A DNA stretch of 44,881 bases from contig NZ_FYEK01000007.1 of NCBI RefSeq assembly GCF_900187885.1, forward strand, positions 1 to 44,881, written 5' to 3'. The notes below the pieces were generated by a model, which worked only from the letters and a program-made list of their open reading frames with translations, did no database searches and had not been told where the DNA came from. Positions 1 through 44,881 of this stretch are shown piece after piece. The position numbers and the translations under genes are program-made. Each line of letters starts with the position of its first letter. Position 1 is the stretch's first letter. This DNA is from Thermoflexus hugenholtzii JAD2 (GTDB taxonomy: Bacteria > Chloroflexota > Anaerolineae > Thermoflexales > Thermoflexaceae).

Positions 1-443
1 CGGCGGCGCCGGGCGCGCCGGGCCAGGGGATGCAGGCGGGGCCCCAGACCCAGCCACCGGATGACCCGGAACAGCGCCAGCACCTTCGGATCCATCAGCA
101 CAGGGTCCATCAGGACGATGGCGGAGAAGAGCTCTGGGCGCCGGACGGCAGCGACCATCGTGATCACCCCGCCCATGGAGTGGCCGATCCCGACCACCCC
201 CCGCCACCCCCGGGCCTCAAAGGCGGCGATCAGGTCGTCCGCCAGGGTATACCAGGTCACCCCGCGTTCCGGCCGGGGCCGCTCCGGCCATAGTGGGCGG
301 GGGAGGAGGCTCACCCCGTGGCCAACCTCCCCCAGGGCGCGCATGAACGGGCGATAGCAGGCGGGCGGGAACCCATTGGCCACCGCCAGATGGAGAAGAG
401 GCCCTTCCCCTCCGAAATCCCGCAGAAGCCCGTCCTCCCTCAT
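1..443 (-). CDS. alpha/beta hydrolase, partial (3' part beyond the left edge)
   Basis: The frame starts at ATG 443 and stays open to the window edge, giving about 147 residues. It carries a nucleophile-elbow motif GIGHSMGGV followed by a segment typical of alpha/beta-hydrolase cores (RRPELFSAIVLMDP), so the visible part is the N-terminal half with the nucleophile Ser; the acid and His would lie beyond the edge. The ATG overlaps the TGA of the preceding hydrolase gene (ATGA), so the two are probably translationally coupled. Substrate unknown; an esterase or lipase-like role is inferred from the fold only. Confidence 0.8.
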   Translation of the reverse strand, partial: MREDGLLRDFGGEGPLLHLAVANGFPPACYRPFMRALGEVGHGVSLLPRPLWPERPRPERGVTWYTLADDLIAAFEARGWRGVVGIGHSMGGVITMVAAVRRPELFSAIVLMDPVLMDPKVLALFRVIRWLGLGPRLHPLARRARRR

Positions 444-1309
444 CCCAGCACTTCCTCCACGAAGGCGCGCACGAGGCGATCCCGCTCGGGGTGATGCCCC
501 AGCACGATGGTGTAGTGGGTGGTGCCGGGGACCTCCACGACGCGGACCTGAGGGATCACCTCCCGAAGCAGACCCTCCTCGGCCTCGGTGAAGAAACGGT
601 CGTGAGGCCCGAAGGTGCCCACGGGCGCTTTCAGGAGGAGGGCCGGGCAGCGAATCCGCCCGGCATACCCGCGCAGGCGTTCGTTCCAGATCGCCCCCAG
701 CTCCGTGGCCTCCTGGGCCCCCAGCCGGGAGGGGAACTTCACCCGCACCCGGCCATCCGGCTCGCGGATCAACCCGGCCTCCAGGATCGGCATCAGGCGC
801 TCGTCGAACGGCTGGAGGAAGGGCATCGAGCGGACCAGCTCCCGGAAGGCCTCCAGGGAGGGCAGCTCCTCCACGCGGGCGTTCAGCACCTGGTTCAGGG
901 ATTCGGAGAACGCCCGGGAGGGGAGCGGCCCTCCATCGAACAGGATCAGCCCTCGAACCCGGTGCGGGTGCGCTGCGGCGACGGCCAGGCTGAGCATCGC
1001 GCCCAGGGAGTGACCCATGAGCAGCGCCCCTTCCGGGGCCAGGGCCTCCAGCACCGCGGCGATATCCCGCAGGTGGGCCTCCAGGCCGTAGGCCTGGGGA
1101 TCCGCGGGCTGCTCGCTCTCCCCCCGGCCCCGCAGGTCCATGCTCAGCACCCGGTAAGGGGGGTTCAGGGCCGGGATCAGCGGGAGGAACGTCTCCGCGT
1201 AACCTGTCAGGCCGTGAAGGGCCAGGATCGTCCCCTTCTCCCCCGGCCACTCCAGGACGCGCAGCCGCACCTCACCGGACACCCAGCACGTCCGCGGCGC
1301 TACGGTCAT
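440..1309 (-). CDS. alpha/beta hydrolase
   Basis: 289 residues, a normal length for a single-domain alpha/beta hydrolase. An oxyanion-hole HG motif lies in LALHGLTG (about 30-36), the nucleophile elbow is GHSLGAM with Ser101, and the C-terminal TTHYTI supplies the likely catalytic His. There is no signal peptide, so it should be cytoplasmic. The start has GGAGG about 6 nt upstream. It follows a tiny ORF (1321-1404) and an MNT nucleotidyltransferase, and is coupled to a second hydrolase by an ATGA overlap. Substrate not predictable; the acyl-CoA genes nearby make an ester or thioester substrate plausible (inference). Confidence 0.85.
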   Translation of the reverse strand: MTVAPRTCWVSGEVRLRVLEWPGEKGTILALHGLTGYAETFLPLIPALNPPYRVLSMDLRGRGESEQPADPQAYGLEAHLRDIAAVLEALAPEGALLMGHSLGAMLSLAVAAAHPHRVRGLILFDGGPLPSRAFSESLNQVLNARVEELPSLEAFRELVRSMPFLQPFDERLMPILEAGLIREPDGRVRVKFPSRLGAQEATELGAIWNERLRGYAGRIRCPALLLKAPVGTFGPHDRFFTEAEEGLLREVIPQVRVVEVPGTTHYTIVLGHHPERDRLVRAFVEEVLG

Positions 1310-1320
1310 CGGTGCCTCCG

Positions 1321-1404
1321 TTATCCTGAATGGAGCCGTTCAAGGAAATCCGCGAAAGCCAACAGCTCCATCCGCAGAGCCTGCCACCAATGTGTCTCCT
1401 TCAT
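1321..1404 (-). CDS. 27-residue ORF after the MNT nucleotidyltransferase; possible stub of a HEPN-type partner
   Basis: This ORF overlaps the stop of the upstream nucleotidyltransferase gene by ATGA and ends 11 nt before the next gene. It encodes a helical peptide with MKETHWWQAL near its start and FLERLHSG at its end. MNT nucleotidyltransferases are normally followed by a 100-140-residue HEPN (HepT-like) protein at exactly this kind of overlap. Here only 27 codons exist, so it may be a truncated partner or a genuine micro-ORF. No frame downstream continues a HEPN domain. Function unknown. Confidence 0.35.
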   Translation of the reverse strand: MKETHWWQALRMELLAFADFLERLHSG

Positions 1405-1781
1405 AGTTCGATCCCGAATTCCTCGATCGCCTGGCGCAGGGAGTCGCTGGCCATGTCCCAGTCGATGAGATCCACCGGGCGCTCCCGGATGATGTCCTCC
1501 ACGGCCGACCAGGCTTTCCAGAAATCCTGCGGGGGAAGGCCCTCCACAGCCAGGTCCACATCGGAGTCGGGGTCGAACCAGGCCGCGTGGGCCAGGGAGC
1601 CGAAGAGCCACACCCGCCGGGCCCCGAACTGCGCTTTGAGCGCCCGCGCGGCCTCCCGGGCGCGATCCAGCAGGCGGGCGCGCTCCTCCAGATCGATGGC
1701 GACCGTCGGCCGCGGCCGCCGCCGGGCCGCCTCGAGGTAAGGCTTCCAGCCCTCCGGTCCGAGCTCCCGGGCGGTGGGCAT
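1401..1781 (-). CDS. MNT-type minimal nucleotidyltransferase
   Basis: 126 residues. The core is the polymerase-beta-like signature WLFGSLAHAAWFDPDSDVDL (about 58-77): GS, then D-x-D as metal ligands. Family members (MntA/KNTase-like) often act as antitoxins that AMPylate a HEPN ribonuclease encoded next door; others are orphan NTases. The start at 1781 gives the expected family length. The gene overlaps a 27-codon ORF where the HEPN gene would normally be. No full partner is visible, so the role is uncertain. Confidence 0.82.
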   Translation of the reverse strand: MPTARELGPEGWKPYLEAARRRPRPTVAIDLEERARLLDRAREAARALKAQFGARRVWLFGSLAHAAWFDPDSDVDLAVEGLPPQDFWKAWSAVEDIIRERPVDLIDWDMASDSLRQAIEEFGIEL

Positions 1782-1807
1782 CGGGTTTCCTCCGCCACAC
1801 GCTGGGG

Positions 1808-2578
1808 TTAGGCCAGCCCGCCGGTCAGGGAGAGCCCGCCGTCCACGACGTAGACCGCTCCGGTGATGAAATCGGCGGCGGGGGAGACCAGGAACAGGGC
1901 CAGCCGGGCGACGTCCTCCGGCTCCCCGAAGCGCCCCTGGGGGGTGGCCCGCAGGATGCGTTCGGCGATCTCCGGCGTGCTCCAGAGGAGCTCGCTGAAG
2001 CGGGTGCGAATCACCCCGGGGGCGATGGCGTTCACCTGGATGCGATCCGGGGCCAGCTCCAGGGCCAGAAGCTGCGTGAGCATGATCACCCCGGCCTTGG
2101 AGATCCCGTAAAGCCCCATCCCGGGGGAAGGGCGCAGCCCGGCCACCGAGGCGATGTTGAGGATCTTGCCCCGCCCCTGGGCCCGCATCACCGGAACCAC
2201 CGCCTTGGCCATCCGCCAGTAGCCCAGGAGGTTCACCTCCAGGATCTTCTGCCACTGGCCCTCATCGGCCTCCAGGGTGGGGCCGAAATGGGGGTTGGTG
2301 GCCGCGTTGTTGACCAGGATGTCCACCCGCCCGAAGGCCTTCACCGTTTCCTCCACCAGCCGCTCGACCTCCGCCATGCGGCCGGTGTGAGCCGGCACCG
2401 CCAGGGCTTCCCCGCCGAGGGCGCGGATCTCCTCCACGACCGGGGCCAGGTTCTCCGCCCGGCGGCTGGAGAGCACGACCTTCGCGCCCGCCTCGGCCAG
2501 GGCCCGGGCGATGGCCCGCCCGATCCCCCGTGACGCCCCGGTGACGATGGCCACCTGCTCCCGCAGATCGATCCGCAT
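1808..2578 (-). CDS. SDR-family NAD(P)-dependent oxidoreductase (FabG-like)
   Basis: 256 residues, the size of a classical short-chain dehydrogenase. It has the Rossmann motif TGASRGIG (13-20), NNAA near 90-93, and the catalytic triad Ser144 (IASVAG), Tyr157 and Lys161 (YGISK). The C-terminal PEDVARLALFLVS and ITGAVYVVDGG are typical. Such enzymes reduce or oxidise a 3-hydroxyacyl or similar carbonyl. With acyl-CoA dehydrogenases and a ligase close by, a 3-hydroxyacyl-CoA-type step is plausible but unproven. The gene ends 26 nt before the NTase gene. Confidence 0.9.
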   Translation of the reverse strand: MRIDLREQVAIVTGASRGIGRAIARALAEAGAKVVLSSRRAENLAPVVEEIRALGGEALAVPAHTGRMAEVERLVEETVKAFGRVDILVNNAATNPHFGPTLEADEGQWQKILEVNLLGYWRMAKAVVPVMRAQGRGKILNIASVAGLRPSPGMGLYGISKAGVIMLTQLLALELAPDRIQVNAIAPGVIRTRFSELLWSTPEIAERILRATPQGRFGEPEDVARLALFLVSPAADFITGAVYVVDGGLSLTGGLA

Positions 2579-2593
2579 CCAGAGCCTGCCTCC

Positions 2594-3019
2594 CTAACGC
2601 AGACGCAACGGGATGCGTCGGATTCCCAGACCACTCATCTGATCGAAATGCCGATCGAAGGAGAAAACTTCCGGAACTCCCAGGCGCTGAGCCATATGCA
2701 GAATCGCACAATCCACAAAGCTCCACTCTTTGTCGCTGAAACGCTGGAATATCATCCAAGATTCCCAGAAATCGTCTCCCTTAACGGGATAAAACATGAA
2801 AGGAGGTCCCTCCAACAGTTTCTTTCCTGTTTCGATCGCCATTTGAGGGCCCAAGGCCCGTTTGACCAGGGTAATGGTCTCCATCCATACCAGATCCAAG
2901 AGGATATGCTCCGCGTTCCGATATTGAAGGGCTGTTTCGCGAGCGAGAGCATGGTGAGGGTCCCGCGAATCCACGAGCGCGAAGAGGGCGCTGGTATCCA
3001 CCAAGATCCGGCGCCGCAT
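2594..3019 (-). CDS. PIN-domain protein, VapC-like toxin
   Basis: 141 residues with a PIN fold: the N-terminal ILVDTSALFALVD carries the first acidic residue, and the C-terminal SFVDCAILHMAQR and EVFSFDRHFDQ carry the others. PIN toxins are Mg-dependent ribonucleases that cleave tRNA or rRNA. The gene follows the RHH antitoxin by 12 nt, the usual antitoxin-first order. Its AT content is slightly higher than the neighbours', which fits an acquired module. Assignment as VapC is by fold and context; the target RNA cannot be told. Confidence 0.85.
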   Translation of the reverse strand: MRRRILVDTSALFALVDSRDPHHALARETALQYRNAEHILLDLVWMETITLVKRALGPQMAIETGKKLLEGPPFMFYPVKGDDFWESWMIFQRFSDKEWSFVDCAILHMAQRLGVPEVFSFDRHFDQMSGLGIRRIPLRLR

Positions 3020-3031
3020 CGGTGGCTCCCT

Positions 3032-3319
3032 TTACGCGCGGGATCGGGAGCGGCGCGAACGGGGCCGGCGATGAGGCGGAAGGGGGTAGATCCAGTCGTC
3101 GACATGCTCGCTGATCGCCGGCCCCTTCTGATCGCTCCGCCCCGCGCCCACCAGCTCCCAGAAGGGGCTTTCGTCCAACGGCCGCCAACCTTGATGAGCC
3201 CGCAGCGTTTCGATCGCCTCCCGGATCAGCGCGGAGACGGAAACGCCCCGCCGCTCCGCTTCGTTGCGCAGCCACCGGTATTGCTCCTCTTCCAGAACCG
3301 CCTGAATCCGACGCAGCAT
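3032..3319 (-). CDS. ribbon-helix-helix antitoxin of the PIN toxin
   Basis: 95 residues. The first 45 form a ribbon-helix-helix unit: RIQAVLEEEQYRWLRNEA, then RRGVSVSALIREAIE, the normal MetJ/Arc beta-strand and two helices. The remainder (PLDESPFWELVGAG and a basic Arg-rich tail) is the likely toxin-wrapping region. It precedes the PIN gene by 12 nt. RHH antitoxins repress their own promoter, and an inverted repeat overlapping a TATAAT lies just upstream (3344-3367), consistent with autoregulation. Confidence 0.82.
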   Translation of the reverse strand: MLRRIQAVLEEEQYRWLRNEAERRGVSVSALIREAIETLRAHQGWRPLDESPFWELVGAGRSDQKGPAISEHVDDWIYPLPPHRRPRSRRSRSRA

Positions 3320-3343
3320 CGTCCCCCTCCGGTTCGGGGATAT

Positions 3344-3367
3344 GTGTATTCATTATACACCATACAC
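3344..3367 (-). promoter_or_regulatory. candidate operator with embedded -10 box of the RHH/PIN module
   Basis: GTGTAT and ATACAC arms are separated by 5 nt (3344-3360), and a further copy of the half-site lies at 3362-3367. On the minus strand the centre contains TATAAT (3352-3357), 33 bp before the antitoxin start. No good -35 box is visible. Overlap of half-site repeats with the -10 element is what an autorepressing RHH antitoxin would need. The patch is strikingly AT-rich for this genome. Confidence 0.55.
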
Positions 3368-3407
3368 AATATCCCGGGAGGGCGCGGCCTCCTTTCCCTG
3401 CTTCCGC

Positions 3408-4664
3408 TCACTTCAGCTCGCGGCTGGTCAGGCCGAGCACGCGGCGGGCGACGATGAGGGTGTTGATCTGGCCGGTCCCCTCGTAGAGGTCGTTGATCTT
3501 GGCGTCCCGCATCCACTTCTCCACGAGATAGCGGGTGGAGTAGCCCAGCGGCCCCAGGATCTCCACGGCCTTGTAGGTGATCCAGGTCACCGCCTTGCCG
3601 GCCTTCACCTTGGCCATAGAGGCCTCCAGAGCGTTGGGCTTCCCCTGATCCAGCATCCAGCCGGCCCGCAGGGTGAGCAGCCAGGCCGCCTTGTGCATGG
3701 CCTCCATCTCCATCACATCCCGCTCAATGGCCGTCAGCTGATGGCGAGGGAGGCCGTAGCGGATGCGGATCCCCTCCTTCTCCAAGACCTCCTTGGTGAA
3801 CTCGATGGCGGCGCGGGCGATGCCCAGGGCGCCGGCGGCCACCACCGGCCGGGAGGCGTCGAAGGTCACCATCACGCCCTTGAACCCATCGGTGCGCGCC
3901 GTGTCCAGGATCTCCGGGCTGCCCAGGATGTTGTCGAGGGGGATGCGGGCGTTGTCGAAGCGGATGGCCGCCGTGTCGCTGGCCCGGATGCCCAGCTTGC
4001 GCTCCCGCTTGGTGATGCTCACGCCGGGTGTGCCCGCCTCCACCACGAAGGGCTTGATCCCGGCCCGCCCCGCCGTCTTATCGATGGTCGCCCAGACCAC
4101 GACGATCCCCTCGGAGGCCTCCAGGGCCAGATACCCGTTGGTGATGAAGATCTTCTCCCCGTTGAGCACCCAGTGATCGTCCTCCCGTTTGGCTGTGGTC
4201 TGGATGGCTGAGACGTCGGAGCCGGCGCCGGGCTCGGTCACGGCCATAGCCCCCCACTTGGGGCCGCCCTCGGTGTAGCGCTTGAGGAAGCGGACCTTCT
4301 GCTCCGGCGTGCCCACCGCGTTGATGGAATAGCCGGCCAGGCCCGGGCCGGGCATGCAGAGGTAGAGGCCCGCATCGCCCCAGGTGAGCATCTCCACCAG
4401 GAAGATCATGCGCAGGTTATCGTAGCGCGGCCCCTCGCGCTTCTTCTCCATTGGCTGCTCCCCGGCCAGCTGCCGCTCCGCCCGCCGCACGATGCGGATC
4501 CAGTCCTGCTGCACGATGGGCCACATCGTGTTAATGAAGTCCCACGGGATCTCGTGCTCGTGCTCGTCGTAATAGCGGGCGTTCGGCCGCATCAGCTGCT
4601 CGGCCACCATCCGCGCCATCTCACGCTGCTGCTGGATCTCCTCCGGGATCTCAAAGCTGATCAT
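3408..4664 (-). CDS. acyl-CoA dehydrogenase
   Basis: 418 residues, FAD-dependent acyl-CoA dehydrogenase of ordinary length. Seen in order: N-terminal helical domain, AMAVTEPGAGSDVSAIQT (FAD/substrate middle-domain signature, about 145-160), GEKIFITNGYLA, and a C-terminal helical domain ending in NDLYEGTGQINTLIVARR, where the Glu of YEGT sits at the usual catalytic-base position. It catalyses alpha,beta-dehydrogenation of an acyl-CoA and passes electrons to ETF. A second, shorter paralogue is 55 nt downstream of its start side, so the two may form a heteromeric enzyme or act on different chain types (inference). Confidence 0.93.
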   Translation of the reverse strand: MISFEIPEEIQQQREMARMVAEQLMRPNARYYDEHEHEIPWDFINTMWPIVQQDWIRIVRRAERQLAGEQPMEKKREGPRYDNLRMIFLVEMLTWGDAGLYLCMPGPGLAGYSINAVGTPEQKVRFLKRYTEGGPKWGAMAVTEPGAGSDVSAIQTTAKREDDHWVLNGEKIFITNGYLALEASEGIVVVWATIDKTAGRAGIKPFVVEAGTPGVSITKRERKLGIRASDTAAIRFDNARIPLDNILGSPEILDTARTDGFKGVMVTFDASRPVVAAGALGIARAAIEFTKEVLEKEGIRIRYGLPRHQLTAIERDVMEMEAMHKAAWLLTLRAGWMLDQGKPNALEASMAKVKAGKAVTWITYKAVEILGPLGYSTRYLVEKWMRDAKINDLYEGTGQINTLIVARRVLGLTSRELK

Positions 4665-4719
4665 GCGTCACCTCCCTCCGGAAGACCGAGAGAGTCGTCA
4701 ACGATCCTCTGCCAGCTCC

Positions 4720-5811
4720 TCACACCATCACCAGACCCTCCAGCATGGGGAGGCCGCGGGCGTTGCGCAGCCACATCTCCACCGGATGATCCCGGATGTA
4801 GCCGTGGCCGCCCAAGGTCTGCACCGCTCCGTCCGTCACTCGCAGGGCCATGTCGTCAGCGAAGAGCTTGGCCAGATACGCCTCCCGGGCCACATCTTCC
4901 CCGCGGTCCAGCTTCCATGCGGCCTCCCAGACCATCAGGCGCGCGGCGTCGATGTCGATGGCCATCTCCGCGATCATGAAGGCGATGGCCTGGCGATGGG
5001 CGATGGGCTCGCCGAACTGCACCCGCTGCTTGGCGTAATCCCGGGCGTACTCAAAGGCCCCCCGCGCCAGCCCAACGGCCAGGGCCGCCAGGGCCACCCG
5101 CGACCGCTCCAGCAGCCGCTCCATCGAGATCCCCTCCTCGCCTCCGATCCGCTGACAGCGTGGGATCCGGCAGCCCTCCAGGACCACTTCATAAGTGGGC
5201 AGGGCCCGGATCCCCGCGTAACGGTCCCGCTCCTTCACCACCAGCCCCGGCGTCCCCGGCTCCACGAGGAAGGCCTGGGTGCGCCCGTCCTCGCTGGCGT
5301 AGACCAGGAGCAACTCCGCCTCCGCCCCGAAGGGGACCCCGATCTTGGTCCCATGGAGCACGTATTCCTCCCCCTCCCGGCGGGCGGTGGTCTGAAGATG
5401 GAAGGGGTCGAACAGGAAGCTCGGCTCGATCAAGGCCGCCGCCGCTCGCACGAAACGCTCCCCGCAGAAACGAGGCAGATACGTTCGCTTCTGCTCCTCG
5501 GTCCCATACAGCAGGACGGGGAGGGCGACCGCGTGGGGCGCCAGCAGATAAAGGGCGATGGTGAAATCCCCCCAGCCCAGCTCCTCCAGGGCCAGCACGC
5601 TGGTCAACGCCGAGGGCTCGCCGAAGCCCCCATACGCTTCGGGGATCATGCTGGGCAACAGCCCGATGGACCATCCCCGCGCGATCACATCCTCCGGGAC
5701 CTGACCGGTCTCATCGCTCTCCCGGGCCACCCGGCGCAGGTGCTCCTCGGCGAAGGCCCGGACCGTCTGGATCAGCATCCGCTGCTCATCCGTCGGCTCG
5801 AACGAAATCAT
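4720..5811 (-). CDS. acyl-CoA dehydrogenase family protein (short C terminus)
   Basis: 363 residues from ATG 5811, chosen because GGGAGGG lies about 9 nt upstream; a longer frame reaching 5895 has a Pro/Arg-rich low-complexity N-terminus and is unlikely. The protein has EQRMLIQTVRAFAEEHL at the start, the middle beta domain (TTARREGEEYVLHGTKIGVP) and the C-terminal QTLGGHGYIRDHPVEMWLRNAR. It stops after PMLEGLVMV, where typical members read YEGT and run on some 20 residues. A Glu is kept in LEGL, so it may remain active, or it may serve as the non-catalytic subunit of a heteromer with the neighbour. Confidence 0.88.
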   Translation of the reverse strand: MISFEPTDEQRMLIQTVRAFAEEHLRRVARESDETGQVPEDVIARGWSIGLLPSMIPEAYGGFGEPSALTSVLALEELGWGDFTIALYLLAPHAVALPVLLYGTEEQKRTYLPRFCGERFVRAAAALIEPSFLFDPFHLQTTARREGEEYVLHGTKIGVPFGAEAELLLVYASEDGRTQAFLVEPGTPGLVVKERDRYAGIRALPTYEVVLEGCRIPRCQRIGGEEGISMERLLERSRVALAALAVGLARGAFEYARDYAKQRVQFGEPIAHRQAIAFMIAEMAIDIDAARLMVWEAAWKLDRGEDVAREAYLAKLFADDMALRVTDGAVQTLGGHGYIRDHPVEMWLRNARGLPMLEGLVMV

Positions 5812-5929
5812 GGTGCTATCCCTCCCGGGAACCGGCGGGGGCGGGGGAGGGATTCGCCCTCCCGCCCGCCGCCCTGTCCCCCTGGATTTCACCATTCTTC
5901 ACTCAGGGCGCGGCAGGAGACCACGCCCG

Positions 5930-8170
5930 CTATTCACGTAAGGTCCGCAGGCCGATCAGCAACGTGAAATCCCCTTCCCACCGCAGCTTGCCGGTGGCGA
6001 AAGCCACCTGGCCGTCCAGCTCCCCACGCTGCATCGAGCTGTAATCCGTGGCGCTCATGCGCAGGGTCCCGGCCGGCTCCGCCGCCCCGTTGTAGATGGC
6101 CGTCGCCTGCCACAGGGTGCCGTCCGGCCGCTCCAGCTCCAGACGCACCGTCCCCTTCACCCGCTGCAGGGCCTCGAACCGGCGCCGGGAGCGGAAGGCC
6201 AGATAGGGCGGCTCCCCGAGGTAGAGGCGTCCGGCCAGGACCTCCCGGAACTCCTCCGTCCCCATGCGCAGCTCCACGTGGGGCGTCTCGTCGGTCTCCC
6301 CCTCGATCACCGTCAGGCGCTTCCCGTCCTCCACCCGCAGGGTGAAGACCTCCTCCCCCACGCGGTAACGAACTCGGAGCACCGTCCCCTCCATCCCCTC
6401 GGGGGGCGTGGCGGACGCCGCCTCGAAGAGCCGGGGGACCCATTCGGTGAAGAAGGCGCGGATGGAGACGTCGGGGGGCACTGTGACCGGGGGCGGCGGC
6501 GCCGCAGGGGCAGCCTCCCGCAGCACCCGGCGGAGCACTTTCCCGACCATAGACTTCGGCAGGGAATCCCGGAACTCGATCTCCCGGGGGACCTTGTAGG
6601 GGGCCAGGTTCCGCCGACAGTGCTCCAGGATCTCCGCCTCGGAGGCCTGGGCTCCCGGCCGCAGGACCACGTAGGCCTTCACCGCCTCGCCGCGGTAAGG
6701 ATCCGGCACTCCCACCGCCGCCGCCTCCAGGACGGCCGGATGGGCGTAGAGGACCTCCTCCACCTCCCGCGGGTAGACGTTGAAGCCGCCGGTGAGGATC
6801 ATGTCCTTCTTGCGGTCGACGATGTAGAAGTAGCCGTCCTCGTCCATCCGGGCGATGTCCCCCGTGTAGAGCCAGCCGTCCCGCAGGGTCTGGGCGGTCT
6901 CCTCCGGCCGGTTCCAGTAGCCCTTCATCACCTGAGGTCCTCGGATCACCAGCTCCCCGATCTCCCCGGGCGCCAGCTCCCGGGTCCCCGTCTCCACGTC
7001 CACGATGCGCGCGTCCGTGTCCGGGATGGGGAGGCCGATGCTGCCCAGCTTCTTCAGGTTCATGATGGGGTTGATGTGGGTGATGGGCGAGGCCTCCGTG
7101 AGGCCGTAGCCTTCGATGAAGGTGCCGGAGGAGAAGCGGGCGAACTGCTGGATCACCTCCACGGGCAGAGGGGCGGCCCCGCTGTTGCAGAGACGGATGG
7201 AGCCTAGGCCGGACTCGGCCGCCCGGGGGTGGTTGAGGAGGGCGATATACATCGTCGGCACCGCGGGGAGGAAGGTCGGCTGATAGGTCCGGATGGCGTT
7301 CAGCGCCTCCTCCACATCAAAGCGGGGGAGCAGGATGAAAGACGCCCCGTTGAACATCCCCACGTTCATCAGGGAGGTCATGCCGAAGGAGTGGAAGAGG
7401 GGGAGCACCACCAGATAGCGTTCCTCCCCACGGCGGACGAACTCCCGGGCCCAGACGTAGGCCTGGATCACGTTGGCGAAGAGATTGAAATGGGTGAGCA
7501 TCACCCCTTTCGGCAGGCCGGTGGTGCCGCCGGTGTAGGGAAGGACCGCCACATCCTCCAGCGGGTTCACCGGCGGCTGGAAGAAGCGCTCCCCTGCCCG
7601 CTCCATCAGCTCCGTCCACCGATACAGGCCGGGGCCGGCCGGGGTTTCCGTGCTCATCCCCTGGGCCCGGACCCGCTCGAGGTAGATGGGGCGGACGGGC
7701 TCCGGCATGTAGTCCTGGAGGCCGGCGAAGATCACGAGCTCCGGCCCGGCCTGCTCCCGCACCGCCATGACCTTGGGCGCCATGGTGTCCAGGGCGATCA
7801 GGGCCCGCATCCCGCTGTCTTCGACCACGTAGCGGAGCTCCCGCTCCACGTAGAGGGGGTTCAGGGGAACCACCACGGCACCCAGGCGGAGGATGGCGTA
7901 GAAGGCGATGAAGAACTGGGGGCAGTTCGGGAGCATGATCCCGACCCGATCCCCCGGCCGGATCCCCAGGGCGTCCAGGGCGGTGGCCAAACGGAGGGAA
8001 TGGGCCCGCAGGTCCCGATAGCTCATCTCCGCGCCGTAGAAGATCGTCGCCGTGCGCTCCCCATACTGGTTGGCGGCGAAGTCCATGAGGGCGCTCAGGG
8101 GCTGCCGGGGGTAGGTCAGGGAGCGCGGCACCCAGAAATCATAGAAGCGATGCCATCGCCGCTCCTCCAT
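5930..8170 (-). CDS. long-chain-type acyl-CoA ligase with C-terminal SCP2-like domain
   Basis: 746 residues from ATG 8170, preferred over TTG 8197 because GGAGGAGG lies just upstream of the ATG. Residues about 1-560 are an ANL-family synthetase: LPYTGGTTGLPKGVMLTH (P-loop), EGYGLTEASP, WLYTGDIARMDEDGYFYI and the C-terminal DRKKDMILTGGFNVYPREVEE. The ligase makes an acyl-AMP, then the acyl-CoA. The last ~165 residues are additional and resemble SCP2 sterol-carrier domains (RMGTEEFREVLAG, then QRGELDGQVAFATGKLRWEGD). Fusion of ligase and lipid carrier suggests hand-over of a bulky hydrophobic acyl group. The next gene upstream is a stand-alone SCP2. Confidence 0.9.
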   Translation of the reverse strand: MEERRWHRFYDFWVPRSLTYPRQPLSALMDFAANQYGERTATIFYGAEMSYRDLRAHSLRLATALDALGIRPGDRVGIMLPNCPQFFIAFYAILRLGAVVVPLNPLYVERELRYVVEDSGMRALIALDTMAPKVMAVREQAGPELVIFAGLQDYMPEPVRPIYLERVRAQGMSTETPAGPGLYRWTELMERAGERFFQPPVNPLEDVAVLPYTGGTTGLPKGVMLTHFNLFANVIQAYVWAREFVRRGEERYLVVLPLFHSFGMTSLMNVGMFNGASFILLPRFDVEEALNAIRTYQPTFLPAVPTMYIALLNHPRAAESGLGSIRLCNSGAAPLPVEVIQQFARFSSGTFIEGYGLTEASPITHINPIMNLKKLGSIGLPIPDTDARIVDVETGTRELAPGEIGELVIRGPQVMKGYWNRPEETAQTLRDGWLYTGDIARMDEDGYFYIVDRKKDMILTGGFNVYPREVEEVLYAHPAVLEAAAVGVPDPYRGEAVKAYVVLRPGAQASEAEILEHCRRNLAPYKVPREIEFRDSLPKSMVGKVLRRVLREAAPAAPPPPVTVPPDVSIRAFFTEWVPRLFEAASATPPEGMEGTVLRVRYRVGEEVFTLRVEDGKRLTVIEGETDETPHVELRMGTEEFREVLAGRLYLGEPPYLAFRSRRRFEALQRVKGTVRLELERPDGTLWQATAIYNGAAEPAGTLRMSATDYSSMQRGELDGQVAFATGKLRWEGDFTLLIGLRTLRE

Positions 8171-8210
8171 GGCCACCTCCTCCACACTCCGCTTCAACCC
8201 GAGGCCCGGG

Positions 8211-8540
8211 TCAGCCGATGCGGAAGAACGAGGTGAGACGGGTGGCCAGCATCATGTTGCCACTGACCTTGAGCTTGCCGCTCATGAAGGCCTTCATCGC
8301 ATCCAGCTTCCCGGTGGCGATGTCCACGAAATCCCGGGCGTCCATGGTGAGGGTGACGTCGGCCTTCTCCGCCTTTCCCTCGTGGACCGTGCAGGTCCCC
8401 TCGGAGATCACCAGATACCAGTCGCCGCCGCCCTCCCCGGTGAGGGAATACTGGATGGTGGCGCTCACGCCCTGGGCCTTGTCCGGCTGGAAGGCCTCGG
8501 GCATCCGCAAGATCACATCCCGCGCCGTCAGCTCGCTCAT
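8211..8540 (-). CDS. SCP2 sterol-binding domain protein
   Basis: 109 residues from ATG 8538-8540, with a strong GGAGG 6 nt upstream. It follows the SCP2 pattern: N-terminal ARDVILRMPEAFQPDKAQG, central YLVISEGTCTVHEG, then DVTLTMDARDFVDIATGKLD and the closing GKLKVSGNMMLATRLTSFF. SCP2 proteins bind lipids or acyl-CoAs in a hydrophobic tunnel. It lies 40 nt upstream of the acyl-CoA ligase that has its own SCP2-like tail. The frame is open upstream to ATG 8756 without a stop (separate entry), so a longer form may also be made. Confidence 0.88.
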   Translation of the reverse strand: MSELTARDVILRMPEAFQPDKAQGVSATIQYSLTGEGGGDWYLVISEGTCTVHEGKAEKADVTLTMDARDFVDIATGKLDAMKAFMSGKLKVSGNMMLATRLTSFFRIG

Positions 8541-8756
8541 GGGAACCTCCTTCCGAGAAGAGGGTGAGGATCGCCCGATGTCGGGCTGCCGAACCCAATC
8601 CCAGAGACAACGGAGGAGATGGAGCTCATCGCCGAAGGGCCGGACCTCCCCGGTGCGGAGGTCGGAGATCTCGCCCCGCAACCGGCCCTCGGCGCGGGAC
8701 TCCTCCAGCCAGACCCGCACCACGAACGAAGCCGCCCGCGCCCCCTGCCGCCCCAT
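8211..8756 (-). CDS. alternative long form: small conserved domain in frame with SCP2
   Basis: From ATG 8756, which has GAGGAGG just upstream, the frame runs uninterrupted into the SCP2 gene, making 181 residues. The first ~50 residues (ASFVVRVWLEES, LRGEISDLRTGEVRPFGD, LHLLRCLWDWVRQ) look like a genuine small beta-rich domain of the type usually found as a ~70-residue stand-alone protein. The linker (about 55-72) is low-complexity and encodes the ribosome site of the internal start. This could be a fusion, or two products from one frame. The short form is the safer annotation. Confidence 0.45.
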   Translation of the reverse strand: MGRQGARAASFVVRVWLEESRAEGRLRGEISDLRTGEVRPFGDELHLLRCLWDWVRQPDIGRSSPSSRKEVPMSELTARDVILRMPEAFQPDKAQGVSATIQYSLTGEGGGDWYLVISEGTCTVHEGKAEKADVTLTMDARDFVDIATGKLDAMKAFMSGKLKVSGNMMLATRLTSFFRIG

Positions 8757-8958
8757 CGCCTCCTCAACGCACCGCGATCTGCAGAGGAGTTTATTCCCGA
8801 AAAGTTCAGAAGAGGTTCAGAAACCACCCCTCGCATTCCTCAGATTTGTGAATACTGGCACAGAGCGAGGTTCGCCGGTTTTCGATGAGGGGATTAGAAT
8901 AAGCGGTAAGGCCGGGGCGGGCGGCTGTCTGACTTTGCCGGCGGTTCGGGAGGGGGTC

Positions 8959-9906
8959 ATGGTCTCTTCGATTGAGGAGGTCCAGGAACGGCTGGCGGCT
9001 CAGCAATACATCGCCTCCGATGAGATCGCCACCACAGTTTTCCTGGCCGAACGGCTGGGCAAGCCCGTGCTGATCGAGGGTCCCGCCGGGGTGGGCAAGA
9101 CGGAGCTGGCCAAGGCCTGGGCCGCGGCCACGGGGCGCCCCCTCATCCGCCTGCAGTGCTATGAGGGGCTGGATGAGACCAAGGCCCTTTACGAGTGGGA
9201 ATACGCCAAGCAGATGCTCTACACCCAGCTGCTGCGGGACAAGCTCAACGCGGTCCTGGCCGATGCCGCCACCCTGCGGGAGGCCGCCGACCGCATCGCT
9301 CAGGAGGAGGATGTCTTCTTCTCCCTGCGCTTTCTGCTCCCCCGGCCCCTGCTCAAAGCCATCCTCTCCGACGAGCCGGTGGTCCTCCTCATCGACGAGA
9401 TCGACCGCGCCGACGCCGAGTTCGAGGCCTTTCTCCTGGAGGTCCTCAGCGACTTCCAGGTCAGCGTCCCCGAGCTGGGGACCCTGCGGGCCAAGCACAT
9501 CCCGACCGTCTTCCTCACCAGCAACAACACGCGGGAGCTGAGCGAGGCCCTTAAGCGGCGCTGTCTTTATCTGTTCATCGATTACCCGTCCCTGGAGCAG
9601 GAGCTGGCCATCGTGCGGCTGAAAGTGCCCGAGCTGGCCCCTCAGCTGGCCCGGCAGGCGGTGGAGCTGGTGCAGCGCCTGCGCCGCCTGGATCTCAAAA
9701 AGCAGCCCAGCATCAGCGAGACCCTGGATTGGGCTCGGGCCCTGGTGGCCCTGAACGCCCAGCACCTGGACCGCAAGACCCTAGAGAGCACGCTCACGGT
9801 CCTCCTCAAGCACGAGGCCGACCTCCAGCGGGGCCGCCGCCTGCTGAACGGCGGCGAGGAGGCCCGGCGGCCCCGCCGTGCCCCGCCGTGGGCCAGCGAC
9901 TCTTGA
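8959..9906 (+). CDS. MoxR-family AAA+ ATPase
   Basis: 315 residues from ATG 8959 (GGGAGGGGG just upstream); the same frame is open far to the left, but that part overlaps minus-strand genes and is not coding. Walker A is GPAGVGKTEL (41-50), Walker B LLIDEIDRAD (about 143-152), sensor 1 FLTSNNTREL, then ALKRRCLYLFIDYP (arginine finger region). MoxR ATPases are chaperones that insert cofactors or metals, usually with a VWA-domain (CoxE-like) partner encoded next door. No VWA gene is present here; the convergent neighbour is a CtaG-like protein. A weak promoter-like TAGAAT lies at 8895-8900. Confidence 0.9.
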   Translation: MVSSIEEVQERLAAQQYIASDEIATTVFLAERLGKPVLIEGPAGVGKTELAKAWAAATGRPLIRLQCYEGLDETKALYEWEYAKQMLYTQLLRDKLNAVLADAATLREAADRIAQEEDVFFSLRFLLPRPLLKAILSDEPVVLLIDEIDRADAEFEAFLLEVLSDFQVSVPELGTLRAKHIPTVFLTSNNTRELSEALKRRCLYLFIDYPSLEQELAIVRLKVPELAPQLARQAVELVQRLRRLDLKKQPSISETLDWARALVALNAQHLDRKTLESTLTVLLKHEADLQRGRRLLNGGEEARRPRRAPPWASDS

Positions 9907-9945
9907 GCCCGGAAACCGGGGCCGTTCAGGCCCGGGCTTCTTCCT
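9906..9945 (+). terminator. possible terminator between MoxR and the CtaG-like gene
   Basis: AGCCCGG (9906-9912) pairs with CCGGGCT (9932-9938) and is followed by TCTTCCTTCC, a weak pyrimidine tract. The hairpin overlaps the 3' end of the convergent CtaG-like gene, so it can only be a terminator for the plus-strand MoxR transcript. Confidence 0.35.
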
Positions 9946-10693
9946 TCCCGAACCAGCGGAAGAACACCACGGTCAGGGCGCCCAGGTAGATCAGCGCGCC
10001 CGGCACCCACATGAAGAGCCCCGCCAGCCGCTGGTCCTCCAGGGAGGACGGCGCGCACACTTCGAAGCCCAGGGCGGAGGGGTTGTAAATCCGGGTGTCT
10101 GGAAACGTGAACAGAGCGCCTAACAAGGTGGTCGGCATGGCCAAGAAGAACAGATAGAGGACCTGGCCGGGCTCGGAGAGGCGGGGCCAGGCCGGGGTCG
10201 GGCTCAGCACCGGCCCCCAGGCCAGCATCGCGGCGAGCAGGAACAGGAACTGCTTGAGGGCCCAGAGGGCCACGCTGCGGGAGGACACCTCGAAGAGGGC
10301 CGGCGTGTGCCAAGCGAAGAAGATCAGGTTGGCGGCCAGATAGGCCGGGATCGGCCGGATGAGCCAGCGGCCCGCCCCGGCCAGGGGAGGCCACCGGACC
10401 AAGGGGCGGAAGAAAGGCTCCGGCAGGCCCATCCAGAGCAGGGGGGCAGCCAGGCCGGTCAAGGCCACGAACTGGGCCATGTTGACGGTGAACCGGAGGT
10501 CCGGGCCCAGCAGCAGCGGGGACGGGATGAAGCCGAAGGCGGCCCAGCCCAGGCCGAGCAGGAACCATCCGAGATGGGCCCGCCGCCGGGTCGCCGGCAG
10601 CTGCTCATACACCCCCGCGATCCCCACGAAATACGCCCCCAGGGCCGCCAGGATCCCCACCCCCAGGATGGGCACCACCGCTTCCCAGGTCAT
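9926..10693 (-). CDS. cytochrome c oxidase assembly factor CtaG-like membrane protein
   Basis: 255 residues from ATG 10693 (GGAGG 7-8 nt upstream); six codons further upstream there is another ATG without a ribosome site. The protein has about seven hydrophobic helices. Landmarks of the caa3-type CtaG family are the early helix VVPILGVGILAALGAYFVGI, LRFTVNMAQFVALTGLAAPLL, FFAWHTPALFE and YLFFLAMPTTLLGALFTF. Family members help deliver copper to the CuB site of caa3 oxidase, but no oxidase genes are in the window. The gene is convergent with MoxR; a copper cluster lies far away at 39.5-43.6 kb. Confidence 0.8.
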   Translation of the reverse strand: MTWEAVVPILGVGILAALGAYFVGIAGVYEQLPATRRRAHLGWFLLGLGWAAFGFIPSPLLLGPDLRFTVNMAQFVALTGLAAPLLWMGLPEPFFRPLVRWPPLAGAGRWLIRPIPAYLAANLIFFAWHTPALFEVSSRSVALWALKQFLFLLAAMLAWGPVLSPTPAWPRLSEPGQVLYLFFLAMPTTLLGALFTFPDTRIYNPSALGFEVCAPSSLEDQRLAGLFMWVPGALIYLGALTVVFFRWFGKEEARA

Positions 10694-10759
10694 CCCCTGC
10701 CTCCGACGCATGCGTGTTTGAGTTTATTGTAAGCAACGCGCCATGCTCACGCCTCATGC

Positions 10760-10805
10760 GCGAGGAAAAACAAAGGCTGGGAAGGACTGTGAGCCCTCCC
10801 AGCCT
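10760..10805 (-). terminator. rho-independent terminator of the LysM/M23 peptidase gene
   Basis: AGGCTGGGA (10774-10782) and TCCCAGCCT (10797-10805) form a perfect 9-bp stem. On the minus strand it is followed by TTTGTTTTTCC. It lies 36 nt past the peptidase stop codon and before the CtaG-like gene start, and so separates the two transcription units. Confidence 0.85.
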
Positions 10806-10840
10806 CATCCTTTACCGAGTTACCGAGAGGCGACGCTGAA

Positions 10841-12085
10841 CTACGGAAGCACGCGCCAGGGGTTCACGAAGCCGCCGGGTCCTCGGATCTCAAAGTGCAG
10901 GTGCGGCCCGGTGGAACGCCCGGTGGAGCCCACCAGGCCGATGGTCGCCCCCTTGGCCACCTGCTGCCCGCAACCGACGAAGATGGCGCTGAGGTGTGCG
11001 TAATACGTCTGGTAGCCGTTCCCATGGTCCAGGACGATCAGGTTGCCATAGCCAACGGTGCTCCAGCCGGCGTAAACCACGGTGCCGGCGTCCGCTGCAT
11101 AGACCGGATCGCCCAGACGGCCGGCGAAATCCACCCCCGGATGGTAGGCGGTGAAATCATAGCCGGACCGCCAGCGGCTGTTAACCGGCCAGACGAAACT
11201 TCCCGTGCCCAGCGGGGGGACCTGCACGCTAGGGCAGGCCCCCGAGGGCAGCCGCTTGCCGCCCGCCACCACCACATAGGCCTGACGAGGCGGGGTCCAT
11301 CCGGCGAAGGGACGCGTGCCGCCCGGCACGATCAGCACCTGCCCCACCTGGGGCTCTCCTCCTTCCATCAGGCCGTTCCACTCCGCGTTGCGGATGGCCT
11401 CCGGGCTCACCTTGTATTTCTGGGCGATGGCCTCCAGGGTCTCCCCCTCTTTGACCACGTGAAGCACGCCATCCACCGGAGGGATGTTCAGGACCTGGCC
11501 GATCTCCAGCATGTGGGGATCATCCTGGAGGACATCGTAGTTCGCCCAGAGGATGGTCTCAGGCCGCAGTTTGAATTTCTCCGCGATGCCGAAGAGGGTG
11601 TCACCCGCCTGGACCGTGTAGGTGATGATGCCCCGCCGGGGCCGTTCTGGGATCTCGGTGTGGAGATCCACCTGGCGGATCAGCAAGGCCGGGCTGTTCC
11701 GACGGGTTCCGCCCAGATAGGCGGATCGACGGAGCAGGGCCTGCAGCACCTCGGGGGAAGCCGGCTGAGCCGAGGCGGCCTGAGGGAGACGCACCGGCTG
11801 GAACAGCCAGGCCGGAGCCGCACGGCCCTGGACGAGGCCCAGATAGACCAGGCCCACTGCCAGGACCAGCCCGACATGCCGGCTGTAATGGGTCCACAAA
11901 TCGAGGGCGAACGCCCCCGCTCTCCGGATGGGCTCCTGCAGCCGGGCGGCCCATCCTTCCAGCCGGGCCCGCACCCAGGAACCCACTCGCGACATCCACT
12001 CTGTATCCTCAATGGCAAGACGTTGCGGACGGCCCTCAATCCTCCCCCGTCGGGGAGACCTTGGCACCGAGGAGTGGGAATTCAT
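10841..12085 (-). CDS. LysM-domain M23 family peptidase (membrane-anchored)
   Basis: 414 residues. After a basic cytoplasmic N-terminus comes one membrane segment (HVGLVLAVGLVYLGLVQ, about 70-86). Two LysM repeats follow: YTVQAGDTLFGIAEKF (about 155-203) and HVVKEGETLEAIAQKY (about 207-253). The C-terminal ~110 residues are a peptidase M23 (LytM) domain with zinc ligands in HPGVDFAG and HLHFE. It probably binds peptidoglycan through LysM and cleaves or senses it outside the membrane. ATG 12085 has AGGAGG 9-10 nt upstream, and a near-consensus promoter lies at 12191-12219, so the gene is monocistronic, ended by the terminator at 10760-10805. Confidence 0.93.
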   Translation of the reverse strand: MNSHSSVPRSPRRGRIEGRPQRLAIEDTEWMSRVGSWVRARLEGWAARLQEPIRRAGAFALDLWTHYSRHVGLVLAVGLVYLGLVQGRAAPAWLFQPVRLPQAASAQPASPEVLQALLRRSAYLGGTRRNSPALLIRQVDLHTEIPERPRRGIITYTVQAGDTLFGIAEKFKLRPETILWANYDVLQDDPHMLEIGQVLNIPPVDGVLHVVKEGETLEAIAQKYKVSPEAIRNAEWNGLMEGGEPQVGQVLIVPGGTRPFAGWTPPRQAYVVVAGGKRLPSGACPSVQVPPLGTGSFVWPVNSRWRSGYDFTAYHPGVDFAGRLGDPVYAADAGTVVYAGWSTVGYGNLIVLDHGNGYQTYYAHLSAIFVGCGQQVAKGATIGLVGSTGRSTGPHLHFEIRGPGGFVNPWRVLP

Positions 12086-12190
12086 CCCTCGGATCCTCCT
12101 AATCAGGAAGGGCGAAATGGCGGCTGTCCCTCCCCGCGGATAGAGGGCCCTCGGCCCTCCCCCCCGCCCGGGTCCGAGCGGGTTGCCCCC

Positions 12191-12219
12191 ATTATAGGGG
12201 ATCCCCCCTCCCCCCGCAA
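12191..12219 (-). promoter_or_regulatory. sigma70-type promoter of the LysM/M23 gene
   Basis: On the minus strand TTGCGG (12214-12219), a 17-bp spacer and TATAAT (12191-12196). It leaves a leader of about 100 nt before ATG 12085. The -10 is a perfect consensus in a very GC-rich surrounding. Confidence 0.7.
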
Positions 12220-12259
12220 GCCATGGTTGTGAAAATCAAAACAAACGAGGGGCCTTCCG

Positions 12260-12736
12260 CTACCGAATGGGGCGGAAGCCTTGAAGGTCCCGGAGGCTGC
12301 CGACCCGCTCCGGGGCCGGGCGGAAGACGGCTTCTACCCGTATGCCGACAGCCCAAGGGGTTCCGTCATCCAGCAGGTCGTGGATGAAGAGGGCGTCGGC
12401 GCCATCCAGGCGGATCAGGCCGAGGGTGCGGGGATGCGCCAGCCGGCTCCCATCCGGGGCGAGATACACCCGCGTCCATGAGAGGAGCGTCCCCTGCGGG
12501 CCCACCTCCACCCATGCCCCCTCGTCCAGCCCACCCAGGCAGCGCTCACAGAAACGGCGGGCCGGAACGTAGGTGTATCGACAACGGGGGCAGCGGGTCC
12601 CGTAGATCTTGCCGGCCTGCAGGCCGCGCAGCCAGCGCTCCCCGGCCACCCCTGCGGTGTAGACCCCCTCCAGCCGGATCGTGCCGTGCCAGGCGCGGGC
12701 GTCCCCCGCGTGAAGGATCCGTTCGATGAGCGCCAT
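12260..12736 (-). CDS. DUF35 / OB-fold Zn-ribbon acyl-CoA-associated protein
   Basis: 158 residues. A rubredoxin-like zinc ribbon is formed by CPRC (49-52) and CERC (63-66), followed by an OB-fold half: GTLLSWTRVYLAPDG, LGLIRLDGADALFIHDLL and GIRVEAVF. DUF35 proteins bind acyl-CoAs and partner thiolase-like enzymes, as in the archaeal HMG-CoA synthase/thiolase complex and the Ltp2-ChsH2 steroid aldolase. It is the last gene of a run of thiolase-like and two DUF35 genes (11-nt gap to the previous one), so it is expected to be a subunit with them. Confidence 0.88.
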   Translation of the reverse strand: MALIERILHAGDARAWHGTIRLEGVYTAGVAGERWLRGLQAGKIYGTRCPRCRYTYVPARRFCERCLGGLDEGAWVEVGPQGTLLSWTRVYLAPDGSRLAHPRTLGLIRLDGADALFIHDLLDDGTPWAVGIRVEAVFRPAPERVGSLRDLQGFRPIR

Positions 12737-12747
12737 CAGGGCCTCCT

Positions 12748-13272
12748 TCAGGCTTCCAGGGGTCGGAAATACCGGATGTCGGTGATCGCACCCTCCCGCT
12801 CGTGCGGCGGCTTCCAGACCGCTTGGACCCGCATGCCGACCCGGACCCGCTGGAGGATCTCCTCGAGGGTCTGCCCGACCTCCCCCAGCTTGTGCAGAAT
12901 CCCCATCCCGGGGGAGGCGCCATCGATGGCGATGACGGCAGGGACCTCCGGGACCTCCAGGCGGCGCATGTCCCAGGAGATGGTGCACACCGAGAAGGTG
13001 ATCACTGTGCCGGTATCGGCCAGGGGGACCCATTCGTCGGTGGGGCGGAAGCACTGCTCGCAGAACATACGGGGCGGGATCATCACCCGGCCGCAGGATC
13101 GGCAGCGCCGGCCGATCAGCCGGCCGTTCTTCAGCTCAGCCAGGAAGCGCCCCACCGCCACCCCGGCGTCCCAGGCGTATTCGCCCCGCAACGGCGCCCG
13201 GGTGGTGAGCACCCGTCCCTGTTCGATATCCTCCGGCCGGAGGCCGGTGGTGGGGTAGACCCAGCGCTCCAT
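12748..13272 (-). CDS. DUF35 / OB-fold Zn-ribbon acyl-CoA-associated protein, second copy
   Basis: 174 residues. Zinc-ribbon cysteines lie in CRSC and CEQC (about 57-73), followed by the OB fold (GTVITFSVCTISWDM, VPAVIAIDGASPGMGILHKLG, VGMRVQAVW). It differs much from the neighbour, so the two are old paralogues rather than a recent duplication. Fifteen nt separate it from the thiolase-like gene upstream. As known for this family, it probably supports acyl-CoA binding by the thiolase-like protein. Confidence 0.88.
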   Translation of the reverse strand: MERWVYPTTGLRPEDIEQGRVLTTRAPLRGEYAWDAGVAVGRFLAELKNGRLIGRRCRSCGRVMIPPRMFCEQCFRPTDEWVPLADTGTVITFSVCTISWDMRRLEVPEVPAVIAIDGASPGMGILHKLGEVGQTLEEILQRVRVGMRVQAVWKPPHEREGAITDIRYFRPLEA

Positions 13273-13287
13273 GGGGCTTTCCTCCCC

Positions 13288-14454
13288 TTAGATTCCCAGG
13301 ATGATCACCGTGCCGACCTGCATCAGATCCCCCCAGGCCTGGGCCAGGCCCCGCCGGGGCTGGCCGGGCACCTGGCGCTTGCCGGCCTCCCCGCGGAGCT
13401 GCCAGAAGATCTCGGCCACCTTCATCAGGCCGGCGGCTGCGATGGGGTTCCCAACCCCCAGGAGCCCTCCGGAGGGCGTAACCGGCATGTCCCCGTCCCG
13501 GTTGGCGATCCCAAGGGCGATCAGCTCAGCCGCCTTCCCGCGATCCGCCAGCAGCAGCCCCTCCAGGTGATGCAGCTCCTTATAATCGAAGGGATCATAG
13601 GGCTCCACGATGTGGATCTCCTTGCGGGGCTCTTTGATGCCGGCCATCGCGTAGGCCTTGCGGGCGGCTTCTTCCACATACGTGGGGTAAGAGAGGTCCC
13701 GATTGGTCCAGTATTGGGTGTCCAGGGACCAGCCCACGCCCTCCACCCAGACCGGTTTGTTCGTCACCCGCCGGGCCACGTGCTCGGCGGCCATCACGAT
13801 GGCCACCGCCCCATCGCTGGTCGGGGAGACGTCCAGCCGCTGCACCGGCCAGGCCAGCACCTCTGAGTTCAACACATCCTCCACCGTGATGTTCGGATCG
13901 CCCAGCTGGGCCGCCGGATGGTCGGCCGCGTTGCGCTTGTTCTTCACCGCCACCATCGCGATGTCCCGCTTCGTGAGCCCGTATTTCGTCATATATGCGT
14001 TCATCTCGAGGGCGAAGATCCACAGGAGGTTGGGGCCCAGGGGGCGCTCCAGGGTGTGATCGAAAATGTAATTGAAGGCCGCCTGCGGGTGCGGGTGGCA
14101 GGAGGACATCTTCTCCTCACACACCACCAGCACTGTGTCAAACATCCCGCTGGCGATGTGATACCAGCCCTGGATGGCGGCGAAGACCCCGGTCCCGCCG
14201 CCCACGTATCCCCGGATGGTGGGCTTGCCCCAGGCGCCTGCCCCCGGGCTCAGATACTCCACCTTCATATGGACCCCGTCGAAGGCATCGGGGGCGGAGC
14301 CCAGCACGACCGCGTCGATCTGATCCAGGGTCATCTCGCAGGACTCCAGGGCCTTGTGGGCGGCCTCCCAGGCCAGCTCCGGGCCGGTCTCCAGGGCCCG
14401 GCGCACGAACTTGGTCATCCCCGCACCGACGATGGCCACTCGCCGTCCCGCCAT
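13288..14454 (-). CDS. thiolase-like (SCP-x/Ltp type) protein lacking the nucleophilic Cys
   Basis: 388 residues with the two-fold thiolase fold: VAIVGAGMTKF start, a tetramer/loop region, VKNKRNAADHP, and the C-terminal TPSGGLLGVGNPIAAAG. The position of the acyl-accepting Cys reads GYVGGGTGVFAA with no Cys, and the usual GHP His motif reads GNP. It therefore cannot run the normal thiolase reaction. Such thiolase-like proteins with a DUF35 partner include Ltp2 retro-aldolases of steroid side-chain degradation. Start chosen at ATG 14454 with GAGGAGG upstream. Aldolase-like activity is inference. Confidence 0.85.
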   Translation of the reverse strand: MAGRRVAIVGAGMTKFVRRALETGPELAWEAAHKALESCEMTLDQIDAVVLGSAPDAFDGVHMKVEYLSPGAGAWGKPTIRGYVGGGTGVFAAIQGWYHIASGMFDTVLVVCEEKMSSCHPHPQAAFNYIFDHTLERPLGPNLLWIFALEMNAYMTKYGLTKRDIAMVAVKNKRNAADHPAAQLGDPNITVEDVLNSEVLAWPVQRLDVSPTSDGAVAIVMAAEHVARRVTNKPVWVEGVGWSLDTQYWTNRDLSYPTYVEEAARKAYAMAGIKEPRKEIHIVEPYDPFDYKELHHLEGLLLADRGKAAELIALGIANRDGDMPVTPSGGLLGVGNPIAAAGLMKVAEIFWQLRGEAGKRQVPGQPRRGLAQAWGDLMQVGTVIILGI

Positions 14455-14483
14455 TTGGCCTTACCTCCTCGGGCAGATCCGCA

Positions 14484-14876
14484 TCACCAGAGGGTTTCCA
14501 CTAAGCCGGAGCGCCGGATGATCTCATCATAGGTGACCAGGACCGCCCCGTAGCGCCGGGCGATGGCCACGATCACCCGATCGTGCAGGTCCTCGATCTC
14601 CGGCAGCTCCCGCACCAGCGCCAACAGGTTGAGGTCCAGGGGCACCACCTCGAATCTCCCCCCACCAAGCAGTGTGGCCAGGGCGGCCTCCCAGAGGGGT
14701 GGGATCAGCTCTTTCTCCTCGATCCGGATCAGCTCCAGCAGGACGACGATGGGGATCAGCCCTCTGGCCTCCCCTCGCTCGATCTCCCGGAAAGCCTGCC
14801 GGGCCGCCGGGCTGAGCCGCTCATCCCGCGTGAGATACCAGATCAGGGCGTGAGTATCCAGAACGTAGGTTCTCAC
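14484..14876 (-). CDS. PIN-domain protein (toxin-like)
   Basis: 130 residues from GTG 14876, which overlaps the upstream gene's stop (GTGA); ATG at 14912 would give a 12-residue unrelated extension inside that gene. PIN features: TYVLDTHALIWYLTRD at the N-terminus, VLLELIRIEEK in the middle, and LHDRVIVAIARR plus LVTYDEIIRRSG near the end (acidic active-site residues). The LDTHALIWYL class is common among chromosomal PIN toxins. It is coupled to a small coiled-coil gene that takes the antitoxin position. It interrupts the two thiolase-like genes. Confidence 0.85.
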   Translation of the reverse strand: MRTYVLDTHALIWYLTRDERLSPAARQAFREIERGEARGLIPIVVLLELIRIEEKELIPPLWEAALATLLGGGRFEVVPLDLNLLALVRELPEIEDLHDRVIVAIARRYGAVLVTYDEIIRRSGLVETLW

Positions 14877-15097
14877 AGGAGCCTCGGTTTCGGCGGGATC
14901 AGATCCTCCCACTCTTCATGCCACCGGGCCTGGATCTCCCGTCGCACCTGGCGCACGAGCTCCGGGTCTACCCGCTGGCCGGAGAAGGAGGGAAGATGAC
15001 GGCGGTGAGCGGCCAGGATGAAGCGCAGCACGTGCTTAAGCATCAGGACCTCGTTCTCCAGCTGCTCCAGCCTTCCGCGTAGCTCCTCCGGATGCAT
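14873..15097 (-). CDS. small coiled-coil protein, candidate antitoxin of the PIN gene
   Basis: 74 residues from ATG 15097 (GGAGG 6-7 nt upstream). The N-terminal half, ELRGRLEQLENEVLMLKHVL, is a heptad-rich helix likely to dimerise; the rest (HRRHLPSFSGQR, VRREIQARWHEEW) is charged and helical. It has no recognised ribbon-helix-helix, AbrB or Phd DNA-binding unit. Its place, directly upstream of and overlapping the PIN gene by 4 nt, is the usual antitoxin position. Function is inferred from context only. Confidence 0.6.
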   Translation of the reverse strand: MHPEELRGRLEQLENEVLMLKHVLRFILAAHRRHLPSFSGQRVDPELVRQVRREIQARWHEEWEDLIPPKPRLL

Positions 15098-15288
15098 GGG
15101 CACCTCCGGCCGATCGCGGGGAAGTTCATCCCGCAGCGCGGGGAACCTCTCCCTCTCCTCCCGGCGGCGGACCGTTCGAGGCGCCGCCCCGATGCTTCTG
15201 GCCCGGCCACAAGGAGGCATGGCGGGTCGGCCCGAAGGGCCGGCGTTCACTGACACGCGTTCCGGGGACATCCGGGCAAGGCCCATCG

Positions 15289-16455
15289 TCAGGGCTCCCG
15301 ACTCAGGACGGCCACCGCGCCGGTAGCGGTGGGCAGCCCGCGCCAGGAGGCCACCAGGGCCGTGCCAGCGTGCGGGATCTGCCGGGGACCGGCCTCGCCG
15401 CGCAGCTGGAGCACCGCTTCCAGCAGCCGGGCCAGCCCGGAGGCGTCCAGGAGATGGCCTTCCCCCAGACACCCGCCGGAGGGGTTCACCGGCAACTCCC
15501 CCCCGATTTCAGTCGCCCCCTCGGCCGTCCACCATCCGGCCTCCCCGGGACGGCAGAGGCCCAGGGCTTCCAGGTGCTGGAGCTCTTTATAGGCGAACGT
15601 GTCGTCGATCTCCACCAGATCGAAGGCCCGGCGGGGCGAACGGATCCCGGCCTGCTGGTAGGCGATCTCGGCCGCCCGGCGGAGGTAACGGGCGCCCTCC
15701 CAATCCCGCCCCTCCAGGGTGTAGGAGTCGGTCGCCCATCCGATCCCGCGGATCCAGATCGCCCGGTCGGTCAGAGAGCGGGCGATATCCCCCCGCGCCA
15801 GGACGATCACCACGCATCCGTCGGCCGGCTCAGCGGCCATCAGGCGGGTGAGGGGCTCGGCCAGGGGCTCGCTCCTCAGCACATCTTCGACGGTGAGATC
15901 CGCCGGGAAGGCGGCGCGGGGGTTGCGCATGGCGTTGCGCCGGTTCTTGACCACCACCCGAGCCACATGCTCCAGAGAGGTGCGCGTGGCCTCCAGGTAG
16001 CGGCGCATCTCCAGCCCGGCGATGAAGAGGGGGTGGGCATCCAGGGGGCGCTGGAAAATCGGGTCCATGGCCAGAGCGGTGATCTGGGGGAGGTTCTGGA
16101 TGTTGCTGGCCTTGCTGTGGGATTCGACGGCCAGGATGCGGGCGGCCCCCGCGGCGATCTGCATCACCCCCGCGGCCAGGGCCTGGAGGCCATCGCCGGC
16201 GATGGTGTGCACCGATTTCAGCACCGCCCCCATCTGGTCCGGGACGTATTCATCACTGATGGCGATGCCCTCGTGGAAGTCCTCCTCCGCGGTGACCAGG
16301 CCGTCCAGGTCCCGGCGGGGATGGATCCCTGCGTCGGCGTAGGCCATGGCCGCAGCCTCGAACATCATCTCCCGGAAGGAGAGGTCGGGGGTGATCGATC
16401 GGAAGCCGCTCCAGCCCACCCCGACGATGGCCACCTCGCTCATCAGGCGTCCCAT
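15289..16455 (-). CDS. thiolase-like protein lacking the nucleophilic Cys, second copy
   Basis: 388 residues, same length and fold as the copy at 13288-14454 but clearly diverged. It starts with VAIVGVGWSGFRS and has VVKNRRNAMRNP, DLVEIDDTFAYKELQHLE and NPSGGCLGEGHLLDASG. The segment where thiolases have C-x-S-G reads TIAGDGLQALAAG, without Cys; the C-terminal His of GEGH is kept. ATG 16455 has GGAGG 6-7 nt upstream and is preferred to the internal ATG 16443, which has none. Probably partners a DUF35 protein downstream. The small PIN module lies between it and the second copy. Confidence 0.85.
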   Translation of the reverse strand: MGRLMSEVAIVGVGWSGFRSITPDLSFREMMFEAAAMAYADAGIHPRRDLDGLVTAEEDFHEGIAISDEYVPDQMGAVLKSVHTIAGDGLQALAAGVMQIAAGAARILAVESHSKASNIQNLPQITALAMDPIFQRPLDAHPLFIAGLEMRRYLEATRTSLEHVARVVVKNRRNAMRNPRAAFPADLTVEDVLRSEPLAEPLTRLMAAEPADGCVVIVLARGDIARSLTDRAIWIRGIGWATDSYTLEGRDWEGARYLRRAAEIAYQQAGIRSPRRAFDLVEIDDTFAYKELQHLEALGLCRPGEAGWWTAEGATEIGGELPVNPSGGCLGEGHLLDASGLARLLEAVLQLRGEAGPRQIPHAGTALVASWRGLPTATGAVAVLSREP

Positions 16456-16490
16456 TCGCAGCCTCCGCCGTGAGGATCCGGTGCGAGAAT

Positions 16491-16518
16491 CCCCGGGCCG
16501 GGATCGCCCGGCCCGGGG
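16491..16518 (-). terminator. perfect GC-rich hairpin between ABC permease and thiolase-like genes
   Basis: CCCCGGGCCGGG and CCCGGCCCGGGG form a perfect 12-bp stem with a 4-nt loop. It lies 18 nt past the permease stop. On the minus strand no T-run follows (GATTCTCG), so it may pause or protect the 3' end rather than be a classical terminator. Confidence 0.5.
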
Positions 16519-16536
16519 AGTATGGGAGAGCTCCCT

Positions 16537-17562
16537 TTACTGCGTGCCCCGCATCCGCGGGTCCAGGGCGTCCCGCAGGCCGTCCCCCAGGAAGTTGAAA
16601 GCGAACATGGTGATGGCCAGGGCGAGGGCGGGGGCCAGGGCCTGGTTGGGATAGGTGCGGATCGCCTGGGCGCCCTGGGAGATCATCAGCCCCCAGCTGG
16701 GGGTCGGTGGGTTCACCCCGAGGCCGATGAAGCTCAGGAAGGCCTCGGTGGTGATGTAGGAGGGGATGGCCAGGGTCTCGGCCACGATCAGAGGGCCGAT
16801 GATATTGGGCAGGATGTGGCGGAACATAATGCGCAGGTGCCCCGCCCCGATGGCCCGGGCGGCCTCGATGAACTCCTTCTCCCGGACCGAGAGGACCTGC
16901 CCCCGGGCCAGGCGGGCCATGTTCTCCCAGGCCGTCAGCCCGATGCCCACGAAGATAAACAACATCCCTCCGAAGGCAGCGTCGATCTTATACATCTGGA
17001 TCCGGATGGCGTCCCAGACCGAGCGGGCCTCCTGGGGCACCTGACGGAAGAACACCATCAACAGGATGATGAACAGCAACCCCGGGAAAGCATAGAGAAC
17101 ATCCACCAGACGCATCATGATGTTATCCAGTCGCCCGCCGAAGTAGCCCGAGATCAGACCGTAAGTGGTCCCTACGATGAGGCTGATCAGCGGCCCCACA
17201 AAGGCCACCGTCAGGGACACCCGGGTCCCGTAGATGATGCGGCTGAAGAGGTCCCGCCCCACGTAGTCCGCTCCCAGCAGATAGCGGTCGCTGATCCGCG
17301 CATAGGGCTGCATAAAGGGGAAGATCTTCACCATCCAAGCGGGGACTTTATCCCGGTCGGTCAGCACCTGCTTGTCGTAGGGATAGGGGGCGATGAGGGG
17401 CGCGAAGATCGCCACCAGGACGAGCAGGATGACGATCCCTGCCCCGACCATGGCTGCCCGGTTGCGGGAGAGCCGATAGAGGGCGTCCTCCCAGAACCCC
17501 ACCGGCCGACGAGTGGGAACCGCGAGGGTCTCTGCCCCTCGACGCATCGCCTGCGTCGCCAT
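16537..17562 (-). CDS. DppC/OppC-type ABC transporter permease
   Basis: 341 residues. An N-terminal helix (AAMVGAGIVILLVLVAIFAPL) and the OppC-N region are followed by the transport domain with about five more helices. The EAA loop motif, EAARAIGAGHLRIMFRHILPN, contacts the ATPase. LGADYVGRDLFSRIIYGTRVS is also characteristic. It forms the inner-membrane channel with the DppB-type protein encoded 21 nt upstream. The ATP-binding subunits that normally follow are absent; the next gene is thiolase-like, so ATPases must be supplied from elsewhere. Confidence 0.93.
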   Translation of the reverse strand: MATQAMRRGAETLAVPTRRPVGFWEDALYRLSRNRAAMVGAGIVILLVLVAIFAPLIAPYPYDKQVLTDRDKVPAWMVKIFPFMQPYARISDRYLLGADYVGRDLFSRIIYGTRVSLTVAFVGPLISLIVGTTYGLISGYFGGRLDNIMMRLVDVLYAFPGLLFIILLMVFFRQVPQEARSVWDAIRIQMYKIDAAFGGMLFIFVGIGLTAWENMARLARGQVLSVREKEFIEAARAIGAGHLRIMFRHILPNIIGPLIVAETLAIPSYITTEAFLSFIGLGVNPPTPSWGLMISQGAQAIRTYPNQALAPALALAITMFAFNFLGDGLRDALDPRMRGTQ

Positions 17563-17583
17563 CGTCCACCTCGCTTCTCAAGA

Positions 17584-18585
17584 TCAGGTGTAACGGATCC
17601 GCGGATCCAGGAAGGCGTAGGTGATGTCAACAACCAGGTTGGCGATCACCAGGAAAATGGCGTAGATCAAAATGGTCCCCATGATCACCGGGTGATCCCG
17701 GTTGGTGATGCTGGTGACGAAGTAACGGCCGAGCCCCGGGATGCCGAAGATCGTCTCCGTCACGAAGGTCCCGGTCACCAGGGCGGCGAAGAGGGGGCCG
17801 AGCACCGTGACCACCGGGATGAGGGAGTTCCGAAGGGCGTGGCGGGCGATGACCAGGCGCTCGGCGAGGCCTTTCGCCCGGGCGGTGCGGATGTAGTCCT
17901 CCCGGATCACTTGGAGCAAACTGGCCCGGGTGAGGCGGGCGATGAGGGCGGAGCTGGCCAGCCCCAGGGCGATGGAGGGCATGATGGCGTGCGCCGGGGT
18001 CCCCCACCCCGTCGGCGGCAGCCACTTCAGCCACACCCCGAAGACCGAGACCAGGATCGGGCCCAATACGATCACCGGCACCGAGACCCCGAAGATCGCC
18101 AGGCTCATCCCGAAGTAATCCAGGAAGGTGTTCTGGTTCAGGGCGGCCAGGATGCCCAGGGGGATCCCGATGCCTACAGCCACCAGCAGGGCGTAGACGC
18201 CCAGCTCAAAGGACACCGGCAGGTTCTGGCGGATGATGTCGTTGACGGAGCGGCTGCGGGAGGAATAGGACGGGCCCAGGTTGATCCAGAGGAAATAGCC
18301 CGGCCCGATCTTCCAGCGGATCAGCGCGTCCTCCTGGAGGGAGGTCGGCAAAGTGGGGGAATATCGGGGGACCAGGAGGTCGCGCATGTAGTAAAGATAC
18401 TGGATCACCACCGGCTTATCGAGATGATATTTGGCCTCGATGTTCGCCCGGATCTCCGGAGGGAGCGGCTTCTCCCGATCGAAGGGCCCCCCGGGCACCG
18501 CGTGCATGAGGGCGAAGGTGATCACCGTGATCACCCACAGCACCAGGAGGTTCCATAGCATCCGCCGCACAATGTAACGGAGCAT
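17584..18585 (-). CDS. DppB/OppB-type ABC transporter permease
   Basis: 333 residues, typical length. The start MLRYIVRRMLWNLLVLWVITVITFALM is the family's hallmark first helix. Other landmarks are HLDKPVVIQYLYYM, QNTFLDYFG, the EAA loop (YIRTARAKGLAERLVIARHALRNS) and TGTFVTETIFGIPGLGRYFV. It pairs with the DppC-type permease directly downstream. The substrate-binding gene lies 176 nt upstream across two hairpins. Confidence 0.93.
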   Translation of the reverse strand: MLRYIVRRMLWNLLVLWVITVITFALMHAVPGGPFDREKPLPPEIRANIEAKYHLDKPVVIQYLYYMRDLLVPRYSPTLPTSLQEDALIRWKIGPGYFLWINLGPSYSSRSRSVNDIIRQNLPVSFELGVYALLVAVGIGIPLGILAALNQNTFLDYFGMSLAIFGVSVPVIVLGPILVSVFGVWLKWLPPTGWGTPAHAIMPSIALGLASSALIARLTRASLLQVIREDYIRTARAKGLAERLVIARHALRNSLIPVVTVLGPLFAALVTGTFVTETIFGIPGLGRYFVTSITNRDHPVIMGTILIYAIFLVIANLVVDITYAFLDPRIRYT

Positions 18586-18653
18586 CTCCCCTCACTCCTG
18601 AGACGGAGTTCCGTTCGGCTGAACTCTGGATCGATCTCCTCTTCCCGAAAACA

Positions 18654-18690
18654 GGGGAGGCCGGCAAGGGTCCTCTCCACCGGCCTCCCC
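18654..18690 (-). terminator. hairpin between binding-protein and permease genes (proximal to permease)
   Basis: GGGGAGGCCGG (18654-18664) and CCGGCCTCCCC (18680-18690) form a perfect 11-bp stem. On the minus strand it is followed by TGTTTTCG. Partial termination or RNA 3'-end protection here would make more binding protein than permease, as is usual for these importers. Confidence 0.55.
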
Positions 18691-18718
18691 TGTTATACCT
18701 CATATCGCTCCATTTGAA

Positions 18719-18748
18719 CAGGAGGGAGCGGCGCGCCGCCCCCTCCTG
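18719..18748 (-). terminator. hairpin just downstream of the binding-protein gene
   Basis: CAGGAGGG and CCCTCCTG form the base of a stem, extended inward by GCGGC/GCCGC with one mismatch. It begins 14 nt after the binding-protein stop; only TTCAAAT follows on the minus strand, so it is more likely a stabilising 3' hairpin than a strong terminator. Confidence 0.4.
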
Positions 18749-18761
18749 CCGACGTCCAGGC

Positions 18762-20507
18762 TCACTGCTGGATGTCCCACTTCTCAATATGCTCCAGGCC
18801 ACCCAGCACCGAGAAGGTGCGCTTCACATATGGCTTGGTGACCGTGACGCGGGTATACCAGTAGATGGGGATGATAGCCGCGTCCTTGGCCACCAGGATG
18901 TCCTCGGCCTGGGCGTAGAGCTCGCGGGCCTTGTTCTCATCGGTCTCCCGCAGGGCCTGATCGACCAGGCGGTCGAACTCCGGATTCCCCCACTTCGTGT
19001 GGTTGTTGTCGGAGGTGGAGTAGAACACATCCTTCAGGAAGTTGCTAGCGTGGGGGTAGTCCTGGCACCAGCCCAGCCGCCAGATCTGCGGCGGGTCGGT
19101 CTGGAGGGTCTTCAGGTAGACCTTCCACTCCTGGGTCTCCAGCTTCACATCAACGCCCAGGACCTCCTTCCACATCTGCTGGATGGCCTCGGCGATCTTG
19201 ATATGGCCCTCGACCTGGTTGACCATCAGGGTGATGGGCGGCAGGTTCTTCACATCCCCGCCATACTTCTCGTTCAGGACCTCCTGGAAGAGCTGCTTGG
19301 CCCGCTCGGGGTCATACTTCACGCCCAGGTTGGGATGGGTCTGGAGGGTGGGCGCCGCCTGCAGACCGGGCCGGGAGAACCACTGGGCCGGCTCCTGGCC
19401 GCCCTTGGTCACGTTCTCCACGATGGCCTTGCGGTCCACCGCCAGGGAGAAGGCCAGGCGCATGCGGGCATCATCGAAGGGCGGCTTGGTGACGTTGAAG
19501 CCGTAGTAGTAGGTGCACAGGATCGGCGCGATCTTCAGCTCCTGGGAGAGCTTGGGATCCGCCTTCACCCGATCGATCTCCGCCAGCGGCACGCCCGCCA
19601 CGTCCAGGTTGCCGGCCTCATACTCAGCGAAAGCCGGGGACTCATCCAGCATGCGGAAGACGATCTCCTCGATCTTGGGCTTGGGCACGCTGGGGATGTT
19701 GTCGGGCCAGAAGGGGTTGGCCACCATCACGATGTGGCTGTCATGGACCCACTCCTTCATCACGTAAGGCCCATAGGAGTGGTAAGCGCCGGTCTCCGTC
19801 CAGCGATCCCCCTTCTCCTCGATCAGCCACTGGGGCTGCGCCCGCAACATCCAAAGGCCGGCGATGTTGGCGAAGAAGCCCACCGGCTCCTTCAGGGTGA
19901 ACTGGATCGTGTAATCGTCGATCACCTTGATGCCGACCTTCTCAGGCTCGGTGATGGTCCCCTCGTTGAACTCCGCGGCGCCCTCGATGAAGAAAGCCGG
20001 CACATAGGCGTATTCACCGCCGGTCTCGGGCTTCAGGGTGCGGATGGCCCCATACCAGAAATCGTGGGCGGTCACATAGCGGACATCGCCCTTCTCATCC
20101 TTAACCTGCTCCACCTCCTGACCGTTCCAGCGCACCCACGGGATGCCCTTGCGCAGGTAGAAGGTCCACACCTTGCCGTCCGGCGAGACCTCCCAGCGCT
20201 CCGCCATCCCGGGCTCCACCGCCGCCGTCTCCTCGTTCTGGCGGGTCAGGCCCACAAAGGCCAGCTCGATGATCTGGATCGAGGAGGTATCCGTCGCCAG
20301 GGAGGGATCCAGGGTGGGGACGTCACCGGGGCCCAGGTTCAGGCGGAGGACCTTACGAGGAACCGGCGTCGGGGTGACGACCTTCTCGACGACCTTCTCT
20401 TTCTCGATCACCTGCGGGGTCGGCGTGGCCGCCGGGGCACAGGCCGAGAGCACCAGGCCCACCAGGGCGACCAGCGAGAGCCACCACCAGGCACGTGAGC
20501 GGTTCAT
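18762..20507 (-). CDS. peptide/solute-binding lipoprotein of ABC importer (SBP_bac_5)
   Basis: 581 residues. It has a lipoprotein signal (basic MNRSR, hydrophobic stretch, lipobox LSAC with Cys23), then a Thr/Pro linker. The mature part is a family-5 binding protein: LDPSLATDTSSIQIIELAFVGL, AERWEVSPDGKVWTFYLRKG and FDDARMRLAFSLAVDRKAI are characteristic. It captures oligopeptides, or similar solutes such as sugars or nickel complexes, outside the membrane and delivers them to the two permeases. It is the first gene of the operon; a good promoter lies 115 nt upstream. Confidence 0.93.
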   Translation of the reverse strand: MNRSRAWWWLSLVALVGLVLSACAPAATPTPQVIEKEKVVEKVVTPTPVPRKVLRLNLGPGDVPTLDPSLATDTSSIQIIELAFVGLTRQNEETAAVEPGMAERWEVSPDGKVWTFYLRKGIPWVRWNGQEVEQVKDEKGDVRYVTAHDFWYGAIRTLKPETGGEYAYVPAFFIEGAAEFNEGTITEPEKVGIKVIDDYTIQFTLKEPVGFFANIAGLWMLRAQPQWLIEEKGDRWTETGAYHSYGPYVMKEWVHDSHIVMVANPFWPDNIPSVPKPKIEEIVFRMLDESPAFAEYEAGNLDVAGVPLAEIDRVKADPKLSQELKIAPILCTYYYGFNVTKPPFDDARMRLAFSLAVDRKAIVENVTKGGQEPAQWFSRPGLQAAPTLQTHPNLGVKYDPERAKQLFQEVLNEKYGGDVKNLPPITLMVNQVEGHIKIAEAIQQMWKEVLGVDVKLETQEWKVYLKTLQTDPPQIWRLGWCQDYPHASNFLKDVFYSTSDNNHTKWGNPEFDRLVDQALRETDENKARELYAQAEDILVAKDAAIIPIYWYTRVTVTKPYVKRTFSVLGGLEHIEKWDIQQ

Positions 20508-20621
20508 CGCAACCTCCTCCTTTTAGCCTGAAGATGACTGAGATTCTCCGCAGCGGGGCCAGCGCTGATCTCACGCTGAGTTCGGAGGCCGCTCCCCCTC
20601 CGTTCGGGCTCTGCGTTATTA

Positions 20622-20650
20622 GTTATAACCACCTCCGGGCATTTTGACAA
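20622..20650 (-). promoter_or_regulatory. sigma70-type promoter of the ABC importer operon
   Basis: On the minus strand TTGTCA (20645-20650), a 17-bp spacer and TATAAC (20622-20627). It leaves a ~107-nt leader before the binding-protein start at 20507. Confidence 0.6.
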
Positions 20651-20754
20651 GAGGGGCCGGATCCCCGCTCCGGGCGCCGGGGGATGGCCTGGCTCCCTCG
20701 CTTACCTTCCGGTGGTATGCTGGAAGAAAACCCTGATCGCCATCAGGAGGCCGG

Positions 20755-21111
20755 ATGCCCCGACGATCCTCACCGCGCCGCAAACCGACCCGGGACGCCC
20801 TCCTCCGGACGACCGGAGGGCCGCAGGTGCAGGTGTATCTCACACCCGAGCAGGAGCGTGCCTTAGACGCCCGCCTGGCGCGCATCGAAGGGCACCTGGC
20901 CGCCGTCCGGCGGATGTTGGCCGAGCACCAGGACTGCAACAGCCTGCTGGTGCAGCTGGCGGCGGTCAAGTCCGCCCTCAACCAGGCCATTCTGAGGCTC
21001 CTGGAGAGCCATATGGAGGCCTGCATCATCGCCTGCGCCATGGATGCGGAGAGCCGCGCCGCCCTGGAGGGCCTGAAGGAGGCCATGGCCATCGTGTTGC
21101 GCAAGACATGA
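20755..21111 (+). CDS. CsoR/FrmR-family metal-sensing-like transcriptional regulator
   Basis: 118 residues. After a basic N-terminal tail of ~38 residues comes the four-helix-bundle signature: RLARIEGHLAAVRRML, then CNSLLVQLAAVKSAL and LLESHMEAC. Cys61, His86 and Cys90 match the Cys-His-Cys metal (or thiol/aldehyde) site of the family. These proteins bind operator DNA as tetramers and release it on Cu(I), Ni, formaldehyde or persulfide. The N-terminal tail (PRRSSPRRKP) may add DNA contacts. The NfeD-protease fusion gene starts 21 nt after it, so it probably controls or is co-expressed with that gene. Confidence 0.85.
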   Translation: MPRRSSPRRKPTRDALLRTTGGPQVQVYLTPEQERALDARLARIEGHLAAVRRMLAEHQDCNSLLVQLAAVKSALNQAILRLLESHMEACIIACAMDAESRAALEGLKEAMAIVLRKT

Positions 21112-21132
21112 GGCGATGAGGCGGAAACCCGC

Positions 21133-22710
21133 ATGGACCTTTTGCAGCTGCTCTGGGGCTGGCTGGCGGATCCCAACGTCGCGTATCTCCTCCTGGTCGG
21201 CGGGATCCTGGCCGCCGTTGCTGCGTGGAGCATCCCGGGGACCGGGCTGGCGGAAGGCCTCGCCGTGCTCCTGCTGGGCCTGGCGGTCATCGGCCTGCTC
21301 CGGCTGCCCGTGAGCGCCGCCGGCCTCCTGCTGATCCTGCTGGGCTCCCTTCTTTTCCTGGGGGAGATCTACCTCCAGAGCGGGGGGTATCTAGGGCTCT
21401 CCGGGGCCCTGGCCCTGGGCCTGGGCGGCCTGTTCCTGCTGCCGCCCGGCGCCGGGCAACGCGTGGCCCCGGCGATCCTCATCGGGACCGCCCTGGCAGG
21501 AGCGGCCGCCTCTTTCGGCCTGGCGCACCTGATGCGCCAGATAGGCCGACGCCCTCCCCTTCAGTCCCCGGAGCGCCTGATCGGGGCGGAGGGGATCGCC
21601 CAGACGGATCTGGATCCTGAGGGAACCGTCTGGGTGCGGGGGGAAACGTGGACCGCCCGGGCGGTTGGGGAACGGATCGCGGCCGGCGAGCGGGTCCGGG
21701 TCGTGGCGGTGCAGGGGCTTCGCCTGCAGGTCGCCCGGGTCGCACCGCCTCCGGAAGCCGGCGAGCCGTCCGCCGATGCGCCGGATCCCGTTCCAGGGTC
21801 CATCGGGCCGACCGGCATCGGCGGGGCGATGGCCGTCCTCCTCTCCGTGCACTTCCTGGCTGTTCTGGGGTCCGGCTTCCCCCCGAACTCCCAGAACCCT
21901 GCCCCGGGGGAGGCCCTGGAAGCCGTCCGCCGGCTTTCGGAGCGGCTGGCCGCCCGGCCGATCGGCGACCAGATGGCCTTCGCCGTGCCTCTCGCCCTGA
22001 TCCCAATTGCCACAGGAGCCCTCCTCGCGCTCTTCCTGCAGCTGCGGGATCGACGTTTCCTCTCCCGGATCCTGAGCTTCGCCTTGCTCGCCTCCTTCGG
22101 GGCAGCGCTTTTCTTCGCCCTGCACGAGCTGCTCTCCGCGCTCCTCGCGGCTCCCCCGCCGGTCTGGGCGGATCTCGTGCTGGGAGGACTGACCGTAGGC
22201 CTGATCCGGGAGGGACGGCGGCGCTCCTCCTGGGCCCTTTCGAACCTGACGGGTCTCCTGGCTTGCAGCGGGGCCGTCATCTACCTGGGATCTCTGCTTC
22301 CCCCGCCGGCCGCTGCGGCCCTGCTTCTGATCATGATCCTCTACGACGTGCTGGCCGTGCACGTCTTGGGGCATATGCAGCAGCTGGCCCGCTGGGCCTT
22401 CGAGGAGCGCCTTCCCATGCTGTTCATCATCCCACTGGAGATCCCCCGCGCGAAGACCCAAGGGCCCATCCTGGCCATGGGGTTCGGGGATGCCGTCCTG
22501 CCCGCCGTGCTGACGCTCTCCGCCTTGCGGGAACATCCTGCCCCGTGGCCGGCGATCGGAACGCTGATCGGCATCCTGGCGGGGCAGCTGCTCCTGACCG
22601 CCCGGCTGAGCGCCCGGCGACAGGTCCAGGCGGGTCTGCCGTTCCTGGCCGGAGGAGCGCTCCTGGGCTACAGCCTGGGCTATCTTCTGAGCACCGGCGG
22701 ATTCGGGTAA
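21133..22710 (+). CDS. NfeD-like domain fused to presenilin-type (PSH/SPP) intramembrane aspartyl protease
   Basis: 525 residues in two parts. Residues 1-202 look like NfeD: several N-terminal helices (about 17-135), then a soluble OB-fold with GTVWVRGETWTARAVGE. After a Pro/Ala linker, residues ~230-525 have about nine helices with the motifs of archaeal presenilin homologues: YD (Tyr404-Asp405 in MILYDVLAVHVLGHM), GFGD (450-453 in AMGFGDAVLPAVL), and the PAL-like QAGLPFLAGGALLGY (499-513). Asp405 and Asp453 would be the catalytic pair. NfeD proteins normally work with stomatins and a serine protease; fusion to a GxGD protease is unusual. Probably cuts membrane proteins. Confidence 0.82.
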   Translation: MDLLQLLWGWLADPNVAYLLLVGGILAAVAAWSIPGTGLAEGLAVLLLGLAVIGLLRLPVSAAGLLLILLGSLLFLGEIYLQSGGYLGLSGALALGLGGLFLLPPGAGQRVAPAILIGTALAGAAASFGLAHLMRQIGRRPPLQSPERLIGAEGIAQTDLDPEGTVWVRGETWTARAVGERIAAGERVRVVAVQGLRLQVARVAPPPEAGEPSADAPDPVPGSIGPTGIGGAMAVLLSVHFLAVLGSGFPPNSQNPAPGEALEAVRRLSERLAARPIGDQMAFAVPLALIPIATGALLALFLQLRDRRFLSRILSFALLASFGAALFFALHELLSALLAAPPPVWADLVLGGLTVGLIREGRRRSSWALSNLTGLLACSGAVIYLGSLLPPPAAAALLLIMILYDVLAVHVLGHMQQLARWAFEERLPMLFIIPLEIPRAKTQGPILAMGFGDAVLPAVLTLSALREHPAPWPAIGTLIGILAGQLLLTARLSARRQVQAGLPFLAGGALLGYSLGYLLSTGGFG

Positions 22711-22725
22711 GCTCCCGCGAGATGG

Positions 22726-22754
22726 TTGCCGAATCGCCCCGGATGTGGTAGGAT
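22726..22754 (+). promoter_or_regulatory. promoter of the rpsF-ssb-rpsR operon
   Basis: TTGCCG (22726-22731), a 17-bp spacer and TAGGAT (22749-22754). The leader to the GTG start is about 65 nt. It contains a short GC hairpin (CGCTC ... GAGCG) that could be part of an S6:S18-type autoregulatory leader; that is not demonstrable here. Confidence 0.6.
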
Positions 22755-22824
22755 ACCCTCCGGCTTTGCGCCTTTCCGCTCCCGCCCCGAGCGGGGGCAA
22801 ACCCGTGGAAAGGAGGTCATTTCC

Positions 22825-23139
22825 GTGCTGATCCAGCCTGCGCCGCGCATCCGACCTTATGAGCTGATGGTGGTCCTGGATCCGGATCTCAGCCCGGAGC
22901 AGCTGGACCAGACCATCGAGCGTATCAAAGGGGTGATCACCTCGAACGGTGGGCAGATCCAGGAGGTCATCCCCTGGGGTCGCCGCCGTTTCTGTTACCC
23001 CATTCGCAAGAAGATGGAAGGGCATTATGTCCTCATGCGGGCGGAGATGCCCGCGCCGGCGACCGCCTCCCTGGAGCGCACGCTGCGCATCACCGAAGAG
23101 GTGCTCCGCCACCTCCTGGTCCGTCTGGATGAAGATTGA
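22825..23139 (+). CDS. rpsF: 30S ribosomal protein S6
   Basis: 104 residues from GTG 22825, chosen because a full AAAGGAGG lies 8 nt upstream. Family features: RPYELMVVLDPDLSPEQLDQTI, GGQIQEVIPWGRRRFCYPIRKKMEGHYVLMR (split here only in reading; it is one continuous strand-turn-strand region) and a C-terminal RITEEVLRHLLVRLDED. It binds S18 on the 30S platform, which is encoded two genes on. It is the first gene of the rpsF-ssb-rpsR operon, with no rplI afterwards. Confidence 0.95.
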   Translation: MLIQPAPRIRPYELMVVLDPDLSPEQLDQTIERIKGVITSNGGQIQEVIPWGRRRFCYPIRKKMEGHYVLMRAEMPAPATASLERTLRITEEVLRHLLVRLDED

Positions 23140-23191
23140 ACGGGGACGAGGCCGTCTCGTGGATCCGGAGAGAAGAGAAGGGAAGGGCTCC

Positions 23192-23590
23192 ATGCGTGGG
23201 CTGAACAAGGTGATGATCATCGGCCAGGTTGGGCGGGATCCGGAGATGCGGTTCACCCCCAACGGGCGCCCTGTGACGACGTTCCCGGTGGCCACCACCC
23301 GCACCTGGATCGCCAGCAACGGCGATCGGCGGGAGGAGACGGAATGGTTCAACGTCGTGGCCTGGGGTGGACTGGCGGAGGTCTGCAAGCAGCGCCTGCG
23401 CAAAGGCATGTATGTCTATGTGGAAGGGCGCCTGCAGACCCGGGGATGGGAGGACGCGGAGGGCCGCCGGCACTATCGGACGGAGCTGGTGGCCAATGAG
23501 ATGATCGTGCTGGGGGAAGGTCAAGCCGGCTCGCCATCCTTCGCAGAGGAGGCAGGCGAGGAGGAGAACGCGGAGGAGTTCCCCTTTTAA
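23192..23590 (+). CDS. ssb: single-stranded DNA-binding protein
   Basis: 132 residues: an OB fold with LNKVMIIGQVGRDPEMRFTP, TEWFNVVAWGGLAEVCKQRL and KGMYVYVEGRLQTRGW, then a short acidic tail ending in EEFPF, the tip that binds replication and repair partners. The tail is only about 25 residues, so it is a compact SSB. It lies between rpsF and rpsR, the widespread bacterial order. Confidence 0.95.
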   Translation: MRGLNKVMIIGQVGRDPEMRFTPNGRPVTTFPVATTRTWIASNGDRREETEWFNVVAWGGLAEVCKQRLRKGMYVYVEGRLQTRGWEDAEGRRHYRTELVANEMIVLGEGQAGSPSFAEEAGEEENAEEFPF

Positions 23591-23690
23591 GCGGGGGATG
23601 GATTCGCGAGATCTGTATGCTGGCCGCGAAGAAGATCGCCGGGTGTGACCGCGCCCGGGGATGCTCAGATCGCATGGGAGGAGGTTCGCC

Positions 23691-24050
23691 TTGACAGAAG
23701 ATCGGAAGGAGATCGAAACACCCCGCGCGGAGGCAGTGGAAGCGGCGGTGGAGAGCGCCGCCCCGGCTCCGGCGCCCGCGGCCCCGGCGAAGGCCGCGCC
23801 GACGCGCCGCTACGCGCAGCCGCCCCGGCTGTGCTATTTCTGTGTCGAGCGGGTGGCCATCGATTACAAGAACGTTGATCTGCTGCGCCGGTTCGTGAAC
23901 GATCGCGCGCGCATCAAGCCGCGCCGACAGACCGGCACCTGCGCCAAGCATCAACGACGCCTCTCCGTGGCCATCAAGCGGGCACGCCATCTGGGGCTCC
24001 TGCCCTTCACCGCCGAGCACGTCCGCAAGTATGGCTGGGGCGGTCCCTGA
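23691..24050 (+). CDS. rpsR: 30S ribosomal protein S18
   Basis: 119 residues from TTG 23691, which has GGAGG 6 nt upstream; an ATG at 23661 lacks one. The core shows [44 protein letters not shown] and GLLPF. Retained cysteines (CYFC and GTC) suggest the zinc-type S18. The N-terminal ~45 residues are an Ala/Pro-rich extension ([12 protein letters not shown]) absent from most S18 proteins. It binds S6 in the 30S platform. Confidence 0.94.
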
Positions 24051-24100
24051 ACGCCTGCGGAAGCCTGGGGCCCTATGGGCCCTCCGGCATCTCCGGCATG

Positions 24101-24147
24101 CTCCCCCGGCCGCGCGACCGAGCGCCGGGCCGGGGGAGTTTATGTGT
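24101..24147 (+). terminator. terminator of the rpsF-ssb-rpsR operon
   Basis: CTCCCCCGGCC (24101-24111) and GGCCGGGGGAG (24128-24138) form a perfect 11-bp stem, followed by TTTATGTGT. It lies 50 nt past rpsR and before the foldase gene. Confidence 0.75.
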
Positions 24148-24177
24148 GCATCCTCCAAGCGCTCCTGAGGCGAGGGT

Positions 24178-25386
24178 ATGGCCCGGAAACCGAGCAGCAT
24201 CAACCGCAAGGCCCTCTCCCGGGCGGAACAGGAAGCTCGCCTGCAGCGGATTCTTCTGCTCGCCGCCGGCGGGGTCGTTCTGCTCGCCCTGCTGATCATC
24301 GCGGGGGGATGGGTTTATGAGCAGGCCATCTGGCCGGAACAGCCGGTGGCGACTGTGGATGGCCAGCCCATCTCAACCCGGGAGTTCCAGAAGCGATTCC
24401 GGTTCGCGCAAGCTGCGCTCCAGCAGCAGGCGGATTTCCTTCGGCAGGAGATCGCGGCGCTGGACCCCAACGATCCCACCCAGGCCACCATCGCAGCGAT
24501 CTACCGGCAGCAGCTCACTCAGATCAACCTGCAACTGGAGGATCCTGTGGCCCTGGGCCGGGCGGTCCTCCAGCAGATGATCGACGAGCGGCTGATCCGC
24601 CAGGAGGCCGAACGGCGGGGGATCCGGGTTTCGCCGGAGGCGGTGGACTGGGAGATCGAGCGGCGCTTCGGGTTCTTCCGGGAAACGCCCACGCCGGCGG
24701 CCTCCCCGACACCCCCGGCCACCCCTCCCGTTGGGACCGTCCTCACCGGCACTCCTACGGCGACCCCATTTCCCACGCCCACGCCGATGTCGGAGGCCAG
24801 CTTCCGGGCCCTTTACGCGGCGCGGCTCAAGCAGTGGGGGGAGCTGGGGATCACGGAGGCGGATTACCGGGCCATGGTGGAGGCCGATTTGCTGGAGCAG
24901 CAGCTCCGGGAGGCCTTCGCCCGGGAGGTGCCGACCCACGAGGAGCAGGTGAACGTCCGTCTGATCACCGCGGAGACGCCGGAGCTGGCCGGCGAGCTGC
25001 GCCGTCGGATTCAGAGCGAGGGGTTCGATTCGGTATTTGAGGAGGTGAAAGCGGGCAAAGTGGTGAGCGCCACAGCCCTGGATGCGGGCTGGACCCCGGT
25101 GGGCGGGCTGGGGTCGCTATATGGGATAGAGCTGGAGAAGATCGTCTTCGCCACGCCGGTTCTTTCGACGACCCCGGTGATCACCTCGCCCCTGGGTTTT
25201 CACATCGCCTTCGTGGCCGGCCGCGAGGATCGGGAGCTGGCGCCCGGCTATCTGCAGGCCCGCCAGCAACAGGCCTTCGAGGACTGGCTCCAGCGCCAGC
25301 GCAACGATCCGACCCGCGTTCGCTATTTCGACTGGCAGAACCGCATCCCCCGCCAGAGCGTCAGGGGGACGGACTCCCGGCGGTAG
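24178..25386 (+). CDS. membrane-anchored SurA/PpiC-type peptidyl-prolyl isomerase
   Basis: 402 residues. A short cytoplasmic N-terminus is followed by one membrane helix (ILLLAAGGVVLLALLIIAGG, about 25-45). Next comes a SurA-N-like chaperone part with VATVDGQPISTREFQKRF and LQQMIDERLIRQEAERRGI. A Thr/Pro-rich insert (about 166-200) precedes a parvulin domain (VNVRLITAETPELAGELRRR, DAGWTPVGGLG, VITSPLGFHIAFVAGREDR). It should act outside the membrane as a foldase for secreted proteins. It stands alone between the ribosomal operon terminator and a decayed small locus. Confidence 0.88.
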   Translation: MARKPSSINRKALSRAEQEARLQRILLLAAGGVVLLALLIIAGGWVYEQAIWPEQPVATVDGQPISTREFQKRFRFAQAALQQQADFLRQEIAALDPNDPTQATIAAIYRQQLTQINLQLEDPVALGRAVLQQMIDERLIRQEAERRGIRVSPEAVDWEIERRFGFFRETPTPAASPTPPATPPVGTVLTGTPTATPFPTPTPMSEASFRALYAARLKQWGELGITEADYRAMVEADLLEQQLREAFAREVPTHEEQVNVRLITAETPELAGELRRRIQSEGFDSVFEEVKAGKVVSATALDAGWTPVGGLGSLYGIELEKIVFATPVLSTTPVITSPLGFHIAFVAGREDRELAPGYLQARQQQAFEDWLQRQRNDPTRVRYFDWQNRIPRQSVRGTDSRR

Positions 25387-25606
25387 AAGCGGGCCTCCCC
25401 GGCAAGAAGGTGTGGATCGAAATCCCTCCTTCGGCCACCGCCCGGTCGCGTCTCCTAAGGAGCCGGAGCAAGAAAGCGCGCCCATCCATCTTGCAGATGG
25501 CGTGGCTTCGGGAACTGCGGAGTAGCGATCTTTTTGAGGACCTCTTGCGGGCTCTTTCTGCTTCCAGCCCTTGGTCCGCGCTCGTGGGGCGGGAAGGGCC
25601 TTGCGG
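25387..25606. other. intergenic, no gene seen
   Basis: About 220 bp without a supportable reading frame in either direction, and without a clear terminator for the foldase gene. It continues into a decayed DUF4258/DUF2283 locus and may be part of the same eroded stretch. Confidence 0.5.
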
Positions 25607-25915
25607 CTATGCTCTCCGGCCAGCGACCGGCGGGGCCAGCGCGATATCCTCCAGGATAACCCGCCGGAACACTTCCGGGTCGCCGAAACGCTGACGGGCG
25701 TCCAGGATCTCGATGCCGGCGATCCGCCCATCGGCCGCATAATCGATCGCCACGCCCTCCGCTCCCGTCCGTAGTCGAAGTTCTTTCGACACTCCCATCT
25801 TCCCTATCGAGCGGGCTGCCAAGGGGCGGTCTGAATCGTTTCCCTCACCTCCTCTTCTGTCGCCCCGCGATCTCCTATTTTCACGGGCGTGCCCTGAAAG
25901 CCGAATTGGCTTCAT
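25607..25915 (-). pseudogene. decayed DUF4258-DUF2283 toxin-antitoxin-like pair
   Basis: One 102-codon frame from ATG 25915 joins two remnants. It begins with MKPIRLSGHARE, a DUF4258 start. Then the DUF4258 sequence shifts frame: GDRGATEEEVRETIQTAPWQ is read in the next frame, followed by an in-frame TAG and GRWECRKNFDYGRE. From about 25760 down, the first frame resumes as the C-terminal half of a DUF2283 protein (GVAIDYAADGRIAGIEILDA). DUF4258 and DUF2283 genes are often adjacent; here a deletion appears to have fused their remains. Product very unlikely to be functional. Confidence 0.65.
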
Positions 25916-25956
25916 GAGCCAGAACCCGAATCGATAAAGGGTGAGGGCCGGAGAGC

Positions 25957-25990
25957 AAAACGCCCCAGGCCCTTAAGGGCCCGGGGCGTT
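25957..25990 (-). terminator. terminator of the tRNA operon
   Basis: AACGCCCC and GGGGCGTT form the base of a long stem that continues through GGCCC/GGGCC with a TTAA loop. On the minus strand TTTTGC follows. It lies 12 nt beyond tRNA-Cys. Confidence 0.85.
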
Positions 25991-26001
25991 GCGTGAAGCA
26001 G

Positions 26002-26073
26002 AGGCGGCGGTGGGAATCGAACCCACGTCTGGGGTTTTGCAGACCCCCGCCTGGGCCACTCGGCTACGCCGCC
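26002..26073 (-). tRNA. tRNA-Cys (GCA)
   Basis: Acceptor arms GGCGGCG/CGCCGCC, the anticodon loop CTGCAAA giving GCA, and a T arm with GTTCGATTC. CCA is not encoded. Third in a run of three tRNAs before a terminator. Confidence 0.94.
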
Positions 26074-26077
26074 ACAG

Positions 26078-26150
26078 AGCGGGCGACGGGACTCGAACCC
26101 GCGACCTCCTCCATGGCAAGGAGGCGCTCCACCAGCTGAGCTACGCCCGC
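26078..26150 (-). tRNA. tRNA-Gly (GCC)
   Basis: Acceptor arms GCGGGCG/CGCCCGC, anticodon stem CTCCT/AGGAG with loop TTGCCAT giving GCC, and a T arm with GTTCGAGTC. CCA is not encoded. Four nt separate it from tRNA-Cys. Confidence 0.94.
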
Positions 26151-26156
26151 CTGCAG

Positions 26157-26229
26157 TGCCGAGAGGCGGAGTCGAACCGCCGACCCCCCGGTTTTCAGCC
26201 GGGTGCTCTACCAACTGAGCTATCTCGGC
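26157..26229 (-). tRNA. tRNA-Phe (GAA)
   Basis: Acceptor arms GCCGAGA/TCTCGGC, D arm AGCTCAGTTGGTAGAGC, anticodon stem CCGGC/ACCGG region with loop CTGAAAA giving GAA, and a T arm with GTTCGACTC. CCA is not encoded. First of the three tRNAs. Confidence 0.94.
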
Positions 26230-26244
26230 TCTTTCCACAAAGAA

Positions 26245-26273
26245 TATGTAACACGGGTGGGGAGGTTTGTCAA
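26245..26273 (-). promoter_or_regulatory. promoter of the tRNA operon
   Basis: TTGACA (26268-26273), a 17-bp spacer and TACATA (26245-26250), minus strand. The -35 is perfect and the -10 is 16 nt before tRNA-Phe, as expected for a stable-RNA promoter. Confidence 0.75.
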
Positions 26274-26326
26274 GGTTCCCTGCCCGATGCCCCGAGGAGA
26301 AGGGGCGGCCGGACCCCTGGACGGGG

Positions 26327-28114
26327 TCAGGCCGCGCCCACCTCCTCCCGGACGAAGCATTCGAGGATGTCGCCCACGGCGAAGTCGTGGAATCCCTCCA
26401 GCCCGACGCCGCACTCATATCCGGCCCGCACCTCGGTCACATCGTCCTTATAGCGCTTGAGGGAAGCGATGCGGCCCTCATGGATCTTCTGGCCCCCTCG
26501 CAGGACCCGCACCAGGGCGTTGCGGCGGATCTCACCGTCCCGGACGTAGCAGCCGGCGACCTGGCCGCCCTTCACCTTGAAGACCTGGCGGACCTCTGCG
26601 TGGCCGAGGATCCGCTCCTGGATGGTGGGAGCCAGCATCCCCTTCAGGGCCTTCTCCAGATCCTCCTCGATGTGATAGATCACGGAATACACCCGGATGT
26701 CCACCCCTTCGCTCTCAGCCAGCCGTTTCGCGGCCGCGTCCACCGGGACATTGAACCCGATGATGATGGCGTCCGAGGCCGCGGCCAGGGTCACATCCGA
26801 AACGCTGATCTCACCGGCGTCGGCGTGGAGGATGTTCAGCTGAAGCTGATCTTTAGCGTGCCGCTCCACCAGCCGCTGTAGAAGGCCCGCGATGGGTTCG
26901 ATGGAGCCCTGAACGTCCGTCTTGATGATCACATTGAACTCCCGGACCTTCCCAGCCTGCATCCGGCGGTAAAGGTCCTCCAGGCTCATCCGCCGGACCT
27001 GGCGCTGGCGCTGGCGCTCCGCCGCCCGGCGCTCGGCGAGCTCCCGGGCCTGACGCTCGCTCTCGGCCACCTCGAACAGATCCCCCGCCTCTGGCACATC
27101 CGAGAGCCCCAGCACCTCCACCGGGGTGGAGGGCGGCGCCTTCTTCAGCGGGCGGCCGCGGTCATCGAACATCGCGCGGACCCGACCGTAGGTCGCGCCG
27201 GCCACGATGATGTCGCCCTGCTTCAGGGTGCCGTTCTGGACCAGGAGGGTGGCCACCGGCCCTCGCCGGTCGACCCGGGCATCGATCACCGTGCCCACCG
27301 CCGGGCGGTCCGGGTTCGCTTTGATCTCCCGGGTCTCGGCCACCAGCAGGATCGCCTCCAGCAGGTCCTCGATGCCGATGCGCTGCTTGGCCGAGACCTT
27401 CACCACGATGGTGTCGCCGCCATACTCCTGAGGGACCAAGCCGAGCTCGGCGAGCTGGCTCATGACCCGTTCGATGTTGGCCGTGGGCTTGTCGATCTTG
27501 TTGAGGGCCACGATGATCGGCAGGCGGGCGGCCCGGGCGTGGGCCAGGGCCTCCCGGGTCTGGGGCATCACCCCATCGTCGGCAGCCACCACCAGCACTG
27601 CGATGTCCGTGACCTGGGCACCCCGGGCCCGCATCTGGGTGAAGGCCTCGTGGCCCGGCGTGTCCAGGAAAGTGATCTTGCGCCCGTTGTATTCCACCTG
27701 ATAGGCGCCAATGCGCTGGGTGATCTGCCCCACCTCCTGGGCCGCTACGTTGGTGCGGCGGATGGCATCCAGCAGAGTGGTCTTCCCGTGATCCACATGC
27801 CCGAGGACCACCACCACCGGCGGCCGTGGCTTGAGCTTGGAGGGATCCTCCCCGGCGTAGAGGCGTTGCCATAGCAGCGAAGGGCCTTCCTCCTCCACCG
27901 CCTCGGGAGGGCGCTGCTCCCGGGGCTCAAAGCCGAACTCGTGGGCCACCAGGGCAGCGGTCTCGTAATCGATGCGCTGGTTGATGCTGGCCATGATGCC
28001 GTTGTGCATCAGGACCTTGATGACATCGATGGGGCTGACCGACATCAGGGCGGCCAGCTCGCGCACCGTGATGGTCGCCGGGATCTCGATCTCCTTCCGA
28101 CCGTTCTGTCGCAT
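26327..28114 (-). CDS. infB: translation initiation factor IF-2
   Basis: 595 residues, a short IF-2 with one N-terminal IF2-N unit ([21 protein letters not shown], about 15-35) and no long linker. The G domain has GHVDHGKT (105-112), DTPGHEAF and NKID. Domains II-IV follow ([35 protein letters not shown]). It brings initiator fMet-tRNA to the 30S and promotes subunit joining. It is last in nusA-ylxR-infB, but a hairpin with T tail (28222-28257) precedes it; rbfA does not follow. Confidence 0.97.
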
Positions 28115-28221
28115 CCCCTCCTCCTTTCATAAGCCCTGAATCGCGCCCGGCCCTCGAAGGGGCCGGGCCATGCGGTGATCTCCGTCATCCGGCCGGTCTG
28201 CTCCTCACGGAACACCGGCAC

Positions 28222-28257
28222 GAAAACCGGCACGGTGGCCCAAGCCGACCGTGCCGG
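28222..28257 (-). terminator. terminator-like hairpin between ylxR and infB
   Basis: CCGGCACGGT (28227-28236) and ACCGTGCCGG (28248-28257) form a perfect 10-bp stem; on the minus strand TTTTCG follows directly. It lies 65 nt past ylxR and would reduce read-through into infB. A second GC hairpin without T tail (CCCGGCCC/GGGGCCGGG near 28148-28170) lies closer to infB. Confidence 0.6.
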
Positions 28258-28322
28258 CGGATCCGGGAGGCCTCACAAGCCGGGGAGCGCCCGGCTCGCG
28301 CGATGCCCCGCTCCGGGTCAGA

Positions 28323-28607
28323 TCAATTCTCTTCCTCCGGCAGGGTCGAGGCGTAGGCCACCAAGGCCATCCGATCCTCCTCCGGTATCGCCTCGATCCG
28401 CAGGGCATGCTCTAGGCGCCCATCCTTCAGGGCGCGCTCCCAGCAGGAACGGCGGGGGTGCAGATACGCCCCCCGGCCGGATTTCTTGCCGGTGGGATCG
28501 ATCTGCACGCGGCCCTCCGGCGTGCGGACGATGCGGATCATCTCCCGCTTCGCCTGCACCTGCCGGCAGCCCACGCATGTGCGCTGCGGGATGTGTTTCC
28601 GGACCAT
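28323..28607 (-). CDS. rnpM: YlxR/RnpM family RNA-binding protein
   Basis: 94 residues with the family signature RTCVGCRQVQAKREMIRIVR at the start and GRGAYLHPRRSCWERALK in the middle. YlxR (RnpM) binds RNA and in Bacillus modulates RNase P. The position between nusA and infB is the conserved one, though here two Uma2 genes come in between on the nusA side. Only the motif and position support the name. Confidence 0.92.
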   Translation of the reverse strand: MVRKHIPQRTCVGCRQVQAKREMIRIVRTPEGRVQIDPTGKKSGRGAYLHPRRSCWERALKDGRLEHALRIEAIPEEDRMALVAYASTLPEEEN

Positions 28608-28643
28608 CGCGCTCCGCTCCGGATCGCGCCGATCTCCGTCCGT

Positions 28644-29237
28644 TCATGATGCGAAGATCCGATCCACCTCGATCTCGAACCCCTCCAGAAGCCGGGAGCG
28701 AGCCCGCTGGCCCAACCCCCACTTCCCAACGAGCTCGTACGCGCCGCCTTCCAGCCCGTAGATCTCCACGGTTCGGGCCTCCGGGTCCACGATCCAGTAT
28801 TCCCGCACCCCCGCCCGGGCATACTCCACGAACTTCTCCACCCGATCCGTCCGGCGGGTGGCCGGGGAGGTCACCTCCACCACGAGATCGGGGACCCCGC
28901 AGACCCGCTCTCCGATGCGATCCATGTGCTCGCGAGCGATGAAGAAGACATCCGGCTCCCGGATCTTGCCCGCCCACAGGCGGACGGGGAGAGGGGCGAA
29001 GCACACCACACCCAACCGGTGTTCCTGCACGAAGGCATGGAGCGCCAGGAAGATGTTTTGCAATGCCGTCTGATGGCTGTATGTTGGATGAGGCGGCACC
29101 ACCAGCCTCCCCTCCGAGAGCTCCACGATCCGATTGCGATCCGGGAGCGTGAAGTATTCCTCCTCCGTCCACTGTCCCGGAGGAGGGTAAAGCTCCGCCA
29201 CCTCCATCGTCCGCGCCCGCTTCCCCAGGCCTTTCAT
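28644..29237 (-). CDS. Uma2 family endonuclease-like protein (DUF820)
   Basis: 197 residues. Uma2/DUF820 marks: WTEEEYFTLPD, IVELSEGRLVVPPHPTYSHQ, REPDVFFIAREH, PDLVVEVTSPATRRTDRVEK and REYWIVDPEARTVEIY. The fold is a PD-(D/E)XK restriction-like nuclease; the D-x(n)-E-V core is present (EPD then VVEV). The family is expanded in Cyanobacteria and Chloroflexota; its biological role is unknown. It lies inside the nusA-ylxR-infB operon beside a broken paralogue. Confidence 0.88.
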   Translation of the reverse strand: MKGLGKRARTMEVAELYPPPGQWTEEEYFTLPDRNRIVELSEGRLVVPPHPTYSHQTALQNIFLALHAFVQEHRLGVVCFAPLPVRLWAGKIREPDVFFIAREHMDRIGERVCGVPDLVVEVTSPATRRTDRVEKFVEYARAGVREYWIVDPEARTVEIYGLEGGAYELVGKWGLGQRARSRLLEGFEIEVDRIFAS

Positions 29238-29264
29238 TCCGACACCTTCCCGGCCTTCTCGCGC

Positions 29265-29905
29265 TCACGCCCCTGAAAGGATCTGTTCCAGGCACGCCGC
29301 CACAGGCGGCAGCGGCTCCTGGCAGAGCCAATCCACCTCCAGCCAGAAGCCCGGCACCGCCCGGCTGAGCAACTTCCCACCCTGCAGGCGTTCCACCACC
29401 ACCGCGCTTCCCTCGAGCCGCTGGACCACCACTTCCCGCTGCTCTGCGTCGATCACCCAATATGCCGGGATCCCCGCCTCCTGATACTCCACGGCCTTCT
29501 CCCGGAGATCCATGCTGCGGGTGGGCGGGCTGGTCACCTCCACCACCAGGGCCGGCCGCACCCTCAGAGGCGCTCCTCGCGCCTCCGAAACCTCCTCCTG
29601 AGGCACCACAAAGAGATCCGGCTCCCGCACCACATCCGGGAGCACCCGAAGGGCCGCGGGGCCGGCCAGCACCTTTCCTCACCCTTTCGCCTCACAGTAT
29701 CCGGCCAGAAGCCGCAATAGGAAGATCACCCCATCCTGATGCTCGGCGGGGCTGGGGAGTGCATCACGACCTCTCCGCACACAAACTCCCAGATCTGGCT
29801 CTCCGGCGCCTCCGCCAGATAGCGCTCCAGGGTCCAACCCCCCATGCGCACCACGTAGGGGCCGGGGATGAACCCCTTCCGCGGATCCACCACCATGACC
29901 CGCAT
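29265..29905 (-). pseudogene. Uma2 family endonuclease-like pseudogene (frameshift and in-frame stop)
   Basis: ATG 29905 lies 5 nt after the nusA stop. The frame reads a Uma2 N-terminus (GGWTLERYLAEAP, IWEFVCGEVVMHSPAPP) but then shifts near 29740 and stops at 29726. The continuation, EHQDGVIFLLRLLAGYCEAKG, is in another frame, is cut by TGA at 29679-29681, and resumes as GKVLAGPAALRV, REPDLFVVPQEE, PALVVEVTSPPTRSMDL and AYWVIDAEQREVVV to 29265. Together these make a full Uma2 protein (~210 residues) with two lesions. The 3' piece could still start at GTG 29672 but lacks the N-terminal third. Confidence 0.82.
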
Positions 29906-29910
29906 GGGCC

Positions 29911-31665
29911 TTACTCCTCCAGCCAGTCCCGCACCCGGCCGCCGCGCATGCGTCGCAACCAGGTCTCATCCTCGAAGTCCACCTCATAGCGGACCCGCCG
30001 GCGCTCCTTCGCCTTCCCCGCCTTCTTCCGCCGGCGGCGTTCCTCTTCCTCCTCATCTTCGTCCTCATCCTCTCCCAGCACGGCCCCCGTTTCGATCTCC
30101 GTTTCCACCTCCCCTGGTTCGGGTTCGGGGACCTCGAAGGGCTCCGGGAGCGCCTCCGGGACGGAGAGCGCTTCGGCAGGCTCCAGGGTCGCCTCCCGGG
30201 CATCCGGAGCGGGCTCCGGGAGGACGACCGACTCCGGCTCCAAAGCGGAGGCGGCCTGCACCGCGACCGGTTCCGGCTCCGGGGACGGGGCGGCCTCCGC
30301 GACCGCCTCCGGGAGCTCCTCGGCCGCCGCGGGAGCGGGCTCCAGGGCCTCTGCGGCCGGCGGGGCCTCGACCCGGGCTTCCTTGTGGGCCTTGCGGCGA
30401 GCCCGTTCGGCCTCCCGCCGGGCCATATAGGCCTGGTAGGCGGCCTCCAGGAAGGTCCGGGCATCCCGGAGCTCCTCGGCCGTCCAGGTGAGGTTGGGCT
30501 GCGCTTTATGGCGGGCCAGCGCCTCCTGCATCGCCGGGATCAGGCGGGCCGCCTCGCCCATGCGCTCCCGTAGCTCGGGGTCTTCCACCCGCGACAGCCA
30601 CTGCTCCAAGGCCTCGGTGAGGCTGTGGATGTCGATCCGCCAGCCGGTGAGGCGGGCCGCCAGACGGGCGTTCAGGCCCTCCCGCCCGATGGCCAAGGAG
30701 AGCTGATCGTCCGGCACCACCACCTGGGCCGTCCGCTCCGATCGTTTCTCCTCAAAAAGGTGCACCGTCAACACCCGAGCCGGGCTCAGGGCCTTGGCGA
30801 TGAAGACCGCTGGGTCAGGATGCCACTCGATGACGTCGATCTTCTCGCCGCCCAGCTCGTGGACCAGGCTCTGGATCCGCATGCCGCGCTGGCCGATGCA
30901 TGCGCCCACAGGGTCGATGTTAGGCTGCGTGGCGGCCACCGCCACCTTGGTGCGCTGGCCGGGCTCCCGGGCGATGGCCTTGATCTCCACCAGGCCGTTG
31001 TAGATCTCCGGCACCTCCGTCTCCAGCAGCCGCCGGATCATGTTCTTGTGGGTCCGGGAGAGGATGATCTGCGGCCCCCGCGGCGTCTGGCGCACCTCGG
31101 CCAAGTAGGCCCGGATGCGCTGATGAGGCTGGAGCCGCTCCCCGGGCACCATCTGGTTGCGGGGCAGGATGGCCTCCGCCCGGCCCTGGGCCAGCAGCAC
31201 CGTGGCCCCCTGCGGGGTGACCGCCTGGACCACCCCGTGGACGATCTCCCCTTCCTGCTCGGAGAAATAGCGGTAGAGGTGCTCGCGCTCCGCCTCGCGG
31301 ATGCGCTGCAGGATGATCTGGCGGACGTTCTGGGCGGCGATCCGCTGGGCGAAGTTCGCCGGCGTGACGTCCACCCGCAGGGTCTCCCCCACCTGGACGT
31401 CCGGACGGATCCGTCGCGCCTCCTCCAGAGAGATCTCCGTGCGCGGATCCCGGACCTCTTCGACCACGGTCTTCCGGGTGAAGATCCGAACCTGGCCGTT
31501 CTCCAGGTCGATCTCCACCTCGACGGCCTGGGTGCTCGCCGTTTCCGTCATCCGGCGGAACACCGTGGCCAGCGCGCCCTTGAGCACCTCCACCACCACC
31601 TCGCGGGGGAGGTTCCGCTCCGTTGCGATCTGGTTGACGGCAAGCAGCAGCTCGCTCTTGGCCAT
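29911..31665 (-). CDS. nusA: transcription termination/antitermination factor NusA, with long acidic C-terminal extension
   Basis: 584 residues from ATG 31665; a GTG 7 codons upstream is less likely. N-terminal domain (SELLLAVNQIATERNLPREVV), S1 domain (EGEIVHGVVQAVTPQGATVLL), KH1 and KH2 (ACIGQRGMRIQSLVHELGGE; SLAIGREGLNARLAARLTGW). After about residue 430 comes a ~150-residue tail, not typical of NusA: Ala/Glu/Pro-rich, then a run of Asp/Glu, then a basic patch and YEVDFEDETWLRRMRGGR. It regulates pausing, termination and antitermination. No rimP is upstream. A strong promoter and a leader hairpin precede the gene. Confidence 0.96.
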   Translation of the reverse strand: MAKSELLLAVNQIATERNLPREVVVEVLKGALATVFRRMTETASTQAVEVEIDLENGQVRIFTRKTVVEEVRDPRTEISLEEARRIRPDVQVGETLRVDVTPANFAQRIAAQNVRQIILQRIREAEREHLYRYFSEQEGEIVHGVVQAVTPQGATVLLAQGRAEAILPRNQMVPGERLQPHQRIRAYLAEVRQTPRGPQIILSRTHKNMIRRLLETEVPEIYNGLVEIKAIAREPGQRTKVAVAATQPNIDPVGACIGQRGMRIQSLVHELGGEKIDVIEWHPDPAVFIAKALSPARVLTVHLFEEKRSERTAQVVVPDDQLSLAIGREGLNARLAARLTGWRIDIHSLTEALEQWLSRVEDPELRERMGEAARLIPAMQEALARHKAQPNLTWTAEELRDARTFLEAAYQAYMARREAERARRKAHKEARVEAPPAAEALEPAPAAAEELPEAVAEAAPSPEPEPVAVQAASALEPESVVLPEPAPDAREATLEPAEALSVPEALPEPFEVPEPEPGEVETEIETGAVLGEDEDEDEEEEERRRRKKAGKAKERRRVRYEVDFEDETWLRRMRGGRVRDWLEE

Positions 31666-31728
31666 CCTCTCGTTCTCCCCGACCACCCGGCTGGGAACAG
31701 GCCTGGACCTACCCGCTTATCAACAACA

Positions 31729-31751
31729 CAGGGGCGCATCCCGCGCCCCTG
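31729..31751 (-). promoter_or_regulatory. hairpin in the nusA leader (possible attenuator)
   Basis: CAGGGGCGC and GCGCCCCTG form a perfect 9-bp stem with a 5-nt loop. It lies about 30-50 nt into the ~115-nt nusA leader and is followed by TGTTGTTGAT on the minus strand. It could be an attenuator, as used in nusA autoregulation elsewhere, or the terminator of the upstream FtsK gene. Confidence 0.45.
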
Positions 31752-31786
31752 GTTGCATCGGCTTCGTTTGATCAGACTGCAATTTC

Positions 31787-31814
31787 ATTTTAACACGAAA
31801 TGGGGAAGCGTCAA
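31787..31814 (-). promoter_or_regulatory. promoter of the nusA operon
   Basis: TTGACG (31809-31814), a 16-bp spacer and TAAAAT (31787-31792), minus strand. It sits immediately downstream of the FtsK stop in an AT-rich island and is among the best promoter matches in the window. Confidence 0.75.
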
Positions 31815-31825
31815 GCCCGTCCCGC

Positions 31826-34090
31826 TTATCCGCGACGGAACCAGTCCGGGGGTGGCTCCCAGTTCTCCGGGATGAGGAGGGGTCGAAGCCGGCCGCTGGC
31901 CTCCGGGGGACCGATGATCCCCAGCTCCTCCAGGCGGTCGATGAGGCGGGCCGCTTTGGGGTAGCCGATGCGCAGCTTCCGCTGGAGCAACGAAGTGGAA
32001 GCCCCGCGATGGCGCTTGATGACCTCCAGGGCCTCCCGCAGCAGGGCCTCCTCATCCATCTCCTCGCCCTCGATGCGGCTGACGGCACGCCCGCTGCCCA
32101 CCTCCAACGGGGTGACCATCCCCTCCCAGGGGGCGGGCTCCGGCCGCTCATCAGCGTAGCGCTCCTGCCAGAAGCGCACCACCCGCTCCACCTCGGCGTC
32201 GGAGACGTAGGCTCCCTGCACCCGCACCGGCTTCCCCTGGTCGGGCGGCAGGAAAAGCATGTCGCCCCGCCCCAGCAACGTCTCCGCCCCCGGCATGTCC
32301 AGGATCACCCGCGAGTCCACCGACGAAGCCACCGCAAAGGCAATCCGCGCCGGAAAGTTCGCCTTGATCAGCCCCGTCACCACGTCCACGCTCGGCCGCT
32401 GCGTGGCGATCACCAGATGAATCCCCGTCGCCCGCGCCATCTGCGCCAGCCGCGTGATGGTCCGCTCCACATCCACCGGCGCCGCCATCATGAGATCGGC
32501 CAGCTCATCGATGAACAGCACGATATACGGGAGCCGGGGCTCCCCGGCCGCCTCCGCCCGGGCGTTGAAATCGCTCAGGTTACGGGCGCCGACTGCCGCG
32601 AACTGCCGGTAGCGCTCCTCCATCTGTCGGGTCAGCCAGCGCAGCACCCCCACGATGCGCTCGATCTCGAACTCCACCTTCCCGTAAAGGTGCGGCAACC
32701 CATTCCACCGCACCAGCTCCACCATCTTAGGATCGATGAGGACCAGCCGCAGCTCCTCCGGGGTGTTGTTGTACACCAGGCAGGTGATCAGCGCGTTGAT
32801 GCACACCGACTTGCCTGAACCGGTGGTCCCGGCGATCAGCAGGTGCGGCATCGCCGCCAGGTCAGCCACCACCGGCCGGCCGGCCACATCCCGCCCCAGG
32901 GCGATGGCCAACGGGGAGCCCACCTTCCGGAACTCCGGAGAGGCGAGCAGCCCCCGCAAGCGCACCACGTGGATCTGCTGGTTCGGGACCTCGATGCCGA
33001 TCAGGCCGCGGCCGGGGACCGGCGCTTCGATGCGCAGGGAGGGCGCGGCCAGGGCGAGGGCGAGATCGTTGGCCAGGGCGGCGATCTGGGCCACCCGAAC
33101 CTTCTGGCGGCGCACCTCGCCTTCCGGACCCGGCCGTTCGATGTAGCCCGGCAGCAATCCAAACTGGGTGACCGCGGGGCCCTGGGTGGCCTCCACCACC
33201 CGGGCCTCCAGCCCGAACTGGCGGAGGGTCTCCTCGATAATGGCCGCCTTCCGCCGGATCTCCTCCGGGGAGGCCGCCGCCGGCTCCTCTTCCTCCAGCA
33301 GGTCCAGCGGCGGCAGCCGCCGATCCCGCTTGACCCGGGCGGGGCGGGAGGGCGAGGCGGTGACGATCTTCAGGTCCGTCGGGGCCGGCCGGGAAGGCTT
33401 GGGCGCAGGGGGCTTGGCAGGCGTCGGGGCCGGCTGAGGCGCCGGCGCGGCCGGCGCAGGGGCTTCCACCGGAGGCAGGGAAGGCCGTCCGGAGCGGGCC
33501 AGTGCGAGCCAGCCGCTCACCCCGGTCAGTCCGATCAGAAAGATCATCCCCACCCCCGGTCCCAGCGGTGCGGAGACCGCCGTCCACACCAGCCAGCCCA
33601 GGGTTCCCCCACCCTCGCCTCGCTCGATGATCTCCCAGGGCGCCCCGCCGTCCAGCAAGGCCAGGCCGTGGGCCAGGCCGAACAGCCCCAAGGAGGCGAC
33701 CTCCAGGGCCAGGAGGCGCCAGCCGTTCGGGAGCGGAGCCCGCCCCATCGTCCGCAAGAGGATCCAGCCCCCCATTCCGACCCAGATCAGGGCCACGGGG
33801 AGGCTGCCCCAACCGAAGAGGCGCCGCAGCAACCCGGCCCACAGATCGCTCCACCGCCCCGGGCTGAGCCCCAGCAAGGTCAGCCCCGAGAACAGCCCCA
33901 GGCCGATCAGCAGCCAGGCGACGATCTGCCGCTCCCGTCGCCCGAAGGACGGCGTGCCATACCAGCGGGGCGGGCCCAGACGGCGAACCCACTCCGGCAG
34001 CGTGGGCGAGGAGGACTGTCCGTTCCGGCCCGCGCGGGGCGGGCGATCGCGAGCCGGTCGGGCGTGGATCGTCCGCGTGCGCCGTTTCAT
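31826..34090 (-). CDS. ftsK: FtsK/SpoIIIE-type DNA translocase (copy 1)
   Basis: 754 residues. About four membrane helices (about 55-200), a Pro/Ala linker (to ~245), then the alpha/beta motor. Walker A is GTTGSGKS (about 421-428), Walker B YIVLFIDELADLMM, then ATGIHLVIATQRPSVDVVTG. The C-terminal winged-helix gamma domain is present (ALEVIKRHRGASTSLLQRKLRIGYPKAARLID), which reads KOPS/SRS-like signals. It pumps DNA through the division septum. A second complete FtsK lies 1.8 kb upstream; 224 bp of their motor regions are identical (32235-32458 here). Confidence 0.95.
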   Translation of the reverse strand: MKRRTRTIHARPARDRPPRAGRNGQSSSPTLPEWVRRLGPPRWYGTPSFGRRERQIVAWLLIGLGLFSGLTLLGLSPGRWSDLWAGLLRRLFGWGSLPVALIWVGMGGWILLRTMGRAPLPNGWRLLALEVASLGLFGLAHGLALLDGGAPWEIIERGEGGGTLGWLVWTAVSAPLGPGVGMIFLIGLTGVSGWLALARSGRPSLPPVEAPAPAAPAPQPAPTPAKPPAPKPSRPAPTDLKIVTASPSRPARVKRDRRLPPLDLLEEEEPAAASPEEIRRKAAIIEETLRQFGLEARVVEATQGPAVTQFGLLPGYIERPGPEGEVRRQKVRVAQIAALANDLALALAAPSLRIEAPVPGRGLIGIEVPNQQIHVVRLRGLLASPEFRKVGSPLAIALGRDVAGRPVVADLAAMPHLLIAGTTGSGKSVCINALITCLVYNNTPEELRLVLIDPKMVELVRWNGLPHLYGKVEFEIERIVGVLRWLTRQMEERYRQFAAVGARNLSDFNARAEAAGEPRLPYIVLFIDELADLMMAAPVDVERTITRLAQMARATGIHLVIATQRPSVDVVTGLIKANFPARIAFAVASSVDSRVILDMPGAETLLGRGDMLFLPPDQGKPVRVQGAYVSDAEVERVVRFWQERYADERPEPAPWEGMVTPLEVGSGRAVSRIEGEEMDEEALLREALEVIKRHRGASTSLLQRKLRIGYPKAARLIDRLEELGIIGPPEASGRLRPLLIPENWEPPPDWFRRG

Positions 34091-34115
34091 CCTGACCGAG
34101 ATCCTTCCGGATCCA

Positions 34116-35102
34116 TCAAACGTCGGCCTCCAGGCCGCGTCGGCTCAGCGCGATCCGCCGAGCCGCCGGGTCGATGCTCAGGATCCGAACCCGCACCCGC
34201 TGGCCCTCCCGCACCGCCTCCCGGGGATGGTCCACCGTCGCCCCCAGCTCCGAAATATGCAGAAGCCCTTCCACGCCTTCTTCCAGGCGGACGAAGGCCC
34301 CGAAATGCGTGACGGTGGTGACCACCCCCTCCACCACCTGGCCCACCCGATAACGTTGCGGGAGGGTCTCCCAGGGATCCGGCTGCAGACGCTTGAGGGA
34401 GAGCTGCACCCGGCGCTCCTGAGGGTTGACCTCCAGGACCAGCACCTCGAGCTCCTGGCCTGCGCGGACCACCTCCCCGGGGTCGTTGATCCGACCCCAG
34501 GACATCTCTGAGAGATGCAACAGCCCCTCAAACCCGCCCAGATCCACAAAGGCCCCAAAGGAGGTCACCTTGGTCACCACCCCGCGGCGGACCTGGCCGG
34601 GCCGCAGCTCGGCAAAGAGGGCCTCGACGCGGCGGGGATCCTGATGGGCCAGCCGTTCCGAGAGGACGAAGCGGCCGCCCACCTCATCGACCTCGATGGC
34701 CCGGACCTGCAGGGTCTGGCCGATATACCGGGCGAGGGCGGAGGCGCGGGAGGGCCCGTCCAGGGCGTTGGGGAAGTGCAGGAGATGAGAGGCGGGGACG
34801 AACCCTCTGGGCAACCCTTCGGCCTGGACGATCAGCCCGCCGCGGTTGTAGCCCACCACGGTGACGGTAAGGGGCTGGCCCGACTCCAGACAGGCCCGGG
34901 CAGCCCGCCAGTCCGGCTCCCCGGCCCCCAGATCCCAGGGCCCCGGCATCGGGATCGGGCGTCCCTGCCCCATCCCCAGGCCCTCCCAGATCTCTTCCGG
35001 CTCGGCCTCCGGGGCCGGCCATCGCGCGAACTCCCCCTGCTCCATCAGAGCTGTCCAGTATTCCTCCGAGGGCGGCACGTAACCCGGCTCGGTGACGCGC
35101 AT
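34116..35102 (-). CDS. S1 RNA-binding domain protein (ribosomal protein S1-like)
   Basis: 328 residues from ATG 35102 (GGAGGAG 7-8 nt upstream; an ATG 7 codons before has none). After a variable N-terminus come three S1 motifs: about 78-152 (LTVTVVGYNRGGLIVQAEGL), 169-240 (GVVTKVTSFGAFVDLGGFEG, HLSEMSWGRI) and 255-325 (GVVTTVTHFGAFVRLEEGVEG, HISELGA). This matches short bS1-type proteins that help mRNA bind the 30S, but the third-domain count is lower than in E. coli S1. It lies 26 nt upstream of ftsK copy 1. A TATAAT is at 35147-35152 on the minus strand with a poor -35. Confidence 0.88.
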   Translation of the reverse strand: MRVTEPGYVPPSEEYWTALMEQGEFARWPAPEAEPEEIWEGLGMGQGRPIPMPGPWDLGAGEPDWRAARACLESGQPLTVTVVGYNRGGLIVQAEGLPRGFVPASHLLHFPNALDGPSRASALARYIGQTLQVRAIEVDEVGGRFVLSERLAHQDPRRVEALFAELRPGQVRRGVVTKVTSFGAFVDLGGFEGLLHLSEMSWGRINDPGEVVRAGQELEVLVLEVNPQERRVQLSLKRLQPDPWETLPQRYRVGQVVEGVVTTVTHFGAFVRLEEGVEGLLHISELGATVDHPREAVREGQRVRVRILSIDPAARRIALSRRGLEADV

Positions 35103-35169
35103 TCGACGCTCCTCCTTCCCCAAGCCTGCGCTTCCTCCGTCAGCCCATTATAGCGCGGAGCGGGGAGGT

Positions 35170-35875
35170 CTATCCGAGGGCCAGCAAGAGCAGGGGAACA
35201 CCGAGGAAGGCGGTCAGGAAGAACCCGAGGAGCAGGGGATGCCTCAGCCCGCCCTCGAAGACGGCTGCGAGCAAGCGGCAGTAAGATGCGTAGCCCAGGG
35301 CGAGGATCCCCAGGGAGATCAAGCCAACGCTCAGGATCTCCGTCAGCACCCCACCCGCCGCGTCCAGGTTCCTCAGCATTAGGGCGGCGAAGAGGGTGTC
35401 TACGAAGGTGCTGATGTTGGCTCCCATCACGTAGGGGATCAGCCGCTCCCGACGGATCCCTCCGCGGGCGACAGAGGGGATCAGCAGCCCGATGGAGACG
35501 GACACGGACATGGTGAGAGCGGTGACAGCCAGGCCGACACGGAACATCGGCCACGGCGAATCGTCCGGGGATCGTTGCCGGGGGATCGCAAAACGGGCAG
35601 GCGGTATCGTGCGATCCAGTGGCTGCAACGCCAGGCCGATCAGGAAGAAACCCAGGAGGAACAGGCTGCCCCCCACCGTCTCCTCCGGAACGGGACGGCC
35701 GGCCGGGCGCCCCAGCCCGCCTTGCAGGGCCTGCTCCACCGCCGCCGCCAGCACGCGGACAGGGCTCCAGGGCGACGGAAGATCCAGCGGCAGCCGGACG
35801 GGAACCCAGCGGATCGGTGTGTGGGCGAGCAGGAGAAGCCCCAGGGCGATGGCAGGGAAAAGGGGAGCGCTCCCC
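35170..35875 (-). pseudogene. 5'-truncated Na/Pi-cotransporter-family membrane protein
   Basis: The frame from GTG 35754 gives 194 residues and stays open further back into the end of the FtsK copy 2 gene without a convincing start. Recognisable is the second half of an Na/Pi symporter: SVSVSIGLLIPSVARGG and YVMGANISTFVDTLFAAL match the conserved second repeat; before it lie LGLLLLAHTPIRWVPVRL and GGSLFLLGFFLIGLALQP. The first repeat with its QSSS motif, which full members (330+ residues) have, is missing because the upstream DNA is ftsK. Remnant or half-size protein; remnant preferred. Confidence 0.6.
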
Positions 35876-38167
35876 TCACGAGTCCTCGCCCGGATCCGAA
35901 GGAGGTTCCAGTCCCTCCAGGCCCCGCCAGCGGCTGCCCTCCTCCGGCGGGCCGATCCATCCGCGGGCTTCCATCAGGTCAATCAGGCGGGCCGCCCGGT
36001 TGTAGCCGATGCGCAGCTTGCGCTGGAGCAGCGAGATCGAGGCCCGTCGGTGAAGCCGCACGATCTCAATGGCCCGCTGCAGCAGGACCTCGTCGCTCTC
36101 AAGATCCCCCTCTTCCTCCGGCTCGCGCGCCGGCGGTTCGCGGACGGGCTCCGGGGCCGGCCGGGGGACACGCATCGGAGACGCCCGGCGTGCCGGGGCC
36201 GGTTGGGGGAGGCCCCGGATGCCCTTCCAGTACGTCACGACGCGTCGGATCTCCTCATCGGAGACGAAACATCCCTGGGCGCGGATGGGCTGGCCCTGGT
36301 CGGGCGGCAGGAAAAGCATGTCGCCCCGCCCCAGCAACGTCTCCGCCCCCGGCATGTCCAGGATCACCCGCGAGTCCACCGACGAAGCCACCGCAAAGGC
36401 AATCCGCGCCGGAAAGTTCGCCTTGATCAGCCCCGTCACCACGTCCACGCTCGGCCGCTGCGTGGCGATCACCAGATGAATCCCCGTCGCCCGCGCCATC
36501 TGCGCCAGCCGCGTGATCCGACGCTCGGTCTCCTCCGGCGCAGTGATCATGAGATCGGCCAGCTCGTCCACCACGATGACCAGGTAGGGGATGCGGGGCT
36601 CGCCCCGCTCCGCCATCCGCCGGTTGTAGTCAGCGATGTGCCGGACGCCGATGGCGGCGAACTGGCGGTAGCGCCGCTCCATCTCCCGCATGGCCTCCTG
36701 GAGCACGCGGGGAACCTTCTCGATCTCCACCACCACCGGCGTCCACAGATGGGGGATGCCGTTATAGGGCGTCAGCTCCACGCGCTTCGGGTCGATGAGG
36801 ATCAGCCGCAGGTCCTCGGGCGTGCAGGTGCACAGCAACGAAACCAGGATGGCGTTCAGGGCCACCGACTTCCCCGAGCCCGTCGCCCCAGCGATCAGCA
36901 GATGGGGCATCGCCGTAAGGTCGGCGACCAGGGGCTCCCCGGACACCGTCTGTCCCAGAGGGAGGCGCAGGGGAGAGGATATGGAGCGATACGCCTCGCT
37001 CTCCATCACATCCCGCAGGCGGACAAGGGCGGGGCGCTCGTTGGGGATCTCGATGCCCACCAGGCCCCGCCCGGGGATGGGTGCCAGCACGCGGACCGTG
37101 CGCGCGGACAGGGCCAGGGCGAGATCGTCAGCCAGGGCGGCGATCTGGGCCACTTTGACGCGGGTGGCCCGCCCGCCCCGGGAGATTTGGCCCGGCTCCA
37201 GGCCGAACAGGGTCACCGTCGGCCCGCGCTGGACCTCCACCACGCGGGCCTCCACCCCCAGGCTGCGCAGCGTCTCCTCGATGATCCGCGCCTTCTCCCG
37301 GAGCTCGCCCTCGTCGATCTCCACCTCCTCCCCCGGATCCAGGATCTCCTCCAGCCGGGGGAGGGTCCACTTCGGCCCCACCGAGGCGATGGGCAGCGGC
37401 ACCTCGAGGCGCTCCTCCTCCGGCTCCTCCTGGGCTTCAGGCCCCACCGAGGGAAGGGCCTCCGGCGCGCCCTCCCCCAGGATCCGCGGCGGGGGGTTTG
37501 GCGGGGCGGGAGGCGAAGCCGGCGGGGGAGGCGCAGGAGTCGGGCGGTGGATCCGAACCGCGCCCGCCGATGGCCGGATCGCCCGGAGGGAGCGAACCGC
37601 CCGGATCGCCCACTCCAGCGGGCGCTCCGGCGGGAGGCGGAAGGTCAGCATCAGGCCCGCCCAGAGTATGCCGAACCCGACCAGCCAGGTCCCGGCAGGG
37701 CCCAGGTTCTCTTGCAGGAGGCGAGCGAGGGTGGCCCCGGCCGCGCCCCCCGCCCCGCCGAGGAGATGAAGCGTCAGCAGAAGCCATCCGGAGAGAATGA
37801 GCAAGCCCGGGACCAGGGAGCGATGGGGACGAGGGGCCTGTTCGAAGCGCCGGATCAGGAGCCACGCCCCGCTGGCCGTCATCCCGAGGGGGAGGACGAA
37901 GACCCCTCCGCCGAGGAGAGCGATCAACACGTCCACCACCGGCTTCGGACCCAGGCTCAGCAGGCCGAGGCCCAGGAGGATCCCCCCCAGGAAAAGGATC
38001 AGGCCCAGCAGGTCCAGCTGTTGCTCCAGGGTGAGGGAGAACGGCCATGCGGGCCGGAACGGACGGACAGACGCCGGCTTGCGGGCGCCCCCGGCCTTCT
38101 CCCGGGCCTTCCCGCCGGCCTTGGCGCGTCGTCGTTCGGGAGCGGTCTGCTTCCGGAGGCGTGCCAA
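35876..38167 (-). CDS. ftsK: FtsK/SpoIIIE-type DNA translocase (copy 2)
   Basis: 763 residues. Basic N-terminal tail (RRRAKAGGKAREKAGGARK), about four membrane helices (about 48-190), a Pro/Glu-rich linker, then the motor with Walker A GATGSGKS (about 427-434) and YLVIVVDELADLMITAP. The gamma winged helix is present (IEIVRLHRRASISLLQRKLRIGYNRAARLID). Apart from a 224-bp block identical to copy 1 (36294-36517), the two genes are diverged, so the duplication is old. Which copy serves cell division cannot be told; both seem intact. Confidence 0.94.
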   Translation of the reverse strand: MARLRKQTAPERRRAKAGGKAREKAGGARKPASVRPFRPAWPFSLTLEQQLDLLGLILFLGGILLGLGLLSLGPKPVVDVLIALLGGGVFVLPLGMTASGAWLLIRRFEQAPRPHRSLVPGLLILSGWLLLTLHLLGGAGGAAGATLARLLQENLGPAGTWLVGFGILWAGLMLTFRLPPERPLEWAIRAVRSLRAIRPSAGAVRIHRPTPAPPPPASPPAPPNPPPRILGEGAPEALPSVGPEAQEEPEEERLEVPLPIASVGPKWTLPRLEEILDPGEEVEIDEGELREKARIIEETLRSLGVEARVVEVQRGPTVTLFGLEPGQISRGGRATRVKVAQIAALADDLALALSARTVRVLAPIPGRGLVGIEIPNERPALVRLRDVMESEAYRSISSPLRLPLGQTVSGEPLVADLTAMPHLLIAGATGSGKSVALNAILVSLLCTCTPEDLRLILIDPKRVELTPYNGIPHLWTPVVVEIEKVPRVLQEAMREMERRYRQFAAIGVRHIADYNRRMAERGEPRIPYLVIVVDELADLMITAPEETERRITRLAQMARATGIHLVIATQRPSVDVVTGLIKANFPARIAFAVASSVDSRVILDMPGAETLLGRGDMLFLPPDQGQPIRAQGCFVSDEEIRRVVTYWKGIRGLPQPAPARRASPMRVPRPAPEPVREPPAREPEEEGDLESDEVLLQRAIEIVRLHRRASISLLQRKLRIGYNRAARLIDLMEARGWIGPPEEGSRWRGLEGLEPPSDPGEDS

Positions 38168-38295
38168 AACGCTATCCCTCTCTCAGATCCAGAATCCGTG
38201 AGTGGGCATCCGCCCGTATCGGGGAGATCATCGTCGATGTCCCCCTTCTCCCCCATTTGGGCGCGCACCACGAGGAAAGCCGGGGATCCAGCCAC

Positions 38296-39354
38296 CTACT
38301 GCCAGATCCCCGGGATGGGCGTCCCGCACCGATAGCAGGTCCCTCGCCCGCTGAGGTGATCGAATAGGATCCGAAAGCCGTGGCGGGCGATGAGCAGGGC
38401 GTCGCAGTTCGGGCAGTACGTGTTCTCGAAAGGCCCCACCCGGCCCGGCAGGTTGCCCGCGTAAACGTAGCGCAGGCCGGCGGCCTTCCCGATCTCCGCC
38501 GCCCGGATCAGCGTCCGGGCCGGCGTCCAGTCCCGATCGGTCATCTTGTAATCCGGATGGAAGGCCGTCACATGCCATGGGATGTCCGGCGAGATGGAGG
38601 CCAGGAACTCGGCCGCCTCCCGCAGCTCCTCGTCGGAGTCGTTGAAGCCCGGCACCACCAGGGTGACCACCTCCAGCCACAGGCCGCTCTCATAGACCAT
38701 GCGGATGCCTTCCAGGACGTTCTTCAGGGGCATCCCCAGGGCCCGGTAGTTTTTGTCGCGCATGCTCTTGAGGTCGATCTTGTAGCCGACCAGGTAAGGG
38801 CGGAGATACGCCAGCACCTCCCGGGTGAGGTTGCCGTTGGAGACGTAGATGCACCGCAGGCCCTGGGCGACCGCCTCCTTAAAGATGGCCACCGCCCACT
38901 CCGAGGTGATCAGCGGCTCGTTATACGAGCTCCCCACCAGCTGCGCGCCATACCGCTTCGCCAGGGCCACCAGCTGCTGGGGCGTGACCTCCTCCGGCAT
39001 CACCCCCGCGGCCGGATCGCGAAGGGCCTGGGAAGTTAACCAGTTTTGACAATAACTACAATGCAGATCGCAACCTAACATCCCGAAAGTGAGCGTGTAA
39101 GAGCCGGGGAGGATATGAAAGAACGGTTTCTTCTCCGTGGGGTCCACCTGGAGGGCGGCCACATATCCCCAGGGGACGTAGAGGGTGCCATCCCGGTTGA
39201 AGCGGACCTGGCAGATCCCCCGCCGGCCGGGACGGATCAAACAACGGTGGCCACAGGCGTAACAGCGCACCGAGCCGTCCGGGAGCCGCTCGTAGAGCTC
39301 GCCGGGCCGGGTCAACGCATCCAGCACTTCCGCCAGCGTCCGAACCTCCGCCAT
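38296..39354 (-). CDS. AmmeMemoRadiSam-type radical SAM protein
   Basis: 352 residues from ATG 39354; an upstream ATG at 39450 would add an unconserved basic stretch and lacks a ribosome site. The radical SAM cluster motif is CDLHCSYCQ (about 105-113), preceded by RCYACGHRCLIRPGRRGICQVR and followed by GSSYNEPLI, YVSNGNL and YKIDLKSM. The C-terminus has more cysteines (YCPNCDALL; CYRCGTPIPG), a rubredoxin-like zinc or iron site. This is the RadiSam member of the AMMECR1-Memo-RadiSam trio; its substrate is unknown. The other two members are not in the window. Confidence 0.9.
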   Translation of the reverse strand: MAEVRTLAEVLDALTRPGELYERLPDGSVRCYACGHRCLIRPGRRGICQVRFNRDGTLYVPWGYVAALQVDPTEKKPFFHILPGSYTLTFGMLGCDLHCSYCQNWLTSQALRDPAAGVMPEEVTPQQLVALAKRYGAQLVGSSYNEPLITSEWAVAIFKEAVAQGLRCIYVSNGNLTREVLAYLRPYLVGYKIDLKSMRDKNYRALGMPLKNVLEGIRMVYESGLWLEVVTLVVPGFNDSDEELREAAEFLASISPDIPWHVTAFHPDYKMTDRDWTPARTLIRAAEIGKAAGLRYVYAGNLPGRVGPFENTYCPNCDALLIARHGFRILFDHLSGRGTCYRCGTPIPGIWQ

Positions 39355-39448
39355 CGCCCACCCCTTTCTCCGAGCGCCCTTTTCCCTCGGGAGGAAAGGC
39401 TTCCAGGCCTGAGGGAAAGCATGAGAGAGACACCCGCGCTCTCCTCTC

Positions 39449-39454
39449 ATTTTA
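39449..39454 (-). promoter_or_regulatory. possible -10 box of the radical SAM gene
   Basis: TAAAAT on the minus strand, about 95 nt before ATG 39354, in a short AT-rich patch. The -35 region (TGACCC with a 17-bp spacer) is a poor match. Confidence 0.35.
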
Positions 39455-39490
39455 AACCCAAGGGGCCGGCCGGGTCACTTCCCACGCGAG

Positions 39491-39514
39491 AGGACAACTG
39501 TTCGCAGTTGTCCT
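39491..39514. repeat. perfect inverted repeat with TTCG loop
   Basis: AGGACAACTG and CAGTTGTCCT form a perfect 10-bp stem around TTCG, in the gap between the DUF411 and radical SAM genes. It looks like a stable RNA hairpin at the 3' end of the copper operon, but no T-run follows on either strand. It might be a dispersed intergenic repeat. Confidence 0.55.
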
Positions 39515-39544
39515 ACAAGGCGGCGAGGCCCGGAAAGCGGGCGT

Positions 39545-40024
39545 TCACCACGGCATCCAGGGATGAGCGGCGCCATCCGGGGCGATGAGGTAGAGGGTCA
39601 ACGGCCCCGTCCGGGCGCCGCCCATCCCGGGGGAGCCCGGCGGCATGCCGGGGAGGGCGATCCCGAGGGCCGAGGGGCGTTCCGCCCACAGGCGGGCGAT
39701 GGCCTCCACCGGCACGTGGCCCTCGACCGCATACGGACCGATCCGGGCCGTGTGGCAGCTCCACATCGCCTCCGGGATCCCCCATCGCCGCTTGAGGGGC
39801 TCCAGGTCATCCTGCTCCACCACGTGGACCGCGAGGCCATGGCCCCGGAGATACCGGACATATTCCTCACAGCAGCCACAGGTGGGGGTCTTGTAGACGG
39901 TGATCACCTCCCCGCCCAGCCCGCCCGGCGGACGCGCCGGGGCGGAGGTGCCGCATCCTGTGAGGATGAGAATTCCGAGAATACCGAGCGCCAGGCCGCG
40001 CCCTCCGATCCCCCGAATGGACAT
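39545..40024 (-). CDS. DUF411 metal-binding lipoprotein
   Basis: 159 residues from ATG 40024 (GGAGG 7 nt upstream; ATG at 40051 has none). A lipoprotein signal ends in the lipobox LTGC (Cys24). The mature part is DUF411: KTPTCGCCEEYVRYLRGHGL, EAMWSCHTARIGPYAVEGHVP, ARLWAERPSALGIALPGMPPGSPGM. The CGCC and the later Cys/His are the expected metal ligands. DUF411 proteins are found with copper (or other soft metal) resistance systems. It is last in the CsoR-CopZ-(thioredoxin-like)-CopA operon and likely captures copper outside the membrane. Confidence 0.88.
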   Translation of the reverse strand: MSIRGIGGRGLALGILGILILTGCGTSAPARPPGGLGGEVITVYKTPTCGCCEEYVRYLRGHGLAVHVVEQDDLEPLKRRWGIPEAMWSCHTARIGPYAVEGHVPVEAIARLWAERPSALGIALPGMPPGSPGMGGARTGPLTLYLIAPDGAAHPWMPW

Positions 40025-40061
40025 GGTGCACCTCCGCAAGATGTCCGCCATCTACCTCCCC

Positions 40062-42497
40062 TCAGCCCCGGAAACCACGCAGGCGCAGGGAGTTGGTCAC
40101 CACGAAGATGGAGGAGAACGCCATGGCCCCCGCGGCCATCATCGGATGGAGCAGACCGAGGGCCGCCACCGGGATCAGGATCACGTTGTAGAAGAAAGCC
40201 CAGAACAGGTTCTGGCGGATGGTGCGCATGGTGCCCCGGGAGAGGCGGATCGCCTGGGGCAGCAGGCGCAGGTCCCCCCGCATCAGGGTGACATCGGCTG
40301 TTTCCATCGCCACCGCCGTGCCGGTCCCCATGGCGATCCCCACATCGGCCTGGGCCAGGGCGGGGGCATCGTTGATGCCGTCCCCCACCATGGCCACCCG
40401 ATGGCCCTCCGCCTGCAGGCGGCGGACGATCTCCGCCTTGTCGCCGGGCAGGACCTCGGCGAAGACCCGGTCGATGCCAGCCTGCCGGGCGATCGCCTCC
40501 GCGGTGCGCCGGTTGTCGCCGGTGATCATCACCGTCTGGACCCCCAATCGGTGGAGGGCGGCGACGGCCTCCGCCGCCTCGGGCTTCAAGGCGTCGGCCA
40601 GGGCGATCACCCCGATGGCCTCCCCATCCCGGGCCACGAGCATCGTGGTCTGGCCCTGCTCCTGAAGCGCCCGGGCCGCCTCCTCCAGCCCGTTGAGGCG
40701 CACCCCCTCCGCCTGCAACCAGGCGATCCCGCCCACCCGGATGGTGGTGCCGTTCAGGTGGGCCTGCACGCCGCGGCCGGGCAGGGCGGAGAAGCCAACC
40801 GGCTTCTCCAGCGGGAGCCCTTGGGACCGGGCCGCCTCCACCACGGCCTGGGCCAGCGGATGCTCACTCCCCTGCTCCACGTTGGCGGCCAGCCTGAGGA
40901 CCTCCTCCGCGGTCCATCCCGGGCCCGGGATCACCCGGGTGACCATCGGGCGTCCCCGGGTGAGGGTGCCGGTCTTATCCAGAGCGATCAGGGTGATCTT
41001 CCCCAGCTGCTCCAGGGCCTGGGCGTTGCGGAAGAGGATCCCCATCGTCGCCCCCCGGCCGGTGCCCACCATGATCGCCGTGGGGGTGGCCAGGCCCAGC
41101 GCGCACGGGCAGGCGACCACCAGCACGGCGATGGCGTTGACCATCGCCCGGGTGAAGCCGGCCCCGCCGATCAGCAGCCAGCCCAGGAAAGCCAGCGCGG
41201 CGATGGCGATGACCGTGGGGACGAAAACCGCCGAGACCTGATCCGCCAGCCGCTGGATGGGGGCTTTGCTCCCCTGCGCCTCCCGGACCAGCCGGATGAT
41301 CCCGGCCAGCACCGTGTCCCGCCCGACCCGGGCGGCCTCGATCTTCAGCAGGCCATATGTGTTGACCGTGCCCCCCAGCACCCGGTCCCCTGGCTTCTTC
41401 TCCACGGGGATGGACTCCCCGGTCATCATGGATTCATCCACCGCGGAGCGGCCCTCCAGGACGATGCCGTCGGCCGGGATGCGCTCGCCGGGGCGCACGA
41501 GGAGGAGATCCCCCACCCGGACCTCGGCGGCGGGGATCTCGACCTCCCGGCCGTCCCGCAGGACGCGAGCGCGTTCCGGCTGCAGGGCCATCAGGGCGCG
41601 GATGGCCTCACTCGCTCGCCCCTTGGCCCGGGCCTCGAGATACTTCCCGAGGACGATCAGAGTAATGATGACCGCGGCGGTCTCGAAGTAGGTGTAGCGG
41701 CCGAGGGCGGTGCTCCCCAGAAGGAGGGCGACCGTCACGGCCAGGCTGTAAAAGTAGGCCGCGGAGGTGCCCAGGGCCACCAGCACGTCCATATTGGCCG
41801 TGCCCATCCGCAACGCCCGGTAGGCCCCGCGGTAGAAATCCCAGCCCACGCCGAACTGGACCGGGGTGCTGAGGAGCAGCAACAGCACATCCAGACCCAT
41901 GGGCCGGGCCATCCCGGGCATGACGTTGTGGAGCAGGTCGAACTGCATGCTCAGCCAGAAGGTGGGCAGGGTGAAGACGAGCCCCCAGAGGAGGCGGCGG
42001 CGCTGGCGGGCCATCTCCGCTTCCCGGGCCGCCTGCTCGGCGTCCCCGCCTGTCTCCTCCAGCGCCCCCGCCGCTTCTACCACCTCATAACCGGCCTCCC
42101 GGACCGCTCGGATCAGGTCACGGACCGAGGCCACGCCGACGATCATCGTGACGCGGGCGCTTTCCGTCGCCAGGTTGACGGCCGCCTCCAGCACGCCGGG
42201 GATGCGGTGGAGGATCCGCTCGATGGCCTGGGCGTCGTTCGCGTCGGCCATCCCCCGGATGGGCAGCTCCACCGTGGCGGTGGCGACCTCGTAGCCGGCG
42301 GCCCGGACGCGCTCCACCGCCTGGCGGAGGTCCGCCGCGGAGGGGTCGAGGAGCACCACCGCCTGCTCGGCGGCGAAGTTCACCGAGGCCTCCACCACCC
42401 CGGGCGCCCGCTTCAGGGCCCGCTCCACCGTCCGGGCGCAGTTGGCGCAGGTCATGCCGATGATCGGAAGCACCACCTCCTGGGGCGCAGCTGTCAT
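40062..42497 (-). CDS. copA: copper-exporting P1B-type ATPase
   Basis: 811 residues. The first heavy-metal domain has GMTCANC (Cys17, Cys20). The second (about 75-145) keeps the HMA fold but its motif reads GMADAND, Asp at both Cys places (Asp85, Asp88). Then eight membrane helices, TGES (actuator), CPC in [13 protein letters not shown] (metal site), [11 protein letters not shown] (phosphorylation), SEHPLAQAV (HP motif) and [10 protein letters not shown]. This combination marks Cu(I) export. The gene is preceded by csoR, copZ and a thioredoxin-like lipoprotein, and followed by DUF411. Confidence 0.95.
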
Positions 42498-42583
42498 TTG
42501 CCCCTCCTCGTTTCCTTCAGGATCCCCCGAAGGGAGACGCCTTGCGTCGCATCCTTCGATCCATCGAAAATGACCGATGGATT

Positions 42584-43078
42584 TCAGCGGGTCGCCCGGC
42601 GCAGCATCTCCTCCACCTGCTCCGGCGTCGTATCGTGCCCGAAGCTACGCCAGATCACCGTTCCCTGGCGGTCGAGGACCACCAGCCCGTGGGTGCCGGG
42701 CATCCCGAAGCGGCGCAACAGCGCCTGGCCCTCCCGGGTGTCCGCCCGCACCTCGAAGAACTCCACGTCCCCTTCCCAATGTGGTCGCAGCGCCTGCACG
42801 AGGCGCGTGTTGCGGGCGCACACCGGTCAGCCGGGCAGGACGAAGTTGTAAAGGGCGGCGCGGGGGCGCGGCGTCGGCGTCCCCGTCACCGTCGGGGTCG
42901 GGGCAGGCGTCGGCGTCTGCGTCGGGATGGGGATCGGCGTCTCCGTCGGGGCAGGGGCGGCGGTCGGCGTCTCCTGCGGGAGCGCGGGGACGGGGGTGGG
43001 CGATCCCGCCATCCCGCCCGCGCACCCGACCAGCCCCACCACCCCGATCATCCACAGCCATCGCCAGATCCTTCGCAT
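42584..43078 (-). CDS. thioredoxin-like lipoprotein, candidate selenoprotein (U-P-V-C active site, TGA read as Sec)
   Basis: 164 codons if the in-frame TGA at 42827-42829 is decoded. From ATG 43078 (AGAGGGGGG upstream): basic start, hydrophobic helix and lipobox VGCA (Cys19), then a ~50-residue Thr/Pro linker, then a thioredoxin-like domain. This begins [10 protein letters not shown]84-P-V-C87 and goes on [44 protein letters not shown] and [10 protein letters not shown]. The reading frame after TGA stays open with full fold sequence. TGA takes the place of the first Cys of CxxC, as in known UxxC selenoproteins. A 6-bp hairpin lies 21-37 nt past the TGA. If not recoded, two fragments result. 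Redox or copper-thiol role inferred. Confidence 0.72.
42790..42806 (-). promoter_or_regulatory. candidate bacterial SECIS hairpin for the TGA at 42827-42829
   Basis: GCGCCT and AGGCGC form a perfect 6-bp stem with loop CGTGC. The loop starts 26 nt after the TGA and its second base is G, which fits the known geometry of bacterial SECIS elements inside coding regions. It is short, and high GC makes chance hairpins common, so it supports but does not prove recoding. Confidence 0.45.
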
Positions 43079-43119
43079 CCTAGCCCCCCTCTTCCTTCCG
43101 CCCCCTGACCTTAGAAGGC

Positions 43120-43329
43120 TCAGGCGCCGGCGGGCGGGTAGCCGATCTCGTGGAGGACGGCCACGATCCGGTCCCAGGTGGCCGGCGGCTCGAAGGACAC
43201 CGTCACCTGTCGCGTGGCCACGTCCCCGTGCACCTCCCGCACGCCCTCCAGGGCCTTCAGCTCGCGGGCGATGGTCTGGACGCAGTGATGGCAGGAGATG
43301 TTCGGCGCCACGAAGGTCCGGGTCTCCAT
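43120..43329 (-). CDS. copZ: copper chaperone CopZ-like heavy-metal-binding protein
   Basis: 69 residues forming one HMA domain: TFVAPNISCHHCVQTIARELKAL with Cys13 and Cys16, then GVREVHGDVATRQVTVSFE and VLHEIGYPPA. The metal loop is ISCHHC in place of the more usual MTCxxC. CopZ carries Cu(I) in the cytoplasm to CopA. It follows csoR by 15 nt. Confidence 0.9.
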   Translation of the reverse strand: METRTFVAPNISCHHCVQTIARELKALEGVREVHGDVATRQVTVSFEPPATWDRIVAVLHEIGYPPAGA

Positions 43330-43344
43330 CGTTCACCTCCGGGA

Positions 43345-43623
43345 TCAGATTTTCTGGGCGGCCTCGAAGACCTCCACGATCTCCTCCAGCACCCGCTCCC
43401 GCTCCTCGGGGTCCTCGCCGCGGATGGCGGTGGTGACGCAGGCCCGCAGGTGCTGGGCCAGCACCAGGTCGTTGACCTTGGCCAGGGCCCGCTGCACCGC
43501 CTGGATCTGGCGGATGATGTCGATGCAGTAGGCGTCCTCCTCCACCATCCGGGCGATCCCCTCCACGTGCCCGGCGACGCTGCGCAGGCGCCGCAGGACC
43601 TCCGCCTTCGTCCTGGCCTCCAT
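43345..43623 (-). CDS. csoR: copper-sensing CsoR-family repressor
   Basis: 92 residues from ATG 43623 (GGAGGAG 6 nt upstream). Four-helix CsoR signature: LRRLRSVAGHVEGIARMVEE, AYCIDIIRQIQAVQRALAKV and LAQHLRACVTTAI. Cys33, His58 and Cys62 make the Cys-His-Cys Cu(I) site. CsoR leaves DNA on binding Cu(I), derepressing copZ and copA. A strong promoter (43673-43701) and a GC palindrome (43643-43663) lie just upstream. It differs from the second CsoR-like gene at 20755. Confidence 0.9.
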   Translation of the reverse strand: MEARTKAEVLRRLRSVAGHVEGIARMVEEDAYCIDIIRQIQAVQRALAKVNDLVLAQHLRACVTTAIRGEDPEERERVLEEIVEVFEAAQKI

Positions 43624-43642
43624 AGGCTCCTCCAGGCTGGAT

Positions 43643-43663
43643 CCCCTCCCCCCGGGGGAGGGG
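43643..43663 (-). promoter_or_regulatory. candidate CsoR operator
   Basis: Arms CCCCTCCCCC and GGGGGAGGGG flank one base: a 21-bp GC palindrome just downstream of the csoR -10 box, near the expected transcription start. G-tract/C-tract palindromes are the known type of CsoR operator. Confidence 0.6.
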
Positions 43664-43672
43664 TCTAAGGAG

Positions 43673-43701
43673 ATCTTACCCCCGGGCGGCCTCCCTGTCA
43701 A
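43673..43701 (-). promoter_or_regulatory. promoter of the copper operon
   Basis: TTGACA (43696-43701), a 17-bp spacer and TAAGAT (43673-43678), minus strand, 50 nt before csoR. It is followed at once by the palindrome, so a bound repressor would block initiation or escape. Confidence 0.8.
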
Positions 43702-43744
43702 ATCCCGGCGTGGGGGGCGAATCGGGGGCCGTCTGCGAGCGATG

Positions 43745-43806
43745 GGCACGAATCCACGAATTCCGCTTTCGGAGTTTTCCCGCCCATCTCCATTCGGGGA
43801 TTCGTG
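43745..43806. repeat. inverted repeat GCACGAATCC / GGATTCGTGC
   Basis: Perfect 10-bp arms at 43745-43754 and 43797-43806 around a 42-nt centre. The ACGAAT/ATTCGT theme occurs again inside (CCACGAATTCC). It resembles dispersed intergenic repeats rather than a terminator. Confidence 0.55.
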
Positions 43807-43920
43807 CTCCCATTTGCGGACGGCCACCCCGTCCCGCGTTCGGCCAGCCCGGCCGTCGGAGGATGGCGTTTTGTGGGCCAAGCGGGCTGTGGCCATAATG
43901 GGCTGCCGGGGACGCTTCCC

Positions 43921-43993
43921 ATTAGGAGGGGCTTTCGCCCCCAACCTCTTGCCTTCGATGGGGAAAGAGGTCGCGGCGAAAGCCGCTCCTAAT
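43921..43993. repeat. long imperfect inverted repeat, REP/MITE-like
   Basis: Arms of about 30 nt: the left begins ATTAGGAGGGGCTTTCGCC and ends ACCTCTT; the right, in reverse complement, begins ATTAGGAGCGGCTTTCGCC and also ends ACCTCTT. They flank a 14-nt loop, with few mismatches. This would fold into a cruciform or strong RNA hairpin. AGGAGCGGCTTTCGCCGCGACC-like palindromes are a recurring intergenic repeat type; mobilisation by a transposase is only possible, not shown. Confidence 0.65.
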
Positions 43994-44106
43994 AACGATC
44001 ATGGTCCTGGGGCTAGGCCTTCCGCTCCGGGCGATGCCCGGATAAAGAACGAAAGCCTATCCGGCCGAATCCCTATCGAATCTGACCGAGAGGGAGAGGT
44101 TTTGGC

Positions 44107-44881
44107 ATGCGCCTGGACGGGATCCTCCCGGATCGCCTGAGAGAGGGGCTCACCCCGGCGGAGCGGCAGCTCCTGGAGCGCGTGGCAGGCGGCGAGGAGG
44201 CCGATTTCTCCTCCCCCGACGAGAGCCAGAACGATCCGGCGCAGGGGGCCGCCTGGGGGCCGGAGCGGACGATCCGCGCGGCTCTGCTTTATTGGTTGTG
44301 CACGGACGCGCAGGCGGCGGCCTGCGTCCCTCCGAAAGGCATCCGCATCCGGGGGGCGCGCATTCAAGGCCCTCTGGACTTTGAGGGCGCCACGCTGCCT
44401 CACCGGCTTTTCCTGATCCGCTGCGCCATCCCCGAAGGGATCCTCCTGACGGACGCCCGGACCCGAAGGATCGACCTCTCCGGCTCTTACACGCAGGGGC
44501 TTCACGCGGATGGACTGGTCGTAGACAGCGCTCTGATTCTATCCGGTCTGATCTGCACCGGGAAGGTGCGGCTGCGGGGGGCCCGCATCGGGGGATCGTT
44601 GATCTGCCGCGGCGCCCGGCTCGAGAACCCCAACGGGGACGCCCTCCGCGCCGATGGGATGACGGTGGAGGAAGACGTGTTCCTCGACCAGGGGTTCCAC
44701 GCCACCGGGGAGGTGCGGCTGCTGGGGGCCCGCATCGGGGGATCGTTGATCTGCCGCGGCGCCCGGCTTGAGAACCCCAACGGGGACGCCCTCAGCGCCG
44801 ATCGGATGACGGTGGAGGAAAGCGTGTTCCTCGACCAGGGGTTCCACGCCACCGGGGAGGTGCGGCTGCTGGGGGCCCGCA
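44107..44881 (+). CDS. beta-helix/pentapeptide-like repeat protein, partial
   Basis: ATG 44107 (GGGAGAGG upstream) opens a frame to the window end, over 258 residues. The N-terminal part (about 1-75) is helical: LREGLTPAERQLLERVAGGEEADF, AALLYWLCTDAQ. From ~76 on it is built of beta-turn repeats of the type IRIRGARIQGPLDFEGATL. From 44565 on, 49-residue (147-bp) units recur almost identically: GEVRLLGARIGGSL, RGARLENPNGDAL, VFLDQGFHAT; two complete units and the start of a third. Such proteins form right-handed beta-helices and often carry several membrane helices further on. Function unknown. No stop codon is in view. Confidence 0.8.
   Translation, partial: MRLDGILPDRLREGLTPAERQLLERVAGGEEADFSSPDESQNDPAQGAAWGPERTIRAALLYWLCTDAQAAACVPPKGIRIRGARIQGPLDFEGATLPHRLFLIRCAIPEGILLTDARTRRIDLSGSYTQGLHADGLVVDSALILSGLICTGKVRLRGARIGGSLICRGARLENPNGDALRADGMTVEEDVFLDQGFHATGEVRLLGARIGGSLICRGARLENPNGDALSADRMTVEESVFLDQGFHATGEVRLLGAR
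44565..44881 (+). repeat. 147-bp in-frame tandem repeat
   Basis: GGTGCGGCTG recurs at 44565, 44712 and 44859, exactly 147 bp apart. Units 1 and 2 differ at only a few bases. The array continues beyond the right edge. Confidence 0.9.

Follow-up and report, generated by a model that had tools for sequence, protein, structure and literature searches.

Thioredoxin is a small redox protein, and thioredoxins with selenocysteine (Sec, U) in a UxxC active site are well known as a kind of selenoprotein. Few Cu(I) ligands are stronger, and few reductants faster, than selenolates. Thermoflexus is a hot-spring bacterium of the phylum Chloroflexota, the selenoproteome of which is, to our knowledge, hardly described. 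The accessible part of the 2026 selenoprotein inventory (PMC13188914) includes selenoproteins of the 2Fe-2S CopZ family and of a Cu/Zn efflux transporter. It also gives a rule for the bacterial SECIS: a loop of 3–9 nt, a stem of 4–16 bp, G in the first two loop positions, a distance of 16–37 nt from the UGA and a minimum free energy of at most −7.5.

Two thioredoxin-fold proteins already have a tie to extracytoplasmic copper. TlpA, which is anchored in the membrane, reduces ScoI and CoxB, and Sco binds copper via CysXXXCysXnHis on a thioredoxin fold (PMC6696091). A cis-proline is frequent but not universal in the thioredoxin-fold class (PMC2757866), and according to Su et al. 2007 (as cited in the accessible part of that paper) it keeps the thiolates of thioredoxin-family proteins from binding metal.

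The UGA codon and the selenium machinery

The window, which is the whole stretch of 44,881 nucleotides analysed here, holds a predicted Sec-thioredoxin lipoprotein in a copper operon (Table 1). The single in-frame TGA of the gene is codon 84 (42829–42827), at the first active-site cysteine position, and the gene's own terminal stop is again TGA, following the C-terminal end RRATR. By sequence comparison, a lipobox-like Cys is common to all six Thermoflexus orthologues. The sequence-only reading had placed the TGA at the first cysteine of a CxxC motif to give U-P-V-C, with one frame running from the lipobox and linker before it to the thioredoxin-like domain after it; both points hold on the minus strand.

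Table 1. Features of the copper operon and of the Sec-thioredoxin gene, in window positions
Feature	Positions	Strand	Basis or remark
csoR, metal-sensitive repressor	43345..43623	(-)	Pfam PF02583, 90 bits
copZ, HMA copper chaperone	43120..43329	(-)	Pfam PF00403, 53 bits
copA, Cu(I) P-type ATPase	40062..42497	(-)	Pfam E1-E2_ATPase, HMA and hydrolase domains; CPCALGLA motif
DUF411 lipoprotein, CGCC motif, possible partner	39545..40051	(-)	Pfam PF04214, 82 bits
Candidate sigma-70-like promoter TTGACA-17-TAAGAT, 5′ of csoR	43673..43701	(-)	Consensus scan; not evidence of function
Sec-thioredoxin lipoprotein gene	42584..43078	(-)	164 aa with U84, terminal TGA included; translation with TGA=U
Lipoprotein signal peptide, lipobox L-V-G-C, Cys19	43022..43078	(-)	Sequence
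Low-complexity linker rich in Pro/Thr	42857..43021	(-)	Sequence; tandem repeat finder
Thioredoxin-fold domain	42587..42856	(-)	AlphaFold2 model; matches to PDB thioredoxins
Sec UGA codon (U84), active site U-P-V-C	42827..42829	(-)	Invariant in six species, terminal stops vary
SECIS hairpin GCGCCU-CGUGC-AGGCGC	42790..42806	(-)	Loop start at +27 after UGA; +21 to +37
His130 codon, thioredoxin cis-proline position, GMPGTHG	42689..42691	(-)	Alignment to 2lst; model; orthologues

Orthologues occur in five other Thermoflexus genomes at 73–92% identity, each with one TGA at the same codon, so the TGA is invariant at the Sec position in six of six. Their terminal stops are TGA, TGA, TGA, TAG, TAA and TAA. 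This variation is an internal control: what is conserved at the Sec position is TGA itself rather than any stop codon. Coding conservation flanks the TGA on both sides in the other five copies, and dN/dS 3′ of the UGA is 0.23 and 0.25 in two comparisons. There is no Cys form among the six proteins of the Thermoflexus group. Distant homologues carry U or C at the Sec position, the Cys being found only in distant thioredoxins (18 Cys-type matches), and none of the homologues stops there.

The host genome (3.2 Mb, 78 contigs, 97.7% complete), whose selenoproteome was sampled by searches, carries a tRNA-Sec with a UCA anticodon (78 bits), SelA (559 bits), SelB (323.6 bits, pieces joined) and SelD (379 bits). 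The selenium genes that the sequence-only reading depended on, selA, selB, selC and selD, are thus all present. Across the Sec-positive genomes, SelB is above its cut-off in nearly all, the exceptions being incomplete or fragmented assemblies. Lost Sec machinery was rejected as the explanation for the Cys forms, as genomes with Cys forms (G123, G227 and others) carry SelB. The host's selD is itself Sec-encoding, its in-frame TGA falling in the motif CAGU (L017, G000 C12:58065-59000); its SECIS loop is CGTGC as in the Sec-thioredoxin gene, but at +33.

One other reading takes the TGA as a true stop, in a pseudogene or between two short ORFs, the first a truncated lipoprotein and the second 79 aa long. 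A GTG start at 42823 directly past the TGA does open that 79-aa ORF, and one Thermoflexus genome (G003) has no such gene at all. Against it, the codon is TGA and never TAA or TAG in six species, the part 3′ of it is under purifying selection, the SECIS is conserved and covarying, and the Sec machinery is complete, which leaves a true stop very improbable. Still more improbable is a sequencing error or a TGA decoded as tryptophan, for neither of which was any support found. The sequence-only reading had itself allowed for a TGC or TGT misread as TGA, but six independent assemblies concur, one of them (G004) a single contig, and one codon is not expected to be hit in all six. Tryptophan is opposed by other operon genes that end in TGA. 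With the machinery present and both the TGA and the hairpin conserved, the latter with covariation, the candidate put forward by the sequence-only reading gains support, and on sequence grounds the window gene almost certainly encodes a selenoprotein.

The hairpin downstream of the UGA

The stem pairs 42806–42801 with 42795–42790 (6 bp) around a loop at 42800–42796 (5 nt, G second), at −9.0 kcal/mol. It begins exactly 21 nt past the TGA (20 nt between), and the spacing from UGA to loop is 26 nt. Stem, loop, G and start are as the sequence-only reading described them, and the hairpin fits the published bacterial SECIS rule, as given in the accessible part of PMC13188914, on every criterion. Taken by itself, however, the hairpin was judged insufficient: when the peptide is recoded synonymously, 24% of the recodings satisfy the loose rule, and 0.7% give a CGTG loop at +27 on a stem of 6 bp or more. 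It rises above chance because the TGA is invariant in the six genomes and the hairpin covaries in distant genera.

Within the six species, all 7 degenerate codons over the stem are without synonymous change, versus 28 of 61 elsewhere (P=0.007). At codons 1–14, 12 of 13 degenerate codons are unchanged, versus 23 of 55 (P=0.0009).

A wider comparison took 25 thioredoxin-type Sec genes, one from Thermoflexus and 24 from other genera of the class. Counted from the first TGA, the CGTG loop begins at +27 in 23 of the 25, and at least five of the six stem pairs form in 24, the exception having the same loop one codon further on. Over the 24 sequences, stem cells are paired at 96.5% and each of the six pairs varies at both of its positions. 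Cells with two-sided changes number 26 against 5.1 in shuffles, the signal is reached by none of 500 shuffles, and sliding the pairing partner abolishes it. By these comparisons, the hairpin 3′ of the UGA is the predicted SECIS of the gene.

The idea that Cys homologues are without the hairpin holds only in part, as six of 16 form at least five pairs (5–6 pairs), perhaps through peptide constraint on the sequence. Stems at +27 are weak in four UxxU genes of one genus and in two UxxC genes. Five UxxC thioredoxin genes (L202–L206) have a GGTT loop instead of CGTG at +27, and their hairpins may represent a second type of SECIS.

A covariance model of the SECIS makes two convincing matches in the host genome, the window gene being one at 37 bits. 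The other, at 42 bits, is a membrane-anchored Sec-thioredoxin with NY-U-LGC (G000 C44:185623; L207 position 1501), found by the RNA model alone with the protein sequence unused. Gene callers cut Chloroflexota selenoproteins at the UGA, and the CGUG loop at +27, as a SECIS rule of the lineage, could reveal more of them.

Copper genes and the double-selenocysteine relatives

The gene order in the window is csoR-copZ-Sec-Trx-copA-DUF411, so the gene lies between copZ and copA as first proposed. The order csoR-copZ-Sec-Trx-copA is common to the host genome, G004, G008, G001 and G005. The contig of G002 starts at the Sec-thioredoxin gene with copA behind, and in G006 and G007 copA stands at contig ends. 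In Thermoflexus G003 (93% complete; L213) the operon reads csoR-copZ-copA-DUF411; it contains a gap of about 200 bp but no trace of the Sec-thioredoxin gene. The gene is an accessory part of the operon, because G003 has the operon without it. From the conserved gene order, it very probably belongs to the copper pathway. The CopA of the window has lost the CxxC of its second HMA domain (GMADANDA).

A class-wide search with the thioredoxin domain over 396 genomes gave distant thioredoxin-fold proteins, many with a TGA at the active site. By an improved profile, about 40 of the 396 genomes encode lipoproteins in which two in-frame TGAs give U-x-x-U and the cis-proline loop reads GHP. Such UxxU-GHP lipoproteins are found across Anaerolineae (L083–L106, L147–L185), often beside CPC-, CPH- or CPD-type copper ATPases. 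That all the neighbouring ATPases are CopA was rejected, several being CPH (CopB-type) or CPD pumps.

A CopA/CopB-type ATPase, CopZ, CsoR or DUF411 lies within 4 kb at 22 of 50 UxxU loci, or at 21 without the SPC pump; the ATPase at L160, whose motif is SPC, was not taken for a copper pump. The same count is zero for 50 control thioredoxins (32 other Sec and 18 Cys), a contrast with a Fisher probability of 2e-8, kinship not being allowed for. The controls came from the same searches in stretches up to 14 kb, many of the contigs being short. At L163, L167, L170, L176 and L179 the UxxU gene lies between copZ and copA as in the window, and several other UxxU loci adjoin cupredoxins or c-type cytochromes.

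In a tree of 91 columns, the five copZ-copA UxxU proteins form one group and the six Thermoflexus proteins another. The tree can neither link the two groups nor place Thermoflexus, the stem branch of which is 2.5 changes per column. The copZ-copA slot of the five distant loci may reflect shared ancestry or independent recruitment.

The searches also gave Sec-thioredoxins with UGSC or UGAC and a VGQP or VGRP loop in one genus (g40) and its relatives (L189–L197), with CGSC counterparts in G158 and G292. Tandem thioredoxins occur at L086 (UPIC, then UPYC) and at L188 (UEVC, then CPFC).

Fold, proposed function and known systems

AlphaFold2 with a 57-row alignment gave a complete thioredoxin core at pLDDT 93, superseding a poor model (pLDDT 80) from the six close rows only. 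In domain numbering, the model has a strand at 2–6, a helix at 11–27 with the Sec at its start, a strand at 33–37, a helix at 41–49, strands at 57–61 and 67–71 and a helix at 78–89. The best structural matches in the PDB are thioredoxins (TM 0.78–0.82; Z up to 13.8); the best matches listed by VIA-align are thioredoxins with no Sco among them, which excludes nothing.

His130 (domain His56) directly precedes the strand at 57–61. By alignment to 2lst, it stands at the cis-proline place before the third strand, where the window protein has no proline, and it is invariant in the six orthologues. The full thioredoxin-like fold of the sequence-only reading is thus borne out as a fold, but an unusual one with histidine for the cis-proline. 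A His in the cis-proline loop is shared by the copper-linked proteins, as GTHG in Thermoflexus and GHP in the UxxU group, and of the remaining Sec and Cys thioredoxins of the class that were examined, none has a GHP loop.

The window domain is below every Pfam and NCBIfam thioredoxin cut-off, without a PF00085 match, and the protein reaches no Pfam or NCBIfam cut-off for TlpA, DsbE or ResA. Against NCBIfam 20.0, no model cut-off is reached by it or by the UxxU relatives tested. Five UxxU relatives tested exceed the PF00085 gathering cut-off.

We propose that tRNA-Sec and SelB would read the UGA under the SECIS hairpin, giving the active site Sec84-Pro-Val-Cys87 in a lipoprotein attached to the membrane at its outer face. 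There, outside the cell, it would work as a fast reductant or isomerase based on Sec, as TlpA reduces Sco and CoxB. It could reverse disulfide formation driven by copper and maintain reduced thiols in extracytoplasmic partners that bind copper, the operon's DUF411 lipoprotein being a candidate partner. No dedicated electron donor was identified for it. Judged from the signal and the gene neighbourhood, the protein probably functions outside the membrane, in copper handling. The whole account of a selenoprotein that is a copper-operon member and an extracytoplasmic Sec-based reductant is, in our judgement, somewhat probable, with its last part, reductant rather than copper carrier, about evenly poised.

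The chief other reading is a Sco-like selenoprotein, in which the Sec84 selenolate, the Cys87 thiolate and His130 would make a Cu(I) site, with the protein as a carrier or buffer of copper outside the membrane; in the UxxU-GHP relatives, the ligands would be two selenolates and a His. The invariant His at the cis-proline position is more in keeping with a metal site than with a plain reductase, whose substrate binding it would alter, and the loss of a proline said to preclude metal binding fits as well (Su et al. 2007, cited in PMC2757866). So do the GHP in the corresponding loop of the copper-linked UxxU group and its absence from the other Sec and Cys thioredoxins examined, and the His of the host's Sco, two positions earlier in the same loop. 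However, the spacing is that of CxxC and not of the CxxxC by which Sco binds copper on its thioredoxin fold, the GHP proteins keep the proline itself, and at L221 and L223, which have the GHP loop, the stretches examined contain no copper marker within 4 kb. The reductant is slightly favoured because its UxxC spacing and fold are reductase-like and a true, canonical Sco is already in the genome, so that the Sco-like reading is tentative, at perhaps one chance in three. By analogy with Sco, both roles may hold.

The protein might also serve as an extracytoplasmic Sec-thioredoxin of general use, its position in the copper operon having no copper-specific meaning. Many other Sec-thioredoxins of the class are away from copper genes, and for 28 of the 50 UxxU genes the stretches examined show no copper marker within 4 kb. 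This is hard to square with the copZ-copA slot shared by Thermoflexus and five distant loci and with the strong copper-gene enrichment over related controls, counted irrespective of kinship, and we consider it unlikely. A broader form of the Cu(I)-binding reading is doubtful but worth stating. Anaerolineae would have evolved extracytoplasmic thioredoxin-fold copper proteins that bind Cu(I) via Sec and the cis-proline-loop His and were recruited to copper operons, possibly repeatedly; with Sec and Cys in Thermoflexus and two Sec in the UxxU-GHP proteins, these would be selenolate carriers or buffers.

The sequence-only reading knew of no description of a link of selenium to copper handling. This needs narrowing, as the inventory already lists copper-linked selenoproteins, although its accessible part has no entry matching the window family (PMC13188914). 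Searches of open-access papers on Thermoflexus or Anaerolineae selenoproteins turned up no mention of this family of Sec-thioredoxins either. With this gene comes an unnamed selenoprotein family for which the comparative evidence is unusually good, and a way into a larger family, the double-selenocysteine thioredoxin lipoproteins in Chloroflexota. By their sequences and neighbours, the double-Sec relatives beside copper genes point to an unrecognised link of selenium to copper defence and make it testable whether cells employ selenolates in copper handling.

Among described selenoproteins, the UxxC thioredoxins (PF00085), thiol:disulfide interchange proteins (PF13098) and redoxins (PF08534; all in the accessible part of PMC13188914) share the fold, the UxxC and an in-frame bacterial SECIS with the window protein, which differs in being a lipoprotein of a CsoR-type copper operon, in its His for the cis-proline and in falling below all NCBIfam and Pfam cut-offs. 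The Rcas_1661 family (seleno)lipoprotein NF041057 is also a thioredoxin-like selenolipoprotein, but its match is weak (13.2 bits, cut-off 190) and covers the signal and linker only. The Prx-like thiol:disulfide oxidoreductases with UxxC or UxxU (PF00578) have UxxU forms too, but are AhpC/TSA, whereas the UxxU relatives here are PF00085. The 2Fe-2S CopZ-family selenoprotein and the SO_0444 Cu/Zn efflux transporter likewise have Sec in a copper-associated protein, in other folds and families.

Among copper proteins, TlpA of Bradyrhizobium japonicum is also a membrane-anchored thioredoxin and acts in copper-site assembly, but it is a cysteine enzyme and the window protein misses the NCBIfam TlpA and DsbE models. 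Sco1/SenC (PF02630) is alike in its extracytoplasmic thioredoxin fold, two chalcogen ligands with a loop His before strand 3, and copper context. The window protein differs from it in having UxxC and not CxxxC, in the absence of PF02630 from its Pfam matches and in the His offset by two positions: the Sco of the same genome has CPDVC and, in the loop, INHT, its His two residues earlier than His130.
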